Source: an uncultured bacterium (GTDB taxonomy: Bacteria > Bacillota_I > Bacilli_A > RFN20 > CAG-826). From it: a stretch of DNA of 64,000 bases. The number at the start of each line of letters is the position of its first letter. Position 1 is the stretch's first letter. A model generated the notes under the pieces. That model had not been told where the DNA came from. It saw only the letters and a list, made by a program, of their open reading frames with translations, and did no database searches. Made by a program: the position numbers and the translations under genes. Where the stretch lies: positions 1 through 64,000 of the forward strand of contig CASFKG010000002.1 in the NCBI GenBank assembly GCA_949295325.1. Direction: 5' to 3'. Of this stretch, positions 1 through 64,000 are shown in pieces.

Positions 1-146
1 CGCTGCCGTCTGACAAAGAGATGATTATGAAGTGACCGCCACAGGCGAATGGGTAAAAAACATTACAAAAATTGGGATGTCAAGAAAAAATACTTGACCA
101 CTGTTTCTTTAATATAATCTTCGTTGGCTGACGGTCAATAGAGGAA
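1..146. other. Window edge, probable decayed sequence
   Basis: AT-rich stretch before the first readable gene. One frame gives a short coding-like tail ending at a TGA near 105, but it is interrupted by an earlier TGA at about 11, so it looks like the decayed end of a gene that lies outside the window. No complete gene or convincing promoter is visible; a TATAAT at about 114 has only a weak partner at -35. Confidence 0.3.
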
Positions 147-441
147 TTGAATGACGAAGAAACAGCTGAGGAAAACAGATATCTAGCCTCTAATAGACAC
201 CATTTTAAAGACATTGAGTTTTCTTGCGGCCTTAATGGCCATTCGTATCGCTCGACCACAAGAGAAGATGGCACTTTGAAGATAATCGATTTTACCACCG
301 GGGAAGAAGTGCCAAATAATGCCAAGCCTTTCAAAAAGGAAATTCTTAGCCAGGCAATCGAAGACATCACTCACAAAAAAAGAAGACGGAAAGACTTATC
401 AGTTGATGCACCGATTAGAGAAAATATTGCTTAAAAAATAG
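147..441 (+). pseudogene. Frameshifted copy of the small AT-island protein
   Basis: Family of unknown function. From residue 2 it aligns with the intact 129-aa protein at 32584-32973: both share EETAEENR, N-RHHFK-IEF, a G-x-TL-I-D-T stretch and GEEVPNNA. The first ~35 residues are missing here because an in-frame TGA lies at 129-131, leaving only a TTG start at 147. Near 366-375 the frame breaks. The original frame stops at 434, whereas the next frame reads on as TKKEDGKTYQLMHRLEKILL, to a TAG at 441, matching the intact copy's TKNEEEGTLYQLIHRLEKFL. The two copies are too diverged at DNA level to be a recent duplication. Both sit next to 20-nt repeat arrays, which suggests the gene travels with that element. 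Confidence 0.7.
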
Positions 442-454
442 AAAAGGGTATCCC

Positions 455-526
455 ATGAAATGGGAATATAAATATATATACATTGATTCAAAGTTATCAG
501 ATAAGAAAACGGCAAATCAGATATAG
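455..526 (+). other. Possible truncated 23-codon reading frame
   Basis: An ATG at 455 follows AAAAGGGT at a plausible ribosome-site distance and opens a 23-codon frame rich in Y, I and K that looks like the natural start of a longer protein. It stops just before the repeat array at 546, so insertion of that element may have cut off the rest. Could equally be chance in AT-rich DNA. Confidence 0.25.
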
Positions 527-545
527 GGTTTAAAGTATCCAACTC

Positions 546-605
546 ATAGGGGGTGGCAAAAGTAATACTGGGGTTTCAAAATTCAATAGGGGGTCGCGCA
601 ACCGC
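546..605 (+). repeat. Array of three 20-nt repeats (IS21-like end)
   Basis: Three consecutive 20-nt units begin ATAGGGGGT, TACTGGGGT and ATAGGGGGT (starts 546, 566, 586). This register and the T-A-x-x-G-G-G-G-T core match the arrays at 1531-1570 and 34931-34990. Multiple short repeats at element ends are a known trait of IS21-family insertion sequences; no IstA or IstB gene is present nearby, so the assignment to IS21 is inference. Confidence 0.5.
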
Positions 606-641
606 ATCAAAATAAGTAATCAATTTCATATTAAAAGCAAT

Positions 642-679
642 GGTTTGATACGCTAGAAATAGCTAATCAAACCTTTTTT
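642..679 (+). terminator. Strong intrinsic terminator
   Basis: GGTTTGAT at 642-649 pairs with ATCAAACC at 666-673; inside, GCTA and TAGC close a GAAA tetraloop. Six T residues follow. The stem lies just after the first repeat array and would end transcription coming from the left. Confidence 0.8.
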
Positions 680-987
680 GTATCAAAATTAGGAAAATTT
701 ACCAGTAATTTACATAAATTGAGCATAACTGACTAAACATCCCATCATATACCAATAAAGTTTTAGCTTCTGATTTTCCACGAATCAAAATAGAGGAGTA
801 GCCACTTTAATAATTGAGGAACTGGGGAGAATATCTAATTGTCAAATAACTGTGGATGCTTCTATTACTGCTTTGCCTTTTTATGAATCGAGGTTATAAG
901 GTAATAAAAAAGCAGACAGTTTATAGAAGTGGAGCTCTCTAACTAATTATAAAATGAGAGATTAAAATAATTTTTATTTTGTAATTC
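680..987. other. Non-coding AT-rich spacer
   Basis: No intact gene. One frame at about 788-900 stays open for some 36 codons (motif LIIEELGRISNC) without a start codon and may be a gene fossil. CTCTC and GAGAG near 937-961 could form a small hairpin. Nothing else is supported. Confidence 0.4.
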
Positions 988-1016
988 TTGCGTATGTATT
1001 TAAATATCAATACAAT
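988..1016 (+). promoter_or_regulatory. Sigma-A-type promoter
   Basis: TTGCGT at 988-993 and TACAAT at 1011-1016 are separated by exactly 17 nt. A start site near 1023 would give a short leader carrying the ribosome site of the gene at 1040. Confidence 0.65.
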
Positions 1017-1039
1017 TATTATAAAGTTAGGGATTGAAT

Positions 1040-1306
1040 ATGGCATATATCTTAAGTGATGATTCAGTTAAATTAATAAAAGAAATTCAAAAAGATGATA
1101 AAAACCATTTTAAGATTACTAATAAAAATGAATTATTAGAGTTTGCTATGGGTGTCAGTTTTGTTATGATGTTTCAAGGATTAAAGGGAAAAAATAAATT
1201 ATCTCCTGAAGATGAAACTAAATTAGGGAAACTTACAGCTTTAATGGATGAATTAAAAGAACATCAAGATGATATTGATTACGAAGATTTAAATAGGCGC
1301 CTATAA
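1040..1306 (+). CDS. Small AT-island protein, function unknown
   Basis: An 88-aa acidic, helical protein that I do not recognise. It has a hydrophobic central stretch (ELLEFAMGVSFVMMFQGL) followed by a lysine-rich turn and a strongly acidic C-terminus (KEHQDDIDYEDL). A TTG at 1034 is in frame, but TTAGGGA at 1027-1033 sits 6 nt before the ATG at 1040, which is the better start. It has its own promoter at 988 and its own terminator at 1325, so it is a free-standing cassette between two repeat arrays. Codons are strongly A/T-ending, unlike the chromosomal genes from 1.9 kb onward, which points to acquisition by transfer. Confidence 0.6.
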   Translation: MAYILSDDSVKLIKEIQKDDKNHFKITNKNELLEFAMGVSFVMMFQGLKGKNKLSPEDETKLGKLTALMDELKEHQDDIDYEDLNRRL

Positions 1307-1324
1307 GATTAAAATAATGAATTT

Positions 1325-1347
1325 GAGACCGTTAAGGTCTCTTTTTT
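1325..1347 (+). terminator. Intrinsic terminator of the 1040 gene
   Basis: GAGACC and GGTCTC form a perfect six-pair stem around GTTAA, followed directly by six T residues, 18 nt after the stop codon. Confidence 0.85.
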
Positions 1348-1356
1348 ATTTTTGAG

Positions 1357-1532
1357 ATGAAAGGATTTTTCAAAAAGGGATTTATTCCTAAAGGCAAGGA
1401 TGAAGTTAAGAAAGTAGAAGAAGAGCCTGAGACTATATCTAATAGCTTAGTCTCTGTCCTAGAGATGAGTTGGATAGCTATGCTCCTTTAAGTGAACAAG
1501 TATTCGGCAAAACTTACTTTGCTAAAGATTGA
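1357..1532 (+). pseudogene. Short frameshifted gene remnant
   Basis: An ATG at 1357 opens a coding-like frame (MKGFFKKGFIPKG, then acidic KKVEEEPE) that ends at a TAA after 44 codons. From about 1475 a neighbouring frame continues in the same style (RDELDSYAPLSEQVFGKTYF) to a TGA at 1530-1532. The simplest reading is one protein of about 58 residues broken by a single-base change near 1460-1475. Family not recognised. The stop lies at the edge of the following repeat array. Confidence 0.45.
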
Positions 1533-1570
1533 CAGGGGTTGCATATCGTAAATAGGGGTCGCAAGTGCAT
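1531..1570 (+). repeat. Second 20-nt repeat array, same orientation
   Basis: Two units, GACAGGGGTTGC and AATAGGGGTCGC, begin 20 nt apart. The second shares AATAGGGG-TCGC and GCATCA with the array at 546-605, in the same orientation. Two same-facing ends 975 bp apart suggest the footprints of two separate insertions rather than one element. Confidence 0.5.
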
Positions 1571-1604
1571 CACAATAGGTTTGTTTTACCATGTCGCCAT
1601 TAAT

Positions 1605-1638
1605 AGTCTGCTACCCATAAGTGCATGCAGACTTTTTT
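1605..1638 (+). terminator. Probable intrinsic terminator
   Basis: AGTCTGC at 1605-1611 pairs with GCAGACT at 1627-1633 around a 15-nt loop and runs into six T residues. It closes the AT-rich island; from here to 1859 no gene is visible. Confidence 0.6.
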
Positions 1639-1859
1639 ATTTACCGAAAATGGGATAACTAAAGGTTTGGTTTTGCCTAATTAAGCAACCCTTTTATCGG
1701 TCAATATCCCTTTCAAGCGGGACGTATACCAATAGCTCGCTAAAGAAGGTTGCGTAAAAATCCGCCGAAACCGGAAACTTGTAAAATTCGTGCGATTTGC
1801 GGTTTTTCCTATCTTATGTGTAAGCGTGCCCCGAGCGCGGACGCCGGAAACTCTCGGCC

Positions 1860-2522
1860 CTAGGAGCTTCTTCCGGACCTCGCCTCTTTTAGGAATTCGT
1901 TGAAAAGGGGGCTGAATTCCTTGTTTGATGCAGCGATTATTGGTAAGAAGATTCCGGCGAACTCTTTCTCAAAGGTATCGATATTCCCTATTTGTCCATT
2001 GCCGGTAAGGCTTTTGGACATCGTCTTCATTTTTGAGACGGCATCGAGGAAGGGCTCGTCTTTCTCCAAGGAATGGTGGATTAGGAAATTCATGTAGCCG
2101 AAGCATTTCCGAATGTCCTCTTCGATTGCCGCACACGCCCGGTCGCTTCGATAGGAAGGGACGCTGTCTCTTTCGGGTTCTTTTCCGGTTCCGGTCCTAT
2201 ATGAATTGGCGAAAGTCTTGTAAGCCTTCTGAAAAGCCGAAAATTTGCTGTTCATGAGCATAGCAACCATTCGTAGATTGATCGCCCGGCTAAGGCGTTG
2301 CTCTATTTCGGCCATCCTTTTGAACGAGGGATCAAGTTTCTCCGGATGCTTTTCTTCTAAGTCCTTTATATAGGCGTTGATTATATCGTTCAATGTTTCC
2401 CTGGTTCCCGTGATTCGCTCCATCGCTTCGACGAAGTGCTGAGGATGCGTGACCACGAATTGCCCGTTTATGGTCGCCAGTTTGGAATGCGGTCCGTAGA
2501 CAAAGTCGTAGAAGTCCTTCAT
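1860..2522 (-). CDS. Helical protein of unknown function
   Basis: A 220-aa protein with no family I recognise. It is predicted to be almost all helix, soluble and without a signal peptide. Residues about 20-70 are a charged helical region (EAMERITGTRETLNDIINAY), and the C-terminal half has several aromatic and Lys/Glu-rich helices. Its start lies 15 nt after the stop of the frameshifted gene at 2538-2784, so the two probably form one transcript read leftward, away from the esterase operon. Base composition is that of the core genome. Function cannot be inferred from sequence or context. Confidence 0.55.
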   Translation of the reverse strand: MKDFYDFVYGPHSKLATINGQFVVTHPQHFVEAMERITGTRETLNDIINAYIKDLEEKHPEKLDPSFKRMAEIEQRLSRAINLRMVAMLMNSKFSAFQKAYKTFANSYRTGTGKEPERDSVPSYRSDRACAAIEEDIRKCFGYMNFLIHHSLEKDEPFLDAVSKMKTMSKSLTGNGQIGNIDTFEKEFAGIFLPIIAASNKEFSPLFNEFLKEARSGRSS

Positions 2523-2537
2523 CCCGTCTATGACCCT

Positions 2538-2784
2538 TTATCCCAGTGCCTTGGTTTCCTGCCCTTTTTCGTCCTTGGCCGTTCCCAGTCCCTTGCCCGC
2601 CGCAAACGCGTAGAAGGGACTTCCCTCCGAAGTGAGTCTTTCACGAGATTGCTCCTTGTTCGAAAAGTTCGGACTTATGCCATTGTCCGTTGCTTTTGCT
2701 AACAAAATATTCAAGGCTGTCGCGAACGGCGATGGCGAGTTGGATTAGGCTGAACGAGAATAGTTCTTCTCCGGTTATGTTCAT
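2538..2784 (-). pseudogene. Small upstream gene split by a frameshift
   Basis: ATG at 2784 is preceded by AAAAGGAACGC, a good ribosome site. The first frame encodes MNITGEELFSFSLIQLAIAV and on to a TGA at 2641. From about 2650 the next frame keeps the genome's codon style (EQSRERLTSEGSPFYAFAAG) and stops at TAA 2538-2540. Joined, they would give a protein of about 82 aa just upstream of the 220-aa gene. Either the gene is broken by a one-base change near GAACAAGGAGC, or the shift is an assembly error. Family unknown. Confidence 0.5.
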
Positions 2785-2961
2785 AAGCGTTCCTTTTCTT
2801 CGGGGATGCGTCGATCGTCCGTTTCGCATGGTAACATACGGACCTGCTTTAAATCGATTCCAAATATTTCGCTATCGCCTAGGAAGGACGGCTTCCCACA
2901 ATTGCCAATTGGCTATCGGCCGTCCATCCGTTTAAAATTTTTACGACATAGGAGGCTGCAT

Positions 2962-3771
2962 ATGGCCGTGCTCGAAGCGAATTTCTTCTCATCTTGCCTT
3001 AAGCGCACCGTGACTGCCTTGGTTATTCTCCCAGTCGACAAGTTCTCTTCCTACGACGAAGGCTTGGGACCGGTCAGGCCGTTCAAGACGCTTTATCTTC
3101 TCAATGGATTGCTCGGGGACTACCGCGACTGGCTAGACAACGCGGCAATCCGAAGACTGGCCGAAGACAAAGATTTGGCCGTGGTCATGCCGAGCGGAGA
3201 AAACGCCTACTATATCGATTCGTCTGGATTCGGAAACAAACACGGGGAGTTCGTCGGCAAGGAACTGGTCGAGATGACGCGGAGGATGTTCCATTTGTCG
3301 GCAAAAAGGGAGGACACCTTCATCGCCGGCCTTTCGATGGGCGGGTACGGGGCCTTGCGCAACGGTTTCAAATACCACGATACCTTTGGCTATATCGGAT
3401 CGTTCTCCGGCGCCCTACATCTGTTTGAAACGGAGAGGAAATCCCCATTCGGCGCGAGCGATTTGCTAGTAGATCCCATCAGGGACAAGGACAGCGATAT
3501 CAATCCCCGTTTCTGCGTAAAAGAAATGAAGAAAGCCGTAGGAAAGAGCGAGTATCCGAAAGTATATATGTCATGCGGCCTTAATGACGATCTGCTTCCG
3601 GCAAACGAAATATTTCGCGACTTTCTTTCTCTAGAAGGAATCGATGTTACCTGGCACACCCTTGCCGGCGGCCATGAGTGGGATGTCTGGAAAGAGGAAA
3701 TAAGGAACTTCATCGACTTCTTGCCCCTAGGAAAGGCCAGAGCCGGCTTGAGTTCCGGAAACGTCAAGTAA
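2962..3771 (+). CDS. Esterase of the EstA / S-formylglutathione hydrolase group
   Basis: Alpha/beta hydrolase of 269 aa, expected to cleave short acyl esters in the cytoplasm. Visible are the chain-start strand (TLYLLNGLLGDYRDWL), the nucleophile elbow GLSMGG with its catalytic Ser, an acid in LNDDLLPAN and the catalytic His in GGHEWDVW near the C-terminus. The frame is open from 2806, but AGGAGG at 2950-2955 sets the start at the ATG at 2962, where homology to the family also begins. No signal peptide. The stop codon is immediately followed by the ATG of malic enzyme, so the two are co-translated. Related enzymes act on acetylated sugars or tributyrin; the natural substrate here is unknown. 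Confidence 0.85.
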   Translation: MAVLEANFFSSCLKRTVTALVILPVDKFSSYDEGLGPVRPFKTLYLLNGLLGDYRDWLDNAAIRRLAEDKDLAVVMPSGENAYYIDSSGFGNKHGEFVGKELVEMTRRMFHLSAKREDTFIAGLSMGGYGALRNGFKYHDTFGYIGSFSGALHLFETERKSPFGASDLLVDPIRDKDSDINPRFCVKEMKKAVGKSEYPKVYMSCGLNDDLLPANEIFRDFLSLEGIDVTWHTLAGGHEWDVWKEEIRNFIDFLPLGKARAGLSSGNVK

Positions 3772-4917
3772 ATGGACTATTTCAAGGAATCGCTGGAAAT
3801 ACACAGAAAGTGGAAGGGCAAGATCGAAACCCGCGTAAAGGTCCCCTTGAATAATCAAAAAGAGCTAGGGCTGGCCTATACGCCGGGCGTTGCCTCGAGC
3901 TGCCTTGCCATAAAGGAGGACCCCAGCAAATCCTACGAATTGACCGGCCGCGGGAATCGGGTGGCCGTCGTTACGGACGGATCCGCCGTTTTGGGTTTGG
4001 GGAATATCGGCCCCTATGCCGGCCTGCCGGTCATGGAAGGCAAATGCGCCTTGTTCAAAGAATTCGGCAATGTCGATGCCGCCCCCGTTTGCCTGGCGAC
4101 ACAGGATAGCGTGGAGATCGTTCGGGCAGTCAAGGCCATTGCCCCAGGTTTCGGCGGCATCAACCTGGAAGACATTTCCGCACCACGCTGTTTCGAAATC
4201 GAACGCAGGCTACAGCGCGAACTAGACATTCCCGTTTTCCATGACGACCAGCACGGAACCGCAATAGTGGCTTTGGCTGCCCTGCTTAATGCGCTTAAAG
4301 TCGTCGGAAAGGGAAAAGAGAATGCCCGCCTTGTCATTAACGGTCCCGGTGCTGCCGGAAGTGCCATCGCCCGTTTCGCCATGGAAATCGGGATACGCCA
4401 CATCCTCGTTTGCGGACTCCATGGGATTCTTTCCCCGGACGATGCGTCGCTTGATGCTAATCAACGGGAGTTGGCCTTGCTCACGAATAAGGACTCGGTA
4501 AAGGGCAAGCTTTCCGACGCGCTTCTAGGCGCCGATGCCTTTATTGGCGTCTCCGGGCCGCATTGCGTTACCCCTTCGATGATTTCATCGATGGGCGATA
4601 AGCCGATAGTCTTTCCCCTTGCCAACCCCATTCCGGAGATATCCTTCGACGAAGCGGTCGAGGCCGGGGCATATGTCGTAGGCACCGGATCCTCCGAGCA
4701 TCCAAACCAGGTAAACAATCTCCTCGCTTTCCCCGGATTGTTTCGTGGCGTTCTTGATGCGCGGGCTTTATCGGTAACCACCGAAATGCAGAAAGCGGCT
4801 TGCTTCGCCATCGCTTCGTATTCGGAACCTAGCCGTTGGAATGTCCTTCCTAGTCCCTTGGACAAGAAGGTCCATCTGGCGGTCGCCAAGGCCGTGTACG
4901 AAGCGGCATCTAAATGA
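3772..4917 (+). CDS. NAD(P)-dependent malic enzyme
   Basis: Oxidative decarboxylation of malate to pyruvate and CO2, cytoplasmic. The 381-aa length fits the short bacterial form without the phosphotransacetylase-like tail. Family signatures are clear: YTPGVA near the N-terminus, the VTDGSAVLGLGNIGP segment, the metal/substrate block DDQHGTAIV, the Rossmann motif NGPGAAGSAIA, and PLANPIPE. It starts on the base after the esterase stop with no ribosome site of its own, which indicates coupling. Which cofactor is used cannot be told by eye. A weak hairpin with a T run 170 nt downstream may be its terminator. Confidence 0.93.
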   Translation: MDYFKESLEIHRKWKGKIETRVKVPLNNQKELGLAYTPGVASSCLAIKEDPSKSYELTGRGNRVAVVTDGSAVLGLGNIGPYAGLPVMEGKCALFKEFGNVDAAPVCLATQDSVEIVRAVKAIAPGFGGINLEDISAPRCFEIERRLQRELDIPVFHDDQHGTAIVALAALLNALKVVGKGKENARLVINGPGAAGSAIARFAMEIGIRHILVCGLHGILSPDDASLDANQRELALLTNKDSVKGKLSDALLGADAFIGVSGPHCVTPSMISSMGDKPIVFPLANPIPEISFDEAVEAGAYVVGTGSSEHPNQVNNLLAFPGLFRGVLDARALSVTTEMQKAACFAIASYSEPSRWNVLPSPLDKKVHLAVAKAVYEAASK

Positions 4918-5270
4918 AAGGCCAAACAGGTAACCATTTGCCTATCTTGCTCATCGGTGATGCTGCATATATTTCATTTCGCCGTTTGGACGGCATGAAG
5001 TAGTCCTTTGGCCTATGGAACTTGGCCCGCATGCCGGTTAGTCCCAGAAAACGGCTTTTGGCTTCGATGATTCAGAATTGCTGGCAGTATTTCCTATTTT
5101 AGGATTTACTGGCATTTTTTATTTATCGAGTATTGGGGTTCTCGAAAAATAAGGGCGATATTTGCATAAAAATGTAAGCGGTTTCAGAAAATGCTTGTCA
5201 GTTGGGGATAATAAGACTAACTTAAACTCAATCGTTTGCGTGCCCTTCATGGGGCGGAAAGGAGAAGCAA
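4918..5270. other. Intergenic region upstream of the CBM lipoprotein
   Basis: About 350 bp with no gene. It holds a probable terminator at 5085-5120, and the 5271 gene's AGGAG ribosome site at the right end. AT-rich stretches around 5150-5220 probably contain the promoter of the 5271 gene, but no -35/-10 pair with good spacing stands out. Confidence 0.4.
5085..5120 (+). terminator. Possible intrinsic terminator
   Basis: CAGTA at 5085 and TACTG at 5107 bracket an inner CCT/AGG pair; a run of T residues starts at 5114. The stem has an internal loop, so the call is moderate. Confidence 0.5.
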
Positions 5271-6086
5271 ATGACGAAATTCAAATTGCTCCTAGGCCTA
5301 GCCGTCTTGGCAGGCTTGGGACTGACCTCTTGCGGCGGAACCGAGCCCAATACGAGCAAACAGGAAACCGAGGAAACCACAAGCGAGACCGGCGGAGAAA
5401 CCGATTCTACAATAGAGAACTATACACGTACGTTCGTAATCGACGAGGAAATTCCTGAGGACGTAACCGTTCGTATCGTCGGCTCGTTCAACGGATGGGC
5501 TACCACCTACGGAGACGATAACGTCCTTCTCAAGGGGTCCGACGGCTACACCTTCAACTTCGGTACCAGGGAAATCGGAGAAACCATCACATACAAATTG
5601 GTGCTGACCAACGATGCGACCGAAGCCATGGGGAACTTCTGGGCATACCAAGGATCAACCCCGAACGGCGACAAGGACGGCAACGGTACCATAACGGTTG
5701 CGAGCGCGAGCGACCCCGTCATTGACGAATGGAGTTTTGCCAACATTCCGGAAGTAGGAGCGACCGTGAACGTCAGCGTATCGTTCGACGGATACACATT
5801 GCCTGCCGGCTACGGAGTCGCCATCCATTCCAACCTTACGGATCCCAACTGGGCCACCGTCAGCCTTTCCGACAGCGACGCCAACGGCGTATGGGAAGGA
5901 ACGATCAATTCGACTGCCGGCGCCCACGAACTCGTCCTTAAATTGAGTCCAGTGGCCGGCGATATCCAAGGAGGGGACATTTGGGTCAACTCCGCCGGCG
6001 GAAACCTTTCCGTCAACCTCGTCGAAGGAATCAATACCCTTAACCTAGTCGTCGGGGCCGGACCGGTCCTTGGCCTCGCGGCCTAA
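5271..6086 (+). CDS. Starch-binding-type (CBM/E-set) lipoprotein
   Basis: A 271-aa surface lipoprotein. Residues 1-20 are a lipoprotein signal ending in the lipobox LTSC, followed by a Ser/Thr/Glu-rich linker to about residue 45. Two beta-sandwich units follow. The first carries VRIVGSFNGW, the hallmark of CBM48/CBM20-like and AMPK-type glycan-binding folds; the second (about residues 160-271) has a similar strand pattern with SNLTDPNW and GVWEGTI. No catalytic domain is present, so it probably holds alpha-glucans at the cell surface for enzymes such as the GH13 lipoprotein at 42344. The AGGAG ribosome site lies 7 nt before the ATG. A strong terminator follows. Confidence 0.8.
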   Translation: MTKFKLLLGLAVLAGLGLTSCGGTEPNTSKQETEETTSETGGETDSTIENYTRTFVIDEEIPEDVTVRIVGSFNGWATTYGDDNVLLKGSDGYTFNFGTREIGETITYKLVLTNDATEAMGNFWAYQGSTPNGDKDGNGTITVASASDPVIDEWSFANIPEVGATVNVSVSFDGYTLPAGYGVAIHSNLTDPNWATVSLSDSDANGVWEGTINSTAGAHELVLKLSPVAGDIQGGDIWVNSAGGNLSVNLVEGINTLNLVVGAGPVLGLAA

Positions 6087-6112
6087 TAAAAAAGGGGATT
6101 AAACCCCTTATG

Positions 6113-6135
6113 AGCCCGGTTTTCCGGGCTTTTTT
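6113..6135 (+). terminator. Intrinsic terminator of the CBM lipoprotein gene
   Basis: AGCCCGG pairs with CCGGGCT around a TTTT loop, followed by T residues. A second small hairpin (AGGGG/CCCCT) precedes it at about 6093-6108. Confidence 0.9.
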
Positions 6136-6385
6136 AACCCTTGAGTCCCCTTGATTGGCGGTCCATGTCTTCGACGACTATATCGAATATCTCACCTAAG
6201 GATGCACAGTATTCCAAGACCTTCCATGGCTCGTTCGTGTGGTAGTGGATCTTGATAAGGCTTTCGTCCCCTACCGCCAATAAGCAATCACCATCGAAGT
6301 TCTTTTCAAAATAATCGCTAATGGCCGCTTCGCTCAGGTTCTTTCCTTCTATCAGCAGTTGGGTGTCGTAACGGTATTGAAGCAT
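6134..6385 (-). CDS. Stand-alone FakA/YloV C-terminal-like domain
   Basis: An 83-aa protein resembling the last part of FakA/YloV (fatty-acid kinase ATPase subunit, Dak1_2-type region): GDSL-like VGDESLIKIHYHTNEPWKVL, then GEIFDIVVEDMDRQ, where the family has KVHVHT-P-VL and G-I--I-IENM--Q. The DAK kinase domain is absent. An in-frame ATG at 6391 abuts GGAGGA with no spacing, whereas the ATG at 6385 sits 6 nt away, so 6385 is chosen. It is a single gene, tail-to-tail with the CBM lipoprotein. It may be an orphaned domain with its own partner elsewhere or a remnant of a larger gene. No catalytic role can be assigned. Confidence 0.6.
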   Translation of the reverse strand: MLQYRYDTQLLIEGKNLSEAAISDYFEKNFDGDCLLAVGDESLIKIHYHTNEPWKVLEYCASLGEIFDIVVEDMDRQSRGLKG

Positions 6386-6485
6386 TTTCATTCCTCCCAG
6401 TGCAAATTATTGCCTCCTCAATACATTTGGCAACCGCAATTGGTTGGACTTCCTAAATCCTCATTCCGGGGGCATACTTTCAAAT

Positions 6486-7865
6486 ATGCCTACGCTAGCG
6501 GCCTATTTCTTGCCCCATCCACCCCTTGCGGTACCCGAAATCGGAGAAGGAAAGGAAACGAAGCTTTCCTTGATTAGGGAGGGCTATCGTAAAGTTGCCC
6601 GCGAAATAGCTTCCCTAGCCCCGGACACGATCATCATTTCCTCCCCGCACGCGGAATCCTACAGCGACTTCATCCAGTTTAGCGAAGGGGAAGTCGGAAT
6701 CGGTTCCTTCGGGGATTTCGGGCATAAGGAAATAAATTTCCGGTTCCTCTACGATAGGGAACTAACCGCCGCAATTGCCGAAATTGCCTCGGCCGACCGC
6801 TTTCCGGCCGGCAGCGAAGGCGGTGAGGACATGTCGCTCGACCACGGAACACTGGTCCCACTCTATTTCATAAACCAAAGCTATACCTCCTACAAGGTCG
6901 TGCGTCTTGGCCTAAGCGGTCTATCCTACATGGAACATTACAAAATGGGGACCATCATAAAAGAAGCGGTAGAAAGACTGGGAAGGAAGGCCGTTTTCAT
7001 CGCTTCCGGTGACCTTAGCCACACCTTAGGCCAAAATGGCCCGTTTGGCTATAGCGGTGAAGGAGAGGAGTACGACAGATTGTCCGTCGATGCCCTAAGG
7101 GAAGGCAATTTCCGGGCTATGCTCGACATGGATCCCCAATTCGTCAGGAAGGCAAATGTATGCGGGCACCGCTGCTTCTGCATCGGAATGGGCGTTCTCG
7201 ATTCGAAGGATTTCGACACGACATATTACGGTTACGAAAAGCCTTACGGCATCGGTTATGCGATGCTTTCCTATAAGGTCAAGCCGGAAGGGGAACGCCC
7301 ATCCTTGCTCAATGCCTATCTGGACGAACAAAGGGAACTTGCAAGAAGACGTCGGGAAAACGCCGATCCTTACGCAAAACTTTGCTACGAAGCCATAAAG
7401 GCATACCTATTGGAAGACAAGGTAATCCCTGTCCCGGAAGGTTTCCCGTCTTCCGGCAAGAAAAGAGGTTCCTGCTTCGTCACCGTAAAGAAATGCGGAA
7501 ACATGAACGGTTGCCTCGGTACCATCCAGCCCACCAAGAAAAATCTCGGGGAGGAGATAATCGCAAACGCGATCGAAGCCTCGACCGACGACCCTAGGTT
7601 CCTAAGCTTGAACGAATCAGACTTGGACTATCTTACTTTCGAAGTCGATGTGGTCAGCCGCTTGGAACCTTGCAAGTTCGCCGACCTCGATCCGGAACGT
7701 TACGGGATAGTCGTCACGAACGGTCCCCGCCGCGGAGTGCTTCTTCCCGGACTAAGCGAGATAACGGATCCCAAGGCCCAGCTTGACATCGCTTTGAAAA
7801 AGGCGGGCATCGCAAGGGAGGAACGTTATTCCCTGCAGCGTTTCGAGATAACTAAGCACGTTTAG
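6486..7865 (+). CDS. Memo-AMMECR1 fusion (AmmeMemoRadiSam system)
   Basis: A 460-aa two-domain protein. Residues 1-270 form a Memo/LigB extradiol dioxygenase-like fold: it begins PTLAAYFLPHPPLAVPEIG and later has SPHAESYSD, DHGTLVPL and ASGDLSH, which supply the family's conserved metal-site histidines. Residues about 285-460 form an AMMECR1 domain with GSCFVTVKK, GCLGTIQP and the closing PGLSEITDP. In many bacteria these two proteins are encoded with a radical SAM enzyme as the AmmeMemoRadiSam set of unknown substrate; no radical SAM gene is in this window. Homology sets the start at 6486; there is no ribosome site, but CATACT lies 7 nt before the ATG, so the mRNA may be leaderless. The end overlaps the convergent GNAT by 4 nt. 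Confidence 0.85.
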   Translation: MPTLAAYFLPHPPLAVPEIGEGKETKLSLIREGYRKVAREIASLAPDTIIISSPHAESYSDFIQFSEGEVGIGSFGDFGHKEINFRFLYDRELTAAIAEIASADRFPAGSEGGEDMSLDHGTLVPLYFINQSYTSYKVVRLGLSGLSYMEHYKMGTIIKEAVERLGRKAVFIASGDLSHTLGQNGPFGYSGEGEEYDRLSVDALREGNFRAMLDMDPQFVRKANVCGHRCFCIGMGVLDSKDFDTTYYGYEKPYGIGYAMLSYKVKPEGERPSLLNAYLDEQRELARRRRENADPYAKLCYEAIKAYLLEDKVIPVPEGFPSSGKKRGSCFVTVKKCGNMNGCLGTIQPTKKNLGEEIIANAIEASTDDPRFLSLNESDLDYLTFEVDVVSRLEPCKFADLDPERYGIVVTNGPRRGVLLPGLSEITDPKAQLDIALKKAGIAREERYSLQRFEITKHV

Positions 7866-8275
7866 ATCCGTTTCCTTTTGACTAGAGGCTTTGCAACCAA
7901 TGTCTTGCCGTCCCTGATTTCACCGTCATCCCCGTATGAATATCCGCATTTTTTGAAGAACGGAAGCAATTCGACGGGTATTTCGGCCGACATAATCTTG
8001 GCTCCGATGCTACGGGCCTTCGTTTCCAGATAAAGCAAGAGGTATTTGCCGAGATTTTTGTGTCGGAATTCCTTTTTCACACATAGTTCCCGGAGCCGGT
8101 ATTCGCTCGGGGTCAGCTCGCCCATGGCACCAACTCCGAGAACGATGTCGTCTAGTGTGAGAATAAGACGCCAAAGGGGGAATTCGCCATTGGGCCAAAC
8201 GGTGTCCAAACCGCATTGCCCTGCTGCTTTCGTATATTCCTCGCACATCGAGGAAGTCCAAATAGCCTTAACCAT
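7862..8275 (-). CDS. GNAT-family N-acetyltransferase
   Basis: A 137-aa single-domain acetyltransferase using acetyl-CoA. The core is visible: strand LRELCVKKEF (motif V), the pyrophosphate-binding loop RHKNLGKYLL (the R-x-x-G-x-G-type loop with N in place of one G), and the terminal PFFKKCGY motif. Substrate unknown. The start ATG has no proper ribosome site; TATACT ends 8 nt before it, on a 23-bp spacer shared with the divergent gene at 8299. Its tail overlaps the Memo-AMMECR1 gene by 4 nt, so the two mRNAs are antisense at their ends. Confidence 0.8.
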   Translation of the reverse strand: MVKAIWTSSMCEEYTKAAGQCGLDTVWPNGEFPLWRLILTLDDIVLGVGAMGELTPSEYRLRELCVKKEFRHKNLGKYLLLYLETKARSIGAKIMSAEIPVELLPFFKKCGYSYGDDGEIRDGKTLVAKPLVKRKRI

Positions 8276-8283
8276 CTCCCCCG

Positions 8284-8291
8284 AGTATAGT
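8284..8291. promoter_or_regulatory. Overlapping divergent -10 boxes
   Basis: The plus strand reads TATAGT at 8286-8291, 7 nt before GTG 8299; the minus strand reads TATACT over 8284-8289, 8 nt before ATG 8275. Both start codons share a 23-bp spacer, so the two promoters compete for the same DNA and each -35 must lie inside the opposite gene. -35 matches are weak. Confidence 0.55.
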
Positions 8292-8298
8292 ATCCATT

Positions 8299-8958
8299 GT
8301 GAGGAAAATTCTTAATTATATTTCGAGGACCTTCTCCCGGCGTTACCATCCTTATAAGATTCCCGCTTTCGGCTTTGCCTTGGCCGGCCTTTTGATGTTC
8401 ATAAGCAACGTCGTCTACGGGACGGTGATGGACGGGATTTTGTATATTGGCAATCCCGGGAATCTGCTGAGCATTGTCTTCTATCTTCTCGTTTTTTATT
8501 GCTTGGTGTATTTCAATTATGTCGATAGCGGCAATGCCTATACCGGCATCTTGCTCTATGTGTTCAACGTAGTCGTGAACTTCATATTGGGCTTTTTCCT
8601 GGAGTTCGGATTTTCACTAGTCAACATTTTCCTTAGCGGGGACATCGCGGTCATCGCGGTGGGATCCATTTCCTTGCTGTTCACCGTACTTACAATCGTC
8701 TCCGGTATTCTGGTATACGTCCGTTCGAAGGCCTATCTGCGGAATCGCTATGCCAACTGGAGGGCTTTGCGGAACTGGTCATTGCTGTTCACCGTGCTCA
8801 GCATCCTTAGCAGTCTCTCGACTTTGGTCCTGCTGATACTTCCCATCATTGGTGGCCATATCGATATTTCCCTCCTCTTCATGGTTTTCGAATGCCTTGT
8901 TCCGTCCTCTATCGCCTTGAGCTGCTTCTTCACGCTCATGCGCCTGAAGGGATTTTAA
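8299..8958 (+). CDS. Integral membrane protein, function unknown
   Basis: A 219-aa protein with a short basic N-terminus (SRTFSRRYHPYK) and about six hydrophobic helices, with a basic cytoplasmic loop after the fourth (RSKAYLRNRYANWRALRN). No family motif recognised. The start is GTG at 8299, chosen because it opens the frame and lies 7 nt after a TATAGT box; there is no ribosome site, so a leaderless transcript is likely. It sits upstream of the manganese riboswitch with about 30 bp between, so read-through from this gene would meet the riboswitch. Confidence 0.7.
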   Translation: MRKILNYISRTFSRRYHPYKIPAFGFALAGLLMFISNVVYGTVMDGILYIGNPGNLLSIVFYLLVFYCLVYFNYVDSGNAYTGILLYVFNVVVNFILGFFLEFGFSLVNIFLSGDIAVIAVGSISLLFTVLTIVSGILVYVRSKAYLRNRYANWRALRNWSLLFTVLSILSSLSTLVLLILPIIGGHIDISLLFMVFECLVPSSIALSCFFTLMRLKGF

Positions 8959-8988
8959 ATACTTCCGATTTATGCTAAGTTACTTCCG

Positions 8989-9082
8989 CCAAAGGGGAGT
9001 AGCTCAGGGCTTATATCCGTCAGTTCGCCGCAAGGCCGGGTAAGCCGGGCTTAGCCTAGCAAGACCGATGGCCATGAAAGGA
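8989..9082 (+). ncRNA. yybP-ykoY manganese riboswitch
   Basis: The leader of the P-type ATPase gene contains the two conserved blocks of the yybP-ykoY motif: CCAAAGGGGAGTAGC at the 5' side and TAGCAAGACCGATGGCC at the 3' side, with the variable arm between. Known members of this class bind Mn2+ and turn on Mn exporters, including P-type ATPases and TerC/YkoY proteins. The closing strand runs up to within a few bases of the AAAGGA ribosome site at 9077-9082, so control of translation start is the likelier mode. The link to the next gene fits the class exactly. Confidence 0.88.
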
Positions 9083-9087
9083 TCCCT

Positions 9088-11799
9088 ATGTACGAGAACA
9101 AATCAATCCAGGAAACCGCGCTGAGTTTTGGAACGGACCCGAAAAACGGTCTTTCGAGCGATCAAGTCGGGGAAAGGCGTGCCAAGTACGGTTTAAACAA
9201 ACTGGAGGAAAAGAAAAAGAAATCCCCCTTCATGATTTTCCTTGGGGAATTCAAGGACCCGATGGTTATAGTCCTTTTCATCGCAGCGATCATTTCCTTG
9301 GTATTGGCCATCGTCAAATCGGTCGAGCACGGATTCGATTTTACCGAATTCCTCGACGTCATAATCATATTCGCGGTTGTCATAATCAACGCGATAATCG
9401 GCACTGTCCAGGAAGTGAAGGCCGAAAAGGCATTGGAGGCCCTCAAGCGGATGTCCGCGCCGACCGCTACGGTCAGGCGGGACGGGAAGATAATGCAGAA
9501 CATTCCCGCCGAAGAGCTTGTTCCCGGCGACTTGGTAATCTTGGAGGAAGGACGTAACGTTCCGGCCGATTTGAGGCTTACTGCCGCCCACTCCCTCAAG
9601 GCCGACGAGTCCTCCCTTACCGGGGAATCCGTGCCGGTCGAAAAGGACGCGAGCATCGTACTTACCGAAGGAGTCGGCATCGGCGACCGCGTAAACGAGG
9701 TCTATATGTCCACGCCCGTTGTCTACGGCCGCGGCGAAGGCATCGTCATCGGCACCGGCATGAACACCGAAATCGGACATATCGCCAGCATGCTTCAGGG
9801 CGGCGAGGAGGAGATGACGCCGTTGCAGAAGAAGCTTGCCCAGCTTTCTAAATTCCTCGGCTATCTGACCTTGGGCATCGTCATAGTCGTGCTCGTTGTC
9901 CAGCTCCTCTATGCCGGAATCGGCGGGACGATCGCCGATGAATGGGACGATGATTTGCTCAATTCCATCGGTTTGGCCGTCGCGGCCATTCCGGAAGGCC
10001 TGCCGGCTGTCGTGACCATCGTCCTTGCATTGGGCATGCAGAAGATGGCAAGGGTCAACACCATCGTCCGCCGCATGGCGTCGGTGGAAACGCTCGGTTC
10101 CGTTTCAGTCATATGTAGCGACAAGACCGGGACCCTTACCCAAAACAAGATGACCGTCGTCGCGGCCTACGCCGATTCGACTTACGAAGACAAGGAAAAC
10201 CTGGGCAGCTGCGAGGCGACCAGGTTGCTCGCCAAGGGCATGTGCCTGTGCTCGGATGCCTCAATCGAAAACGGCGTTTACGGAGATCCGACCGAAGTCG
10301 CCCTCGTCCAGTTTGCCGCCGATTTGGGAATGGACAAGTCTTCGCTGGAAGCGTCCAGCCCCCGCATAGACGAAAAGCCTTTCGATTCGGTAAGGAAAAT
10401 GATGTCTACCAAGCACCGCGAGGAAAAAGGGGACATCGTCTTTACCAAGGGCGCCATGGACCACGTGCTCAGGCACACGACCCGAATTCTCAAAAACGGA
10501 AAGGCCGTCCCCATTACCGAAGATGACAAGAAGGAAATTGCTGAAGCCTCTAACCGTATGGCTTCCAGGGCGCTCCGCGTCCTTTCACTGGCCTACCGCG
10601 ACGACGGGCAGCTGGAAGAAGAGAACCTCATTTTCATCGGCCTTGTCGGCATGGTCGACCCACCGCGTCCAGCTGCCAAGGGAGCGGTCGAAACGCTCAA
10701 GGGCGCGGGAATCACCACTATCATGATCACCGGAGACCACAAGGACACCGCCTTTGCCATCGCGAACGAACTCGGCATCGCCCAGAACGTCGACCAAGTC
10801 ATGTCTGGCGACCAGATCGATGCATGCACCCCCGAACAGCTTCAGGAGAAGGTAAAGACCGTCCGGGTCTTCGCCCGTGTAAGCCCCGAGAACAAGGTAT
10901 CCATCGTCAAGGCGATCAAGGCCAACGGCAATATAGCCGCGATGACCGGCGACGGCGTCAACGATGCGCCGTCTTTGAAGGCCGCCGACATCGGCATTGC
11001 CATGGGCATCACCGGTACCGACGTTGCCAAAGGAGCGGCGGACATGGTTCTTGCCGACGATAATTTCACTTCGATCGAGAAAGCAGTCGAAGAGGGGCGC
11101 GGCATTTACACCAATATCCGCAAAACCATCTACTTCCTGCTATCTAGCAACATCGGCGAGGTCATTGCGATGTTCGTTGCCATCTTGCTTGGTTTCGAAG
11201 CCCCGCTCATCGCGATCCATCTGCTTTGGGTCAACCTCGTTACGGATTCGCTTCCGGCCATTGCTCTAGGTGCCGACAAGAAGCCGGACGACATCATGCA
11301 CGACAAGCCCCGCGATCCGAAAGAATCGCTATTTGCCCACGGCGGTTATTTGGTAATAGTCGGCTATGGCATTGCCATCGCCGCGGCTACCTTGCTGGCA
11401 TTTTTGATAAAGCCCCTTACCAACGGCTGCTTTACCCTCGAAGCCATAAATGCCTATCTGGTCGGCGAACAATTGGAAGAAGCCCAGTCCATGGCCTTTA
11501 CCGTCCTGGCCTTCTCCGAACTCTTCCACATGCTCGGCATGACCGATACCAAGCACACTTTCTTCAGGGTCTTCAAGGACAAGAACAACATGCTCTGGAC
11601 CGCTTTCTTCGTCGGCATGGCCCTACAGTTCGCCGTTATCGAAATACCGGGGGTGAACTCCGTCTTCTCCGTCTATCCACTCCACGATCACCCCATTGAC
11701 TACGCCTATGTCTTCGGCTTCGCGGTCATTCCCCTGGTCGTCCACGAGATAGTGGTACTCATCAATTTCCTGATAAGGAAGTCAAAGAAAGCCAAATAG
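9088..11799 (+). CDS. P-type cation-transporting ATPase (Ca2+/Mn2+ type)
   Basis: A 903-aa P2A-type pump that exports a divalent cation across the membrane using ATP. Order: cytoplasmic N-terminal domain; M1-M2; actuator domain with SSLTGES; M4 with AAIPEGLPA; phosphorylation site CSDKTGT with Asp345; nucleotide domain; hinge TGDGVNDAPSL; M5-M10 with LWVNLVTDSLPAIALG in M6. The PEGL and N-x-x-TD residues are those of calcium and manganese pumps. It lies directly behind a yybP-ykoY riboswitch, so Mn2+ export under excess Mn is the best prediction, with Ca2+ as the alternative. Full length for the family. Followed by tRNA-Thr. Confidence 0.93.
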   Translation: MYENKSIQETALSFGTDPKNGLSSDQVGERRAKYGLNKLEEKKKKSPFMIFLGEFKDPMVIVLFIAAIISLVLAIVKSVEHGFDFTEFLDVIIIFAVVIINAIIGTVQEVKAEKALEALKRMSAPTATVRRDGKIMQNIPAEELVPGDLVILEEGRNVPADLRLTAAHSLKADESSLTGESVPVEKDASIVLTEGVGIGDRVNEVYMSTPVVYGRGEGIVIGTGMNTEIGHIASMLQGGEEEMTPLQKKLAQLSKFLGYLTLGIVIVVLVVQLLYAGIGGTIADEWDDDLLNSIGLAVAAIPEGLPAVVTIVLALGMQKMARVNTIVRRMASVETLGSVSVICSDKTGTLTQNKMTVVAAYADSTYEDKENLGSCEATRLLAKGMCLCSDASIENGVYGDPTEVALVQFAADLGMDKSSLEASSPRIDEKPFDSVRKMMSTKHREEKGDIVFTKGAMDHVLRHTTRILKNGKAVPITEDDKKEIAEASNRMASRALRVLSLAYRDDGQLEEENLIFIGLVGMVDPPRPAAKGAVETLKGAGITTIMITGDHKDTAFAIANELGIAQNVDQVMSGDQIDACTPEQLQEKVKTVRVFARVSPENKVSIVKAIKANGNIAAMTGDGVNDAPSLKAADIGIAMGITGTDVAKGAADMVLADDNFTSIEKAVEEGRGIYTNIRKTIYFLLSSNIGEVIAMFVAILLGFEAPLIAIHLLWVNLVTDSLPAIALGADKKPDDIMHDKPRDPKESLFAHGGYLVIVGYGIAIAAATLLAFLIKPLTNGCFTLEAINAYLVGEQLEEAQSMAFTVLAFSELFHMLGMTDTKHTFFRVFKDKNNMLWTAFFVGMALQFAVIEIPGVNSVFSVYPLHDHPIDYAYVFGFAVIPLVVHEIVVLINFLIRKSKKAK

Positions 11800-11842
11800 G
11801 CCCGTGACGAATGCCCCTCTAGCGTTTATAGTTAGGGGCGCT

Positions 11843-11918
11843 GCCGCCTTAGCGCAACTGGCAGAGCGACTGAATCGTAATCAGTAGGTTGGCGGTTCGA
11901 TTCCGTCAGGCGGCACCA
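11843..11918 (+). tRNA. tRNA-Thr (CGT)
   Basis: Seven-pair acceptor stem GCCGCCT/AGGCGGC, anticodon loop ATCGTAA giving CGT, T-arm GGTTCGATTCC, and an encoded CCA end. A TATAGT box at 11828-11833 lies about 10 nt upstream. Confidence 0.95.
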
Positions 11919-11930
11919 CTTCGAAAGATA

Positions 11931-11952
11931 AGTAGCCTCCGGGCTGCTTTTT
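11931..11952 (+). terminator. tRNA-Thr terminator
   Basis: GTAGCC pairs with GGCTGC (one G-T pair) around TCCG and is followed by five T residues, 13 nt after the tRNA end. Confidence 0.8.
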
Positions 11953-11995
11953 CTTTGCGATTCCAAATATCCGTCAACTTGCCTAAACTTTCCAT

Positions 11996-12910
11996 ATGGA
12001 GATTTCCTACTTCGAAAAGGAATTCCGGGATCAATATGTCCGTGGGTTACTCGACTATCTGTATAACTACGGAGGCAAGGGAGCGGATTTAACTAGTCTT
12101 TCCCGTTCCCCGGAAGAACGCTTAAGGGCCTTCGGCCTCGCCGATTTCCAATTATCAAGGGCATTGGAGGCCCTTAAACGATATAAGGGGAAGAAAGGCT
12201 TCAGGGTCGGGAGGCTTTCGGAGTATTCGTGCTATTTCGCCTATATCGTCGATTTGAATAGGCCTACCGCGGTTATCCTTCCCGGCGGAGGCTATGGTTT
12301 CGTGGCACTCGACAACGAGGGTTTCGACTATATGGAAGCCATGGAACGGTACGGATTTAACGCCGTAATCATCAAGTACTCGTGTTTAAGCGGGGCTAGA
12401 TTCCCGAATCCGTTGCTGGAAGCCGTCAAAGCTCTGAACGAATGCAGTATGACGGGGATGCTGGAGAACGGCTATTTTCTAGTCGGATCGAGCGCCGGGG
12501 GTCACCTTGCCGGTTTGCTTGGCGACTTTCTTCCAAGGGCCGGTCTTCCTTTCCCAAAGGCGGAAGTGCTTTGCTACCCTGTTATCACCTTGGGCCCGAA
12601 GACCCACGCGGGAAGCCGGGACAACTTTCTGGGCGAATATCGGGAAGAGCCACGCTACCAAAGGCTTTTTAGCGTCGAAAACAATATCAATGCCGACTAT
12701 CCCCCGACTGTTGCTTGGGCCTATAAAGGCGATGGCTGTGTCGACAGTGCCAATCTTTTGTTACTGGAAAAAGCACTTGCCGAAAAAGGAATAAAGCACG
12801 AGGTCTTTTCTTATGATGGTGATGCACACGGCGTGGGACTGGGCAAGGGAACCGTTAGTGAAGGCTGGCTGGAAAAGGCCATGGATTTTGTTTATAGGTT
12901 TGTCCATTAA
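11996..12910 (+). CDS. Alpha/beta hydrolase (BD-FAE-like esterase)
   Basis: A 304-aa cytoplasmic esterase/acylaminoacyl-peptidase-like protein. After an N-terminal helical extension of about 75 residues comes the strand and oxyanion segment TAVILPGGGYGFVALDNEG, the nucleophile GSSAGGHLAG (catalytic Ser), and a C-terminal His in YDGDAHGVGLG. These match the BD-FAE family that often deacylates sugars. The helical N-terminus is unusual for the family. TAAACT lies 6 nt before the ATG with TTCCAA at a 17-nt spacing, so the mRNA is probably leaderless. 25 nt separate it from the next gene. Confidence 0.78.
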   Translation: MEISYFEKEFRDQYVRGLLDYLYNYGGKGADLTSLSRSPEERLRAFGLADFQLSRALEALKRYKGKKGFRVGRLSEYSCYFAYIVDLNRPTAVILPGGGYGFVALDNEGFDYMEAMERYGFNAVIIKYSCLSGARFPNPLLEAVKALNECSMTGMLENGYFLVGSSAGGHLAGLLGDFLPRAGLPFPKAEVLCYPVITLGPKTHAGSRDNFLGEYREEPRYQRLFSVENNINADYPPTVAWAYKGDGCVDSANLLLLEKALAEKGIKHEVFSYDGDAHGVGLGKGTVSEGWLEKAMDFVYRFVH

Positions 12911-12935
12911 GTATATCCTTTTATTAAATTAGGCC

Positions 12936-14093
12936 ATGGAACAGTTAGTCGTTTCTTCTTCTAGGGAAATTCGCCGGAACAATTTGCTGAACCTTCTTAA
13001 CGCCGGAGGTGGAACCATTTTGATAAAAGGGGAGACGACTTTCGGCGAGGCGATAGAAGCGCTTCATCGAGAACTAGACGATGTCATACCTTCGCCTTTT
13101 TCCTATATTTCGCTAGCTATTGCCGATAATGGTCTTCTGATTGAGATGAAAAGGCCGAAAATCACCTTCTATACGAGGGGAAACGAGGCCGCAAAGACCC
13201 AGTTCAAGTATGATTCCTACCTTTTGGAAGGCGTGAATGATTCGGCGTTTCCTAGTTTCCGTCTTCTGAGCCGCCTATATTCGAAAGCGAATAACCCCAT
13301 GGGGGAAAAGGGATTGGCCGCCTCCTTGCCTTTTCATAACAAGTCCGGGAAGTGGAACGTGCTATCGTCCCTGCTAAGTGACCATAACCGGACCAGCCTT
13401 CAACTTAGGGATTTCAGGGGTGGCGTCCCGAAAGTAAAGGAACTCGGGCAAAAGTGTCTGGTCGAAGCGGGCTCGGAGGCCCTCAAGGAAGTCGATTTGC
13501 TTGGCCTGGAACTTGGCAAGGCGGAGAAAGAAGCGTTAAGGGAAGTTCTCTATAACGCGCTTGTCCACAATGCCTATGAACTAGGGGATCCGTACATGGA
13601 AATCAGAGAATCCTCGATCCATGTCGTAAGTCGGTCCCACGATCCCGTTGATTTGTCCTTTCCAAGGCCAAAGAATCCTAGCCTCTTTTGCGTCTATAAG
13701 GATTTGGGCCTAGTTTACGGGGCCGGCATAGGCGGGAGCCTCATTCGGAACGGGAGTGATTATATAGAAACGTCGTTTCATAACGGCGAATTCTCAGTCG
13801 TAATAAGAATTAACAAGCAGCCATCAAGGTTTATTGGACACCTTGGCGAGATAAAAAATGAGCCGGTTGGCGAAATAAAACCAAAGATTGAAGACCCGAT
13901 AAAAGAAAAAGTTTATGCATTGATCTGCCAAAACGTGTCCATAAAGAGAAATGCCATTGCAAAGGCGGCAAAACTGTCCCCCAGGAGTCTCGACCGCATC
14001 ATCAAAGCCCTCAAGGACGAAGGCCTTATCATAGGCCGGACATCCAATAAAAACGGAAAATGGGTACTTCCTGAGAGTGAAACCAAATTGTAA
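12936..14093 (+). CDS. AlbA/RecG-like regulator with C-terminal winged helix
   Basis: A 385-aa protein that resembles the ATP-binding, Schlafen/AlbA_2-type 'RecG-like' transcriptional regulators. The N-terminal third is a diverged AlbA-like fold; the middle carries the HATPase_c_4-like block EALREVLYNALVHNAYEL with GSSI-like strand after it (about residues 195-265); the last 65 residues form a winged helix (IKRNAIAKAAKLSPRSLDRI, then LKDEGLIIGR). The AlbA_2 catalytic-looking motif is not obvious. It may regulate its own locus or the downstream surface genes, but there is a 358-bp gap and no visible operator. Confidence in the fold is moderate. Confidence 0.6.
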   Translation: MEQLVVSSSREIRRNNLLNLLNAGGGTILIKGETTFGEAIEALHRELDDVIPSPFSYISLAIADNGLLIEMKRPKITFYTRGNEAAKTQFKYDSYLLEGVNDSAFPSFRLLSRLYSKANNPMGEKGLAASLPFHNKSGKWNVLSSLLSDHNRTSLQLRDFRGGVPKVKELGQKCLVEAGSEALKEVDLLGLELGKAEKEALREVLYNALVHNAYELGDPYMEIRESSIHVVSRSHDPVDLSFPRPKNPSLFCVYKDLGLVYGAGIGGSLIRNGSDYIETSFHNGEFSVVIRINKQPSRFIGHLGEIKNEPVGEIKPKIEDPIKEKVYALICQNVSIKRNAIAKAAKLSPRSLDRIIKALKDEGLIIGRTSNKNGKWVLPESETKL

Positions 14094-14451
14094 ATATTTT
14101 TGGGCACTTCCAAAACTCAGACACGCGGATTTCAATACCTTTATTGATTGGCGACATTTATTTAATTAACCCTAAAAATCCTAAGTAACGCGTGAGAAGA
14201 CCAAGAAATGCCTTTATTAAAAAAGCCCACGGAGACTTGATAATTCGGGACTCAAGCGATTTTTTGTTCACATACGAAGATATTGAGGGTTAGGCACTTT
14301 CAAAGCTGTGTTTTCCAAGTTGGATACGTCAAACTGGGAGGCCTGCCTTCCTTGGAAACCAATCTTTCCGTCTGATATATAAAACTTGGCTTTGCGTGCC
14401 GGCAGGGGTATAAGTTGCCGTCGTCCGCAAAGCGAGGAAAGTGAAAAAAAT
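14094..14451. other. Leader region of the surface-protein locus
   Basis: 358 bp without a gene. AT-rich around 14150-14230. The right end holds GAGGAAAG before the ATG at 14452 with rather long spacing. No riboswitch or clear terminator was found. Promoter for the downstream operon is presumably here but I cannot place it with confidence. Confidence 0.35.
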
Positions 14452-15366
14452 ATGCGTAAATCTACTATTACTGAAAATAGGCGCAAATGGTTGGTTGGCG
14501 GGATTATGGCCTTCGCAGGCGTCGGCCTACTCGCCACTGCTGCTGCTACTTGGATTCTTGGATCCAATTTGGGCCACGATGAAGGAATCGGAGTCACCGT
14601 CGACACTGTTCGTAACGAAAGTGCGAGGTTTGATTTGGTTTCTTTGTCTGACAAAGAGATTCATCTCGGAGAAAAGAGAGGCGAGGAAGCAGCTTCCAGC
14701 GGCGTTATTCATAATGACAACCTAGGAGGTGTAGAGGATCTTCAGATTACCTTTTCTTCTCTCAGTTTCAGTTTTGGCGAATCTTTTGTTAAGGAAGGCC
14801 AGCACTTGGAAATCCAATTCATGTTCGAATATGGGGAAAAACTTGAAGAGGGCGAAAACAGGACTTCCCTTAGTTCCACCGATAGGGCTTTGAACCAAGC
14901 CAATTTGGTTACTTCCAATCATATTGGCGCAAGCCGTAACGAGGCGCAGACGGTCGATACCGATAATGCCGGAGGAAACGATGCCTGGGAATATGTTTCG
15001 GCTCCGGCTGCCGTAAGTTTCGAAGATGTATCTTTCGACGATTTGGCCAGTAATAGTTCCGACTTGTCCGCAAGCACGGGGCAGACCTTCCAATTCAGTT
15101 CAGATTCCAATACCGGCATGATTTCCGGAAGCATAAAAACGAATTTGTCTATCAGCTTCTCTTGGGGAAGCTTCTTCGGTGGGAAGAGCCCTGTCGAGTA
15201 TTACAACAGCAAATTCTACAACTATGGCGATACCAACACTGAAGGAAAAACCGAAGTCAATGCTTCCATAGAAGCTGCCATGTATCAGGAACTCAACGAA
15301 ATGAACGCTGCATTCGCTGGCGGAGGGCTTGTCCTTACCATGCGGCTTGCTAGTGTTGCCAATTAA
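14452..15366 (+). CDS. TasA/camelysin-like secreted protein 1
   Basis: A 304-aa exported protein of the SipW-dependent type: a basic start (RKSTITENRRKW), a hydrophobic helix GGIMAFAGVGLLATAAATWI, then a mature region opening with GIGVTVDTV, as in TasA-like proteins where the sheet begins right after the processed helix. The rest is a beta-rich, Ser/Asn/Asp-rich sandwich without Cys, ending in FAGGGLVLTMRLASVAN. Such proteins form surface fibres in Bacillus biofilms; fibre formation here is inference. The frame is open from 14386, but the ATG at 14452 starts the signal. 15 nt separate it from a shorter paralogue. Confidence 0.65.
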   Translation: MRKSTITENRRKWLVGGIMAFAGVGLLATAAATWILGSNLGHDEGIGVTVDTVRNESARFDLVSLSDKEIHLGEKRGEEAASSGVIHNDNLGGVEDLQITFSSLSFSFGESFVKEGQHLEIQFMFEYGEKLEEGENRTSLSSTDRALNQANLVTSNHIGASRNEAQTVDTDNAGGNDAWEYVSAPAAVSFEDVSFDDLASNSSDLSASTGQTFQFSSDSNTGMISGSIKTNLSISFSWGSFFGGKSPVEYYNSKFYNYGDTNTEGKTEVNASIEAAMYQELNEMNAAFAGGGLVLTMRLASVAN

Positions 15367-15381
15367 ATTTGAGGGTGCTTT

Positions 15382-16185
15382 ATGAAAAAGATAAAAGATA
15401 CGAAGAAAACCTCGGCCGTAATAATGGGAGCCGGCATCGTCGCCCTTAGCGGCGTGGCCATGGCCGCCTGGATTATCACGGGCGTTAAAGGTCCCGTCAC
15501 TACAGCCAATATAACCGTCACCGTCGGCGATGTCGTGGACAAACGTCTAGGCATCGAGAATCCCGAGGTCGGTGATTCTTCTATCATGCTTGATGCCAAG
15601 TCGAGTGACTCTACTTTGCCGATCGTTCATACCGGCGGTGGCGGAGAAGATTTGTCGTTTACTATTTCTTATGACGTGACGGGTGCTCTCGATTCGAACG
15701 GAACCAACGGCCTCTCGGAATACTTCGGCGGCGTTAAGAGTTTCATTACGATTGTTACTGATGACGCCTCTGAGAGTTCCTCTTCTATTAATGCCGCTGG
15801 CGAAGCTTTGGAATCAGCAATAGCGGCTAGCCAAGTCGTTCTTCCCGTGACTACCAGTCCCGCAAGCGGTGGCGAAAATGTTTTCACGGCATCTAGTATT
15901 ACTGCGAGTGTCGCTACCACCAGTGCTGAATCCAATCCGACTCAGACAGTCGGCAACGTAACTAGCAAATTCTATGCAAATGGCACCAGTCTGCATGTCA
16001 TTTCCACATATTCGTTTGCTTGGGGTACTGCCTTTGACTGGGATAGTGATAACACTGGAGAAAATCCCGGTGAATATACCGGCACCGACAGCAGTTCCAT
16101 CGAATCGATTCTTTCGGCTCTTGAAAGCTTGAAGGCTGCATCCGGCGCTCATATCAACGTTACTTTGACACCTTTCACCAAGTAA
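15382..16185 (+). CDS. TasA/camelysin-like secreted protein 2
   Basis: A 267-aa exported protein paralogous in layout to its neighbour: basic start (KKIKDTKKTS), hydrophobic helix ending SGVAMAAWIITG, then NITVTVGDV at the start of a beta-rich mature part. It shares the pattern SKFYANG-S and the late motif TYSFAWGTAFDWDSDNTGENP with SFSWGSFFGGKSPVEYYNSKF in protein 1, so the two are diverged relatives with the same fold. GAGGGTG gives the ribosome site. Expected to be cut by the signal peptidase encoded next. Repeated Ser/Thr-rich stretches suggest an extracellular, possibly polymeric protein. Confidence 0.65.
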   Translation: MKKIKDTKKTSAVIMGAGIVALSGVAMAAWIITGVKGPVTTANITVTVGDVVDKRLGIENPEVGDSSIMLDAKSSDSTLPIVHTGGGGEDLSFTISYDVTGALDSNGTNGLSEYFGGVKSFITIVTDDASESSSSINAAGEALESAIAASQVVLPVTTSPASGGENVFTASSITASVATTSAESNPTQTVGNVTSKFYANGTSLHVISTYSFAWGTAFDWDSDNTGENPGEYTGTDSSSIESILSALESLKAASGAHINVTLTPFTK

Positions 16186-16202
16186 TCATTACAACGTTCC
16201 GA

Positions 16203-16223
16203 CAAGGGGGTCGAACCCCCTTG
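16203..16223 (+). promoter_or_regulatory. Hairpin between the secreted proteins and the peptidase gene
   Basis: CAAGGGGG and CCCCCTTG form a perfect eight-pair stem around a five-base loop, 18 nt after the second secreted-protein gene. There is no T run, so it is not a classic terminator. It may protect the upstream mRNA or partly reduce expression of the downstream machinery relative to its substrates. Confidence 0.6.
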
Positions 16224-16236
16224 CCGGTTTGTCCAT

Positions 16237-17238
16237 ATGAGCGATCTCGAAATACTCTCCCTGATAATCACGATCGTGTCGCTTGCCTGCTTCGCGGTCG
16301 TCTTCACCTTTTTGTTCCGAAGCTATTTCAGGCATGAAGAGGAAGAGGTCAAGCAGGGCTATTACGATATCGACCTCATAGTGGAAGACAGGCAGGTAAA
16401 GGAAAAGACGAAGGGCCAAAAGGCCCTCGATGTCGTTTATAAGGCCTTTCAATACGTATTCCTCGGCGTAATCGCCTTTGTGTTCGTTGCTTCCGTCTAC
16501 GAGAAGGCCAGCGGGGGACGGATTCTAATAGGGGATTCCACGGTCTACGTCATCGCTTCGGGTTCCATGTCCGAAAAAAATACCGCGAATACCTACCTTT
16601 ATGACGAGGCACTCAAGCAGGAGTACAATCTAGACAACCAATTCAACACCTACGACATCATAGGAATCACCAAGTACAAGAGCCAGGAAGACGTAAGGCT
16701 CTACGACGTGGTGGCCTATACCTCGAATTCGGGGACGACCATCGTCCATAGGATCGTCGAGATCGAAAACATCGACGGGGTCGATTACTACATCACACGT
16801 GGCGATAGTCAGCCTAGCAGCGACGACAATACCTTCTACGGCGATTATCTCCGGTATGACTCCATTGTCGGCTACTACAACGGCTTCCGCCTCCCGGCCG
16901 TGGGGGCCTTCGCGATATTCCTGCAGTCGGGTGCCGGTATCGTCGCCGTCGCAAGCATCGTCTACTGCTTCGCGATGTTCGAGTTCTTCCGCAGGAGGCT
17001 AGATAAGCAAATAGAAGCGCGGAAGGCAATGCTTCTAAGCAAGATCCCCTACGACGGAACCTCCGACGAACTAAAAAGCGTCCATATCGAACGAATCACC
17101 TATAACGGAGTGGAATATCCGCTGTATGTCGCCCACGACGACATCCGCGATTATATAGAAGACGATGATGAAAAAGACCGCAAAAATCCCATAAAGGAGA
17201 AGGAAAATGGAAAAGAAAACGAGGATAAGGGCAACTAG
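16237..17238 (+). CDS. SipW-type (ER-type) signal peptidase I
   Basis: A 333-aa membrane peptidase. Two N-terminal membrane helices (about residues 5-30 and 75-92), a catalytic domain with VIASGSMSEKN (nucleophile Ser) and GTTIVHRIVEI, where the ER-type/SipW branch has His in place of the usual Lys, then GDSQPSSDDN, and a C-terminal helix (AGIVAVASIVYCFAMFEFF) followed by an acidic tail of about 75 residues. SipW enzymes process TasA-like proteins, which are encoded directly upstream. No clear ribosome site. Its last 32 nt overlap the next gene. The long charged tail exceeds the usual SipW length. Confidence 0.88.
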   Translation: MSDLEILSLIITIVSLACFAVVFTFLFRSYFRHEEEEVKQGYYDIDLIVEDRQVKEKTKGQKALDVVYKAFQYVFLGVIAFVFVASVYEKASGGRILIGDSTVYVIASGSMSEKNTANTYLYDEALKQEYNLDNQFNTYDIIGITKYKSQEDVRLYDVVAYTSNSGTTIVHRIVEIENIDGVDYYITRGDSQPSSDDNTFYGDYLRYDSIVGYYNGFRLPAVGAFAIFLQSGAGIVAVASIVYCFAMFEFFRRRLDKQIEARKAMLLSKIPYDGTSDELKSVHIERITYNGVEYPLYVAHDDIRDYIEDDDEKDRKNPIKEKENGKENEDKGN

Positions 17239-19258
17239 GAAAACGGTAAAGAAAGCCGAAGAGGCGCCGACCCCGAAGACTTTGGAATCCACATTCGGGG
17301 AAGAGGCGAGGGAAGAGCCCAAGACGGCCGGAGAACCCGTCGCCGAAGTCTACAACGAAGCACCGGCCACTCCGATGCGGGAAGACAAGGCAGCCGGAGA
17401 GCCCATCGAGGAAGAAACCTCTAAGGAGGATGGGCCTACGGGCGGGAAACATAGGGAAAAGGAAAAAGAAAAGGTCCGCTTCTCCAGGGCTTCGCTCATA
17501 TTCGTTTCGCTCGCGTTCTTCTATGCGCTGTTTGCTTTGTTCGCGGCGATCTGTATCGATCCAAATTCGACGATGGTCCTTGCCGACAACCCCTTGGCTT
17601 CCATCCGCGATGCCTTCGGGCTGCCTATAGTGAACCCATCTCTTCCGACCTGGATCGCCTTCGTGATGCTGGACCTCTATCTATTCGTTTTCCTATTGGC
17701 CATCGCTTTCGAGGAAAGGCTTGCCAAGTACTACGGCGGCAAGGCCATATCCGGGAAGATGATCGCGATTTATGCGGTTACCTTCATCGCCTGCTTCGGC
17801 CTGGCTTTTGGGATCGGAGCCCTCTGCCATTACGATTTCACGCTAGCCAACTTCCAGAATAGTCTGCTATTCGCCGCCGAAGCCTTCTTGGTCGGATTGG
17901 TCGTCTACCTGATTGTCCTAGCCACCCTCTTCTTCCTAGTCGTCCTAATCGTCAACATCAAGAACTGGAGCAAACCCTATAGCAAGGGCATCCGCAGCGA
18001 GGCCGAGGAAGAAGAAGCCAAGAAGGAGGCACTAGACGCCGCGGCCATCGCCCACCAGGGCAATCTGGCCGGATCTTTCGGCACTTCCGGCGCCGCCGGT
18101 GGAGCCCCTGTCGCCAAAGATTCTTCATACGAAGAAGCACCTCTAGGCAGCAAGGAACGCGTATTCCCGGGTCTATCGAAAATCGATTTGGATCAGGACA
18201 TGCTGAGCGTTCCTACTTACCAAGACGATAAGTCCCTATCGGAAATCTGCGAAGGCTTCCGTAATTACTTGGCCGGGGAAGAACATCTTTATTACGATCC
18301 TTCCGCCATCCGTAGCTTCATCGCCGGTTTAAGCGCTTCGCGCCTGATCATACTCGAAGGGCTTTCCGGTACCGGTAAGTCTTCCCTTGCCCGCTATTTC
18401 GGCGAGTACATCGGATGTCCTTCCTTCTTCGCCCCGGTCCAGGCCACCTGGCGGGACCGTACTTCCTTGCTTGGTTTCTACAACGATTTCTCCCGTACAT
18501 ACAACGAGACGGAATTCCTGAAGAGGCTATATAGCGCCACCTATGCCCCCGAAGCCATCAACGTCATGGTCCTAGACGAAATGAATATCTCCCGTATCGA
18601 GTACTATTTCGCCGATTTCCTCTCCATCATGGAATATCCGATGGGGCAGTGGATACTGCCGATCATGCAGCTTCCCTACGATTTCGATGCCCCCGCGCAT
18701 CTCGAAGACGGGAAGATTCATATACCCGCGACCACCTGGTTCATCGGTACCGCCAACAAGGACGATTCCACCTACACCATTACCGACAAGGTCTACGACC
18801 GTGCCATCGTCTTATCGTTCGACGACCGCAACGAAGCCTTCGGCGTCGAAGGCGACTATCCGCCCATCTCCATTAGCTATGACGGCCTGATGAAACTCTT
18901 CACCGATGCCAGGAAGAACAAGGACTTCGCCCTTACCCGCAAGGACCTCGAACCCTTCTTGGCCCTTTCGCGTGAAGTCCAGGAAGCCTTCGACGTAACC
19001 TACGGCAACCGTATCTATAATCAAATTGCCAGCTTCGTACCCGTCTACTGCGCCTGCGGCGGCACCAAGGAAGAGGCCTTGGACTTCATGTTCGCCCGCA
19101 AAGTCCTGCGCAAGCTCGAAGGACGCTTCGAGGACTACGTCCGCGAAGCCTTGAAGGAACTCCTCAAGTCCATCGAAAAGTTCTACGGCAAGGACGGTTT
19201 CAAGGAAAGCAAGGCCCTCGTCCGCCACTATCTCAAGAGGTTCGGGGAGAACTACTGA
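17207..19258 (+). CDS. Membrane-anchored McrB-like AAA+ ATPase
   Basis: A 683-aa fusion. Residues 1-95 are charged and probably disordered; about 98-265 hold four membrane helices (ending LVVLIVNIKNW); a linker follows; the AAA+ module starts near 365 with Walker A GLSGTGKSS (about 385), a loop DRTSLLGFYN, Walker B NVMVLDEMNIS (about 453) and sensor TANKDDSTYT (about 514). The D-E-M-N and ATWRDRTSLLG signatures are those of McrB-type AAA+ proteins of restriction systems. McrB proteins are normally soluble and fused to DNA-recognition domains; here the N-terminal part is a membrane anchor, so an envelope role is more likely than DNA restriction. AAAGGAG precedes the ATG inside the upstream gene; the stop overlaps the next start. 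Confidence 0.85.
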   Translation: MEKKTRIRATRKTVKKAEEAPTPKTLESTFGEEAREEPKTAGEPVAEVYNEAPATPMREDKAAGEPIEEETSKEDGPTGGKHREKEKEKVRFSRASLIFVSLAFFYALFALFAAICIDPNSTMVLADNPLASIRDAFGLPIVNPSLPTWIAFVMLDLYLFVFLLAIAFEERLAKYYGGKAISGKMIAIYAVTFIACFGLAFGIGALCHYDFTLANFQNSLLFAAEAFLVGLVVYLIVLATLFFLVVLIVNIKNWSKPYSKGIRSEAEEEEAKKEALDAAAIAHQGNLAGSFGTSGAAGGAPVAKDSSYEEAPLGSKERVFPGLSKIDLDQDMLSVPTYQDDKSLSEICEGFRNYLAGEEHLYYDPSAIRSFIAGLSASRLIILEGLSGTGKSSLARYFGEYIGCPSFFAPVQATWRDRTSLLGFYNDFSRTYNETEFLKRLYSATYAPEAINVMVLDEMNISRIEYYFADFLSIMEYPMGQWILPIMQLPYDFDAPAHLEDGKIHIPATTWFIGTANKDDSTYTITDKVYDRAIVLSFDDRNEAFGVEGDYPPISISYDGLMKLFTDARKNKDFALTRKDLEPFLALSREVQEAFDVTYGNRIYNQIASFVPVYCACGGTKEEALDFMFARKVLRKLEGRFEDYVREALKELLKSIEKFYGKDGFKESKALVRHYLKRFGENY

Positions 19259-20574
19259 TGCAGGCCTCCTCCTCCTTCTATTCGCGTTTCGGGAAGGATT
19301 TCGCCTCGATAATCGGGGCCAACTCTCCTTACCGTGACGTAATCAACCGCCTGAAGAAGGGGGACTTTTCCCTATACGGGAACGACGGGGGGCTGAACGA
19401 AGCCCTGGACGACATATCGTCTCTGTTCGACTCGCTATTGTCCATTGCCTCCCGTCCCAGGACTGCTTTCAAAAACATAGACGTCCTTACCCGTAGCGAA
19501 CTCTCGCCCTCGTTAAAGAGCGATGATTTCCTGAAGACCGTGCAGGATCCCTCCTTGTGGAGGAGGAAGAAGGACGGGGAGTTCTATCCCGAGTACGTCC
19601 ACAGCACGGCTTACGAGGAAGACATATCGACCTACGAGAACAAGGCGGTAGTCTATATCTACCGCGAGGCAATGGACTTCCTTAGCGGACTCAGGAAAGC
19701 CGAGGAAACCGGAATCAGGAGCCTTGCGAGGCTCTACGGTACCCGCGGCCTATCCTTGAGCGAGGCCGGGATGCTAAGCGATATCCGCAAGGAAGAGGAT
19801 TCCCTTTCGCAGTATTTGTTCTCCCCCAGCTACAGGGAAGGCATAGGCGACAAGGCCGAAAGGCTGGAAAGGAAGGGAAGGAGGCTCTCTTCGACCCCCT
19901 TGCTCAAATATCTTGGCAAATCCGGCGTCTCCTTGCCGCTGCTGCCCACGAACATCTTCATACACGATCCCCGTTACCGGGTTGCCTACCGCTTCTACGA
20001 GAAAAGACTAAGGGATCAGGCTACCCCAACGGGTCTAAGCTATTACTTCCTGCTCCGTTTCCTCGAAGAGGGGAGAGGACTAGGCTATTCGTTTGCGAAA
20101 TCCCCGGTCTTCAGCAAGAGGGCCGGCCGTCTTTCGGTTACACCCTTTCGAATCGAAAAAACCCATTTCGCGATAGAAGGAAGACTGGAAGGCGAGACGA
20201 TAGTGCTGGACTTGGAATGCTACGAGAAGAAGGGCCATGCCTATATAAGGTGCTTAGAGGAACTCAGGGACGAAAACCGCGTCTACAAGGACGACGGGAA
20301 GGTCTACTATGCCTGCCTCCGCAATATCTCGAGTCTCAGTTACGATGCGGTGGAAGTGGAATCGAGTTACGAATCGCATCCTTTCAGGCCCTTGTACGAT
20401 GCCTTGTTTTCGCTGCTTCCGCACAAAGGCGAACTATCGCGTTGTCCCGCCTGCGGGTCCACGCGTCTAACCTATGCAAACGGGGAATGCGTATGCCCGC
20501 GCTGCGGTTCGAAGTTCGAGCCGGTCAATACCAGTGGCAACAAGCCGCGGCTATGGCTTAAGGAGCTCTTCTGA
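19258..20574 (+). CDS. DUF2357-like McrC-type partner with zinc ribbon
   Basis: A 438-aa soluble protein. Residues about 85-150 contain FYPEYVHSTAYEEDISTYENKA, the signature of the DUF2357 region found in partners of McrB-like ATPases (the S-TYEN core). The C-terminus has a zinc ribbon, CPACGS ... CPRCGS, near residues 395-420. McrC nucleases carry a PD-(D/E)XK site after this region; the equivalent strand here (ETIVLDLECYEKK) lacks the expected spacing and Lys, so I see no active nuclease. ATG overlaps the upstream TGA by one base, and the next gene starts the same way, so the ATPase and this protein are made together, probably as a complex. Confidence 0.7.
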   Translation: MQASSSFYSRFGKDFASIIGANSPYRDVINRLKKGDFSLYGNDGGLNEALDDISSLFDSLLSIASRPRTAFKNIDVLTRSELSPSLKSDDFLKTVQDPSLWRRKKDGEFYPEYVHSTAYEEDISTYENKAVVYIYREAMDFLSGLRKAEETGIRSLARLYGTRGLSLSEAGMLSDIRKEEDSLSQYLFSPSYREGIGDKAERLERKGRRLSSTPLLKYLGKSGVSLPLLPTNIFIHDPRYRVAYRFYEKRLRDQATPTGLSYYFLLRFLEEGRGLGYSFAKSPVFSKRAGRLSVTPFRIEKTHFAIEGRLEGETIVLDLECYEKKGHAYIRCLEELRDENRVYKDDGKVYYACLRNISSLSYDAVEVESSYESHPFRPLYDALFSLLPHKGELSRCPACGSTRLTYANGECVCPRCGSKFEPVNTSGNKPRLWLKELF

Positions 20575-21359
20575 TGGCAAAAAGGAATATTCAGGACAAA
20601 TTGCTCCAAGACGTAATTTCGGGGAGCCTTCCCGACAATGCCGTCGAGATTGAAAATCTCCACGTCAGCTACGACGAGCGCGAAGTGATAAAAGGCATTA
20701 CCCTAAGCGTGAAGCGCGGGGAGGTTTTCGGATTCCTCGGCAAAAACGGCGTCGGCAAATCGACCACCATCGATTGCCTGGTCGGTCTTAACAAATTCCA
20801 GCAGGGGAGCATCAAGATATACGGTCTCGACGTCCTTGAATATCCCCTCGAGGTCAAATCCCTCTATGGGTATCTTCCCAGCGAACCTTTGACTTATGAA
20901 CTCATGAGCGGCTACGAATTCCTGCAGTTCGTGGCTTCGAGCTACGACATGGACCAGGTGAGCTTCGACGCGAATATGGCCTTCCTTAAGGAAAAGTTCT
21001 CTCTTCCGGATAGCGATTTAGCCCGTCCGATTTCCGAATATAGCCACGGCATGAAGCAGAAGGTTTGCCTGATGGCCTCGCTTATCCATAACCCGAGTCT
21101 TTGGATCATGGACGAACCGACCGTCGGCCTCGACCCGATGATCTACGAAACCTTGGCGAAGATGATGCGCGAATACGCCGCCCACGGAAACGCCATCTTC
21201 CTCACCTCCCACAACATCGATTTGATCCAGGACGTCTGCGACAGGGTCGCCATCATAAACGGCGGCCAGGTCGCGACGCTAGTCGACTTCAAGCGCGAGC
21301 CCTTGAAGAGAAAGGACCTCAAGCGCATCTTCTTCAAGGCCTACGGAATCGACATATGA
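20574..21359 (+). CDS. ABC transporter ATP-binding subunit
   Basis: A 261-aa nucleotide-binding subunit of an ABC exporter. After a 27-residue N-terminal extension: Walker A GKNGVGKST, Q-loop region around YLPSEPLTYE, signature YSHGMKQK (S-H-G-M in place of LSGGQ, as in the CcmA/NatA-type exporters), Walker B LWIMDEPTVGLDP, and switch His in LTSHN. This is the type that pairs with a separate permease lacking a substrate-binding protein, which fits the gene that follows with a 4-nt ATGA overlap. Substrate unknown; context suggests a surface polymer or peptide. Confidence 0.92.
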   Translation: MAKRNIQDKLLQDVISGSLPDNAVEIENLHVSYDEREVIKGITLSVKRGEVFGFLGKNGVGKSTTIDCLVGLNKFQQGSIKIYGLDVLEYPLEVKSLYGYLPSEPLTYELMSGYEFLQFVASSYDMDQVSFDANMAFLKEKFSLPDSDLARPISEYSHGMKQKVCLMASLIHNPSLWIMDEPTVGLDPMIYETLAKMMREYAAHGNAIFLTSHNIDLIQDVCDRVAIINGGQVATLVDFKREPLKRKDLKRIFFKAYGIDI

Positions 21360-22963
21360 TCCTCTCGCTCGTCTACAAGGAATGGAAAAGCCGGGGGCAA
21401 TCGGGGACTTTGGCCTTGAAATTGCTCCGTGTTTTTGGTCATGTCCTGGCCTTCTGCGCGGTTTTCGCGACCATTGCCTTCCTTTACACGGGCGTGGACG
21501 AAAGGATCGAATCCCTTTCGAATTACCCGTCGAGCGACGTTCTTATTCTTTATCTGTTCATCGCCTTGGTGCTCTCAGCCCTTCTTACCCTGGGCAAGGC
21601 CCGTTCCTCTTTGTTCACGAAGGAAGATAGGCTCCTGCTTACCCCGTTACCGATAACCGACGACGATATAATCATTTCCAAATGCTTCTATCTCTACATG
21701 CGCCTTGTTATTGCGGGGTTAATGCTATTTACGCCCGCCTTAATCGGTTATGCGGTTAGGCGGCCCATGGGCGTCCATTTCTATATCTTCAGCGTCCTAT
21801 ATCCGTTCGTCGCGGCCATCCCAGCCTTGGCCATCGTCGGCATCCTGGTCTTTCCCTACAAGCTCTGCTACGATTTTCTCAAGGAACGCCCGTGGCTACA
21901 GATACTATTGGCCGCCTTATCCGTCGTCGCCCTTTGTTTCCTTTACCAGTACGTCCTCGATTTCTTCCTGGAGACGCTACTTGGTTCCAGGACCGACATC
22001 ACAATCGCCGAACCGGTTCTCGAAGCGCTTGATGCCGTCGTGCCTTTTCTAACGCCCGCGGCCAACTACTTTGCCCTGATGACCAACGACGGCGAGACGG
22101 TCTTCGACTTGCTAATGCTAATCGGCATCGTGATCGCGCTAGGGGGAATGGGGTATTTCGTCCTGAGTGCCCTTTACCGGAAGGCGGCGAGGTTCGGTTT
22201 CAAGAAAAAGGAAAAGGAGGCCAAACCGGTAAAACTCCTTTCGCCCACCAAGGCCCTGATAAGGAAAGAAGGTGTATTGCTCTTCCGCAACTCCAACTAT
22301 TTGTTCTCCTTTACTTCGCTACTCATCATGCAGCCCTTCCTCTGCTTCGTCGTCCTTTCTTCCCTTAGCGAGATCCTTTACACCCAGATGCTCGCCTACG
22401 TGACCTATTTCCCCGAACTTACCAACGGGGTAAGCCTCCTGATAATCCTCCTGTTCTCGAGTCTTATAGGCGGCGCCGGCAGCGATGGCTATACCCGCGA
22501 AGACAAGGGACGCGTCTGGCTGAGCCAGATTCCGGTCAGTCCCTTGAAGGAAGCATTGATCAAGGCGGCCCTGCCGTTTCTAGTAAGCGTCCTATCTCTT
22601 TTCGTCAGCGACTGCGTCCTCCTGGGTTTCGGCCTCGTCAACCTCTCCGTCTTCTTCTCCTCGCTGTTCATCGGAACCTTGCTTATCGCTTCCCTATCGG
22701 CCCTAGGCCTATATAACGACTCTAAGAAATTCTCCAAGAGCCGGAAAGCCGGGGGAATGGATATGTCCTTTCTTTTCTCGGTCGGACTGCCATTGCTTGT
22801 CGGAATCATGCACTTCGCGCTTGTCTTCCTTAGCGGCTTGCCTTCCCCCCTCATATACCTCGTCGAATGCCTCTTCGCCCTTGTGCTTTCCTTGCCGGCG
22901 ATACTGGGGTTCTTCCTCTATCACCGCAGGGCGGTGCCCGTCATGAAGGTGGATATACTATGA
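21356..22963 (+). CDS. ABC exporter permease, two-half type
   Basis: A 535-aa membrane protein with roughly 12 helices in two halves joined by a basic cytoplasmic segment (KKKEKEAKPVKLLSPTKALIRKEG, about residues 280-305). Such fused double permeases, starting with a short K-x-W motif on the inside (VYKEWKSRG), occur with NatA-type ATPases. LTPLPI and LSQIPVSPLKEALI are loop motifs common in these putative polypeptide or lipid-linked exporters. An upstream in-frame extension exists from 21101, but the ATG at 21356 overlapping the ATPase stop (ATGA) is clearly the start. The stop overlaps the next ATG in the same way. Confidence 0.85.
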   Translation: MILSLVYKEWKSRGQSGTLALKLLRVFGHVLAFCAVFATIAFLYTGVDERIESLSNYPSSDVLILYLFIALVLSALLTLGKARSSLFTKEDRLLLTPLPITDDDIIISKCFYLYMRLVIAGLMLFTPALIGYAVRRPMGVHFYIFSVLYPFVAAIPALAIVGILVFPYKLCYDFLKERPWLQILLAALSVVALCFLYQYVLDFFLETLLGSRTDITIAEPVLEALDAVVPFLTPAANYFALMTNDGETVFDLLMLIGIVIALGGMGYFVLSALYRKAARFGFKKKEKEAKPVKLLSPTKALIRKEGVLLFRNSNYLFSFTSLLIMQPFLCFVVLSSLSEILYTQMLAYVTYFPELTNGVSLLIILLFSSLIGGAGSDGYTREDKGRVWLSQIPVSPLKEALIKAALPFLVSVLSLFVSDCVLLGFGLVNLSVFFSSLFIGTLLIASLSALGLYNDSKKFSKSRKAGGMDMSFLFSVGLPLLVGIMHFALVFLSGLPSPLIYLVECLFALVLSLPAILGFFLYHRRAVPVMKVDIL

Positions 22964-25305
22964 AGAAGACCTTGGGCGTACTGCTTGTCATACCTTTCGC
23001 GGTCGCGGTTTTGGGCTTCGTCAACATCGCGGTAATGCATAACGCCATACAGGTCGATATTTCCGGCATCGCCTGGGACTATAGCGACGCGGAAGGCTTC
23101 AAGATCGATGACGGGGAGCTGCAGCTAGAGGCTACCCCGATATTCGACCCTTCCTATAGCCTCGCCGAAGGAAACGACCTCGTTTGGAGCTGCTCGAGCC
23201 TCGAAGAAGGCAAGAAACCCTTCGAAGTCGAAAATAGAGACGGTACCTTCTATCTGACCCCCTTGGAGGAAGGCCTATCCACGGTAACCTGCCAAAACGA
23301 AAAGGGGAACGTCAGGCGTTCCTTTAAGGCTTATGCCTACGAAGACGGGGCGGTCATCATAAACGACGTCGAATACCCTTCAAGCGGGGCGATGATCGGG
23401 AATCTGCGCAAATACGGTACCCTCGAATTCGATAGCGAAGGCAAGGCCGTTCCCGCGACGCTGAGCCTCGAAGCCACGGTTTACGGAGCCGCCGAGGAAG
23501 CCGTCCCCACCGCCTACAGCGATAACCTCTTCGTTTTGAACGACGGACAGATAAGGATCGCCGCCGGCGGGGAGTCCTACATTACCTATACCGTCTCTTC
23601 CCTTGGCGATTCGGTATCCTCAACCTACCGCTTCTACGCGGTCGAGGGAGCGGTAAACGTCGGTGACTACAACGATTTGCTGCTTTCCACCAATAAAAGC
23701 GAAACCGGCTTTCCGGTCTGCCTGCAACGAAACCTGCTCTCGCTGCGCGAAACCTATCCGACCGACGAAGAGGGAAATTATCTAGACGAGCCTCTATATC
23801 CCAATACCAAGCTGTTCGGGAACTACGATTTCACGAGCCGTTCCTTTTCCTTCGGTAGCGAGGTCTACCGCTTCGTCACGACCTATAACCACGAGTATCT
23901 GGACCAGCTTCAGGATGAGGACGAAAGCCTTGCCGATGTCGACGAGGTCGTCGCCGGCATCAGACTGAGGCAGTCCTTCTACGGGAACGGGTTCTCCATT
24001 AACATGCACGAACTCTGTTTCCCGACACACGGTTCCATAGGCGAGACAAGCGGCATCCTGACCCCCGGGGAAGGGGACCTCTTCGAGGGACCCCTCTACT
24101 TCGTGGCGGTCGGACCGACCGCGCTGCCGTTTGTCGCCGCCTACGGGCAGGACAACTGCGGCCTATATGTCGACGGCGACAACATCGTCATAGACGACCT
24201 CGATATCAGGAACACCTCCGACACCGACAACCTCTATGACCTTACCTATACCGGCTCGGTCATTGACGTCAGCGGCAAAAACGTCGTCATTCGCAATTGC
24301 CTCGTCCATAACGGCCGCGTGGCCGTAAGGGCCTTCAGCAGCGACAACCTCTCCATCGAAAACTGCTATCTCTATAGGGCGCGCGAGTTCCTGCTGAAGC
24401 TCGGCAACGACGAGTATGAAAAGCCCGATCCCGCCTCCAACGTTTCCTATAGCGGCGTCAGCGGCCCCTTGAGCTCCGTCCTCGGAGGGGAAGGCACGCC
24501 CGGCGACGAGCTATGGACCAACGCGGTCACAAACGGCGGCGCTTCGTATCTCGAAGGCCTGCGCGCCATCCAACGGGGCCTTGATAACCGCGATGTCGGC
24601 ACGCCCACCAATGTCAGGGTGGTCGACACGACCTTCTCGAACTCCGGCCTATTCTCGATCGCGATGGAAACCCTCTTCAACGGGGCCTACCTCTATAACG
24701 GCACCCCGAGCGGGCTCTTCTCCCTCGTGGGAAGCCTAGGGGAGGGACTGATTACCATTCCCGAAAACATCGGCGGTACTTCCAGGCCGGTGAATTTGGT
24801 CCTAGAAGGGGATACCCGCTTCTACGACTTCAAGGCGGTCGACAGCATCGATGCCTCCTGCCTCATCGAACAAAACCTCGGCCAGCTCGTCAATCCCGCC
24901 CCCGGAATCGACGACTACTTCCCGATGCGGCGACTGCTCGAAGCCGAATGCGATAGCCTCAGGTACAACTACTATCCCGACGGCCCGGGCGGCGAAGCCT
25001 ACATCAACCCCATAGTCGGTTATTACGGCGGGGGCTACAATGCTTCGTCGGTCGATTACGGCGGTCTCGACACGAACCCCTTTGGGGAGGAAATAGAGAT
25101 CGACTTCGCCGGCGCGGTATTCTCGACTTCGACCGGCAATAGGATAAGCGACCTGCTCGCCCACTGCGTGCCGCTTGCCGCCGGAATGAACGCCTTCCGC
25201 TTCCTGACCTCGGGAAGCTACGAGGGGAAACCCTACTTGTACGGTGAAAATCCCAACGTGGACGATATATATCAAAGGGGAGGAGATTATGATGAAATAC
25301 CCTAA
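22960..25305 (+). CDS. Exported parallel beta-helix protein
   Basis: A 781-aa extracellular or membrane-anchored protein. Residues 1-22 (MKKTLGVLLVIPFAVAVLGF) are a signal or anchor helix without a lipobox. Residues about 30-230 are Ig-like beta domains. Residues about 400-500 contain right-handed beta-helix turns, recognisable by repeated N-x-V-I-D/R-N-C strands: NIVIDDLDIRN, NVVIRNCLVHN, NLSIENCYLYR. Beta-helices of this kind bind or cleave long polysaccharides; no polysaccharide-lyase active site could be picked out. ATGA overlap with the permease gene and a 17-nt overlap with the following lipoprotein gene tie it to the export machinery. Confidence 0.75.
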   Translation: MKKTLGVLLVIPFAVAVLGFVNIAVMHNAIQVDISGIAWDYSDAEGFKIDDGELQLEATPIFDPSYSLAEGNDLVWSCSSLEEGKKPFEVENRDGTFYLTPLEEGLSTVTCQNEKGNVRRSFKAYAYEDGAVIINDVEYPSSGAMIGNLRKYGTLEFDSEGKAVPATLSLEATVYGAAEEAVPTAYSDNLFVLNDGQIRIAAGGESYITYTVSSLGDSVSSTYRFYAVEGAVNVGDYNDLLLSTNKSETGFPVCLQRNLLSLRETYPTDEEGNYLDEPLYPNTKLFGNYDFTSRSFSFGSEVYRFVTTYNHEYLDQLQDEDESLADVDEVVAGIRLRQSFYGNGFSINMHELCFPTHGSIGETSGILTPGEGDLFEGPLYFVAVGPTALPFVAAYGQDNCGLYVDGDNIVIDDLDIRNTSDTDNLYDLTYTGSVIDVSGKNVVIRNCLVHNGRVAVRAFSSDNLSIENCYLYRAREFLLKLGNDEYEKPDPASNVSYSGVSGPLSSVLGGEGTPGDELWTNAVTNGGASYLEGLRAIQRGLDNRDVGTPTNVRVVDTTFSNSGLFSIAMETLFNGAYLYNGTPSGLFSLVGSLGEGLITIPENIGGTSRPVNLVLEGDTRFYDFKAVDSIDASCLIEQNLGQLVNPAPGIDDYFPMRRLLEAECDSLRYNYYPDGPGGEAYINPIVGYYGGGYNASSVDYGGLDTNPFGEEIEIDFAGAVFSTSTGNRISDLLAHCVPLAAGMNAFRFLTSGSYEGKPYLYGENPNVDDIYQRGGDYDEIP

Positions 25306-26398
25306 GTTCCTGGTTGCCGGGTTGCTCGGCCTGGTGTCGCTATCATCCTGCGGCTTTTTTGCCACGGGCAACGAGTCCTATTACATCGAGGACGTCAGCA
25401 GCGTCAAAAACAGCGATGGTTCGACGACCCTGACCTTCACCTTCAGCGATCCCGAAACGCCGGACATGGTGATCGAGATTCCGGCCGGCGTCGACGGCAA
25501 CGGCATCGAAGACATTACCCACGTCCTCGACACCAATAGCGATCCGGACAGGGTGGTCATTACCATTTCCTACACCGATCCGAGCAAAGAGGACACGGTA
25601 ATAAGCGTGCCCGTGATCCAAGGCGAAGCCGGCAACGGCATCTACAACGTCACCTATACCCAAATCAGCGACCCCGACGACGAACATTATCTCGACATCG
25701 CGGTGACCATCGCCTTCACCGATCCCGAACGCCCGAGCGTTACCTTCTACATCCCCCACGGCAACGGCATCGCCTCCATAAGCGAGGACCCGGAGAGGTG
25801 GTCCGAGGAAACCGGTTACTACTACATCGTCACCTTCGAAGACGGCAGCGAGGTTTCTTTGCTCGCCCCGCAAGGGGAAACCGGTAATGGAATCAGCGAC
25901 ATCGCCTACGAAGACGGCAAGGACAACGACATCGTCATCACCATCTCGCTGACCGACGGCACCTCCTACGAAATCAGCGTCCCGAAGTCCAACAACTGGC
26001 ATGTCGGTAGTGGCAACCCCGCGCCCGACCTCGGTTACCCGGGGGATCTCTATCTCGACATGTCGACCGGTAACGTCCACCAGAAGAACGAATCTGGTTC
26101 CTGGGTCTATCAGGGCAACATCAACTTCGGAAAGACCACCTACTCGGTCGTCTTTATCGCCGATCCCGGCCACTTCCTCGTCAACGGCATCGAAGTCCAG
26201 ACCCTACTGGTAAGCGGGGTAGTGGAAGGAAGCTACCTGACGAGCGAACAGCTTCAGGTCCCGGTCTATGAGGGACATAGTTTCGAAGGCTATTGGACAT
26301 GCCCCGGCGAACCCGGCCCCTTCGACGCCAAACTCGACCTGCTTACCCCCATCGAGGGGAATATGACTTTCTATGCCCATTGGAGCGCGCTAAATTAA
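25289..26398 (+). CDS. Repeat lipoprotein with C-terminal InlB-type domain
   Basis: A 369-aa lipoprotein with signal ending LSSC. Four beta-rich repeats of about 45-50 residues each end in a G-x-x-GNGI turn: GVDGNGIEDI, GEAGNGIYNV, HGNGIASI and GETGNGISDI. The next section has the collagen-tail-like W-x-GSGNPAPDLGYPGDLYLDM segment seen at ends of phage-tail and surface fibres. The last 70 residues match the Listeria-Bacteroides (InlB B) repeat, with SFEGYW and NMTFYAHW. Start: tandem ATG codons at 25289 and 25292 behind GGGGAGGAG; either may serve. It is the last gene of the overlapping set and probably an adhesin or cell-surface component. Confidence 0.8.
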   Translation: MMKYPKFLVAGLLGLVSLSSCGFFATGNESYYIEDVSSVKNSDGSTTLTFTFSDPETPDMVIEIPAGVDGNGIEDITHVLDTNSDPDRVVITISYTDPSKEDTVISVPVIQGEAGNGIYNVTYTQISDPDDEHYLDIAVTIAFTDPERPSVTFYIPHGNGIASISEDPERWSEETGYYYIVTFEDGSEVSLLAPQGETGNGISDIAYEDGKDNDIVITISLTDGTSYEISVPKSNNWHVGSGNPAPDLGYPGDLYLDMSTGNVHQKNESGSWVYQGNINFGKTTYSVVFIADPGHFLVNGIEVQTLLVSGVVEGSYLTSEQLQVPVYEGHSFEGYWTCPGEPGPFDAKLDLLTPIEGNMTFYAHWSALN

Positions 26399-26423
26399 AT
26401 TCCGGAGGATAAATAAAGAAGAC

Positions 26424-27572
26424 ATGTCTAACCGCTTTTGCCTAAATCCCGTGAGCTACCATGGCTACGGGGCCATCGAAAACATTGTTACCGAGGCCAA
26501 AGGCCACCACTTCAAGAAGGCCCTTGTCTGCACCGACAAGTCGCTAATGAAGTTCGGCGTGGCGGCCAAGGTCACCGACTTGCTCGACAAGGCCGGGCTG
26601 GCCTATACGGTCTACGACGAAATCAAGCCGAATCCCACCATCGAAAACGTCCTCGATGGCGTCAAGGCCTACAAGGAGGCCGGAGCCGACTACATAATTG
26701 CCATCGGCGGCGGTTCGAGCATGGATACCGCCAAGGCTATCGGCATCATCATCGAAAATCCCGAGTTCGCCGATGTGAGAAGTCTCGAAGGCACCGCGCC
26801 CACCAAGAACCCCTGCGCTCCGATAATCGCCGTCCCGACCACCGCCGGGACCGCGGCCGAAGTTACCATCAACTACGTCATTACCGACGTCGAAAAGAAG
26901 CGTAAGTTCGTCTGCGTCGACCCGCACGACATGCCTATCGTGGCCGTCGTCGATCCCCTGATGATGGAATCGATGCCGAAAGGCTTGACGGCGGCGACCG
27001 GCATGGATGCCCTGACCCATGCCATCGAAGGCTATATAACCAAGGCCGCCTGGGAACTAAGCGACATGTGCCACCTCGAGGCCATCCGCCTCATTTCCCA
27101 TAACCTAAGGAGCGCCTATGCCGGCGAGAAATCCGGACGCGAGGCCATGGCCCTTGCCCAATACGTGGCCGGCATGGGCTTCAGCAACGTCGGGCTCGGC
27201 ATCGTCCATTCCATGGCCCATCCGCTGAGCGCCCTTTACGATACCCCGCACGGGGTGGCCTGCTCCATACTCCTTCCAAGCGGCATGGAATACAATGCCG
27301 AGTATACGGGCGAGAAGTACCGCGAAATCGCCCGCGCGATGGGCGTGGAGAACGTGGACACCATGAGTCAGGAGGAATACAGGAAGGCGGCAATCGAGGC
27401 CGTTAAGGCCCTTAGCCACGACGTCGGCATCCCCGGAGACCTCAAGGGAATCGTGGAGGAAGAAGACCTCTCCTTCCTTGCCGACAGCGCCCTTGCCGAT
27501 GCCTGTTGTCCGGGCAATCCCCGCAATCCAACCAAGGACGAGGTAATCGCCATATACAGGAGCCTTCTCTAA
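26424..27572 (+). CDS. fucO: Lactaldehyde reductase (FucO-like, iron-dependent)
   Basis: A 382-aa group III alcohol dehydrogenase, identical in length to E. coli FucO and matching it closely by eye: GGGSSMDTAKAIGI (NAD binding), NPEFADVRSLEG, PTTAGTAAEVTINYVI, CVDPHDMP, DALTHAIEGYIT and MAHPLSALYDTPHGV, which supply the metal-binding Asp and His residues. It reduces L-lactaldehyde to 1,2-propanediol (or acts on related small aldehydes) to recycle NADH in fermentation of fucose or rhamnose. It lies only 25 nt after the lipoprotein gene, so it may be read from the same mRNA. Strong terminator at its end. Confidence 0.92.
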   Translation: MSNRFCLNPVSYHGYGAIENIVTEAKGHHFKKALVCTDKSLMKFGVAAKVTDLLDKAGLAYTVYDEIKPNPTIENVLDGVKAYKEAGADYIIAIGGGSSMDTAKAIGIIIENPEFADVRSLEGTAPTKNPCAPIIAVPTTAGTAAEVTINYVITDVEKKRKFVCVDPHDMPIVAVVDPLMMESMPKGLTAATGMDALTHAIEGYITKAAWELSDMCHLEAIRLISHNLRSAYAGEKSGREAMALAQYVAGMGFSNVGLGIVHSMAHPLSALYDTPHGVACSILLPSGMEYNAEYTGEKYREIARAMGVENVDTMSQEEYRKAAIEAVKALSHDVGIPGDLKGIVEEEDLSFLADSALADACCPGNPRNPTKDEVIAIYRSLL

Positions 27573-27583
27573 GCGGCTTCATC

Positions 27584-27610
27584 GACCCGGGGATTACCCC
27601 GGGTCTTTTT
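27584..27610 (+). terminator. Strong intrinsic terminator
   Basis: GACCCGGGG and CCCCGGGTC pair perfectly around ATTA and run into five T residues, closing the long same-strand series that ends with fucO. Confidence 0.95.
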
Positions 27611-27630
27611 CTATCTTCGCCAATTTGTTC

Positions 27631-27636
27631 TATAAT
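27631..27636 (+). promoter_or_regulatory. -10 box of the sirtuin gene (leaderless type)
   Basis: A perfect TATAAT ends 6 nt before the GTG start at 27643, with TTTCTA 17 nt upstream. There is no room for a ribosome site, so transcription probably begins at the start codon. Confidence 0.65.
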
Positions 27637-27642
27637 CGGCCC

Positions 27643-28368
27643 GTGCAGGCCGCTATCGAGGAATTGAAATCGAAAATAGGCAAGGACGATTCCCTCTTCG
27701 TCCTGACCGGGGCCGGGATCTCGACTGCCTCGGGCATTCCCGACTTCCGGAGCCCCGAAGGACTATACGCGGTCCATTCCGAATACGGCGTATCTTACGA
27801 AGAGATGCTCTCGAGCGGATATTTCCAGGAAAATACCGCATCCTTTTACGACTTCTTCTTCAAGAAGATGGTTTATCCCGAAGCGAAGCCGAACAAAGCC
27901 CACCTGGCGTTGGCAAATTACGAGAAATCCGGGGGCAAAATCCGAATAGCGACGCAGAACATCGACGGATTGCACCAAAAAGCAGGCAGTTCAAAAGTCT
28001 ACGAACTGCACGGAAACGCCTACCGTTACTACTGCACCCGCTGCGCGAGGCGCTACGCCTACAAGGATATCGTCCACGCCGGCATCCCGCGTTGCTCTTG
28101 CGGAGGGATCCTCAAACCCGAGGTCACGCTTTACGGGGAAGAACTTCCGCCCCGGGCCATCTCGCTAAGCCTCGAGAGCGTGGGGGAAGCCGATATCCTT
28201 CTGGTGGTTGGTACTTCGTTGAACGTCTACCCAGCCGCGGCGCTGCCTTCCTATTTCAAAGGGGAAATCAGCCTGCTCGTCAATCTTGAACCAACCCCGC
28301 TGGATGGTCGCTTCGACTACGTGCTGCGCATGGACGCGGGGGAAGCTTTGGAGGAACTGTTATGCTGA
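27643..28368 (+). CDS. cobB: NAD-dependent protein deacylase (sirtuin)
   Basis: A 241-aa Sir2-family enzyme that removes acyl groups from lysines using NAD+. Motifs: GAGISTASGIPDFRS, TQNIDGLHQKAG, catalytic His in ELHGN, a four-Cys zinc site (CTRCARRY ... RCSCGG), and VVGTSLNVYPAA. The frame is open from a TTG at 27625, but that would lie across the TATAAT box, so GTG 27643 is the start; the protein then opens QAAIEELKSKI as in relatives. It begins a run of closely packed genes, the next overlapping by 7 nt. Confidence 0.93.
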   Translation: MQAAIEELKSKIGKDDSLFVLTGAGISTASGIPDFRSPEGLYAVHSEYGVSYEEMLSSGYFQENTASFYDFFFKKMVYPEAKPNKAHLALANYEKSGGKIRIATQNIDGLHQKAGSSKVYELHGNAYRYYCTRCARRYAYKDIVHAGIPRCSCGGILKPEVTLYGEELPPRAISLSLESVGEADILLVVGTSLNVYPAAALPSYFKGEISLLVNLEPTPLDGRFDYVLRMDAGEALEELLC

Positions 28369-29021
28369 AGGCCTTAGGGCATTTCGTTACCATTACCAAG
28401 CACCGGCATCGGGTTATAGCCAATGGTTTCCACATGGGGATTGGCATCCATTGCCTAAGGCACGACTTGTCCAAATACCTGCCTGGCGAATTCATAAAAT
28501 CCGCACATTACTACGCGGGCGACCATTCGCCGGTATACGAAGAGAGGCTCGACAATGCCTACTATTCGAGCATCTGCCAGCACCATACCCGCCACAACAA
28601 GCACCATTACGAGTACTGGACCGATTTCTTCATGGGAAGGGTCATCGCCAAACGGATGCCCTACATCTATGCGACCGAGTACGTCTGCGACGTCTTGGCC
28701 GCTTCCAGGACCTACCATCCCGATACCTTCGGCGGCAAACAGGCGTTGGATTACTTCCTGAAGCACAGCAAGCGTTATTTTCTCCACGATGCGACGATCG
28801 ACTACGTCGTCTATTGCCTTAGGGAATATTCCCTTAACGGCTGGAAGAACCTGAAGCGGAGAAACACGGAGAAGATATATCGGGAGATATCGGCAAAATA
28901 TCCGGACGTGGAGGTCTTCGAGGAAATGCCGCTCGGGGCGCCCCTTCCGGCGTTAAAATCAAATAGGGCCACTTACGGCGTGGCCGATTTCTCGAAAAGG
29001 GAAACAAACAAGGAGGACTAA
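28362..29021 (+). CDS. DUF5662 family protein
   Basis: A 219-aa His-rich protein matching the DUF5662 pattern: HFVTITKHRHRV at the start, then CLRHDLSKYLPGEF, and QHHTRHNKHHYEYW. The ordered His and Asp residues (H-R-H, H-D, H-H, N-x-HH) suggest an HD-domain-like metal site, so a phosphohydrolase activity is possible but unproven. It overlaps the sirtuin gene by 7 nt and is followed by yqeY after 1 nt, so it is cotranscribed. The last 40 residues are variable. Function unknown. Confidence 0.75.
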   Translation: MLKALGHFVTITKHRHRVIANGFHMGIGIHCLRHDLSKYLPGEFIKSAHYYAGDHSPVYEERLDNAYYSSICQHHTRHNKHHYEYWTDFFMGRVIAKRMPYIYATEYVCDVLAASRTYHPDTFGGKQALDYFLKHSKRYFLHDATIDYVVYCLREYSLNGWKNLKRRNTEKIYREISAKYPDVEVFEEMPLGAPLPALKSNRATYGVADFSKRETNKED

Positions 29022-29022
29022 A

Positions 29023-29439
29023 ATGCTCATAGACGACATAAAGAAGGCTTCGGTGGCCGCGATGAAGAATAGGGACGCCAACGCGCGCAATGCCTTAAGC
29101 GCGGTCATTTCGCGTTACACCCTGTTGGCCACTTCGGGTTCGGGAAAGGAAATTGGCGACGCGGACGTCGTCAGGATCATCGGCAAAGTCGATAGGGAAA
29201 TAGACGAGGAAATCGAAAGCTTCAAGGCCGCCGGCCGGAACGAGGCCATCGAGCCCCTTCTTGCCCAGAAGGCCGCCCTGAAACCCTATATTCCCCAAAT
29301 GCTTGGCGAATCCGAGATCAAGGAAATCATACTTAAACTGGACGACAGATCGGTTCCTTCCGTCATGCGCCATTTCAAGGAAAACTACGCAGGGAGGGTC
29401 GATATGGGCCTGGTGAACAAGACCCTCCGCACCCTTTAA
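29023..29439 (+). CDS. yqeY: GatB/YqeY-domain protein
   Basis: A 138-aa YqeY protein, related to the tail domain of the GatB subunit of the tRNA amidotransferase. Typical features: the N-terminal helix DDIKKASVAAMKNRDANARNALS, central charged helices, and LAQKAALKPYIPQMLGESEI followed by DDRSVPSVMRHFKENYAGRVDMGLVN. The family is thought to bind tRNA, but its exact role is unknown. It has a perfect AAGGAGG ribosome site 7 nt before the ATG, unlike its coupled neighbours, so it is probably made in larger amounts. Confidence 0.92.
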   Translation: MLIDDIKKASVAAMKNRDANARNALSAVISRYTLLATSGSGKEIGDADVVRIIGKVDREIDEEIESFKAAGRNEAIEPLLAQKAALKPYIPQMLGESEIKEIILKLDDRSVPSVMRHFKENYAGRVDMGLVNKTLRTL

Positions 29440-29480
29440 TCACATATACCGCCAATAGGTGGTAGAATACTGCTTGCTTT

Positions 29481-29903
29481 ATGGCAAGTAGGACCAACAT
29501 CGTCGTCATCGGCTGCGGAAGGCTAGGTGCCTCCCTGGCCTCCCATGCCTCGGGCGAAGGCCGCAACGTGATCGTCGTCGATAGCGACCCCGAGGCGTTT
29601 GACCGGCTTTACGAGGGATTCAGCGGTTTCACCGTGGAAGGGGACGCAACCGACCAGAGCGTCCTCGCAAACGACGCCAGGATCGAAACCGCCTACAAGG
29701 TCCTCGTCACGACCGGAAACGACAACGTCAACCTTTTCCTGGCAAGGCTATGTTCGGTCATATACGAGGTGCCCGAGGTGCTCGTCAGGTTCGACGATCC
29801 GCAAGCCGGGGAACTGATCAAGGACCTCAAAAACGTCCGGGCGGTTTATCCTTTCGAACTCAGTTACCAGAAACTTCTGTCCCTCGAAGGAGAGGATTTC
29901 TGA
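29481..29903 (+). CDS. TrkA/KtrA-like potassium-uptake regulator, N domain only
   Basis: A 140-aa RCK N-terminal (TrkA-N) domain. The dinucleotide-binding motif is complete: GCGRLGASLAS, then the acidic end of strand two (VVDSDPE). FTVEGDATDQSVL and TTGNDNVNLFLARL are family-typical. There is no TrkA-C domain. TAGAAT lies 12 nt before the ATG. The stop overlaps the next gene (TGATG), which encodes a second, different TrkA subunit. A nucleotide-sensing role in a heteromeric gating ring for the TrkH channel at 30565 is the likely job. Confidence 0.85.
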   Translation: MASRTNIVVIGCGRLGASLASHASGEGRNVIVVDSDPEAFDRLYEGFSGFTVEGDATDQSVLANDARIETAYKVLVTTGNDNVNLFLARLCSVIYEVPEVLVRFDDPQAGELIKDLKNVRAVYPFELSYQKLLSLEGEDF

Positions 29904-30565
29904 TGAAAATCGCGATTGCAAACGGTACCTACCAGGCCGCCTATCTCTTCGACATGTTCCGGAAGGGCCGCCACAAGGTCATACTCATAAACTCCTCGCG
30001 CAGCGATGCGCAGTATCTCCTAAAGACCACCCATTCGAGCGTCTATGTCGGCAACCCCTGGAGGCGCCATGTCCTGGAAGAAGCCGGGGTAGCGGGCTGC
30101 GATCTCTTCATTTCCCTTTGCGACAAAGATACCGACAACTTCGCTTCCTGCCTGCTGGCAAAGATGGTTTTCGGCGTGGGGAAGACGATTTCCCTCGTAA
30201 AGGACCCCGGCAACGTCGAAATATACAAGCGTTTGGGCATCGATTCGGCGGTATCCAGCACCTATCTGCTCGGACAGTCCATCAAAAACGAATCGAGCAT
30301 CGAGTCGGTCATGCAGACGCTTTCTCTGGAAAACGACAAGATCGTTATCATGGAGTACACGCTGAAGAGCAAACATCCATTGGCCAACCGCCGCATCATG
30401 GACATAGATTTCCCGCGTTGCGCGAACATCGCGGCCATCTACCGCAACTATGCCGTCATTATCCCGGGCGGGCAGGTCGAATTGAAACCCAAGGACAAAC
30501 TGCTTATCGTTTCGAGTCAGGAAGACGAAGCCAAGGTGCTCGAATACCTCGAAAGGAAAGAGTGA
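29903..30565 (+). CDS. TrkA-like subunit with degenerate nucleotide site
   Basis: A 220-aa protein with TrkA-N (residues 1-130) and TrkA-C (about 140-220, including IMDIDFPRCANIAAIYR and LKPKDKLLIVSS). The first strand reads IAIANGTYQAAYLF, so the Gly-rich G-x-G-x-x-G loop is lost, though the rest of the fold (SLCDKDTDNFASCLLAK) remains. This suggests a structural subunit that cannot bind NAD(H) or ATP in the usual way, paired with the intact N-domain protein just upstream. Its frame is open further upstream, but ATG at 29903 overlaps the preceding TGA, the pattern used all along this operon. Confidence 0.8.
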   Translation: MKIAIANGTYQAAYLFDMFRKGRHKVILINSSRSDAQYLLKTTHSSVYVGNPWRRHVLEEAGVAGCDLFISLCDKDTDNFASCLLAKMVFGVGKTISLVKDPGNVEIYKRLGIDSAVSSTYLLGQSIKNESSIESVMQTLSLENDKIVIMEYTLKSKHPLANRRIMDIDFPRCANIAAIYRNYAVIIPGGQVELKPKDKLLIVSSQEDEAKVLEYLERKE

Positions 30566-32223
30566 TGGCCAAAAGCGTCAAGGGTTGGCCTTTGGTCCTG
30601 GGCTATCTGGGGCTATTCCTCATGTTCGAGGGTTTCGTCACCCTTCTTCCCATCGCGATAACCGCGTTCTATCCAGGCGAAATCGACTGTTATGTCGATT
30701 TTCTCATACCTGGATCAAGCGCCATCGTCCTGGGCGCGGTGCTTTTCTTCGGACTTATCTACCGGAAGGAAAAGGCACGGTTCAAGGGATACGAGGACGC
30801 GCTCTTGCTGGTCCTAATCTGGATATTCGCCGTCCTTCTCGGTGCCATTCCTTTCCTTTCCGCTTCCATGCGGGGGATGCTAGGCAAGGGCATGGACTTT
30901 TCGGAAGCCATGTTCGAATCCATTTCCGGCTATTCGGCGACCGGGTACACGGTTTATCCCTTGGAAATGTTCCCGGAGGCCGCCGGGGCCTACTGTCCCC
31001 ATGTTTTCATGTTTCACCGGGCCCTCATGCAGTTCGTCGGGGGAGTGGGGCTCGTTTTGATCGTGGCGGGTGCCGTCAGCGATCGCTACAACCTCCGCCT
31101 GTATAGCGCGGAAGGCCATAACGACAAGCTCCTTCCGAATCTGGGGCGCTCGGCCAAGCTCATATTCGGTATCTATTCGGGGTACATAATCCTCGGCTCC
31201 GTTTCCTTCTGGCTGGCCGGCATGGATTTCTTCGATGCCTTTTGCCATAGCGCCGCGGCGGTCGCCACCGGCGGTTTTTCGTCAAGGGCCGAAGGCATGG
31301 TCTATTTCCAATCCGCCGCCTTTACCGGGAACGGGATATTCCCCGGCAATGCCGTCGCCATAGAAGTCGTGGCAATGGTCCTGATGCTTCTCGGCGCGAC
31401 CAATTTCGTCCTGCATACCTTCCTTTTCCGCGGCAAGATCAGGGAATTCTTCAAAGATGTGGAAATAAGGTTCGGCCTCTTCCTGATCGTCCTATGCATA
31501 ATCATAGGCACCGTTTCGACTGTCTACCTATATGCCCCGGAGGCCAGCAACTCGACCTTTTCCGAAGCCGCCCAGACCGGGACCGATTTCTGGACGTCGC
31601 TGCGTTATTCGTCGTTCAACATAATATCGAGCATTACCACCACCGGCTTCACGAACTTCTCGAGCGTGAAGCAACTTGGGGAAGTAGCGACCTTCCTCGG
31701 CATCCTCGTAATGATCGTCGGTGCCGGAATGGGTTCGACCGGCGGCGCCATCAAGCAGTACAGGATGGTCATAGTGATGAAGGACTTCTACCATTCGATC
31801 GTCTATAAGTTCGCGCCCAGCCGCCAACTGACCCCGATGCCGGTCTACCGCCTCGGGCAAAAGAAGGAGCTGACCGAGGGCGAAGTGGCGGAAGCGCATA
31901 ATTTCTCGGGTCTTTATCTCCTGACGGTTGTGGCGGGAACGCTGGTTCTTTTGCTATTGCCCTATGTCGATTTCGCGGACGGCCTCTACGAGATTGCTTC
32001 CGGGCTCTCCGGCACCGGACAAAGCATCATCGATTTCTACGAATACAAGGCTTTGGCTCTTTCCGGACAGGTGCCGTACTACTGCTACGAGGTATTGCTA
32101 TGGACGATATCCGCCTCGATGTTCCTAGGAAGGCTCGAGATACTGCCGCTTTTCTATGCGCTCAATCAGGTGTTCATATACCCTGTAAAGCAGCGTAGGA
32201 AGAGCCGTTCATTCGTCGAATGA
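30565..32223 (+). CDS. trkH: TrkH/KtrB-family potassium transporter
   Basis: A 552-aa K+ uptake channel of the TrkH type with about ten helices and four pore loops. Selectivity-filter regions are visible: SGYSATGYTV (first), AVATGGFSSRAEGM (second), SITTTGFTNFSS (third) and SGLSGTGQSI (fourth), each with the key Gly. QFVGGVGLVLI is the helix before the second repeat. The gene starts on the last base of the preceding TrkA stop (TGATG), completing a three-gene K+ uptake operon. tRNA-Trp follows with its own promoter. Confidence 0.93.
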   Translation: MAKSVKGWPLVLGYLGLFLMFEGFVTLLPIAITAFYPGEIDCYVDFLIPGSSAIVLGAVLFFGLIYRKEKARFKGYEDALLLVLIWIFAVLLGAIPFLSASMRGMLGKGMDFSEAMFESISGYSATGYTVYPLEMFPEAAGAYCPHVFMFHRALMQFVGGVGLVLIVAGAVSDRYNLRLYSAEGHNDKLLPNLGRSAKLIFGIYSGYIILGSVSFWLAGMDFFDAFCHSAAAVATGGFSSRAEGMVYFQSAAFTGNGIFPGNAVAIEVVAMVLMLLGATNFVLHTFLFRGKIREFFKDVEIRFGLFLIVLCIIIGTVSTVYLYAPEASNSTFSEAAQTGTDFWTSLRYSSFNIISSITTTGFTNFSSVKQLGEVATFLGILVMIVGAGMGSTGGAIKQYRMVIVMKDFYHSIVYKFAPSRQLTPMPVYRLGQKKELTEGEVAEAHNFSGLYLLTVVAGTLVLLLLPYVDFADGLYEIASGLSGTGQSIIDFYEYKALALSGQVPYYCYEVLLWTISASMFLGRLEILPLFYALNQVFIYPVKQRRKSRSFVE

Positions 32224-32237
32224 TTGGCAAAATACCC

Positions 32238-32266
32238 TTTAAACGCCGTTTCAATGAGCCTATACT
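32238..32266 (+). promoter_or_regulatory. tRNA-Trp promoter
   Basis: TTTAAA at 32238-32243 and TATACT at 32261-32266 are 17 nt apart, about 30 nt before the tRNA. Confidence 0.65.
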
Positions 32267-32297
32267 AATCGGTGCGCCGCGAGGCGCTAGACCAAGC

Positions 32298-32371
32298 GGG
32301 GGCTTGGTTCAATGGCAGAACAGAGGTCTCCAAAACCTTTGATGTGGGTTCGATTCCTTCAGCCCCCGCCA
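32298..32371 (+). tRNA. tRNA-Trp (CCA)
   Basis: Acceptor GGGGGCT/AGCCCCC with discriminator G and an encoded CCA; anticodon loop CTCCAAA gives CCA; T-arm GGGTTCGATTCC. The flanking bases GC and GC could extend the acceptor, but this register gives the normal Trp discriminator. The AT-rich island starts shortly downstream. Confidence 0.93.
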
Positions 32372-32424
32372 TCTTATAACTAACATTTTGATACAAAGCA
32401 AGGGTCTCAAAATTAATGATATTT

Positions 32425-32448
32425 GCTCGAGAAATCGGGCATTTTTTA
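32425..32448 (+). terminator. tRNA-Trp terminator
   Basis: GCTCGA pairs with TCGGGC (one G-T pair) around a GAAA tetraloop, then a run of T residues. Confidence 0.8.
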
Positions 32449-32500
32449 TTATGTTGCCTTTTTCTAGTAGATATAAATTGGCTCGAAACTACGGATTTTC

Positions 32501-32560
32501 TAATTTTAGTCCTACTAGCTAAACGATACCCTTACTAGAGAAACGTTAGGCTACTAGAAA
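32501..32560 (-). repeat. Left 20-nt repeat array (inverted)
   Basis: Three units in exact 20-nt register (32501, 32521, 32541), each ending in a CTACTAG/TTACTAG core; the best, AAACGATACCCTTACTAGAG, is the reverse complement form of the right-hand units. Confidence 0.65.
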
Positions 32561-32583
32561 AAAGAACTCGTGAGTTTTATAAT

Positions 32584-32973
32584 ATGATTTCCGAGAAAGC
32601 CTATAAGATCTTGCAAGCGATAGCTCAAATTAACGGGCTAGAAGAAAACCTTCATAAGGTTAAACCTTCAGAGAAAGATTTAGAGGAAGAGGAAACTGCT
32701 GAGGAAAATAGAATGCTTGGTACTAATAGGCATCATTTTAAGAACATAGAGTTCACGAGCAGTTTGACTGGTCATACTTATAAGTCATCTACAAACAAAA
32801 AAGGAACGTTATCTATTTTCGATGTAACGATAGGGGAAGAAGTTCCTAATAACGCCAATCCTTCAAAAAGAGAGATAGTAAGAGTCGCACTTAGTGATTT
32901 AACTAAAAATGAAGAGGAAGGAACTCTTTATCAATTGATTCATAGGTTAGAGAAGTTCTTATTAAAGAAGTAA
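32584..32973 (+). CDS. Small AT-island protein, intact copy
   Basis: A 129-aa protein of unknown function. N-terminal helix (ISEKAYKILQAIAQ), an acidic stretch (EKDLEEEETAEENR), a core with NRHHFKNIEFTSSLTGHTYK and the conserved GEEVPNNANPSKREI, and a basic C-terminal helix (YQLIHRLEKFLLKK). A decayed relative lies at 147-441, also beside a 20-nt array. No ribosome site is evident; a TATAAT touches the ATG, so either the promoter is further upstream or the repeat array supplies part of it. The His-rich core and terminal basic helix could suit a nucleic-acid-binding protein, but this is speculation. Confidence 0.65.
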   Translation: MISEKAYKILQAIAQINGLEENLHKVKPSEKDLEEEETAEENRMLGTNRHHFKNIEFTSSLTGHTYKSSTNKKGTLSIFDVTIGEEVPNNANPSKREIVRVALSDLTKNEEEGTLYQLIHRLEKFLLKK

Positions 32974-32986
32974 GGAATGATTGTAT

Positions 32987-33904
32987 ATGCTTGATTTTGA
33001 AACTTTAACTAAATTAGAAACTTGTCTTAAAAATACCGGATTCGAGTATGATTTTTCTATTGACGATAATCATTTTTTTGATCGTCCATATGGGAAATAC
33101 ACATCTTTAACTTTAAGAAGTATTACTGGTTTAATTAATAACTCTATTTTAAATAATGACAGCGAGCATTCTTCTTATGATATTGAACTAATCAACAAAT
33201 TAACAAAATGTTTGTTAGATTCGAACGACGAAGAATTAAAATCAATCGCTTGGAATTCCTTCATAGACTGTGCATATGATCAAAAATTCCTTCTTTTTAA
33301 GGAAATGGAAGAAGCAAGAAATTCTTTCTTTGATCAAATTGGAGAAGATTGTTGTACAAATCACACTAAGATGCTTGAAAGTGAAAGACTGTATATAAAA
33401 CCTAACAATAAGGAAGATGGGCGTTCTATTTATGAATATGTGAATAAATATGATAAAGACGAATATTTATTTGCTAGGATGGCTCGAAATTGCGGCTCAG
33501 AAGATTACTTTATATTTTGCTTATGCTTAAAAGAAACAAATGAGATAATTGGCGATATTGGTTTAGCCTTTGATCCTAATCAGCAAAATACTTTTAATCT
33601 TTCTTATTACATCAAAATAGAACATCGCCAAAAAGGATATATTAAGGAAGCTTTCAAAAAGATTTTAGAAGCGATAGAGAATGATGAAATTATTCTTTAC
33701 GGTCAATGGCGCAAGGAATATGTTTTAGAAGAAACAAATCCCGTCATTAAACTAATAAGAATAGAAGTAGACGAAAATAATATTGCTTCTTTCAATACTG
33801 CGAAGTCATTAGGCTTTGAATATGAAGGCAAAATTGTTAAATATAAAAAGATAAATGGTGAGGATAGATATATTGCTGAACACCATTTTGTTAAAAAGAT
33901 TTAG
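32987..33904 (+). CDS. GNAT acetyltransferase with N-terminal extension
   Basis: A 305-aa protein. Residues 1-125 are an unrecognised helical domain. Residues about 130-305 form a RimJ/RimL-type GNAT: LESERLYIKPNNKEDG at the start, GDIGLAFD, YYIKIEHRQKGYIKEAF (acetyl-CoA loop) and RIEVDENNIASFNTAKSLGF. A TTG at 32981 is in frame, but AAGGAATG fits the ATG at 32987 better. It lies 13 nt after the small protein gene, in the same AT-rich codon style, so both belong to the island. Typical roles of this branch are N-terminal or antibiotic acetylation; the target here is unknown. Confidence 0.75.
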   Translation: MLDFETLTKLETCLKNTGFEYDFSIDDNHFFDRPYGKYTSLTLRSITGLINNSILNNDSEHSSYDIELINKLTKCLLDSNDEELKSIAWNSFIDCAYDQKFLLFKEMEEARNSFFDQIGEDCCTNHTKMLESERLYIKPNNKEDGRSIYEYVNKYDKDEYLFARMARNCGSEDYFIFCLCLKETNEIIGDIGLAFDPNQQNTFNLSYYIKIEHRQKGYIKEAFKKILEAIENDEIILYGQWRKEYVLEETNPVIKLIRIEVDENNIASFNTAKSLGFEYEGKIVKYKKINGEDRYIAEHHFVKKI

Positions 33905-33950
33905 TAAATAATGTGCAAAGAAAAACAGTTTTTTGTTTAAGGAGATAATT

Positions 33951-34583
33951 ATGGAAACAGTTAATTCATTTGATATCTTGATTGCGTTAATTAAAGCATG
34001 TCAAAGCGATACTGAAGATTCTCACGTCGATGGCCCAAATGGTTATGAAGCAGCAATTGGATCGCCGAAGTATTTATTAGGTCAAAGTATTAGGCAATTG
34101 TGGAATAGAAAAGGGCACAGGTGTGTAAGTAAAACGGCATTAGAACTTTGGAATAAGTTAAAAGTAGGTGATTCAATTTTTAATTATTGGTATCAAAAAC
34201 CTATTTATTATAAAAACGAAGAACCTGTTTCTATTAAAAAATATGTCGGAGCAAGCAGTACCCCATACTGGGAAGGAGATATTAAATTCACCAAAAAGGG
34301 GGACTATTTTAGATTTAGACAAGTTTTTCATATTGAGCATATTGTTCCAATAAACGTCATATTAGAAGAGCTTTTGAAAATTGATTTATCGAAGGATAAA
34401 GATGAAGTTTATAAAAAACTAGACGAAATTCTTAACAAAATATATGTGTGTTATATAACTAAGGAAGAAGACAAAAAATTAAACAAGGTAGCAAAAACAA
34501 AACGCTCTGACAACTATCTTGAAGTAATCAATAAAGATTACAAAGATGCAGGAATTGAAATTGCTGAGTGGAGCAAAGATTAA
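33951..34583 (+). CDS. HNH-nuclease-like island protein
   Basis: A 210-aa protein. Residues about 120-190 hold FHIEHIVPINVILEELLKI followed by YVCYITKEEDKKLN, which resembles the H-x-x-H-I-x-P and the later C-x-x-x-x-E-E-x-x-x-L-N part of HNH-fold nucleases. The first 115 residues (SDTEDSHVDGPNGYEAAIGS, then SIRQLWNRKGHRCVSKTALEL) are unfamiliar. AAGGAG sets the ATG at 33951 rather than the upstream TTG at 33933. As cargo in a mobile island behind a tRNA, a host-defence or toxin role is plausible but unproven. Confidence 0.55.
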   Translation: METVNSFDILIALIKACQSDTEDSHVDGPNGYEAAIGSPKYLLGQSIRQLWNRKGHRCVSKTALELWNKLKVGDSIFNYWYQKPIYYKNEEPVSIKKYVGASSTPYWEGDIKFTKKGDYFRFRQVFHIEHIVPINVILEELLKIDLSKDKDEVYKKLDEILNKIYVCYITKEEDKKLNKVAKTKRSDNYLEVINKDYKDAGIEIAEWSKD

Positions 34584-34592
34584 AAATAGTTT

Positions 34593-34810
34593 TTAAAGTT
34601 CTATCGCAAGCGATGCGATAAGGAACGCTAACTTAGATACGATGACGATACTTCCTGATATGAGGTCATATTTTTTGATTTTGAATGATTTATTTAATAA
34701 AGCGAATAAGCAGTAATAGAAGATGAGGTAACTTAAGAAGATGGTTAATTTTAATTGTGTACAATTATTAGAAAAGTTGAATCAAATATCATTCTAGCTT
34801 TTTTAGGCAT
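34593..34810 (-). pseudogene. Frameshifted small membrane-protein gene
   Basis: Read leftward from ATG 34810 (preceded by AGAGAGAAAATAAA), one frame gives MPKKARMIFDSTFLIIVHN and a TAA. The neighbouring frame continues with QLKLTIFLSYLIFYYCLFAL, then NKSFKIKKYDLISGSIVIVS and LAFLIASLAIEL to a TAA at 34593. Together this is a two- or three-helix membrane protein of about 72 aa broken by a single shift near 34755. It is antisense to and separate from the HNH-like gene. Confidence 0.45.
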
Positions 34811-34930
34811 TTTATTTTCTCTCTTGTATAGTTGGGTATTCATTATCCCAAATTGCATCGTTTTGTCAGTATTTTTTGTGTTATTTAATTGCTGTCAATG
34901 TCAAGCAAGAAATATTGATAAAATCGGCAC

Positions 34931-34990
34931 TTTATATGGGTATCGTTTTTTAGTAAGGGTATCATTTTTCTAGTAGGGGTATCGTTTTGT
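34931..34990 (+). repeat. Right 20-nt repeat array
   Basis: Three units in exact 20-nt register (34931, 34951, 34971): each contains (A)GGGTATC(G/A)TTTT, and the last two begin TAGTAAGGGT and TAGTAGGGGT. They are inverted relative to the array at 32501-32560. Confidence 0.65.
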
Positions 34991-35025
34991 ATTAAAGTGA
35001 TAGCACAAAGACAAACGAAAAGTCG

Positions 35026-35046
35026 GCCGGTTTGCCCGGCTTTTTT
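35026..35046 (+). terminator. Orphan intrinsic terminator
   Basis: GCCGG and CCGGC form a five-pair stem around TTTGC, followed by six T residues, just outside the island. GC content matches the core genome, so it may have ended the tRNA-Trp transcript before the insertion. Confidence 0.75.
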
Positions 35047-35113
35047 CATTTTATTTGGCAACAGTAACGACAAGTAACAGCGCAAAAGCCTCCCGGAGTG
35101 GTAGATTGAGCAT

Positions 35114-36430
35114 ATGGCAGATGGATTGAAAGGCGATTTCAAAGACAGACTCAGGAGCCTAAGGGTCAAGGCCGGGCTTTCGCAAGAGGCGCTTTCCGAG
35201 GCCGTAAATGTATCGAGAAGCGCCATAGCCAAATACGAAAACGGCTTGGGGAAGCCGAGCGGGGATACCATTCTGGCGATTGCCTCCTATTTCGGAATAC
35301 CGGCCAGCGACCTCCTCGGGCGGGCAAAGGAGCCGAAGTCCCCATTTAGGAAAATCGGGTTGATAGCTGCCTGCTCGATATTGAGCCTAGGAATCGTCTC
35401 CGGCGTGGGCGTCGGACTCTACTTTCTCTTCCGGCCCGGCGACGGGCGCGTCCCGGATGATGTGCCCGCCGGCGGCGACATTCCAACCGTCACGGGTTTT
35501 TGCCTTATACCCGGCATCAAGAACCTGCCGGACGAGCTTCCGCAAGTTGCCGGCGGGGAATACTACGCGACTACCTTCCTCGATTACGACATCGATGTTA
35601 AACCTGAAGCCAGCGGGGGAAGCGCCGCCGTGGATTTCGGGGGCGACGTGGCCGAAATAGATGCTCCGGAAGGCGTCAGCGTGGATTTCGGCGGCCAGGG
35701 TACCTCCCGCTATACGGTCAGTTTCTCCGCAGAAGGGGAATATGAGATTGGATTCGCCTTTGGCGGGGAAAGAGAAACCATTTCCTTCATCGTGGACAAC
35801 GAATGCGATGCCTATGCTTCCTTCCTTGTTGGGATGGAAGACGCCTATGGATGGGTCCATGGCCTTGCCGTGGATCCAATCGCCGAGGTTAGGATCGAGG
35901 AATTCGATGGCTCGGCGGGGTCCTACGGCTTAAAGGGGATAAAATACTCCCAAGACAGGGCGGATATCGCTGCCGTGGAAGGATTCCTCTCCCAGACCGC
36001 GGCCAAGACAAACCGGGAGCCCAGCGGCGGCCATTGCGGGACACTGACCGTAACGACGGTATCCGGCAAGCGGCATTCATTGGCCACCGAAGGCGGACTG
36101 CTGCGCAATGGGGATTCCAACTACATTCCCTCGTGTGGCTTGCCCCAGCCTAGTAACCCGTCGTTGACCGCCGGCGCCTTCGTCGGATGCGAAGAGGACG
36201 AAATCGTGGCCTACGGTCCCGATGGACGGATGATGGGGCGGTTCGATTCGCTTTTTAGCCTCGAATTCGTACGTTCCGATTTCGTGGCATCTTCAATTCC
36301 GGTAATCCTTTCCGGCTACAAAGGTGGTCTCATCGAGGTATACGGCAAAACCCATTTCCGCTACCTCGGGAATTGCTACGAGACGGTTGGCGATGCCGAT
36401 TTTTCCTCGTTGCTGGACGATTTATTGTAG
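35114..36430 (+). CDS. Membrane-tethered XRE-family regulator with outer domain
   Basis: A 438-aa protein. Residues about 8-68 are a helix-turn-helix of the XRE/Cro type (LRVKAGLSQEALSEAVNVSR, then KYENGLGKPS). A membrane helix follows at about 78-103 (LIAACSILSLGIVSGVGVGL). The remaining 330 residues are predicted to lie outside the cell: two Ig-like beta domains and a C-terminal part with no known motif. This layout suggests a regulator that senses something at the surface and acts on DNA directly. TAGATT lies 6 nt before the ATG with no ribosome site, so a leaderless mRNA is likely. The next gene, a broken acyltransferase, starts 17 nt downstream. Confidence 0.78.
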   Translation: MADGLKGDFKDRLRSLRVKAGLSQEALSEAVNVSRSAIAKYENGLGKPSGDTILAIASYFGIPASDLLGRAKEPKSPFRKIGLIAACSILSLGIVSGVGVGLYFLFRPGDGRVPDDVPAGGDIPTVTGFCLIPGIKNLPDELPQVAGGEYYATTFLDYDIDVKPEASGGSAAVDFGGDVAEIDAPEGVSVDFGGQGTSRYTVSFSAEGEYEIGFAFGGERETISFIVDNECDAYASFLVGMEDAYGWVHGLAVDPIAEVRIEEFDGSAGSYGLKGIKYSQDRADIAAVEGFLSQTAAKTNREPSGGHCGTLTVTTVSGKRHSLATEGGLLRNGDSNYIPSCGLPQPSNPSLTAGAFVGCEEDEIVAYGPDGRMMGRFDSLFSLEFVRSDFVASSIPVILSGYKGGLIEVYGKTHFRYLGNCYETVGDADFSSLLDDLL

Positions 36431-36447
36431 AATTCCCCGGGGAGAGC

Positions 36448-37475
36448 ATGGGGAAGAGGAACAACCTGCTTGATGCCGTCAAGGCTCTATTGGCCCTCGG
36501 CGTGGTTTTCGCTCATTGCCAGTTTCCGGGGTATTTCGGGAAGATAATGGGGAGTTTCGGTACCAGGGCGTCATCGTCTTCTTCCTGATAACCGGCTAAT
36601 AGTCCTCGACCGCGGACGGCAGCAGTCCGGCCAAACTGCTCGTGCGGGCCAAGCGGAACCTCATCATCACCGCGGTCGCCTTCGCGGTGTATTTCATCTA
36701 CTCCACGGTAAGTGCCTATGCCCTTGGGAGGTCTTCTTCGTATTGGGAGCAATATAAAGACCCCTACGTGTACCTCAAGGCCGTCTACCTGATGGATTTT
36801 TCCTTTATCAGGGCCGGGCACCCCTGGTTCATGGTAAACCTGCTGATATGCTATCCGATACTTTGCCTGATGGAGAAATACCGTCTCCAGAAGATATTCT
36901 ATTGGCTGTTGCCGCTTTTGCTTATTGGCAAGATAACGGTCGAGATATACATAAGCATCTACCCTTCGGGGGAATGGTTCGATTACCACGCCGGCGGCAT
37001 ATTCCTTTTCGGCGGCTTGCCCATCGTCATATTGGGTTCGGCTCTCCGCCGATATAAGGAAATTACCGACAGGGTTCCGACTTGGCCGTTATTGCTGTCG
37101 CTGGCCGCCTCTTTCGGGTTGCTCTTCCTGACCGTCTGCCTGAAGGTGGACGGAGCGGACATTTCCATGGTCTTCAAGATAACAACGGGTTCGTTGCTCT
37201 TGCTATGCTGCCTTAGGTCGAATGTGCGCCGTCCCGTACCGGTGTTCGGCTATCTAGGCAGGTACTGCCCGGTCTACGTCTATCTCTACCACCATCTCGT
37301 CGGCTATACGGTCAGGTCGCTGAACTCGACCGTTTGGCCTTGGCCGGAATTCGCGGTGGAGTGGCTTCGCCCGTTGTTGGTCGCCGTGCTTTCCTTCCTT
37401 TTGGCCTATTTGATTTCGCTTGCCCTAAGATCAATTGGCAGGAAGAGGGAAAATCCCGGCTTGAAGGCCGGGTAA
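36448..37475 (+). pseudogene. Acyltransferase family 3 pseudogene
   Basis: A membrane acyltransferase (OafA/YrhL-like, O-acylation of surface sugars) in pieces. ATG 36448 behind GGGGAGAG starts GKRNNLLDAVKALLALGVVF, then the conserved H in AHCQFPGYFG. At about 36560 the frame shifts: the correct continuation YQGVIVFFLITG lies in the next frame and at once meets two stops, TAA 36597 and TAG 36600, where relatives have G-Y-x-x-S. After them the same frame stays open to 37475 with about eight membrane helices. One frameshift plus two tandem stops make it non-functional unless the sequence is wrong. Confidence 0.8.
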
Positions 37476-37484
37476 TGGCCGATT

Positions 37485-37522
37485 CCAAGCCGGGGCTAAT
37501 TTTCCCTATTTGGCTTGGTTTT
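37485..37522 (+). terminator. Probable terminator after the acyltransferase remnant
   Basis: CCAAGCC pairs with GGCTTGG across a 20-nt loop, then TTTT. A second hairpin, CCCGGC/GCCGGG, covers the stop codon of the pseudogene at 37456-37473. Confidence 0.6.
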
Positions 37523-37587
37523 GGCGCCTTATGGGTTATTTGCTAAGCCCCATTTTGCTAAATTGATATAGAAAGGAAAGTTTTCAG

Positions 37588-38523
37588 ATGAAAAAATCCC
37601 TCCTGCCGGTTCTATTGATTCCGTTCTTGCTTGCCTCCTGCGGCGAACAGCGGGGACCGGGAAACGGCTCCGCTTCCACGTCCCAAGAAGAGGAAACATC
37701 CACGTCGATTAGCGAAACCGATGAAAACGATTTCACCCTCCAGTTCGCCGATAACGGCCTTATCGCCAACAGGGATCCCTATTTGTTTTCCAGGGCGGAG
37801 GACGGGGACGAATATCCCCCCGAGGCCAATATCGTGATAAGTGCCGACGTTTCCTCCTGGGCTTTCTGCACGGCCGTCGACGAAAAGGCGACGGGCGTAT
37901 ATAGCGAGGACGAAGCGGTTATACCGGAGGAAGCCCTCTTGCTCGATACCATGCTTGATAGCGACATCCACGGCTCGAGCGGTTCGAGCGAGATCATCGG
38001 TTTTACCATTTCCATCGACCGCAAAATGGTCAATCCCGGGACGACCAAGGTCTTGTTCACCACGCGTCCGAGCAACGGTTCCAGCAGCATTGCCAAGGAC
38101 ACGCGGATCTGCGTCGAAGTGGACATCGTCGCCTATGGCAGCATCGATATAGCGACCTGTGAGGTAGATATCAATTTCGATCCAGCCGGACTTGAGGAAG
38201 CCCTGTCGGATATCCAATACGATACAGTGGAGTTCTGCCTCTCCGATTCCGAGGAGATATACGGTTCCAATGCCTTGGCCCATTACCGCAGGAACATCGA
38301 GCCTGGCGAAATGAGCGATCCGGTTATCGGGATAAGCGGCCTGGATCTTGCATCCGGGCACATGTATGACGTTTGGATATACGCGGAGGGGAAGGACGAC
38401 CGCAGATGGCTGCCGTTGGACGGAGAAGGCGGGGTATACGTCCAGATGGGTCCAAACGACAACGGACTCGATTCCTATCTCGAGGTGACAAACGACGCCA
38501 CGATTAACTGCCAATTGGCCTAA
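37588..38523 (+). CDS. Lipoprotein of unknown function
   Basis: A 311-aa lipoprotein: signal MKKSLLPVLLIPFLLASC with lipobox LASC, a Gly/Ser/Thr/Glu linker to about residue 50, and a beta-rich mature region in two halves (about 50-190 and 190-311), both ending in strand-rich Asp/Ser segments. No enzyme or binding motif recognised. AAAGGAAAG provides the ribosome site. It stands alone after a terminator and before a long decayed region. Similar in style to the other lipoproteins here (5271, 25289, 47623), all with an acidic Ser/Thr linker after the Cys. Confidence 0.75.
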   Translation: MKKSLLPVLLIPFLLASCGEQRGPGNGSASTSQEEETSTSISETDENDFTLQFADNGLIANRDPYLFSRAEDGDEYPPEANIVISADVSSWAFCTAVDEKATGVYSEDEAVIPEEALLLDTMLDSDIHGSSGSSEIIGFTISIDRKMVNPGTTKVLFTTRPSNGSSSIAKDTRICVEVDIVAYGSIDIATCEVDINFDPAGLEEALSDIQYDTVEFCLSDSEEIYGSNALAHYRRNIEPGEMSDPVIGISGLDLASGHMYDVWIYAEGKDDRRWLPLDGEGGVYVQMGPNDNGLDSYLEVTNDATINCQLA

Positions 38524-40162
38524 CATCAATTTCATTAGGATCTTCCTACTTCGTATTCAAGGCTAAACGCCCATAATCCGTGTCTTGCAAAAACAAGATC
38601 TCTGCGGGAGAAGGCCTTATGAACAATCAGCATTCCATATGCTGCTGTATGGAACAAATCCATCCATTAATTGGTCCATTTAAATCGGCGAGTAGTTTTT
38701 CTAACGTTTAATGGCTGAACCAATAACTTCTCAGTCCAAAAGGTTAAACTCCGATGCAGCCCCAAAGACACTGCAGCCATGATGGATAAAATAGGGAAGA
38801 TCCTGTTGCGCATATACGGCTAAAGCGGGCAAATGTACTTCCGAAGCCAAAAACCTATTTCATCCACTCAAAACGCATTTTCAATGCACTCCAGTTTTAA
38901 AAGCGCGGTCGGCAGATGTTTATTTGCAAAGACAGCTTTTGTACACAAGCTTTTCCCTCCGATCGAATTTATGTTTATTTATTGGCTTTACCGCTTTTGC
39001 AATGAATAAGTAGAAAGGACAAAACATAAACAAGAAAACAAGGGAGGAATAAAATATGGAATAAAGCCAGGTTCTTTATCGAGAGGGATACCGTAAAACC
39101 TTTTTCGCTATTTTGTAAATATTTAAGAAATTATATTGAGCAAAAGGTATATTAGACAAAACAATAGCAGGACCAAAAATCCATTTGAAATCTTAGCTCT
39201 TGCTCGAGCCACGGATTGAAAGACGAGCAGCAAATCTGCAAAAATGCAGAAACACGAGAGTTATAAATCAATTATCAACCGCCATATCTTGAAAGATATC
39301 CGGACATGGTCTTCGGGAATCGACCCCCATTTCCTAATTTAAAGGTTCACGGTGCGCCTTTTAAACCTTAACTCTAAAGCAAGGAAGGCCCTAATGGCCT
39401 GAAAACGGAGTACTTCGGCCTTTTGCTTTCCCTTTGAAGCGTTAGCGCAATCAGAAAAGTCGGCGTATTTGCCTTCAATTGTATCGGCTTTGATGATGAT
39501 ATCTTATATGTCTAAACCGGAGAGGTGGTTAACTGTCGACGAGTTCCGCTAGGGCCTTCAATTGGTGCTATTACCTCGTCGAAAGAGTCGTTGCCCATGC
39601 AAATGGAGCTTAAAGGAACTATTTTTTACTGCACTTGTTTGAAGATATGGGTAAGCCATTACCACAATTTTCCCTCAACAAAACGAGTTGGCATAAGCTC
39701 GATGGTTTTTGTTCCTTTAGGCATACGCTTGCTAGGCAGGCTCTAGAATACGTTATGGACCTAGGCAGATTTCCTGAATATCGGGGAATAAAAATAGGAC
39801 CGTAGTGCCAAGGCACTTTGCCTATTCGCTTTTGGAACACAAAAGGGAAAAGTATCGGTCACCGTCTCCGGATAATGCTCATAAATTGTTTTAGCCGGCG
39901 AAGTTTCCCCTGCTTATTCTGGAAAAATTTCCAAAATTAGAAATATTGACTTCAAAAATCAGTAAATATTGACACCGCTTTTTCAAGCATGGTCAAATTA
40001 GCAGGCAAAATCATAGATTTAAGTATTTTGTGAATTAGATGATTGCGACTTCATAGAAAGGGAAAAGGACAATACCAAGACTAATCGGCTATCGGTGAAA
40101 CAAAAAGACCATTCATATGGTTAATAATATTTTGAAGTGAAAAACAAGAAGGGGGATAACAT
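38524..40162. other. 1.6-kb decayed intergenic region
   Basis: No intact gene. Contents seen: a textbook ribosome site GGGAGG followed 8 nt later by ATG GAA TAA at 39056-39064, the start of a dead gene; a hairpin-rich stretch at about 39200-39420 (ATCTGCA/TGCAGA, ATATCTT/AAGATAT and a GGCC stem before TTTT) that could be an RNA or decayed element; an IS66 transposase remnant at 39533-39805; and two direct copies of AAATATTGAC at 39941 and 39964 ahead of the next operon. Composition is more AT-rich than the flanks. Confidence 0.5.
39533..39805 (+). pseudogene. Remnant of an IS66-type transposase C-terminus
   Basis: Between stops at 39530 and 39803 one frame reads SARAFNWCYYLVERVVAHAN, then G-A, TAA at 39611, and on as RNYFLLHLFEDMGKPLP. 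This follows the end of IS66 transposases, where S-A---YSL-ETAKANGL is followed by P-x-YL--LFE-LP. Everything upstream of this segment is lost and the remaining part carries an in-frame stop, so it is a fossil. The last 45 residues do not match the family well. Confidence 0.5.
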
Positions 40163-40651
40163 ATGCTGTTTTTCAAGAATCAGAAGAGGGAATACGAGAA
40201 ATTGAAGGATTCCTTAAAGGCCGAGATTAAGCATTGCTTTGTCGACAACGGGGTTGGCGAGGGACCTCTAAAAGCAACCGGTATCGACTTTTTCTTCCTC
40301 CCTGCCGAATTCGATAGGAAGATCATGAAGGACCTCGGATTATCGATCAACGTCCTCGTCGAAACTAACTATGATCATCTTTTCGCGACTGAACAGTCGA
40401 GGGATAGCATGATGAAGTCGAAGACCATGGTCAACGGCGAGCTCGTGGCGGAAAGCGAAATAATCGGCCAGATATTCAAGGAATTCCGGAAGAAAATCGA
40501 TGCGTTTGCCCGCGACTGCGTGAGCAGGAGCCGCTTTAAATACAAGAAGAACGTTATCGTGAATTCAAAATACAAGGACAAGAACGTTCAGTTCTATGTC
40601 GATTTGTTTACCGAAGACCATGTGGCGCTTGACGAAATGACGAGGCGGTGA
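40163..40651 (+). CDS. Unknown protein, first gene of a pair
   Basis: A 162-aa soluble alpha/beta protein, function not recognised. It opens with basic MLFFKNQKREYEKLKDSLKA, has a central VLVETNYDHLFATEQS, and ends with RFKYKKNVIVNSKYKDKNVQ. AAGGGGG is a good ribosome site. Only 6 nt separate it from a membrane-protein gene whose C-terminal domain has similar size and charge, so the two probably work together. Confidence 0.6.
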   Translation: MLFFKNQKREYEKLKDSLKAEIKHCFVDNGVGEGPLKATGIDFFFLPAEFDRKIMKDLGLSINVLVETNYDHLFATEQSRDSMMKSKTMVNGELVAESEIIGQIFKEFRKKIDAFARDCVSRSRFKYKKNVIVNSKYKDKNVQFYVDLFTEDHVALDEMTRR

Positions 40652-40657
40652 CGGCAT

Positions 40658-41962
40658 ATGGAAGGATGTTTTCTCGACAGTCGTTGGGGAAAGGTAATCG
40701 CATGCATCCTTTATTGCCTGATGGTCGTTTCCCCGCTTGTAATAGAACTTTTCGTTAATTCCTTCGATTTTTCGTCTGCCAATGGTTTCAATTGGCCCCT
40801 TTTGCTCCTTCTTAGCTGCCTTTCCGTATTGCGCTGTTTCGGTGCAATGACGAACATCAGCTTCATTAGCCGTTTTACCAGGATCCTGTTTTCCATAGTC
40901 TTCTACTTGGTCATCGGACTGGTCTTGATTATGCGGTTCATCACCCTTTTTGACGGTACGCCCGGGCCGAGCGGACCGGAATATGCCGTCAACCTGGCCA
41001 AGGAAGCCGGATATTTTGGATTCGTCTATCTGACTAATACCCTGCTGCTGGGAATCAACGGGGCAAGCAATAGGAAGATGTATTTCCAGAACTTCCGGTG
41101 GATATTGCTTTTTGTATCTTCGGCCGCCGTCGTTCCGCTTATGATTGCCTTTTCCCAATACCTCGATTTCGCTTCGGTGGTAGTCATCGGATTTTTCTTC
41201 GTCGTGTTCGACGTCCTCTATTCCCTTCCCAACGGGAATTCCCTGACGATTCTCGGTTACTATCTCGGAATTTTGCTCTCCATCGTCTCGATCATCGTCG
41301 GAATCGTTATGTACGCGAACTCCATCGTTCCCCTTGTTTCGGCCGCGTTCATCTCCTTTGCTGGCTTATCGATAGGCTATGTATTTTCGATGTTCAAGGT
41401 CCTCGACATGAAGGAAAGGGAGGAAAAAGACATTGCGGATAATGAATTCTGGATGTGTTTTGGATTCCCGATTGCAATAATCGTCGTCGGAATCGGACTC
41501 GGATTCGTTTCTCTAGCGGCTTCCTGGGCCGTCTATGTTTCCATGGGCGTGTCCGTGCTAGTCGTGTATTTGATCGTCAAATATGCGCTTTTCCGCGAAA
41601 ACGAAAATTACGTGAAGAGTACCTCTTATTCGTATTCTGCCTTCGACCTCCTTTCTTCTAATTGTACGAACCGCGATGCCGTCGAAGCCATCTGCAGCGA
41701 TATAAACGACAGCTGTCTTTTCTGCGGTTCCTACAGTCATCAGTTCTTTGCTTATGCCCGGGCCCATCTTGAAGGAGTTTACGGCAGTAAGTTCGTCATC
41801 CGCGTCAGTTACGAAATATACAGCAGTCCGGAAGACCGCAGCCTTCCCAATAGGAGCGAGGACAGCGATTTGATGAACGATGCCTATAGGAAGGTTCGCG
41901 AGCAATTCTCGAAACACCAAAACCTGCTGAAGCCGCCATACAGCATAGACATCCGTTATTAG
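40658..41962 (+). CDS. Multi-pass membrane protein with cytoplasmic tail
   Basis: A 434-aa protein with about nine to ten membrane helices in residues 10-300 and a C-terminal soluble domain of about 130 residues (from YVKSTSYSYSAFDLL, including a Cys pair CLFCGS and RVSYEIYSSPED). No transporter family signature recognised. It follows the 162-aa gene by 6 nt with GAGGCGG as ribosome site. A perfect palindromic stem, TTGGGCGG/CCGCCCAA, lies just after its end at about 41974 but has no T run. Confidence 0.65.
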   Translation: MEGCFLDSRWGKVIACILYCLMVVSPLVIELFVNSFDFSSANGFNWPLLLLLSCLSVLRCFGAMTNISFISRFTRILFSIVFYLVIGLVLIMRFITLFDGTPGPSGPEYAVNLAKEAGYFGFVYLTNTLLLGINGASNRKMYFQNFRWILLFVSSAAVVPLMIAFSQYLDFASVVVIGFFFVVFDVLYSLPNGNSLTILGYYLGILLSIVSIIVGIVMYANSIVPLVSAAFISFAGLSIGYVFSMFKVLDMKEREEKDIADNEFWMCFGFPIAIIVVGIGLGFVSLAASWAVYVSMGVSVLVVYLIVKYALFRENENYVKSTSYSYSAFDLLSSNCTNRDAVEAICSDINDSCLFCGSYSHQFFAYARAHLEGVYGSKFVIRVSYEIYSSPEDRSLPNRSEDSDLMNDAYRKVREQFSKHQNLLKPPYSIDIRY

Positions 41963-42343
41963 TCATGAATCATTTGGGCGGGCCGCCCAATGTTTCGGAA
42001 ACATAAAACCTTCGGAATTACCAAAATCCTATTTCCGGCGGAATTGCTTCCGGCCCGCGGCTTTCGAAATGCGGTGTTTTGGGGCCTCGACTTGGTTTTG
42101 GACTGCGATAGGTAAGGGCCTAGACGGATTTCGATCTCATAGCGAAAGCGACCGGTCTTGGTAGGGCAGTTGCCTTCGACGGGGAATAAGCCGATGCGCG
42201 ATACCGAGGGCAAATAACCTTTCCAATCGGAAACTCTTTCGAATGGCAAATGCTAATTCGAGTATTGAAAGAAACGGAAGAGAACAGGCCGACAGCCGTT
42301 AGGCAAATAAGACAAAGCCCGACGTCCTACTGCGGCGGATTCG
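41963..42343. other. Convergent intergenic region
   Basis: 380 bp between two convergent genes. It contains the palindromic hairpin near 41974-41990. A 96-codon open frame exists on the minus strand (41959-42249), with the coding-like patch RIGLFPVEGNC, but it lacks a ribosome site and its second half looks non-coding; I do not call it a gene. Confidence 0.4.
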
Positions 42344-44326
42344 CTAGCGATCCATCCATGAAAGGCTGGAGCCGTCGAAGGCCACGCTTCCGTCCAAAGC
42401 GATGTCCTGGGTTTGGGCCAGGGCCCCATTCCAATCCGGCGCAGCGGTAGCTTCTTCGAAGCAGGCAAGCAAGAACATCCTGTCGCTACTAGAGACATAG
42501 AAGGAGAAGTCGTTTCCGTCAATTTCCCCGCTTCTCCATTCGCCGCTCGAAGTATCGCCCCAAACCCAAGCGTAAAGTACATGGTTTTCGATATATTCCG
42601 AATCGATATCCGTAACTTTAATCAGGTCGGTAGGACCATCGTAGGAATATGTGGCTTCGATGGTGGTGTTTCCTTTTTTGCCGGAAGCCTCTACCCGGAG
42701 GAGCGCGTCTTTCCTATCTTCGCCGATGGTCAGGGTTGCAGATCCCTGAAAAGAAACAGGTTCGCCATCGTTTAGGGTATAGCTCGCGCTATCGGCGTTC
42801 TTCACCGTAATGGTCAATTCGAACGGTTCTTCGTAATAGCCGCCTGCCCTTGATAGGGCGATCGACGGCTTTCCGGATTCTTCGGCCTCGAAAGCCGCAA
42901 AGCCATCTTCGCCGAGGGTCATCTTCAGCGTTCCCCCTCGGACTTCCGCTTCTAGGGAAGCAGAATAATCTTCGTAGGATCCGTCCGGCAAACCGCAGTT
43001 TTGTATTTCGACTTCACCATCCCCGATGACGGCGAAGCCGCTCTCGAAGCGGGCCAGCAGGTCGTTTCCGGCCGGCATGTACATGGAATCCTCGCCACGG
43101 TGTTTGTGATGGAAGAGGTTGATGTCCCCGATTTGGTCTTCGAAGCACTCGATACTTCCGGCCTCGCCGAGCTTCGTCCCCGGCCCGGGCCTAGCAAAGT
43201 ACAAAACCGAATTGTCACCCATCAGGCAGCTCAAGGCATAGGCCTTGTCGATTGTCGCTTGATCCGATTCCTGGCTTCCCCAGGCATTGGCGAAGGTATC
43301 GTGCGATTCTCCCCACAAAACCGCCTGTGTTCTGTCGATATCGTAACCAGATAGGGAACTTATGCGCGAATAATTGCCGTTTCTGACGGTATCGAGGAGG
43401 GCGCTGCTGAGATTCGTGTCGGTGATATCGAAGTAGGAATCGTAATAGGAAATGTCGCGGCCCGCTCCCGGGGTGTAGAGAATTTCGGCGTACATGTACG
43501 GCTCTTGGCCCTTGGTCTCCACCGCATAGTCTTTGGCATACTGGGTGATCTCGGGCCAATAGTCCGAGGCCAATTCCCCGTCGAAAGGGGTCTCGATGTG
43601 CTTGGCCGCATCGAAGCGGAAACCGTCGGCCCCCGAATCAATGCATTCCTTGAGAAACTCCTTAATCGCGGTCTTGACGCGTTCGTCCTCCGTCATCAAA
43701 TCCGGGTAATCGCCGAGATGTCCCCGGACAAGCTTAGCCGTGTCGTTGTCGTCTATGTACCCGTAGCCCTTATGGAGCAGCTGGTTGTCGTAAATCTCGG
43801 GTTCGTATTCCCTGACCCCGGAATGGAACGACTCGCCGGAACCCCCGGCCAAGTGGTTGCTGACGATGTCGACGATGACCTTGAGTCCGAGTCCGTGGGC
43901 CGCCTGCGCCATCGCGGCGAATTCCTCTTTAGTACCCAGGCTATGGTTTTTCTCGGCAATGCAAAAGCCAAGCGGCTGGTATAGCTTCCACCAGCCGTTC
44001 TGCCAACTGTCGCCTGGGGCGTAATAGTCCTTTTGGGGCTGAATCGGAGAGGTCTGCAGAGCATCGTAACCGGCTTCTTTAATTTGGGGAAGGTATCGCA
44101 TGATTGTAGCATATGACCAGTTCCAGCAATGAAGTATGTTAAGTCCATTTCCGTCTTCCGCCGGCGTCGGAACGTCCCCGTCGTCCCCGTCCGCACTTCC
44201 GGGAGAGGAAGATACGGTACCTATATCCGTGTCCGAAGACGCGGAGGACGAGGACCGTGTTGGTATTTCGCAGGATGAAAGGGCCAATCCCAATAGAACG
44301 AGGAACAACGATGTCTTTCTTGCCAT
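42344..44326 (-). CDS. GH13 alpha-amylase lipoprotein with C-terminal sugar-binding domains
   Basis: A 660-aa secreted alpha-glucan hydrolase. Signal with lipobox LSSC, Ser/Asp linker to about residue 60, then the (beta/alpha)8 barrel: HCWNWSYATI, SNHLAGG, nucleophile Asp239 in GFRFDAAKH, acid/base Glu281 in YAEIL, and Asp343 in WGESHD. After the barrel come a beta domain, a chitobiase/Fn3-like domain (about 485-565) and a CBM26-like starch-binding domain (VLYAWVWGDTSSGEWRS to the end). The family start suits ATG 44326; AGGAGG lies rather far upstream. Together with the CBM lipoprotein (5271) it suggests starch use at the cell surface. Confidence 0.93.
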   Translation of the reverse strand: MARKTSLFLVLLGLALSSCEIPTRSSSSASSDTDIGTVSSSPGSADGDDGDVPTPAEDGNGLNILHCWNWSYATIMRYLPQIKEAGYDALQTSPIQPQKDYYAPGDSWQNGWWKLYQPLGFCIAEKNHSLGTKEEFAAMAQAAHGLGLKVIVDIVSNHLAGGSGESFHSGVREYEPEIYDNQLLHKGYGYIDDNDTAKLVRGHLGDYPDLMTEDERVKTAIKEFLKECIDSGADGFRFDAAKHIETPFDGELASDYWPEITQYAKDYAVETKGQEPYMYAEILYTPGAGRDISYYDSYFDITDTNLSSALLDTVRNGNYSRISSLSGYDIDRTQAVLWGESHDTFANAWGSQESDQATIDKAYALSCLMGDNSVLYFARPGPGTKLGEAGSIECFEDQIGDINLFHHKHRGEDSMYMPAGNDLLARFESGFAVIGDGEVEIQNCGLPDGSYEDYSASLEAEVRGGTLKMTLGEDGFAAFEAEESGKPSIALSRAGGYYEEPFELTITVKNADSASYTLNDGEPVSFQGSATLTIGEDRKDALLRVEASGKKGNTTIEATYSYDGPTDLIKVTDIDSEYIENHVLYAWVWGDTSSGEWRSGEIDGNDFSFYVSSSDRMFLLACFEEATAAPDWNGALAQTQDIALDGSVAFDGSSLSWMDR

Positions 44327-44489
44327 GCCATAGGTTTACTTTCCCCTCCTTGCCGTTTCAATAGCGCAATGTTGCCGACGGCTAGCCGCTTTTCCCGATT
44401 CCTCAAGACGAAACGACAGCTATTAAAGGCAAGGTTTCGACAACCTTAACTTTGTAATGGAGCTCTTTTAATGGTAGGTTTGTTAATCA

Positions 44490-47400
44490 ATGGACAAAAC
44501 CAAGCTCCGGATATTCCGGGCGGTCAACGAGAACAAGTGGCTCAGCATCGAGTACAAGAACCGCAAGGGCGAAACGACCTCCTACTATATCGGCATCAAT
44601 GCGATCGACGCCAAGAAGGGTCTTCTTTACTGCGATATCTATAACCCTTTCATGGGCGAACTCGGTTCCTTGATAGGCAAGGAAAAGTCCTTTGTCTATG
44701 TCGATTCGATAATCAAGGCGACCGTACTGGACGACAGCTATTACGAAACGCCCAAAAAGCTTTCGGATTCCCTCGGGGGAGACCCCGACCTCGTGCGGTA
44801 TCTAGGCCTCGAAGCCGTGGATAACAACATTCTCAAATACTTGGGGGAGTGCTACCGCCACGACAGCGATCCCTGCATTCTCGACAAATCGCTGATTGGC
44901 AATCTCGATAGAAGGGATTTGGCCAGGCCGAGGAAACTGACCGACGATGAATACGGGGACCTGCTCGACAAGGTATTCAAAAAAGGTTCCGGTTACGAGG
45001 CGGAGAAGCTCTACCGTTATAACGAACTTGCCTTCAACCTATTTTCCATCGACATCGGCAACAAGCAGTACGTGGTTGCCTACAAGAGGCTGTTTCTCGA
45101 TTTCAAGAACCGGACGCTGGTCGCCGACGAGAAAGTTTCTTTCAACAAGTCTTTTCTGCTCGAAAAGGATAAAAGGATGTCGCTTTCCTATTATCTGGAA
45201 ATGTCGCCGGAGGATTTCTGCAAGGCCTATAACGAAGACGAAAGGGGTGCAATTTCCCTCTTGGAACAAAACTACGGGAACGGGGAGAAGACCAATACCC
45301 GTCCAAACGCCTTCCTTTTATCGCGGAACGTCAACCACGCGGTCGACCGGGCCCTCGAAGCCATTTACGAAATGGACGCTAAGGGTAATTTGACCCAACC
45401 CCTTAAGAGTTTCTTCGGAAGGAACAAGGGGACGATCGGAGCCAAGCACGAAGCCGGCATAGTGGTATTTGACGGCAAAAGGATAAACATAGACCAGATG
45501 AGAGTCGTCTATAGCGCCCTCAACTCCCACGTTACCTACGTCCAGGGCCCTCCCGGCACCGGGAAGACCGAAACGATCTTCAACGTCCTGCTTTCGTGCT
45601 ACTTCAATTCCAAGACCGCCTTGGTGGTCAGCAACAACAACCACCCGGTCGACGACATCCTAGACAAGTTTTCCAAGAACCTCTCTTCCGTCTTCAATGA
45701 CAAGCCTTGGTTATTTCCCTGCATAAGGCTCGGAAACCGGGAAGAAATGACGGAAGCCGTGGTTTCGATAAGGAAGAAAATCTCCGCAATATCGAAGCTG
45801 AATTACGAATATTTGGCAAAAGCGAAAAACTACAAATTATACCAGGAGAAATGCGCGGAGTCCTTTGCCGGCCTGAAGGACACCCTTTCGCGCTACGAGA
45901 GGATACTGGAGGTCAAAGAGACGATAAGCAAGCTCGGGAACATGGAAGAACTCTCGAAAGGGGAAAGGCCGATGAACTCCGAGATAAAACGTCAGCTCGA
46001 TATCCAAAGGAAGGAACTCGAATCCTTGAAGCCCATCAGCGACGAGGAGGTCGGCAGCAAAGCGGTTGGCGCCCTCGGAAACGAGGACTTCTCCAACTTC
46101 CTCCTGTCATCCTCCCTTTTCCGCCTGCACCACCTGATGACGCCGTCGTATGCCGAATTCCGAAAAGGGATAATGCAGGAAGACACGAAGGAGGCCGTTT
46201 CCTATCTCATAAAGTATCTTAAGGACGACAGCAATCTCGGGAGGTTCATTGCCGCTTTCCCGATCGTTTTGACCACGAATCTTTCAAGCGACCGGCTGGG
46301 AAGCGCGACCCCGCGCTTCGACATATGCATCATGGACGAGGCGGGCCAATGCAACATCGCTTCCTCATTGGTTCCCATAGTCAGGGCCAGGGACTTACTG
46401 CTGGTCGGCGACGTAAACCAACTGCAGCCGGTCACCGTGATCGAGGAAAGCGTGGAGAAGCGATACCGGACCCTGTACGGGGTTTCCGACGACTACGACT
46501 ATATGGAAAATTCCATCCTTTCGACCATGAAGCGGAAGGACACGAATTCGAAGAGCATATTGCTCCGTTACCACTACCGCTGCGGCAAAAGCATTGCCCG
46601 CTTCAGCAACGACCGCTATTACGGCGGCCAATTGAAACTCGAAAACCTGAACCCCGGCAAACTTACGTATGTAAAAGTGCAGAATGCCGCTAGCGGGGAG
46701 AGGAATTCCTACACGGCCGAAGCCTTGGCCGTAGCCAATATCGTTGCCTCCGGCCACTACAAGGACGTGGGGATCGTGACCCCTTTCGTCAATCAGGCCC
46801 GGCTGATCAATTACATTCTGGAAAGGAAAGGGATAACCGACGTCAGGGCCGGCACCATCCACACCCTCCAAGGGTCGGAGAAGTCCACGATAATAATGTC
46901 GGCGGCGGTATCCATGAAATCCTCAAGGAAAACGATGGAGTGGATCGAGAACAACCGCGAACTCCTCAATGTCGGACTGACGCGGGCCAAAGACGAGTTC
47001 ATCTTCGTGGGGGACAAGGAGGCCATCGACAGACTTAGCGCCGGGGAAGCTAACGACCTGAAACTGCTTAGCGACTACGTCTATGCCAAAGGCGATATCG
47101 AAGTTCCCCGCAAACTGGATGCCAGCCTCGGATTTTCCAACGGTTCCCAAAACGAGCGCGAGTTCTTTTTGACCATCTCGCCGTATTTCCGGAAGATGGG
47201 AGCGAAGATGAGGGTCAGGCGGAACGTCAAGATGAAGGACGCGATTTCCAGGGCCTCCCCGTCCGATCTCGGGAAAATGGGGAACATGGAATACGACGTC
47301 GTCGTGGAAGCCGCCGGGGGCGTTTTGAAAAGGCGTTATTCCCCGATCGTCGCCTTCGAGATAGACGGGGGAGAGCATATCGGCATGAAGTCGAGGGCGG

Positions 47401-47585
47401 AAGCCGACAGGCTGAAGGAAGGGATATCGAAGTCCTACGGAATCAAAGTGATCCGCATAGCCAATAGCCAAGTAAAGGACTACGAACTCATAATCCGCCT
47501 ATTCGAGTGTATCTCGAAAAACATCAAAACCGTAGACGAAGTACCCGAGCAGCTGACTCTTCTGGAAAGCTCCGACAAACAATGA
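44490..47585 (+). CDS. WYL domain - SF1 helicase - Vsr-like nuclease fusion
   Basis: A 1031-aa protein with three parts. Residues 1-75 resemble a WYL ligand-sensing domain (IFRAVNENKWLSIEYKNRKG). About 330-870 is a superfamily 1 helicase of the Upf1/Dna2 type: Walker A GPPGTGKT (about 353), Walker B IMDEAGQ (about 613), the Q-x-L-x-P motif, HYRCGKSIARFSN, TIHTLQGSEKSTI and LNVGLTRAKDEF. The last 130 residues are a DUF2726/Vsr-like nuclease with EYDVVVEA, then VAFEIDGGEH and a Lys-containing helix and VIRI strand. Such fusions are found near or within defence and repair loci. It is a single gene with a poor ribosome site. Confidence 0.83.
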   Translation: MDKTKLRIFRAVNENKWLSIEYKNRKGETTSYYIGINAIDAKKGLLYCDIYNPFMGELGSLIGKEKSFVYVDSIIKATVLDDSYYETPKKLSDSLGGDPDLVRYLGLEAVDNNILKYLGECYRHDSDPCILDKSLIGNLDRRDLARPRKLTDDEYGDLLDKVFKKGSGYEAEKLYRYNELAFNLFSIDIGNKQYVVAYKRLFLDFKNRTLVADEKVSFNKSFLLEKDKRMSLSYYLEMSPEDFCKAYNEDERGAISLLEQNYGNGEKTNTRPNAFLLSRNVNHAVDRALEAIYEMDAKGNLTQPLKSFFGRNKGTIGAKHEAGIVVFDGKRINIDQMRVVYSALNSHVTYVQGPPGTGKTETIFNVLLSCYFNSKTALVVSNNNHPVDDILDKFSKNLSSVFNDKPWLFPCIRLGNREEMTEAVVSIRKKISAISKLNYEYLAKAKNYKLYQEKCAESFAGLKDTLSRYERILEVKETISKLGNMEELSKGERPMNSEIKRQLDIQRKELESLKPISDEEVGSKAVGALGNEDFSNFLLSSSLFRLHHLMTPSYAEFRKGIMQEDTKEAVSYLIKYLKDDSNLGRFIAAFPIVLTTNLSSDRLGSATPRFDICIMDEAGQCNIASSLVPIVRARDLLLVGDVNQLQPVTVIEESVEKRYRTLYGVSDDYDYMENSILSTMKRKDTNSKSILLRYHYRCGKSIARFSNDRYYGGQLKLENLNPGKLTYVKVQNAASGERNSYTAEALAVANIVASGHYKDVGIVTPFVNQARLINYILERKGITDVRAGTIHTLQGSEKSTIIMSAAVSMKSSRKTMEWIENNRELLNVGLTRAKDEFIFVGDKEAIDRLSAGEANDLKLLSDYVYAKGDIEVPRKLDASLGFSNGSQNEREFFLTISPYFRKMGAKMRVRRNVKMKDAISRASPSDLGKMGNMEYDVVVEAAGGVLKRRYSPIVAFEIDGGEHIGMKSRAEADRLKEGISKSYGIKVIRIANSQVKDYELIIRLFECISKNIKTVDEVPEQLTLLESSDKQ

Positions 47586-47587
47586 AA

Positions 47588-47607
47588 AAAGCGCCCGGAG
47601 GCGCTTT
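47588..47607. terminator. Bidirectional terminator
   Basis: AAAGCGCC and GGCGCTTT pair perfectly around CGGA. On the minus strand it is followed by six T residues, so it serves the lipoprotein gene at 47623 best, and may also stop the helicase gene. Confidence 0.88.
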
Positions 47608-47622
47608 CCGTAGGCCGAAAGG

Positions 47623-48456
47623 TCAACCCAGTATATCGGTCAGACGGTACACGAGAATCGAGAAGTAGCCCTCGTCCATGTAGGGCAGGACGGCCACGTT
47701 GCCAGCGGGGTCGAGATAAGCGGAACCGCTGTCGTCGCTATAAAGTTCGCCGTATCCCTTTTCGAGCAGCGCATCGCAATAATCGCTCGTTATGTCGTTG
47801 GCGACCCCGACGTATCCCACTATCTGGAAATTAGAATAGACGTTGTCGGGAAGGTAAAGGTAATAGGAATCGGAGTCGAAAGAGGGCAACTCGATCCCCT
47901 CGTATCCCCATTTTTCCTCTATAAGCGAGGCTAGGTCCTGGGAAGGGAAAACGTCGCTATAGATAACGCTCGAGGGGTATATGTCGCAGACGAAGTAGCA
48001 ATCGCCTTCGGTCGCGAAGCCGAAAAGGTCGCGCGAATAGGCATATAGGTCCACCGATAGTTCGAAATGGGTTTCCTCGTCGTAGTAGTAGAGCGAATAG
48101 CCGCTGTCTTCGCCGACCAATTCAAAACCGGCGTTGACCAAGGCGTCGCTATAGTCCTCAACGAGCGAATAATCGGTCATGGCTCCGCCTTCGATGGAAA
48201 GGCAGCTGTATTCGGCATAGTAGGAAACGTTTATGTCTGCCTCGTCGAATCCGTCTATGTAGGGCATTACGAAACCGTTTAGATATTCGTCGAAGGCCGC
48301 AAGGGATACATCATCCCATTTGCCGGTGTTGACCGTACTTTCGGTCGTTTCCTCCTCGGCGGAGGTTCCCGTCGAGGCCGTAGGGGTTCCACCGGCGCAT
48401 CCGGCCAGCAGCATTGCCGCCGGTAGCAGGGCAAGCATCAGGTGTTTCTGTTTCAT
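47623..48456 (-). CDS. Lipoprotein of unknown function
   Basis: A 277-aa lipoprotein: signal MKQKHLMLALLPAAMLLAGC, Thr/Glu linker, then a Tyr/Asp-rich mature part (from about residue 50) in which a motif of the type YSDALVNAGFELVGEDSGYS recurs as YCDALLEKGYGELYSDDSGS, pointing to two repeats of one alpha/beta domain. No known family. The frame stays open up to 48690, but AAAAGGAA and the signal peptide fix the start at 48456. Bidirectional terminator at its end. Confidence 0.78.
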   Translation of the reverse strand: MKQKHLMLALLPAAMLLAGCAGGTPTASTGTSAEEETTESTVNTGKWDDVSLAAFDEYLNGFVMPYIDGFDEADINVSYYAEYSCLSIEGGAMTDYSLVEDYSDALVNAGFELVGEDSGYSLYYYDEETHFELSVDLYAYSRDLFGFATEGDCYFVCDIYPSSVIYSDVFPSQDLASLIEEKWGYEGIELPSFDSDSYYLYLPDNVYSNFQIVGYVGVANDITSDYCDALLEKGYGELYSDDSGSAYLDPAGNVAVLPYMDEGYFSILVYRLTDILG

Positions 48457-48795
48457 TTTTCCATTCCTTTTCCGAATAATCCTAAGACGGCGGCCGCAAA
48501 ATGAAAGGGAAATTTGCCAAATCCCCGGGAACTTCGGCAGCCGGTTTTCGGTCACCGGCAAAACAATGTTGCCGAGGACCGGCGAGGAAAACCGCAGGAG
48601 GATAGAAGCAGTCGAACCGATTCCGGCTGGCCGAGGGACTTTTGTCGGGCAAGCGAATTTGCGAGGCTTCGACGGATCGTTACCCTCCATCGCGATCCCA
48701 TCCCCAAATCGGAGACGGTCAAAAGACGAGCCGAAAGTTCGGCGAGATAGAGTCCCCCCTTTTCATTTTTCTATATTTATATAGAATTCCCCACG
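48457..48795. other. Divergent intergenic region
   Basis: 340 bp with no supported gene; it is open in one minus-strand frame but with arginine/proline-rich, non-coding-like translation. It must hold promoters for both flanking genes. An imperfect inverted repeat rich in CCGGC lies around 48540-48590. Confidence 0.35.
48782..48787 (+). promoter_or_regulatory. -10 box of the MATE gene (leaderless type)
   Basis: TAGAAT followed by TCCCCACG and the ATG at 48796, with an AT-rich stretch upstream. The same string TAGAATTCCCC precedes pyrG and the acyltransferase remnant. Confidence 0.6.
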
Positions 48796-50229
48796 ATGGA
48801 GATAAGATCGCTACCCATTTTCCGGGACTTCCGCAAGAACGCGGCACTCGTCAAACTCGCGGTGCCCGTATTCCTCGAGCTCATCCTTTCTGTGATGATG
48901 GGCTACGTCAACCAATTCATGCTTTCGGCCGTTCCGCTTGCGAGCAACGCGATCGGCCAAAGCAACCAGATACTGAACATATTCGTGGTTTCGTTTTCGG
49001 TGCTTTCGACGAGTTCGCTCATCCTGCTTAGCCAGATATTGGGGCAGAACAAGGAAAAGGAAGCCGGCCAGATATATTCGCTGTCCTTTTTCGTCAATCT
49101 GCTAATCGGGCTGGCCGTGGTCGGGGTATCGATGTCGATCACGCCGTTTGTCTTTTATTGGATGGGCGTGGACGAAAACGTCATCGAGTACGCGGTCAGA
49201 TACCAGTTCTACGTGGCTCCTTCCCTTTTGTTTTTGGCACTTACCAACGTCTTCTCGAGTTTCCTCAGGGCCAACAAGAAGATGGTATTCCCGACCGTCG
49301 TGGCTTTGTGTACCAACATCGCCAATGCCGGCATCGCGGCGATATTCATCTGGGGCATCCCCGGCCTAAGCGAGATGGAAAAACTCCTCGGCGTGGCCTT
49401 GGCCACCGACGTCTCGCGCCTTCTCGGGTTAATCGCCAGCTACCTCTTTTTCCGTTTCGGGGTGAAGGGGAGGCTTTCCGTCAGGATTCTAAAGCCCTTC
49501 CCCGGGAAAATGCTCAAGAAACTGCTGTCCATAGGCCTTCCGACCGCCGGGGAAACCCTTTCCTACCAGGCTTCCCAACTGGTGCTTTCGGTCATAATCA
49601 ATTTTTCGGTTCCGGTTCTCGAACAGAACCTGCGCACCTACCTGATGACCCTGACCTCGCTTATCTATCTTTTCGCCTCCGGAACCGGCATGGCCATGCA
49701 GGTCGTGGAAGGAAATCTCCTGGGCGAGGGCAAGAAGGAAGAAGCCTATAGGCTGGTCGGCGAGGTTGGGCGTATGTCGCGTTTCGTCTCGCTCCTGATG
49801 TCCTTGATTTTGACCGCTTTGGCCTATCCGGTTTTCTATGCCCTGATGGCCCCCGCGGTCGCTTCGCCCGAATCCAATCCCCTGGGGACGCCGCTTTCCG
49901 CGGTTGCCTTGAGCGCCGTTTTCTGCATGCTCATCGACATCGTGCTAGATCAGGGCAGGGCAACGAACCTCGTATACGTAAAAGGCCTCGAAACGGCCGG
50001 CGACATCGGCTTCCCGGTCGGTTGTTCAATTTTCACTTCCTGGATATGCACGGTCGGGGTCAGCGCCCTGCTTTGCATCGTCTGCGACCTCGGCATCTAC
50101 GGGGCCTTCATAGGAGCGGCAATGGACGAATGCGTAAGGGCCCTTCTTTTCTACTTCCGCTGGAAGAAAGGCGGCTGGCGCAGCAAGGACCTGACGAAAG
50201 GACTAAGCGAAGTCGATAATCCTAGTTAA
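48796..50229 (+). CDS. MATE-family efflux transporter
   Basis: A 477-aa multidrug or metabolite exporter of the MATE (NorM/DinF-like) family, driven by Na+ or H+. Twelve membrane helices in two halves; typical elements are PVFLELILSVMMGYVNQFML in helix 1, SQILGQNKEKEAGQIY (the family's Q-x-x-G motif) and GTGMAMQVVEGNLLGEGKKEEA in the second half. No ribosome site; predicted leaderless. pyrG follows 29 nt downstream with its own -10 box. Confidence 0.92.
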   Translation: MEIRSLPIFRDFRKNAALVKLAVPVFLELILSVMMGYVNQFMLSAVPLASNAIGQSNQILNIFVVSFSVLSTSSLILLSQILGQNKEKEAGQIYSLSFFVNLLIGLAVVGVSMSITPFVFYWMGVDENVIEYAVRYQFYVAPSLLFLALTNVFSSFLRANKKMVFPTVVALCTNIANAGIAAIFIWGIPGLSEMEKLLGVALATDVSRLLGLIASYLFFRFGVKGRLSVRILKPFPGKMLKKLLSIGLPTAGETLSYQASQLVLSVIINFSVPVLEQNLRTYLMTLTSLIYLFASGTGMAMQVVEGNLLGEGKKEEAYRLVGEVGRMSRFVSLLMSLILTALAYPVFYALMAPAVASPESNPLGTPLSAVALSAVFCMLIDIVLDQGRATNLVYVKGLETAGDIGFPVGCSIFTSWICTVGVSALLCIVCDLGIYGAFIGAAMDECVRALLFYFRWKKGGWRSKDLTKGLSEVDNPS

Positions 50230-50245
50230 CTCCCCTCATCGGGTT

Positions 50246-50251
50246 TAGAAT
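50246..50251 (+). promoter_or_regulatory. -10 box of pyrG (leaderless type)
   Basis: TAGAAT, then TCCCCTC, then the ATG at 50259. Seven nucleotides leave no space for a ribosome site. Confidence 0.6.
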
Positions 50252-50258
50252 TCCCCTC

Positions 50259-51872
50259 ATGAGCAAATTCGTATTCGTGACCGGCGGGGTGGTGAGCAGC
50301 CTCGGCAAGGGTATTTTCGCTTCCTCGCTAGGCTATTTGCTGAAGAAGCACGGCTTGAAGGTTTTCATGATGAAATTCGACCCCTACCTCAACGTCGATC
50401 CCGGCACCATGTCGCCTTACCAGCACGGCGAGGTCTACGTAACCAAGGACGGGGCCGAAACCGATCTGGACATCGGCCATTACGAAAGGTGGCTCGACGA
50501 AAACCTGAGCAAGGAGTCGAGCGTTACCTCCGGCAAGATTTACGGATCGGTAATCGAAAAGGAAAGGCGCGGGGATTACCTCGGCGCCTGCGTGCAGGTC
50601 ATTCCCCACGTGACCAATGAAATAAAATCGCGTCTCCACGACGCTGAAAGGGCTTCCGGCGCGGATATCGTGATATGCGAGATCGGCGGTACCGTGGGCG
50701 ACATCGAATCGCTTCCGTTCCTGGAAGCCATGCGCCAGATGAAAATCGAACTCGGCGCGCAGAACGTCCTGTTTTTCCATAACACCCTCGTTCCCTACCT
50801 CAGGACGAGCGAGGAAAGCAAGACCAAGCCGACCCAGCACTCGGTGAAGGACCTTCTTTCCATCGGCATCCAGCCCGATGCCATCGTATTGCGTTCCGAA
50901 GTGCCTCTTGGCGAGAGGGCGAAGGAAAAGATATCCCTTTTCTGCAACGTGGAAAGGCGCGGCGTCTTCGAGGCCGACGACTGCAGAATCGTCTACGAGC
51001 TTCCGCTCAAACTGCACGAACAGGGTTTGGACAGGTACACGATGGAACGTTTCGGCCTTGCCTACGGGGAAATCGACCTAAGCGATTGGAAGGACTTCGT
51101 CGAAGGCATAAAGAAAACCAAGGAAGGCGGAAGGAGGGTAAATATCGCCCTGGTCGGGAAGTACGTCGAACTAAAGGACGCCTACCTATCCGTCGCGACC
51201 GCCTTGAGCCATGCGGGCTATTCCTACGGACTGGAAGTCGACATCGACTGGATAAAAGCCATCGATCTCGAATCCGGAAACGCGGAGGAAAGGTTGGCGA
51301 AGGCCGACGGCATCCTCGTGCCGGGCGGCTTTGGCGAACGGGGAAGCGAAGGCAAGATGAAGGCCATCGAGTACGCGCGCACTCATGGCGTTCCTTATCT
51401 GGGAATATGCTTCGGCATGCAGCTCGCGATGGTGGAATTCGCCCGGGACGTCATGGGACACGAAGACGCGAACACGACCGAGTTCGATCCCAACACGGCT
51501 TATCCCGTCATCGACCTGCTCCGCGACCAGTACGACGGCATCAAGATGGGCGGGACCCTGAGGCTGGGGGAGTATCCCTGCGCGATCAAGGAAAACACCC
51601 TCGCCGAAAAATGCTACAAGTCAAGTTTGGTGGGGGAGAGGCACCGCCACCGCTACGAATTCAACTCCGCCTACAAAGCCGAATTCGAATCGCATGGCAT
51701 GGTCTTTTCCGGACTTAATCCGGATTCGGGACTCGTCGAAATAGTGGAACTGCCCGGCCATCCATTTTTCATCGCCTGCCAGTTCCACCCCGAGTTCACC
51801 TCAAGGCCGCTGAGGCCAAATCCCCTGTTCAAGGGCTTCGTCGGGGCGGCCGAAAAATATTCTTCCCGATGA
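50259..51872 (+). CDS. pyrG: CTP synthase
   Basis: A 537-aa enzyme that makes CTP from UTP, ATP and glutamine. The N-terminal synthetase domain shows FVTGGVVSSLGKGI, KFDPYLNVDPGTMSPYQHGE and EIGGTVGDIES; the C-terminal class I glutaminase domain shows LVPGGFGERG, YLGICFGMQLA with the catalytic Cys, and CQFHPEFTSRP with the catalytic His. Length and motifs are fully normal. The stop codon overlaps the start of the lipid kinase gene (ATGA), so pyrimidine and phospholipid steps are linked on one mRNA. Confidence 0.97.
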   Translation: MSKFVFVTGGVVSSLGKGIFASSLGYLLKKHGLKVFMMKFDPYLNVDPGTMSPYQHGEVYVTKDGAETDLDIGHYERWLDENLSKESSVTSGKIYGSVIEKERRGDYLGACVQVIPHVTNEIKSRLHDAERASGADIVICEIGGTVGDIESLPFLEAMRQMKIELGAQNVLFFHNTLVPYLRTSEESKTKPTQHSVKDLLSIGIQPDAIVLRSEVPLGERAKEKISLFCNVERRGVFEADDCRIVYELPLKLHEQGLDRYTMERFGLAYGEIDLSDWKDFVEGIKKTKEGGRRVNIALVGKYVELKDAYLSVATALSHAGYSYGLEVDIDWIKAIDLESGNAEERLAKADGILVPGGFGERGSEGKMKAIEYARTHGVPYLGICFGMQLAMVEFARDVMGHEDANTTEFDPNTAYPVIDLLRDQYDGIKMGGTLRLGEYPCAIKENTLAEKCYKSSLVGERHRHRYEFNSAYKAEFESHGMVFSGLNPDSGLVEIVELPGHPFFIACQFHPEFTSRPLRPNPLFKGFVGAAEKYSSR

Positions 51873-52738
51873 TCAATTGTCTGCTCATCTACAGCAAGGA
51901 TGCCGGCCACCGAGATTTTTCGCGCAAACTGGACCTAGTAAGAAGAGAGCTGTCGATGTCGTTCGACCGGATCGACGTCGAGGTGCCCGATTCCCTTTAC
52001 CGCGCCTTCGATTTGGAAAGGAAGGCGATAGGCCGTTACCATAGCCTCATCGTCGTCGGGGGAGACGGCTCCTTCAATACCGCGGTAAACGCCTTGGCCT
52101 GCAAGGAAGAGGCCCCGGTACTCGGCTATATAAACGAGGGTACTTTGGGGGATGTGGGAAAAAACTTCGGGGTTTTGCCTCGCCTAAAAAGCGCCCTCGG
52201 GGTGATTTCGGATGGGCATTACGGCTATTTCGACGTCGGGGAATGCGGGGGCAGGTATTTCGCCTACATGGCGGCCTATGGCCGTTATAGCGACATCGCC
52301 TATGCCGTGCCACGCCGCGAAAAGAAGGCCATCGGGAAGTTCAGCTACTACAAGAAGGCCGTGAACGAAGCCCTTAGCCGGAAAGACATAGACATCGTTC
52401 TTATCGACGCGGAAGGGAAGCAGAGGGAGTTCCGCCTACCCTTCGTTTTGATCCTTAACGGCCTGAACGTCGGGGGATTCAAGGTAAACAAAAAAGGCCT
52501 CATGGACGACGGGCTAATGGAGTGTTATCTCACAACAAGCGGCCCTTTGAACGGATTATTGCCGTATCTCAATATCGGAGATCTCGAGGTAATCCGCTTC
52601 CGGCAAATGACAATAAAGCCGTGGCCAGACGACATGCCCTGGTGTCTGGACGGCGAGATCGGGCCGTTCGGGGAATCCACGATTGTCTGCCATAACAAAG
52701 CCATAAGGGTTTATTGCCGTCAAAACGGCCCAAAATAG
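51869..52738 (+). CDS. Diacylglycerol/lipid kinase family protein
   Basis: A 289-aa member of the DagK/YegS family, which phosphorylates diacylglycerol or related lipids. Motifs: LIVVGGDGSFNTAVNAL (nucleotide binding), INEGTLGDVGKNFGVLP (the G-T-x-N-D-like segment with G-D-V in place), a second beta domain with FKVNKKGLMDDGLMECYL, and WCLDGEIGPFG near the end. ATG overlaps the pyrG stop. Probably takes part in recycling diacylglycerol from membrane-derived surface polymers. Confidence 0.85.
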   Translation: MINCLLIYSKDAGHRDFSRKLDLVRRELSMSFDRIDVEVPDSLYRAFDLERKAIGRYHSLIVVGGDGSFNTAVNALACKEEAPVLGYINEGTLGDVGKNFGVLPRLKSALGVISDGHYGYFDVGECGGRYFAYMAAYGRYSDIAYAVPRREKKAIGKFSYYKKAVNEALSRKDIDIVLIDAEGKQREFRLPFVLILNGLNVGGFKVNKKGLMDDGLMECYLTTSGPLNGLLPYLNIGDLEVIRFRQMTIKPWPDDMPWCLDGEIGPFGESTIVCHNKAIRVYCRQNGPK

Positions 52739-52770
52739 GATAAAACTCCGCAAAAAGTTGCTATTTCGCG

Positions 52771-52800
52771 TTGTAGACGGAGGAAAGTTGCCGATATAAT
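52771..52800 (+). promoter_or_regulatory. Promoter of the repeat-rich membrane protein gene
   Basis: TTGTAG at 52771-52776 and TATAAT at 52795-52800, 18 nt apart. It gives a leader of about 40 nt with GGAGG near 52832, in contrast to the leaderless promoters nearby. Confidence 0.65.
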
Positions 52801-52847
52801 CTATACATGAATATTTAGGCAGCAAAGGACTGCCGGAGGCAAAGGCT

Positions 52848-55325
52848 ATGAAAAAGAGCGCAAATGTCCTATCCATCATCGGCTGGATACTGACCGTGGT
52901 GGGACTACTTATCATCGTTTTGACGCCGCTACTCGCCGGAGGCTACAGCTATTTCGGCGGCACGGGCGACCTGCTGGCGGACCTGCAGAGCGGGTTCCTG
53001 GTTCCGCTAATCGGGCCTGACGGCGCCATCGGACACGTGTTCGACATGGCGTTATTCCAGGCCAATCCGCTGCTGTTCGCCTTCTATGCCGTGACCGGCA
53101 TTGCCGTCATCCTATTCGTCGTCCTCATCATTCTCCAGATAGTTCGCAAGCAGCACCGCATATGGGTTACCATCTCGCTGCTTGTCCTCGGTACCGTTTC
53201 CGCCACGACCGTCTATATCGCCCTTTACCCGAACTTTTTCGGCGCCGGGGTCAGCAACGTCTTGGCCGCCATCAACGGAGCCGTTGCCGCCGGAAATGCC
53301 GCCGAGGGCGCCAATCCGATGATGGGTACCGTTTGGACCGTCGTCAACTATCTGCCCTATATCTTGATCGCCGTGGCGTACCTACTGGTCATCATCGCCG
53401 GCGTCGTCGCCTGCGTTTCCTGCAACAAAGCTCACCGCGAACTCAAGGAAGCGCGCCGCCTCCATGGTACCTACGGTGCCGCCTCCGATAGCGATCTCCG
53501 CAGCCATCTCGACGGCGAAACCAACCCCAATCTAGGCGGAAACGTCAGTGCCACAAACGCCCCGAGCCAAACCCTCTATAACGGCAATTCGCCGCTCATC
53601 GTCCAATACATCAGCTGTGCCGGGGCCAGCGAGACCCCCGCCAAATCCTGCTCCTGCGGCGGAAGCTGCGAAGAGCACCGTAAGCCCTTGGGAGAAGACG
53701 ACATCCGTCGCATCATCCGCGATGAAATCGGTGCCGTCGCCACCGAACCCGATGCCGAAATGCTGACCGAGGACGATCTCCGCAAAATCGTTTCCGACGT
53801 CATCAAGGAAAACAAGCCCGCCCCGGTCGCGGCCGAAGAAAAGAAGCCCGAACCCGAACTCAAGCCAGAACCCGTCGCCGGCATCGACCACCAGGTCGAA
53901 CCTTTGACCGAGGACGATCTTCGCCGGATCGTCCGCGAGGAAGTAACCGCGGTCGACGACGCCAAGAAGGCGCGGGAAGAAGCCGAGGAGGCCGCTAAGC
54001 CCGTCCCGGTCGAAGAACCCAAGCCCGAAGTCCTTACGAAAGAAGACATCGACCGGATCCTTACCGACAAACTCGACAGCCTGAAGAAGGAAATCGAAGG
54101 AAAGGACGAGAAGGACGATGCCGAGATGCTCACCGAAGAGGATCTCCGCAACCTTATCCGCGAGGAAGTCGCGGCTGCCTGCCCCGAACCCGAACCGGCG
54201 GAAGAAAAGAAGGAAGGAGCGGCCGAGGGAGCCGAGGTCCTGACCGAAGACGACCTCAAGAGGCTCATTGCCGAAGAACTCGCTGCCCATGACGAAAAGG
54301 TCGAAAGCAAGGTCGAGGAGACCACGGTCGAGAAGCCCGACGAGGACAGCTATCTTACCTCCGAAGACCTCCGCCAGATCGTCCGCGAGGAACTGGCCGC
54401 GGCCGAACCCAAGGAAGAGAAAGCCGAAACCGAAGACATCCGGTCCATCATCAGCGAGGAAATCGCCAAGATAAAGATCCCGGAGGAAAAGCCTGCGCTC
54501 GACGCCGACGCCATCAGGGAAATCATCGCCGAGGAGCTGGAGAAGCTCAATGCCAAGGCCCCGGCCGAAGAAGAGCCGAAAGCGGAGGAACCCGCCCCCG
54601 AAAAGGCCCCGCAGACCATCGTGATCCACCTAGGCGAAACCCCGGTCAAGGAAGAGCCCAAAAAGGAAGAAGAGGCCCCGATCATCATCGTTCCGGCCAA
54701 GGAACCCGAACCCGAACCCGTCAAGGAACCCGAACCCGAGCCAGCCCCCGAACCCGAGCCAGCCCCCGAACCCGTCAAGGAACCCGAACCGAAGAAGCCC
54801 TTGATCGAAATGCCGGAAGGCTATGAAAAGGGCAAGACCCGCAGGGTCGTAGGGGAAACCAATCCGGAACTGCCTCCCCACCAGAAGATAGTCCGCATCC
54901 CCTTCCCGACCCGGATGTTGAAGGCGGACAAGGAGCTGAAGGCCAACTACAATGCCCTCAAGGCCGAGTGCCTTAGCTACGGCCTGAAGTCCCGTATCTC
55001 GAATTCCGGCGACACCTTCCGCCTCCATACGAAGACCTACGTGAAGATCACCATCGCCGGCAAGGGGCTCAAGCTCTATTTCGCCCTCAATCCGAAGGAC
55101 TACGCGAACTCCCCGATCCCGGTTTACGATGCCTCCGAGAAGAACATCTACAAGGACATCCCGACCGTCCTCAAGGTGAGAAGCGAACTTTCTCTCCGCC
55201 GTGCCCGCCAGCTCATTGCCGATGCCTGCGAGCACGATAGGCTCGAACAGGGCAAACTGGTCGAGAAAAACTACGTCAACGAGCTCAAGGACTACAAGCC
55301 CCAGAACTCCAAGGACGAGGACTAG
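52848..55325 (+). CDS. Membrane protein with nine acidic repeats and a C-terminal domain
   Basis: An 825-aa protein. Residues 1-200 hold four membrane helices. Between about 280 and 570 a 14-residue motif of the type LTEDDLRRIVREEV occurs nine times (LGEDDIRRIIRDEI, LTEDDLRKIVSDVI, LTKEDIDRILTDKL, LTEEDLRNLIREEV and others), spaced by Pro/Glu/Lys-rich linkers. A PEPEP stretch of about 40 residues follows. The last 150 residues form a compact domain (IPFPTRMLKADKELKANYNA, then LKLYFALNPKDYANSPIPVY) that I recognise as a widespread Firmicutes domain of unknown function. Probably a cytoplasmic scaffold anchored to the membrane, perhaps in cell division or shape. Strong terminator. Confidence 0.8.
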   Translation: MKKSANVLSIIGWILTVVGLLIIVLTPLLAGGYSYFGGTGDLLADLQSGFLVPLIGPDGAIGHVFDMALFQANPLLFAFYAVTGIAVILFVVLIILQIVRKQHRIWVTISLLVLGTVSATTVYIALYPNFFGAGVSNVLAAINGAVAAGNAAEGANPMMGTVWTVVNYLPYILIAVAYLLVIIAGVVACVSCNKAHRELKEARRLHGTYGAASDSDLRSHLDGETNPNLGGNVSATNAPSQTLYNGNSPLIVQYISCAGASETPAKSCSCGGSCEEHRKPLGEDDIRRIIRDEIGAVATEPDAEMLTEDDLRKIVSDVIKENKPAPVAAEEKKPEPELKPEPVAGIDHQVEPLTEDDLRRIVREEVTAVDDAKKAREEAEEAAKPVPVEEPKPEVLTKEDIDRILTDKLDSLKKEIEGKDEKDDAEMLTEEDLRNLIREEVAAACPEPEPAEEKKEGAAEGAEVLTEDDLKRLIAEELAAHDEKVESKVEETTVEKPDEDSYLTSEDLRQIVREELAAAEPKEEKAETEDIRSIISEEIAKIKIPEEKPALDADAIREIIAEELEKLNAKAPAEEEPKAEEPAPEKAPQTIVIHLGETPVKEEPKKEEEAPIIIVPAKEPEPEPVKEPEPEPAPEPEPAPEPVKEPEPKKPLIEMPEGYEKGKTRRVVGETNPELPPHQKIVRIPFPTRMLKADKELKANYNALKAECLSYGLKSRISNSGDTFRLHTKTYVKITIAGKGLKLYFALNPKDYANSPIPVYDASEKNIYKDIPTVLKVRSELSLRRARQLIADACEHDRLEQGKLVEKNYVNELKDYKPQNSKDED

Positions 55326-55338
55326 CGTCCATAGCATA

Positions 55339-55363
55339 GGGGAGCCCCGCGGCTCCCCTTTTT
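55339..55363 (+). terminator. Strong intrinsic terminator
   Basis: GGGGAGCC and GGCTCCCC pair perfectly around CCGC, then five T residues. Confidence 0.95.
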
Positions 55364-55372
55364 ACAAGCACC

Positions 55373-56221
55373 ATGAATGTCATCGAATACGATCAAAAAC
55401 TTCCTAGCCTCGAGGGGAAGAGGTATCTGGTTACCGGTTCAACTTCGGGGCTCGGCTTCGAATGCGTCCGGCATCTTCTGCGGCTAAAGGCCGCCGTCAT
55501 ACTGGCAAGCCGCAACGCCGACAAGCTGGAAAAGGCCAAAACGGCCCTCCTCAGCGAATTTCCAGGCGGCGATATCGAAACCAAGATCCTCGACCAGGCT
55601 GATAGGTGTTCCGTTGATTTTTTCGTCGGGTCGATGGACGGTGAACGCCTTGACGGAATAGTCTATAACGCCGGCATCTATTTCCCGAGTGCCGGCCACA
55701 AAGGACTTACGTTCAGGACGAATGCTCTTGGCACCTACCTCGTTTTTGGCGGGCTCAAAAACCTGTATCCGGCGGCCCGGCATGTCTTCGTTGGTTCGAT
55801 CATGGCCATGAGGCCTTCGAGGAAGGGCTTCGCCCATTCGTTGGAGAAAGCGGGGAGGCAGAAAGAGTACGGCCTCAGCAAGGAGGCAGTCGAACTCGTC
55901 TACGAGCAAGCCTTGGAGGAGGGAATCGACGCGGTCTATGTCCATCCGGGCATTGCCAAAACGTCGATAATCCGGGGCTTTGCCCCCTTTATGAAGAAAA
56001 TCGGGAATGCCTTTCTCTATTTATTCGTCCACCATAGCGACAAAGCATCGCTGACCGAAGTTGTGGGACTATTGGACGCTACCCCGAAAGGGAGCCGCGT
56101 CTACCCGCGGGGGCTCTTTCAAATAAGCGGCTTCCCGAAAGTGGCGCCCGAAAAGAAAAGGCATGGCGAACTGCGCCAGGCCTTGATCGGATATCTGGAA
56201 GAATTAAACCTCCAGGCTTAG
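55373..56221 (+). CDS. Short-chain dehydrogenase/reductase
   Basis: A 282-aa NAD(P)-dependent oxidoreductase of the SDR family. Cofactor loop TGSTSGLGFE, structural NAG in YNAGIY, active-site Ser in VGSIMA and the Y-x-x-x-K pair in YGLSKEAVEL. Its length and C-terminal extension resemble the retinol dehydrogenase/protochlorophyllide-reductase-like subgroup; the substrate is unknown. No ribosome site is visible before the ATG, which sits 9 nt after the terminator. It ends 18 nt inside the convergent kinase gene. Confidence 0.85.
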   Translation: MNVIEYDQKLPSLEGKRYLVTGSTSGLGFECVRHLLRLKAAVILASRNADKLEKAKTALLSEFPGGDIETKILDQADRCSVDFFVGSMDGERLDGIVYNAGIYFPSAGHKGLTFRTNALGTYLVFGGLKNLYPAARHVFVGSIMAMRPSRKGFAHSLEKAGRQKEYGLSKEAVELVYEQALEEGIDAVYVHPGIAKTSIIRGFAPFMKKIGNAFLYLFVHHSDKASLTEVVGLLDATPKGSRVYPRGLFQISGFPKVAPEKKRHGELRQALIGYLEELNLQA

Positions 56222-56761
56222 CCCCTTCTCCTTCAAGGAAACCATATAGCGTTCGTAAATCTCGCTTACGATGTCGACCAGGGGACGCCTGTCGGTTTCG
56301 ATCAGATAGTCGGTGCCCAAGTGGCCGATCGGCGAGAATTGTGTCTTGTCGTTTTCGAGGCGGCTTTCGATCACTTCGTCGCTATCGCCCCTTGTCTTCA
56401 TGCGTTCTAGGCGCGTAGATTCGCTCGCGTTTAGATAGAAGGTTACGATGGCGTCGTTGCCCAGACCGAGAAACGACTTGAGCCCGTTTGGATCGACGAC
56501 CACAACCCTTCCCGGGGCGATTTCCTTTTTCGAGCAGCCGTAGTGCTTTCCGTTGTAGCAGGTGGTCTCGACGAAGGCGCCTTCCTTTTCCAGCCTGAGG
56601 AATTCCTCCTCGCTTACGAAATGGTAGTCGACTCCGTCTATTTCGCCGAGCCTTGGTTTCCGCGTCGTATGGGTGACGGCTTTCACGATGCCGTAACGCT
56701 TCCCGAGCAGCTTCGCCGCCTCGGTTTTCCCCGACGCACTGGGACCGACCAACAATACCAT
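56204..56761 (-). CDS. Guanylate kinase-like protein
   Basis: A 185-aa P-loop kinase of the guanylate kinase family: LLVGPSASGKTEAAK (Walker A), THTTRKPRLGEIDGVDYHFV (the GMP-binding T-R-x-x-R-x-G-E and DYHF motifs), YNGKHYG and RMKTRGDSDEVIESRL (lid). All core GMP-binding residues seem present, so it may be the cell's Gmk or a close relative. The frame extends to 56824, but ATG 56761 gives the family's usual start and lies 6 nt after a TATAAT, predicting a leaderless mRNA. Confidence 0.85.
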   Translation of the reverse strand: MVLLVGPSASGKTEAAKLLGKRYGIVKAVTHTTRKPRLGEIDGVDYHFVSEEEFLRLEKEGAFVETTCYNGKHYGCSKKEIAPGRVVVVDPNGLKSFLGLGNDAIVTFYLNASESTRLERMKTRGDSDEVIESRLENDKTQFSPIGHLGTDYLIETDRRPLVDIVSEIYERYMVSLKEKGLSLEV

Positions 56762-56767
56762 GGATAG

Positions 56768-56773
56768 ATTATA
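56768..56773 (-). promoter_or_regulatory. -10 box of the guanylate kinase-like gene (leaderless type)
   Basis: On the minus strand TATAAT is followed by CTATCC and the ATG. It is a perfect consensus with TACAAA 18 nt upstream. Confidence 0.65.
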
Positions 56774-56864
56774 TCGGTTTAAATCGGCAGATTTGTAAAA
56801 AATCGGACAGCGGCCGGGGTCCATCCGCCGTTTTCTTCCCTAATAAGGATTGGGGAGGCAACGG

Positions 56865-57173
56865 ATGGACAAAAAAGCGGCGCGTCGGGGACTCAGGGAA
56901 AAGTACAGGGATTCTTTGAAGGAATCCGGCTACAGCATGGAGGCACACATAGAGGATCTGGATATCGAAAGGCTGCGTTGGAAAGGGACAAGCAGTTCGA
57001 AGTTCCTAATCCGTCTTGCCCATTATTACCATCTTCTGCCGCTTGTTTTGAAAAGGATATTCAAGGCGGAGATATTGGAGAAGGGCCGCTACTACGAGTA
57101 CTGGTGGATGCAGTTCCATACGAAAAGCGAGTTCGAAGCGCTTTTGGGACTGCTGGCGGGTGGTCTGCAATGA
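56865..57173 (+). CDS. Small helical protein at the head of the pilus operon
   Basis: A 102-aa basic, helical protein without a recognised family. N-terminal charged helix (KKAARRGLREKYRDSLKESG), centre with aromatic-rich HYYHLLPLVLKRIF, and WWMQF near the end. GGGGAGGC sets ATG 56865, 15 nt inside a longer open frame. It overlaps the next gene by 4 nt (ATGA), so it is made with the pilus-linked proteins and may be an assembly factor or a cytoplasmic regulator. Confidence 0.6.
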   Translation: MDKKAARRGLREKYRDSLKESGYSMEAHIEDLDIERLRWKGTSSSKFLIRLAHYYHLLPLVLKRIFKAEILEKGRYYEYWWMQFHTKSEFEALLGLLAGGLQ

Positions 57174-58210
57174 AGAAAATGGCGTTCGGAAAGATAATAC
57201 CGGCCTTGGGAATGATCGCCGTTGTTCCATTGCTGGGCTCGGCCGGAAACAGGTGCGGGTGCGAACCCTACGATTTCGTCTTCGGTCCTTTCTACGACAA
57301 CGATCCAGACGCTTTTTCTTCCATCCGTTTCGATCCCATGTTCACCTCGACTGGATTGAACATGTACGACATTTCAATGACGGCCACCGACTACCTCGAG
57401 GGAACCCAGCACGTCCTGAAGGGGACGGTAAACAAGGACTATAGTCAGGATCCACCCCATTTCTACGTGGTTTTCGGGATGAGAAATCTGAACGGAAGGG
57501 GAAACTATGTCCGTTACGATTTCGATTTCCACACCTCGGTCACCGAGCTTTATCCGCTTAAATTCACGATAATCGCCGATAGCCGGGAATATAGTACGTA
57601 TACGTTGACCGAAGACGACAATTCCGTTACCGGCCACACCAACTATGCCGAATGGACCCGGGAGACGAAGAGCATCTCCTACCATACGCCGACCTACGAG
57701 ATGCCGAATCTCACCGATAGGTCGGCGGCCGAGGAAAACGGAAGGATCCCGCTGGAGGTTTTTTCGCTCCGGTACCGGAATAGCTATGCCCGCAATACAC
57801 TTACGGAAGAGGAAAAGGAAATCGGTGCCCAGATTACCATCCGGGGCCGGCATGCCCAGCACTTTCGGAATCTTGGAAGCTTCGCCGGCAGCACCACGGT
57901 AATTTCGATGAAACTCGAAATATCCCGCGGTTTGGTCGTCCTCAAGCCGCGCGATAAGTGGTGCTACGACGAAAAGACCAGGGAGATGAGCACTTATACC
58001 GGTGCCTTGCCGGCCGGCAAAGTGGCCACGGAGGATCTATATTTCCCCTCTTCCGTCAGGGAAGGGTATGTTGACATCGACTATTCCTGGGGCGATCCGG
58101 CCCTAAACCGGGGCGAAACCATCAGGGCCAAGACCAGAACGGAGGTGTCCGGCGAACCCTACTTCGGAAAATGCGGGGAAGCCGAATACTGCGTGGGGGT
58201 GCAAATCTAG
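57170..58210 (+). CDS. Secreted protein of the pilus operon
   Basis: A 346-aa exported protein with an N-terminal signal-like helix (GKIIPALGMIAVVPLLGSAG). Two Cys pairs stand out: RCGC just after the signal and KCGEAEYC at the C-terminus, suggesting disulfides that could close the beta-rich mature part. No known domain. It starts in an ATGA overlap with the preceding gene, and its stop overlaps the possible GTG start of the next. Position before the pilus ATPase suggests a tip, minor subunit or surface anchor. Function not established. Confidence 0.6.
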   Translation: MKKMAFGKIIPALGMIAVVPLLGSAGNRCGCEPYDFVFGPFYDNDPDAFSSIRFDPMFTSTGLNMYDISMTATDYLEGTQHVLKGTVNKDYSQDPPHFYVVFGMRNLNGRGNYVRYDFDFHTSVTELYPLKFTIIADSREYSTYTLTEDDNSVTGHTNYAEWTRETKSISYHTPTYEMPNLTDRSAAEENGRIPLEVFSLRYRNSYARNTLTEEEKEIGAQITIRGRHAQHFRNLGSFAGSTTVISMKLEISRGLVVLKPRDKWCYDEKTREMSTYTGALPAGKVATEDLYFPSSVREGYVDIDYSWGDPALNRGETIRAKTRTEVSGEPYFGKCGEAEYCVGVQI

Positions 58211-58599
58211 TGGGGGCCCTGCTCTTCTGCGCGGCCCTGCTCTCCTTCGTAACCGGCATGTTTTCGATCACCTACCGGGTGGACTACGTCGACCACGTGT
58301 ACAAGGCCTTCGCCAAGGCGCTTCCGGAGACCTGCGTTAGGGTTGATCTGAGTTCCTCTACCGTGGCAGTCGGCTTCCGGCCGGATAAATTTGCCGATAC
58401 GGCAAGGGATTATTTCGCCGCCGGTCTTAAGGACTACGAGGGGAGTTACCGTTTGAGCCTGAAGTTCTACCAGCACGCCGCCTATCCGGGGACGAGCGAA
58501 TACCCGACGGCGGTAAGCGTCGGGCTGATATGCGAAATTACCCCGTTGGTCACCTACAGCGAAGTGACCGATTTCTATATAAGGAGCAAAAATGGCTAA
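58210..58599 (+). CDS. TadE-like single-helix pilus protein
   Basis: A 129-aa protein (142 aa if it starts at ATG 58171) with one N-terminal membrane helix (GALLFCAALLSFVTGMF) and an outer alpha/beta domain of about 105 residues. GTG 58210 touches the upstream stop and has GGGGGTG before it; ATG 58171 would add a basic MRGSRILRGG start but overlaps by 40 nt. Layout and place resemble TadE/TadF minor pseudopilins, without sequence proof. It overlaps the ATPase gene by 8 nt. Confidence 0.5.
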   Translation: MGALLFCAALLSFVTGMFSITYRVDYVDHVYKAFAKALPETCVRVDLSSSTVAVGFRPDKFADTARDYFAAGLKDYEGSYRLSLKFYQHAAYPGTSEYPTAVSVGLICEITPLVTYSEVTDFYIRSKNG

Positions 58600-59533
58600 G
58601 GAAAAGACCATCGCGTTTTTGGAAGGGGGATTCCTAAAACCCATTTTGGAAATACCGGACCTTACCGACATTTCCTTCAACGGCAAGAGCCTTTTCTACA
58701 TGACCAATTCCGCCGGTAGGGAGGCTAGCGGCATCGAGCTATCCCCTAATGACGCCGCCGACTTCATAAGGCAGATTGCCAACATGGAGGACCGGAAGTG
58801 GAGCTATAGCGAACCGCTTCTCGACATGAGTTTCGGGAAATACCGGCTCAATGCCGTATTCTCGAACATCGTCCGCGTCGATAACGAAAAAAGCGTTTCC
58901 TTTTCGATAAGGATCGAGTCGGCCGAGTCGAAGGTCGAACATGACGATTTCTTCTTCGGAGGAGATAGCCGCGACGTTCTGCTCAAGGCCCTTTACCAAG
59001 GGGAATCCATCGCCATTGGCGGGAAGGCGGGATCGGGTAAGACCGAACTGCAGAAATGGATGATAGCCCATTTGCCGCGTTATACCCGCGTAATCGCCAT
59101 TGATAACGTCGAGGAGCTGTCCCTTGTCAAGAACCCGGAAATCGATTTGACGCTCTGGTTGGCCAAGGAAGAAAAGGACTATTCCCCTTTGGTCAAAAAC
59201 GCCCTGAGAAGCAATCCGGACTACATCGTATTGGCCGAGGCCAGGGGGCCCGAGGCCTACGAGGCCTTGAACTGCGCCATGTCGGGCCATCCGGTCATCA
59301 CGACGCTCCACGCGCGGGGACTGTCCGAGATGCCTAGCCGCATTGCCAACATGGCAATCAAAAGCCATGGCGGCCTCGACGAGAAGGCTTTGCTAAAAGA
59401 CGTCCGCGACCATTTCCGCTTTTACGTCTACCTCGAACGCCGTGAGGAGAACGGAAGCGTAAAAAGGCGCATTGCGAGAATAGGGAAGGCAAATAAGACG
59501 AAGATGGAGACGCTGTATTCATGCGAAAAATAG
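58592..59533 (+). CDS. TadA/CpaF-like pilus assembly ATPase
   Basis: A 313-aa type II/IV secretion ATPase of the TadA (CpaF, VirB11-like) group, which powers pilus assembly from the cytoplasm. N-terminal domain (ILEIPDLTDISFNGKSLFYM), Walker A GGKAGSGKTE (about residue 145), Asp box NPDYIVLAEARGPEAYEAL, His box GHPVITTLHARG. It is shorter than typical CpaF (about 450 aa) because the long N-terminal region is missing. AAGGAG gives a good ribosome site. Overlaps of 8 and 13 nt tie it to its neighbours. Confidence 0.9.
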   Translation: MAKEKTIAFLEGGFLKPILEIPDLTDISFNGKSLFYMTNSAGREASGIELSPNDAADFIRQIANMEDRKWSYSEPLLDMSFGKYRLNAVFSNIVRVDNEKSVSFSIRIESAESKVEHDDFFFGGDSRDVLLKALYQGESIAIGGKAGSGKTELQKWMIAHLPRYTRVIAIDNVEELSLVKNPEIDLTLWLAKEEKDYSPLVKNALRSNPDYIVLAEARGPEAYEALNCAMSGHPVITTLHARGLSEMPSRIANMAIKSHGGLDEKALLKDVRDHFRFYVYLERREENGSVKRRIARIGKANKTKMETLYSCEK

Positions 59534-60231
59534 GAAGTTACCTCTTCCTCAGCCTGGGTCTTGGATTCCTGCTCGGTGCGCTCTATTTCCTGCTCATCGA
59601 GGATCTCTACATGGCATTGGGGGTAGGCATCGCAACTTTCGGCTTCTATCTCGCGCTGTCGCTTACGGTGTTCCGGAAGTATGCCTCTAGGAGAAGGAAG
59701 GAACACGAAGACTACCGCTTCATCCATTCCTTCACGGCTTCCTTGTCCACGACCGGTAGCTTGGAAACGGCTTACGAAAGCGCCCTCGAGGGAGCTGGGG
59801 AAGAACTCGCCGAAATCGCTTCGGGCCTTGTCGATAGGAGGATCGAGGAAAGGATTTCCTATCTTGGAAGCTATTTCAAAAGCGACGCCTATTCGATGTT
59901 CCTTTCCCTTTTCGAACTCTACATGGAACAGGGCGGGAACTTCCTGGAAATGGCATCTTCCTTGCTCGGGGAATCGGCAAGGGTCGAAGAAGAGGAAAAC
60001 AGAAAAGAAGAAGCGGGGAGGCGGACTTTGCGGGAATTTTGTCTTCTTTGGGGGATGGCGTGCCTGATCATGCTGACGCTTAGGTTCGCGATGGCCGGAT
60101 TCTATGACGAACTGAAAGGCCTGGCTTCCTACCGCCTTTCGTCGATTTTGTTCCTTCCGGTCCTCTATGTGTCGAGCTATCTCTATGCTTCCGCCATGAC
60201 GGGGGAATCGATATTCGGGGGAAAGAAGTAA
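59521..60231 (+). CDS. TadB-like pilus inner-membrane protein
   Basis: A 236-aa membrane platform protein with a T2SSF-type domain. Two N-terminal helices, a cytoplasmic helical segment (HSFTASLSTTGSLETAYESA, then LFELYMEQGGNFLEMASSLL), and two C-terminal helices. The TTGS-LETAYE and EQGGNF-EMA patterns are typical of TadB. It starts in an overlap with the ATPase gene, and its last base is the A of the next ATG. Confidence 0.8.
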   Translation: MRKIGSYLFLSLGLGFLLGALYFLLIEDLYMALGVGIATFGFYLALSLTVFRKYASRRRKEHEDYRFIHSFTASLSTTGSLETAYESALEGAGEELAEIASGLVDRRIEERISYLGSYFKSDAYSMFLSLFELYMEQGGNFLEMASSLLGESARVEEEENRKEEAGRRTLREFCLLWGMACLIMLTLRFAMAGFYDELKGLASYRLSSILFLPVLYVSSYLYASAMTGESIFGGKK

Positions 60232-60872
60232 TGAAGAAGCTGGAAGGCATGTTGAAAAGCCGGAACCTAATAGCGGTCTTGGCGAACGTTTTGTCTATAG
60301 CCGGCGGGATCGCTGCCTATATATATTGGAAGAATTCGTTCGTTCTTTTCGCGGCCGCGCTCGTGTTGTTGGCCGTTGACCTCGGGCTCTTCTACAAGCC
60401 GAAGGCCAAGGGGAAGAAGGGCCTGCTCCAGGACGACTTCGTCAGATTGTTCACCTATTTCGGAATCTACATGGATTCCGGCTATCCCGTCTATACGGCC
60501 CTGAAGGAGGCAAGGCGCTTTGCCGGACCGCTTCTATCCGGGATGGTCGACGACCTATTGGCCGAAATCGATAGCGACAAAAGCCTAAAACCGTTCATGA
60601 AATTCGCCGACTCATTCGACTCCGTGGCCATCAGGCAGGTCATGGTATCGATTTACCAGATGGTAAACGAAGGATATAGCGGTTCCTACGTCTATCAGTT
60701 CCAAAGTCTCTTCGCTTCGCTATCCGGGGTAAGGAGGAGGGAAGCGACGCTGAGGCAGGAAAAAAGGCTTGAGGCGCTGTGCGTCTTTCCCCTTGTGGGG
60801 AGCGCGATAAGCATGGCGATGGTCGCGCTCGCCATCGTGGATTTGGTAGGGGGTTTCATCGGTGGGATCTAA
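60231..60872 (+). CDS. TadC-like pilus inner-membrane protein
   Basis: A 213-aa partner of the TadB-like protein: two N-terminal helices, then FVRLFTYFGIYMDSGYPVYT and ALKEARRFAG, a helical cytoplasmic part with VRRREATLRQEKRLEAL, and one or two C-terminal helices. TadB and TadC form the membrane base of Tad pili. Start and end both overlap neighbours (1 and 11 nt). Confidence 0.75.
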   Translation: MKKLEGMLKSRNLIAVLANVLSIAGGIAAYIYWKNSFVLFAAALVLLAVDLGLFYKPKAKGKKGLLQDDFVRLFTYFGIYMDSGYPVYTALKEARRFAGPLLSGMVDDLLAEIDSDKSLKPFMKFADSFDSVAIRQVMVSIYQMVNEGYSGSYVYQFQSLFASLSGVRRREATLRQEKRLEALCVFPLVGSAISMAMVALAIVDLVGGFIGGI

Positions 60873-61197
60873 ACTGGCTTTGATAATAAGCTTCGCCTTC
60901 GTTTTGCTGGCGCTCGCTTTCTCCGGGGACCTCATAGCCATCCAGGTCATCCATAGCGAGCTCGATGCCATCGCACTAAGCGTCAGCCACCAGATCAGCT
61001 TCCACGGGATGCTTACGGACTCTATAAGGGATTTCGCCGAAAAAGACGGCAAGACCCATATCGTCCCCATTTCGGAGGCCGCTATGGTCGGCGAGGCCTT
61101 CGAATACAAACTTTGGCGGTATTACGAGCCGCTCTTCGTGTCGGAAGAACGCATGGAGATTTCGATCCGCCGCTCGGCGGTGGTCGGATATTACTAA
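60862..61197 (+). CDS. TadE-like minor pilin
   Basis: A 111-aa protein starting at GTG 60862 behind AGGGGG. A basic residue and then a hydrophobic helix (LALIISFAFVLLALAFSGDL) are followed by an outer domain of about 85 residues ending in SIRRSAVVGYY. This is the TadE layout, although the usual Glu after the cleavage site is not clear. It overlaps the TadC-like gene by 11 nt. Confidence 0.55.
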   Translation: MGSKLALIISFAFVLLALAFSGDLIAIQVIHSELDAIALSVSHQISFHGMLTDSIRDFAEKDGKTHIVPISEAAMVGEAFEYKLWRYYEPLFVSEERMEISIRRSAVVGYY

Positions 61198-61211
61198 GGA
61201 AAGGAGGTAGT

Positions 61212-61373
61212 ATGTCGGAATTCAAGGGACAATTGCTTGGAATCGTCCTGGTCATCGCCGCGTTTGCCGCGATCGGAACCGTCCTCGTGACGGCGTTCCA
61301 GAGCAGTGCCGAGGCCATAAGCAGCAAGATCAGCAGCGCGGACAATGCCAGCCTGCTAAGCATCGAAGCCTAA
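61212..61373 (+). CDS. Flp-like major pilin
   Basis: A 53-aa protein, the expected size for a Flp pilin. N-terminal SEFKGQLLGIVLVIAAFAAI forms the long hydrophobic helix, preceded by a short polar leader with a K-G that could be the processing point, and then a Ser-rich tail. AAGGAGG lies 6 nt before the ATG, the strongest ribosome site in the operon, which fits the abundant subunit. No prepilin peptidase (TadV) or secretin gene lies in the window. A terminator follows at once. Confidence 0.65.
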   Translation: MSEFKGQLLGIVLVIAAFAAIGTVLVTAFQSSAEAISSKISSADNASLLSIEA

Positions 61374-61379
61374 GGAGGG

Positions 61380-61400
61380 GGCGGCAACAAGCCGCCTTTT
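61380..61400 (+). terminator. Pilus operon terminator
   Basis: GGCGGC and GCCGCC pair around AACAA, then TTTT and a T-rich stretch. Confidence 0.85.
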
Positions 61401-61432
61401 CCATTTTTGGCTATTAATTTCTTCCGATTTGC

Positions 61433-61438
61433 TATAAT
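61433..61438 (+). promoter_or_regulatory. -10 box of acpP
   Basis: Perfect TATAAT 21 nt before the ATG, leaving room for a GGGAG ribosome site; the -35 match is poor. Confidence 0.55.
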
Positions 61439-61459
61439 GCGGCCCGGGAGAAAACTAAA

Positions 61460-61693
61460 ATGGACAAAATTGAAGAAATTCGGAAGATTCTCGCTTCCAA
61501 GACCAATACCGACCAAATCGACGACAATCTTTCCCTCAAGGAACTCGGACTCGATTCGCTTGACGTGGTCGATATGTGCCTTAGCCTCGAGGAAAAGTAC
61601 GGGGTTACCTTCGAAACCGAGGAACTTTCCGGTCTAAAGACCGTGGGGGACCTCTTCGCGGTATTGAGCAAGAAGCTGGATTCCGCAAAGTAA
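61460..61693 (+). CDS. acpP: Acyl carrier protein
   Basis: A 77-aa acidic carrier for growing fatty acyl chains. The phosphopantetheine site is Ser33 in LGLDSLDVVDM, and helix 2-3 (LSLEEKYGVTFETEEL) and VGDLFAVL are typical. Length is normal. It is a single-gene unit between the pilus terminator and tRNA-Asn, without fatty-acid synthesis neighbours. Confidence 0.95.
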   Translation: MDKIEEIRKILASKTNTDQIDDNLSLKELGLDSLDVVDMCLSLEEKYGVTFETEELSGLKTVGDLFAVLSKKLDSAK

Positions 61694-61704
61694 GAGCATA
61701 TCCG

Positions 61705-61732
61705 CTTGCATTGGCCCGCTGAGGGCTATAAA
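61705..61732 (+). promoter_or_regulatory. tRNA-Asn promoter
   Basis: CTTGCA/TTGCAT at 61705-61711 and TATAAA at 61727-61732, spaced 15-16 nt, about 27 nt before the tRNA. Confidence 0.5.
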
Positions 61733-61759
61733 ATCGGCAATGCGCTTTCGGGCGCATAT

Positions 61760-61834
61760 GCGCACTTAGCTCAACGGTAGAGCAATCGGCTGTTAACCGA
61801 TCGGTTGTAGGTTCGAATCCTACAGTGCGCGCCA
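61760..61834 (+). tRNA. tRNA-Asn (GTT)
   Basis: Acceptor GCGCACT/AGTGCGC, anticodon loop CTGTTAA giving GTT, T-arm GGTTCGAATCC, discriminator G and encoded CCA. Confidence 0.95.
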
Positions 61835-61836
61835 TT

Positions 61837-61913
61837 GGCCTGTTGGAGAAGAGGCTTAACTCATATCCCTTTCAAGGATACATTCATGGGTTCGAATCCC
61901 GTACAGGTCACCA
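61837..61913 (+). tRNA. tRNA-Glu (TTC)
   Basis: Acceptor GGCCTGT/ACAGGTC with one G-T pair, anticodon loop CTTTCAA giving TTC, T-arm GGGTTCGAATCCC, discriminator A and encoded CCA. It lies 2 nt after tRNA-Asn, so the two are one transcript. Confidence 0.92.
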
Positions 61914-61924
61914 TCGACATTAGG

Positions 61925-61946
61925 GCCGGCATCTGCCGGCTTTTTT
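61925..61946 (+). terminator. Terminator of the tRNA pair
   Basis: GCCGGC and GCCGGC pair around ATCT, then six T residues. Confidence 0.9.
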
Positions 61947-61986
61947 GTATTTTCCAAGTCCGTTCCTTTCGATATAAAATCCCAAC

Positions 61987-64000
61987 ATGGGCCCAAAAGA
62001 CATATCCGGCTTAGATTCCCTGACCAAAGCCAGCCTGCTTTCCGGCAAGGAAGCCAACTCCACCTTGGGTATCGAATCCTTGGGACTCCGCAACATGCAT
62101 TTTTCGGACGGTCCGAGCGGACTGAGAAAAATGGACCAAGGTGGGAATTCCCTATCCGGGATAAGCAAGTCACTTCCTGCTACCTGTTTCCCGTCGCCGT
62201 CTACGTTGGCGAATAGTTTCGACCGCGACCTCCTTTACCGCATTGGCCGGCAAATCGGCAAGGAATGTGCCTTTTACGGGGTAGACCTCTTGCTGGGTCC
62301 CGCGGTCAATATCGCGAGGAACCCCTTGTGCGGCCGCAATTTCGAGTATCTGGGGGAAGACCCGCTGCTTTCCGGTTATCTGGCTGCCTCCTATATATCA
62401 GGAGTTCAGAGCCAGCGGGTGGGTTCCTGTCTCAAGCACGCCGTCGGCAACGAAATCGAAAAGTTCCGTTTCGTCGGCGACAGCGAAATCGACGAGAAGG
62501 CGCTTAGGGAGATTTACCTAAAGCCCTTCGAGATCGCCATACGGGAGTCGGACCCCGCCGCCGTCATGACTTCCTATAACCAAATCAACGGGGAATTCGC
62601 CTCCCAGTCCGAATGGCTGATAAACGGCATCTTCAAAGGGGAGTGGGGCTATTGCGGGCTGGTGATGACGGACTGGGGAGGAACCAAGGACCGGGTCTCT
62701 TCAATCAAGGCCGGTAACGACATGGAAATGCCGGGCATGATAGAGGAGAACGACATTGCCGTCGCCGAAGCCATTGATAGCGGCGAAATAGAAGAATCCA
62801 AAGTGGAAGATTCAATTTCCAGACTCTTGAGGCTCGAAAGCGCGACCAGGGGAAAGCCTGCCTACGGCGAAGGAATATTCGAGGAGGGATACCGGCTTTC
62901 GCTCGAGGCATGCCTGAAATCTTCGGTCTTGCTTAAAAACGACGGAAGCTTTCCACTCGACAAAGGAAAGAAATACCTGTTCGTCGGCGATTATTTCACC
63001 CATGTCCGTTACCAAGGTTCCGGGTCCGCGATGCTCAATCCCTACCGTTTGAGGGAGCCGATCGACGTATTTGCCGGAAAGGGAGCGTCTTTCGACCACG
63101 CTAGGGGGTACGACTCCGAAGGCCTTTCAAAAAAAGAAAAACTATTTTCGGAGGCCCTCCGTGCAGCCGAAGGACACCAGGATATCGTGTTTTTCGGCGG
63201 TTTGACCGATTTCCAGGAATCCGAAGGCTACGACCGCGAAGACATGGATTTCCCGGATGACCAGAAAAGGCTCATCGCTGCCTTGCTGGAAAGAGGAAAA
63301 AAGATCGGACTCGTTCTGTTTTCCGGTTCTCCGGTAGCCCTGCCTTTTGTCGAAAAACTCTCTTTCGTTCTTTATGTCGGCCTGCCGGGGGAAGCCGGTG
63401 CGGAGGGAATCTACCGCCTGCTTTACGGCTATGAGAAACCCAGCGGACGTCTGAGCGTCAGCTGGTACAAAGATTATTCGGATATTCCGTTCGGAAACGA
63501 ATACGGCAGTTCGCCGATCGAAGTTTATAGGGAATCCGTTTTCGTCGGCTACCGCTACAACCAATCCGTTCCGGAAAAGGTCCTTTTCCGTTTTGGGGAG
63601 GGGATACTGCCCAAGGTCAAGGCAACGGGTTTGAAATGCCATGAAGAGAATGGTCGGCTCATATTCGAAACCCGTCTGGAAAATCCCGGAACCGTGGCCT
63701 ATAGCCTCCCCTTGCTTCTGTATTTCGGCGTCGAATGTTCGGCTACGCCCCGGCCGCGGATGTCGCTATGCGCCTTCCGATGTGCGACACTAAAACCCCA
63801 TGAATCAAAAACATTCGAAATCGCCGTGAACAAGGCCGATTTGCGCCTTTACGACCGCAAAGTTCGGAAGTTCGTCCTGGAAAAAGGTACATATCTCTTC
63901 TCTCTTTCGCCAGGTAACGATGCCGATTCCCTGGAACTGCGTGCCGCCTTGGACGGGGAAGGGGTCTCTTTCGACGGAGCCTATGTCAAAGCATATGGGA
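61987..64000 (+). CDS. GH3 beta-glucosidase-like enzyme (runs off the window)
   Basis: At least 671 aa are visible, with no stop before the edge. N-terminal (beta/alpha)8 domain: FSDGPSGLRKMD, GPAVNIARNPLCGRNFEYLGEDP, KHAVGNEIEKFR and the nucleophile Asp in VMTDWGG. The alpha/beta sandwich domain follows from about residue 300 (SSVLLKNDGSFPL, then GGLTDFQESEGYDRE), and an Fn3-like C-terminal part begins near 550. No signal peptide, so it probably cuts short beta-linked oligosaccharides inside the cell. TATAAA lies 8 nt before the ATG with no ribosome site, so a leaderless mRNA is likely. Confidence 0.92.
   Translation, partial: MGPKDISGLDSLTKASLLSGKEANSTLGIESLGLRNMHFSDGPSGLRKMDQGGNSLSGISKSLPATCFPSPSTLANSFDRDLLYRIGRQIGKECAFYGVDLLLGPAVNIARNPLCGRNFEYLGEDPLLSGYLAASYISGVQSQRVGSCLKHAVGNEIEKFRFVGDSEIDEKALREIYLKPFEIAIRESDPAAVMTSYNQINGEFASQSEWLINGIFKGEWGYCGLVMTDWGGTKDRVSSIKAGNDMEMPGMIEENDIAVAEAIDSGEIEESKVEDSISRLLRLESATRGKPAYGEGIFEEGYRLSLEACLKSSVLLKNDGSFPLDKGKKYLFVGDYFTHVRYQGSGSAMLNPYRLREPIDVFAGKGASFDHARGYDSEGLSKKEKLFSEALRAAEGHQDIVFFGGLTDFQESEGYDREDMDFPDDQKRLIAALLERGKKIGLVLFSGSPVALPFVEKLSFVLYVGLPGEAGAEGIYRLLYGYEKPSGRLSVSWYKDYSDIPFGNEYGSSPIEVYRESVFVGYRYNQSVPEKVLFRFGEGILPKVKATGLKCHEENGRLIFETRLENPGTVAYSLPLLLYFGVECSATPRPRMSLCAFRCATLKPHESKTFEIAVNKADLRLYDRKVRKFVLEKGTYLFSLSPGNDADSLELRAALDGEGVSFDGAYVKAYG

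Follow-up and report, generated by a model that had tools for sequence, protein, structure and literature searches.

The locus described here raises the question of what a McrB-like AAA+ protein and a McrC-like partner could be doing between the gene of a signal peptidase and genes for an ABC transporter and surface proteins. It lies in a window of 64,000 nucleotides, the whole stretch of DNA that was analysed, on contig CASFKG010000002.1 (assembly GCA_949295325.1) of an uncultured bacterium of the GTDB lineage Bacillota_I, Bacilli_A, RFN20, CAG-826. A sequence-only reading of this DNA had described eight genes on one strand as a candidate undescribed envelope system. ORF calls on the window place nine consecutive open reading frames that fill positions 14452 to 26398 (Table 1), so that the single strand stands and the count does not. 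From the peptidase gene onward each junction overlaps, and the overlaps of 32, 1, 1, 4, 4 and 17 nt that had been read from the DNA were reproduced from the ORF coordinates. The 32-nt overlap is credible because the start of the McrB-like gene at 17207 is preceded by a strong Shine-Dalgarno sequence, AAAGGAG. Promoter-like and terminator-like sites in the region were no more frequent than in shuffled sequences.

Table 1. Open reading frames of the cassette, with coordinates in the window
Predicted product	Position	Strand	Features
Secreted TasA-like (SipW-type signal) protein 1, putative fibre subunit	14452..15366	+	N-terminal TM segment followed by A-T-W motif
Secreted TasA-like protein 2	15382..16185	+	Family of protein 1
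SipW/archaeal-ER-type signal peptidase	16237..17238	+	TIGR02228; Ser in SGSM, His in VHRIVE
Four-TM McrB-like NxD AAA+ GTPase/ATPase (P0004)	17207..19258	+	Walker A GLSGTGKS, Walker B VLDEMN, GTANKDDS
McrC-like activator (P0005)	19258..20574	+	DUF2357 helical part, PD-(D/E)xK-like fold, C-terminal four-Cys zinc ribbon
NatA/DrrA/GldA-type ABC ATPase	20574..21359	+	PF00005, TIGR01188
Large ABC-2-like permease, ~535 aa	21356..22963	+	Many TM segments (hydropathy)
N-terminally membrane-anchored extracellular beta-helix protein	22960..25305	+	Beta_helix match just under cut-off
Surface lipoprotein	25289..26398	+	Lipobox LSSC; weak C-terminal Listeria-Bacteroides repeat, TIGR02543

Conservation and inheritance of the cassette

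The arrangement is not peculiar to this contig. The order TasA-like, SipW, McrB, McrC, ABC ATPase, permease, beta-helix protein and lipoprotein is the same, on the same strand, in 30 sampled genomes that span four families of one order, in one of which (G026) the contig ends after the permease gene. The distance between the McrB and beta-helix genes stays within 3.6–4.4 kb in 33 loci, and the gene arrangement is far beyond chance. All 34 loci of this type, which we call variant I, retain the full set except at contig ends. In this order, 44 of 150 good genomes have the beta-helix gene and 103 have some relative of McrB/McrC. The four-TM McrB lacks a nearby beta-helix gene in four genomes of the order, and in each of these the two genes lie on separate contigs, so that contig breaks are the likely cause of the missing neighbour. 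On the question of whether the AAA+/DUF2357 pair occurs mostly apart from the ABC and SipW genes, the answer is therefore divided: across the wider family the system cannot be defined by the pair alone, while within the order the four-TM subfamily has the complete set wherever no contig end interrupts it. An apparent open frame of 24,683 aa in another genome (G112) was rejected, since it is a run of N.

Gene trees from 27 genomes were compared with one another and with the RpoB tree. Those of SipW, McrB, McrC, the ABC ATPase, the permease and the beta-helix protein are concordant (pairwise r 0.81–0.90, with 0–2 strongly supported conflicts). Against RpoB, r falls to 0.51–0.65 for these six genes and to 0.38 for the lipoprotein, whose tree also agrees less well with the other operon trees, and the operon trees contradict 9–11 of the 21 well-supported RpoB splits. 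Because the operon trees agree among themselves but conflict with RpoB, the cassette spreads horizontally as a unit, across species and families of these uncultured, gut-type Bacilli. Such exchange suits a surface system or a defence system alike, and does not by itself choose between them. The claim that the genes make up one system is borne out by their conserved order and co-inheritance; the system is real, conserved and mobile.

Properties of the encoded proteins

P0004 shares Walker A, Walker B and a GTANxDDS sensor with its relatives, in which the AAA+ motifs are invariant and N-x-D is kept in nearly all McrB proteins checked. By hydropathy, 21 of 25 variant I McrB proteins have four TM segments (range 3–5), and a group of one-TM relatives has one in every member. 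As had been proposed, the AAA+ protein is membrane-anchored, with four TM segments in nearly all relatives, and is paired with a McrC/DUF2357 protein. P0004 and P0005 both score poorly in Pfam, which gave no FtsB/DivIC match for P0004 and no DNA-binding domain on its N-terminal part, the region taken up by the four TM segments. A profile of the McrB family searched against the PDB gave a colinear match to E. coli McrB (6hz4), which is weak (E 0.026) and outranked by unrelated membrane proteins. In the AAA+ tree the four-TM group, which includes variants I and I', locus L060 and clostridial sequences, is sister to the one-TM and tandem groups with moderate support (0.81, 0.66).

The AlphaFold2 model of P0005 has a pLDDT of 83, and its best four structure matches are all McrC chains from E. 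coli and Thermococcus (Z 8.5–10.5; the next match has 6.9), with an alignment that extends into the nuclease-like domain. Judged by this model, the "DUF2357" protein is an McrC. The earlier label holds for the family, 7 of 20 McrC relatives matching PF09823 (best 1.1e-8), but not for P0005 itself, which has no match. In 30 orthologues, W101, Y126-E127-N128 and T231-N232 of the DUF2357 part are invariant, as are the four cysteines of the zinc ribbon, at which P0005 stops without a C-terminal extension; zinc-ribbon matches were also returned by a PDB search with the family profile. Within residues 250–390 the same orthologues show no column at all conserved at 85% or more, the best acidic column reaching 67%; catalytic residues are thus not conserved, and the DNA-cutting part is apparently dead. 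P0005 may be an McrC that would still activate its GTPase yet would no longer cut.

The identification of a SipW-type peptidase stands, with a TIGR02228 match over the cut-off (3e-15) and the Ser and His residues in place. The SipW model of NCBIfam, NF046067, matches below its cut-off (4e-14; 52.5 bits against 190), and by sequence the enzyme is of the SipW class and not an equivalog of Bacillus SipW. The 1.1-Mb genome has no second gene of SipW type. The putative substrates of the peptidase are encoded by 1 to about 6 gene copies per locus and form a family with few conserved columns, in which the aromatic residue after the N-terminal TM segment is W in 101 of 150 members and Y or F in 32. 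This TM segment and aromatic residue have the look of SipW-dependent signals. The first 50 residues align with the "AW"-type proteins of the one-TM SipW operons described below (hhalign 89%, E 2e-6), and no match to the pilin-like and surface families of those operons was found beyond them.

The name "TasA-like", in contrast, found no backing in family or structure searches. Neither the single proteins nor all 23 members taken together gave a TasA match in Pfam or NCBIfam, and PF12389 (Peptidase_M73) and TIGR04088, both of which detect B. subtilis, had zero matches genome-wide; a relative with the one-TM arrangement (G219) has sub-threshold matches at its operon. The AlphaFold2 model of protein 1 is mostly beta (pLDDT 71), with a best structure match of Z 4.7 and no TasA chain among its Foldseek/VIA matches. 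Homology to TasA itself is not proven, and SipW-linked secreted proteins would be a better name.

The ABC ATPase can be assigned to the NatA type, as had been suggested, from PF00005 (5e-23) and from matches to drrA (TIGR01188, 1e-48) and GldA (7e-44), both under cut-off. The permease orthologues are 26–40% identical and gave no match in Pfam, NCBIfam or the PDB. The beta-helix protein falls just under the Pfam Beta_helix cut-off (3.5e-5), its profile recovers endopolygalacturonase alone from the PDB (0.016), and its TM segment and ectodomain are conserved among orthologues of 33–47% identity. The roles of these two proteins rest on gene context. The protein described earlier as InlB-type turned out to be a lipoprotein, with a lipobox-like motif in all 29 orthologues and a Listeria-Bacteroides repeat that is sub-threshold (TIGR02543, 0.0036).

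Variant loci and known systems

Variant I' (L072–L076, and L142 from another order) carries the same set in a different order, plus inserted proteins of ~200–240 and ~770–980 aa. Variant II comprises the one-TM loci, which encode pilin-like proteins, SipW, McrB, McrC with a charged C-terminal extension, small "AW"-signal proteins and a giant surface protein; a second SipW is frequent, and the permease and beta-helix protein are absent. These loci look like pilus operons. SipW lies beside McrB/McrC in all 34 variant I, all 7 variant I' and all 22 variant II loci; the tandem, giant-linked and Clostridia loci all lack it. The ABC-permease-beta-helix genes occur with a surface protein of 830–1005 aa and without McrB/McrC in L077–L079, and Clostridia have the four-TM McrB/McrC pair alone, so that neither half strictly needs the other.

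Other arrangements were seen among the relatives. McrB-McrC-McrB tandems without SipW (L081–L087, L159, L160) lie next to giant surface proteins of the transglutaminase, InlB-repeat and LRR kinds, and beside one of these tandems a glycosyl hydrolase family 3 C-terminal/Fn3-like protein is fused to a McrB-like domain without recognisable Walker A (L086:3555-7364). In a genome labelled Acholeplasmatales, a McrB/McrC pair (L060:8168-16128) has on either side proteins whose N-terminus is that of a type IV pilin. Four loci (L088:106-4451, L089–L091) encode a ~900-aa NxD McrB with 11–12 predicted TM segments paired with a McrC-like protein, and in L088 this gene is directly upstream of a variant I cassette. 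Judged by eye, several relatives (L034–L036, e.g. L035:13733-14467) have a cyclase-like gene of 244 aa upstream of the cassette and divergent from it, and in L032 and L033 (L033:16913-17488) a small sigma-factor-like gene sits immediately 5' of the TasA-like genes. At L044:13704-19080 and related one-TM loci, two EAL-domain genes and a nucleoside phosphorylase-family gene follow.

The only relevant publication found in a search for a CoCoPALM follow-up, or for McrB with TasA or SipW, was that of Bell et al. 2024 (PMC11090510). Its text assigns the NxD signature to a branch of CoCoNuTs, which are predicted defence systems, and CoCoPALMs, and describes the NxD GTPases as uncharacterised. One paragraph deals with CoCoPALM, an NxD GTPase fused to an FtsB-like TM/coiled-coil domain, with neighbours of the signal peptidase family that are likely to take part in pilus assembly; as a rule McrB and McrC each carry a fused coiled coil. 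The paper characterises none of its members and leaves them to a later publication. The cassette shares with this description a McrB-type GTPase that carries the NxD motif and membrane segments, a McrC partner, a neighbouring signal peptidase and a proposed connection to pili. It differs from the paper's main text in that its McrB has four TM segments in place of an FtsB-like TM plus coiled coil, its McrC has no C-terminal extension, and an ABC/permease/beta-helix/lipoprotein module and TasA-like substrates are added. The one-TM loci fit CoCoPALM better, and the four-TM cassette is a sister branch with a module absent from the CoCoPALM text, though the supplements of the paper may list some variant I loci. 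The claim that the combination was undescribed therefore has to be narrowed: the link between McrB/McrC and a signal peptidase was named in 2024, and it is the four-TM branch with its added module that goes beyond the CoCoPALM text.

Other known systems share parts of the cassette. The McrBC type IV restriction system of E. coli has an AAA+ ring protein and the McrC activator whose structure the P0005 model matches; the cassette, however, has NxD and not NxxD, a membrane anchor in place of a methylcytosine-binding domain, and a McrC with an added zinc ribbon and without conserved nuclease residues. As in tapA-sipW-tasA of B. subtilis and sipW-tasA/calY of B. cereus, a dedicated SipW-type peptidase adjoins secreted subunits, although those of the cassette fail the TasA family models. 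Passages of two papers on TasA/CalY fibres (PMC9674648, PMC13082335) describe SipW with its substrates and make no mention of an AAA+ protein or ABC exporter at these loci. The ABC ATPase belongs to the sequence class of the GldA/GldFG-type and DrrA-type systems, but its permease, one protein of 535 aa, belongs to no known family, and its partner is a beta-helix ectodomain.

A possible role for the cassette

The best explanation, which we think has an even chance of being correct, is that a nuclease-dead, membrane-anchored McrBC motor serves the assembly of a SipW-processed surface fibre. We favour it because SipW adjoins McrB/McrC at every locus of the three variants and the genome's only SipW sits in the cassette; because the one-TM loci resemble pilus operons and pairs of the wider family adjoin surface proteins, namely the type IV pilin fusions of L060 and the transglutaminase, InlB and LRR giants; because the McrC fold is kept and its nuclease residues are not conserved; and because order and strand are identical in 30 genomes, the spacing from McrB to the beta-helix gene is constant and the trees are concordant. 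Against it stand the lack of a TasA/camelysin family or fold match for the window's own substrates and the occurrence of the ABC-permease-beta-helix genes and of the four-TM McrB/McrC pair without each other. In the proposed machine, Sec would insert the two TasA-like subunits, which the SipW-type peptidase would cleave. On the cytoplasmic side of the membrane the four-TM McrB would form a hexameric ring powered by nucleotides and stimulated by a McrC that has lost its nuclease activity and kept its zinc ribbon, and this ring could drive or proofread the delivery or assembly of subunits. The ABC ATPase, permease and anchored beta-helix protein may make up a linked export device or mechanical arm, and the product would be anchored by the lipoprotein. 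Gene order, joint inheritance, intact NTPase motifs, the lack of conserved nuclease residues, the predicted TM counts and the lipobox are observations; that there is a fibre and a ring, which way the force acts and how the parts share the work, we infer. More tentative, and somewhat less than evenly likely, is the fuller version in which McrBC has turned into a motor of this kind and, with the ABC transporter and beta-helix arm, builds a hitherto unknown Gram-positive surface filament, the cassette being swapped between families as a unit.

It is also conceivable, if unlikely, that McrB/McrC is a membrane signalling switch that senses the state of the fibre or envelope and controls secretion, and is not an assembly motor. 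The invariant zinc ribbon of McrC would suit such a switch, as would the EAL-domain genes flanking several one-TM loci and the sigma-factor-like or cyclase-like genes (by eye) that precede some variant I loci. Such regulatory genes are not found at every locus, however, and AAA+ motifs kept intact throughout the relatives would fit a motor no less well. A role in antiphage defence, in which a membrane-anchored, CoCoNuT-like McrBC sensor would harm the infected cell upon activation and the surface proteins would detect or block phage, seems improbable to us. The McrBC ancestry, the CoCoNuTs within the NxD branch, the horizontal spread of the cassette and the match of P0004 to the PADLOC candidate defence family PDC-M26A (8e-40) all point in this direction. 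Yet the McrC nuclease fold lacks conserved catalytic residues, the cassette contains no other recognisable nuclease or toxin, five of its nine products are secreted, lipidated, surface-exposed or substrate-processing, and the sister operons resemble pilus operons. Two or three independent modules (SipW with its substrates, McrB/McrC, and ABC-permease-beta-helix) that share an operon for convenience and do no joint work, as their separate occurrence in L077–L079 (no McrB/McrC), in one-TM loci (no permease or beta-helix protein) and in Clostridia (McrB/McrC only) might suggest, have a similarly small likelihood, given that the variant I loci retain the full set except at contig ends, that variant I' keeps it in a different order, even in L142, and that the phylogenies match despite repeated horizontal transfer.

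While NxD McrB proteins have so far been treated as a restriction or defence branch, the loci compared here tie a large part of this branch in Bacilli to surface proteins and signal peptidases, without exception in the 63 loci of variants I, I' and II. The open question of what NxD GTPases do becomes testable with named genes. An assembly of surface fibre by a McrBC motor would suggest an energy-driven route for the assembly of SipW-dependent fibres, and the cassette as a whole suggests that bacteria have put a defence machine to a second use, in building something at the cell surface.
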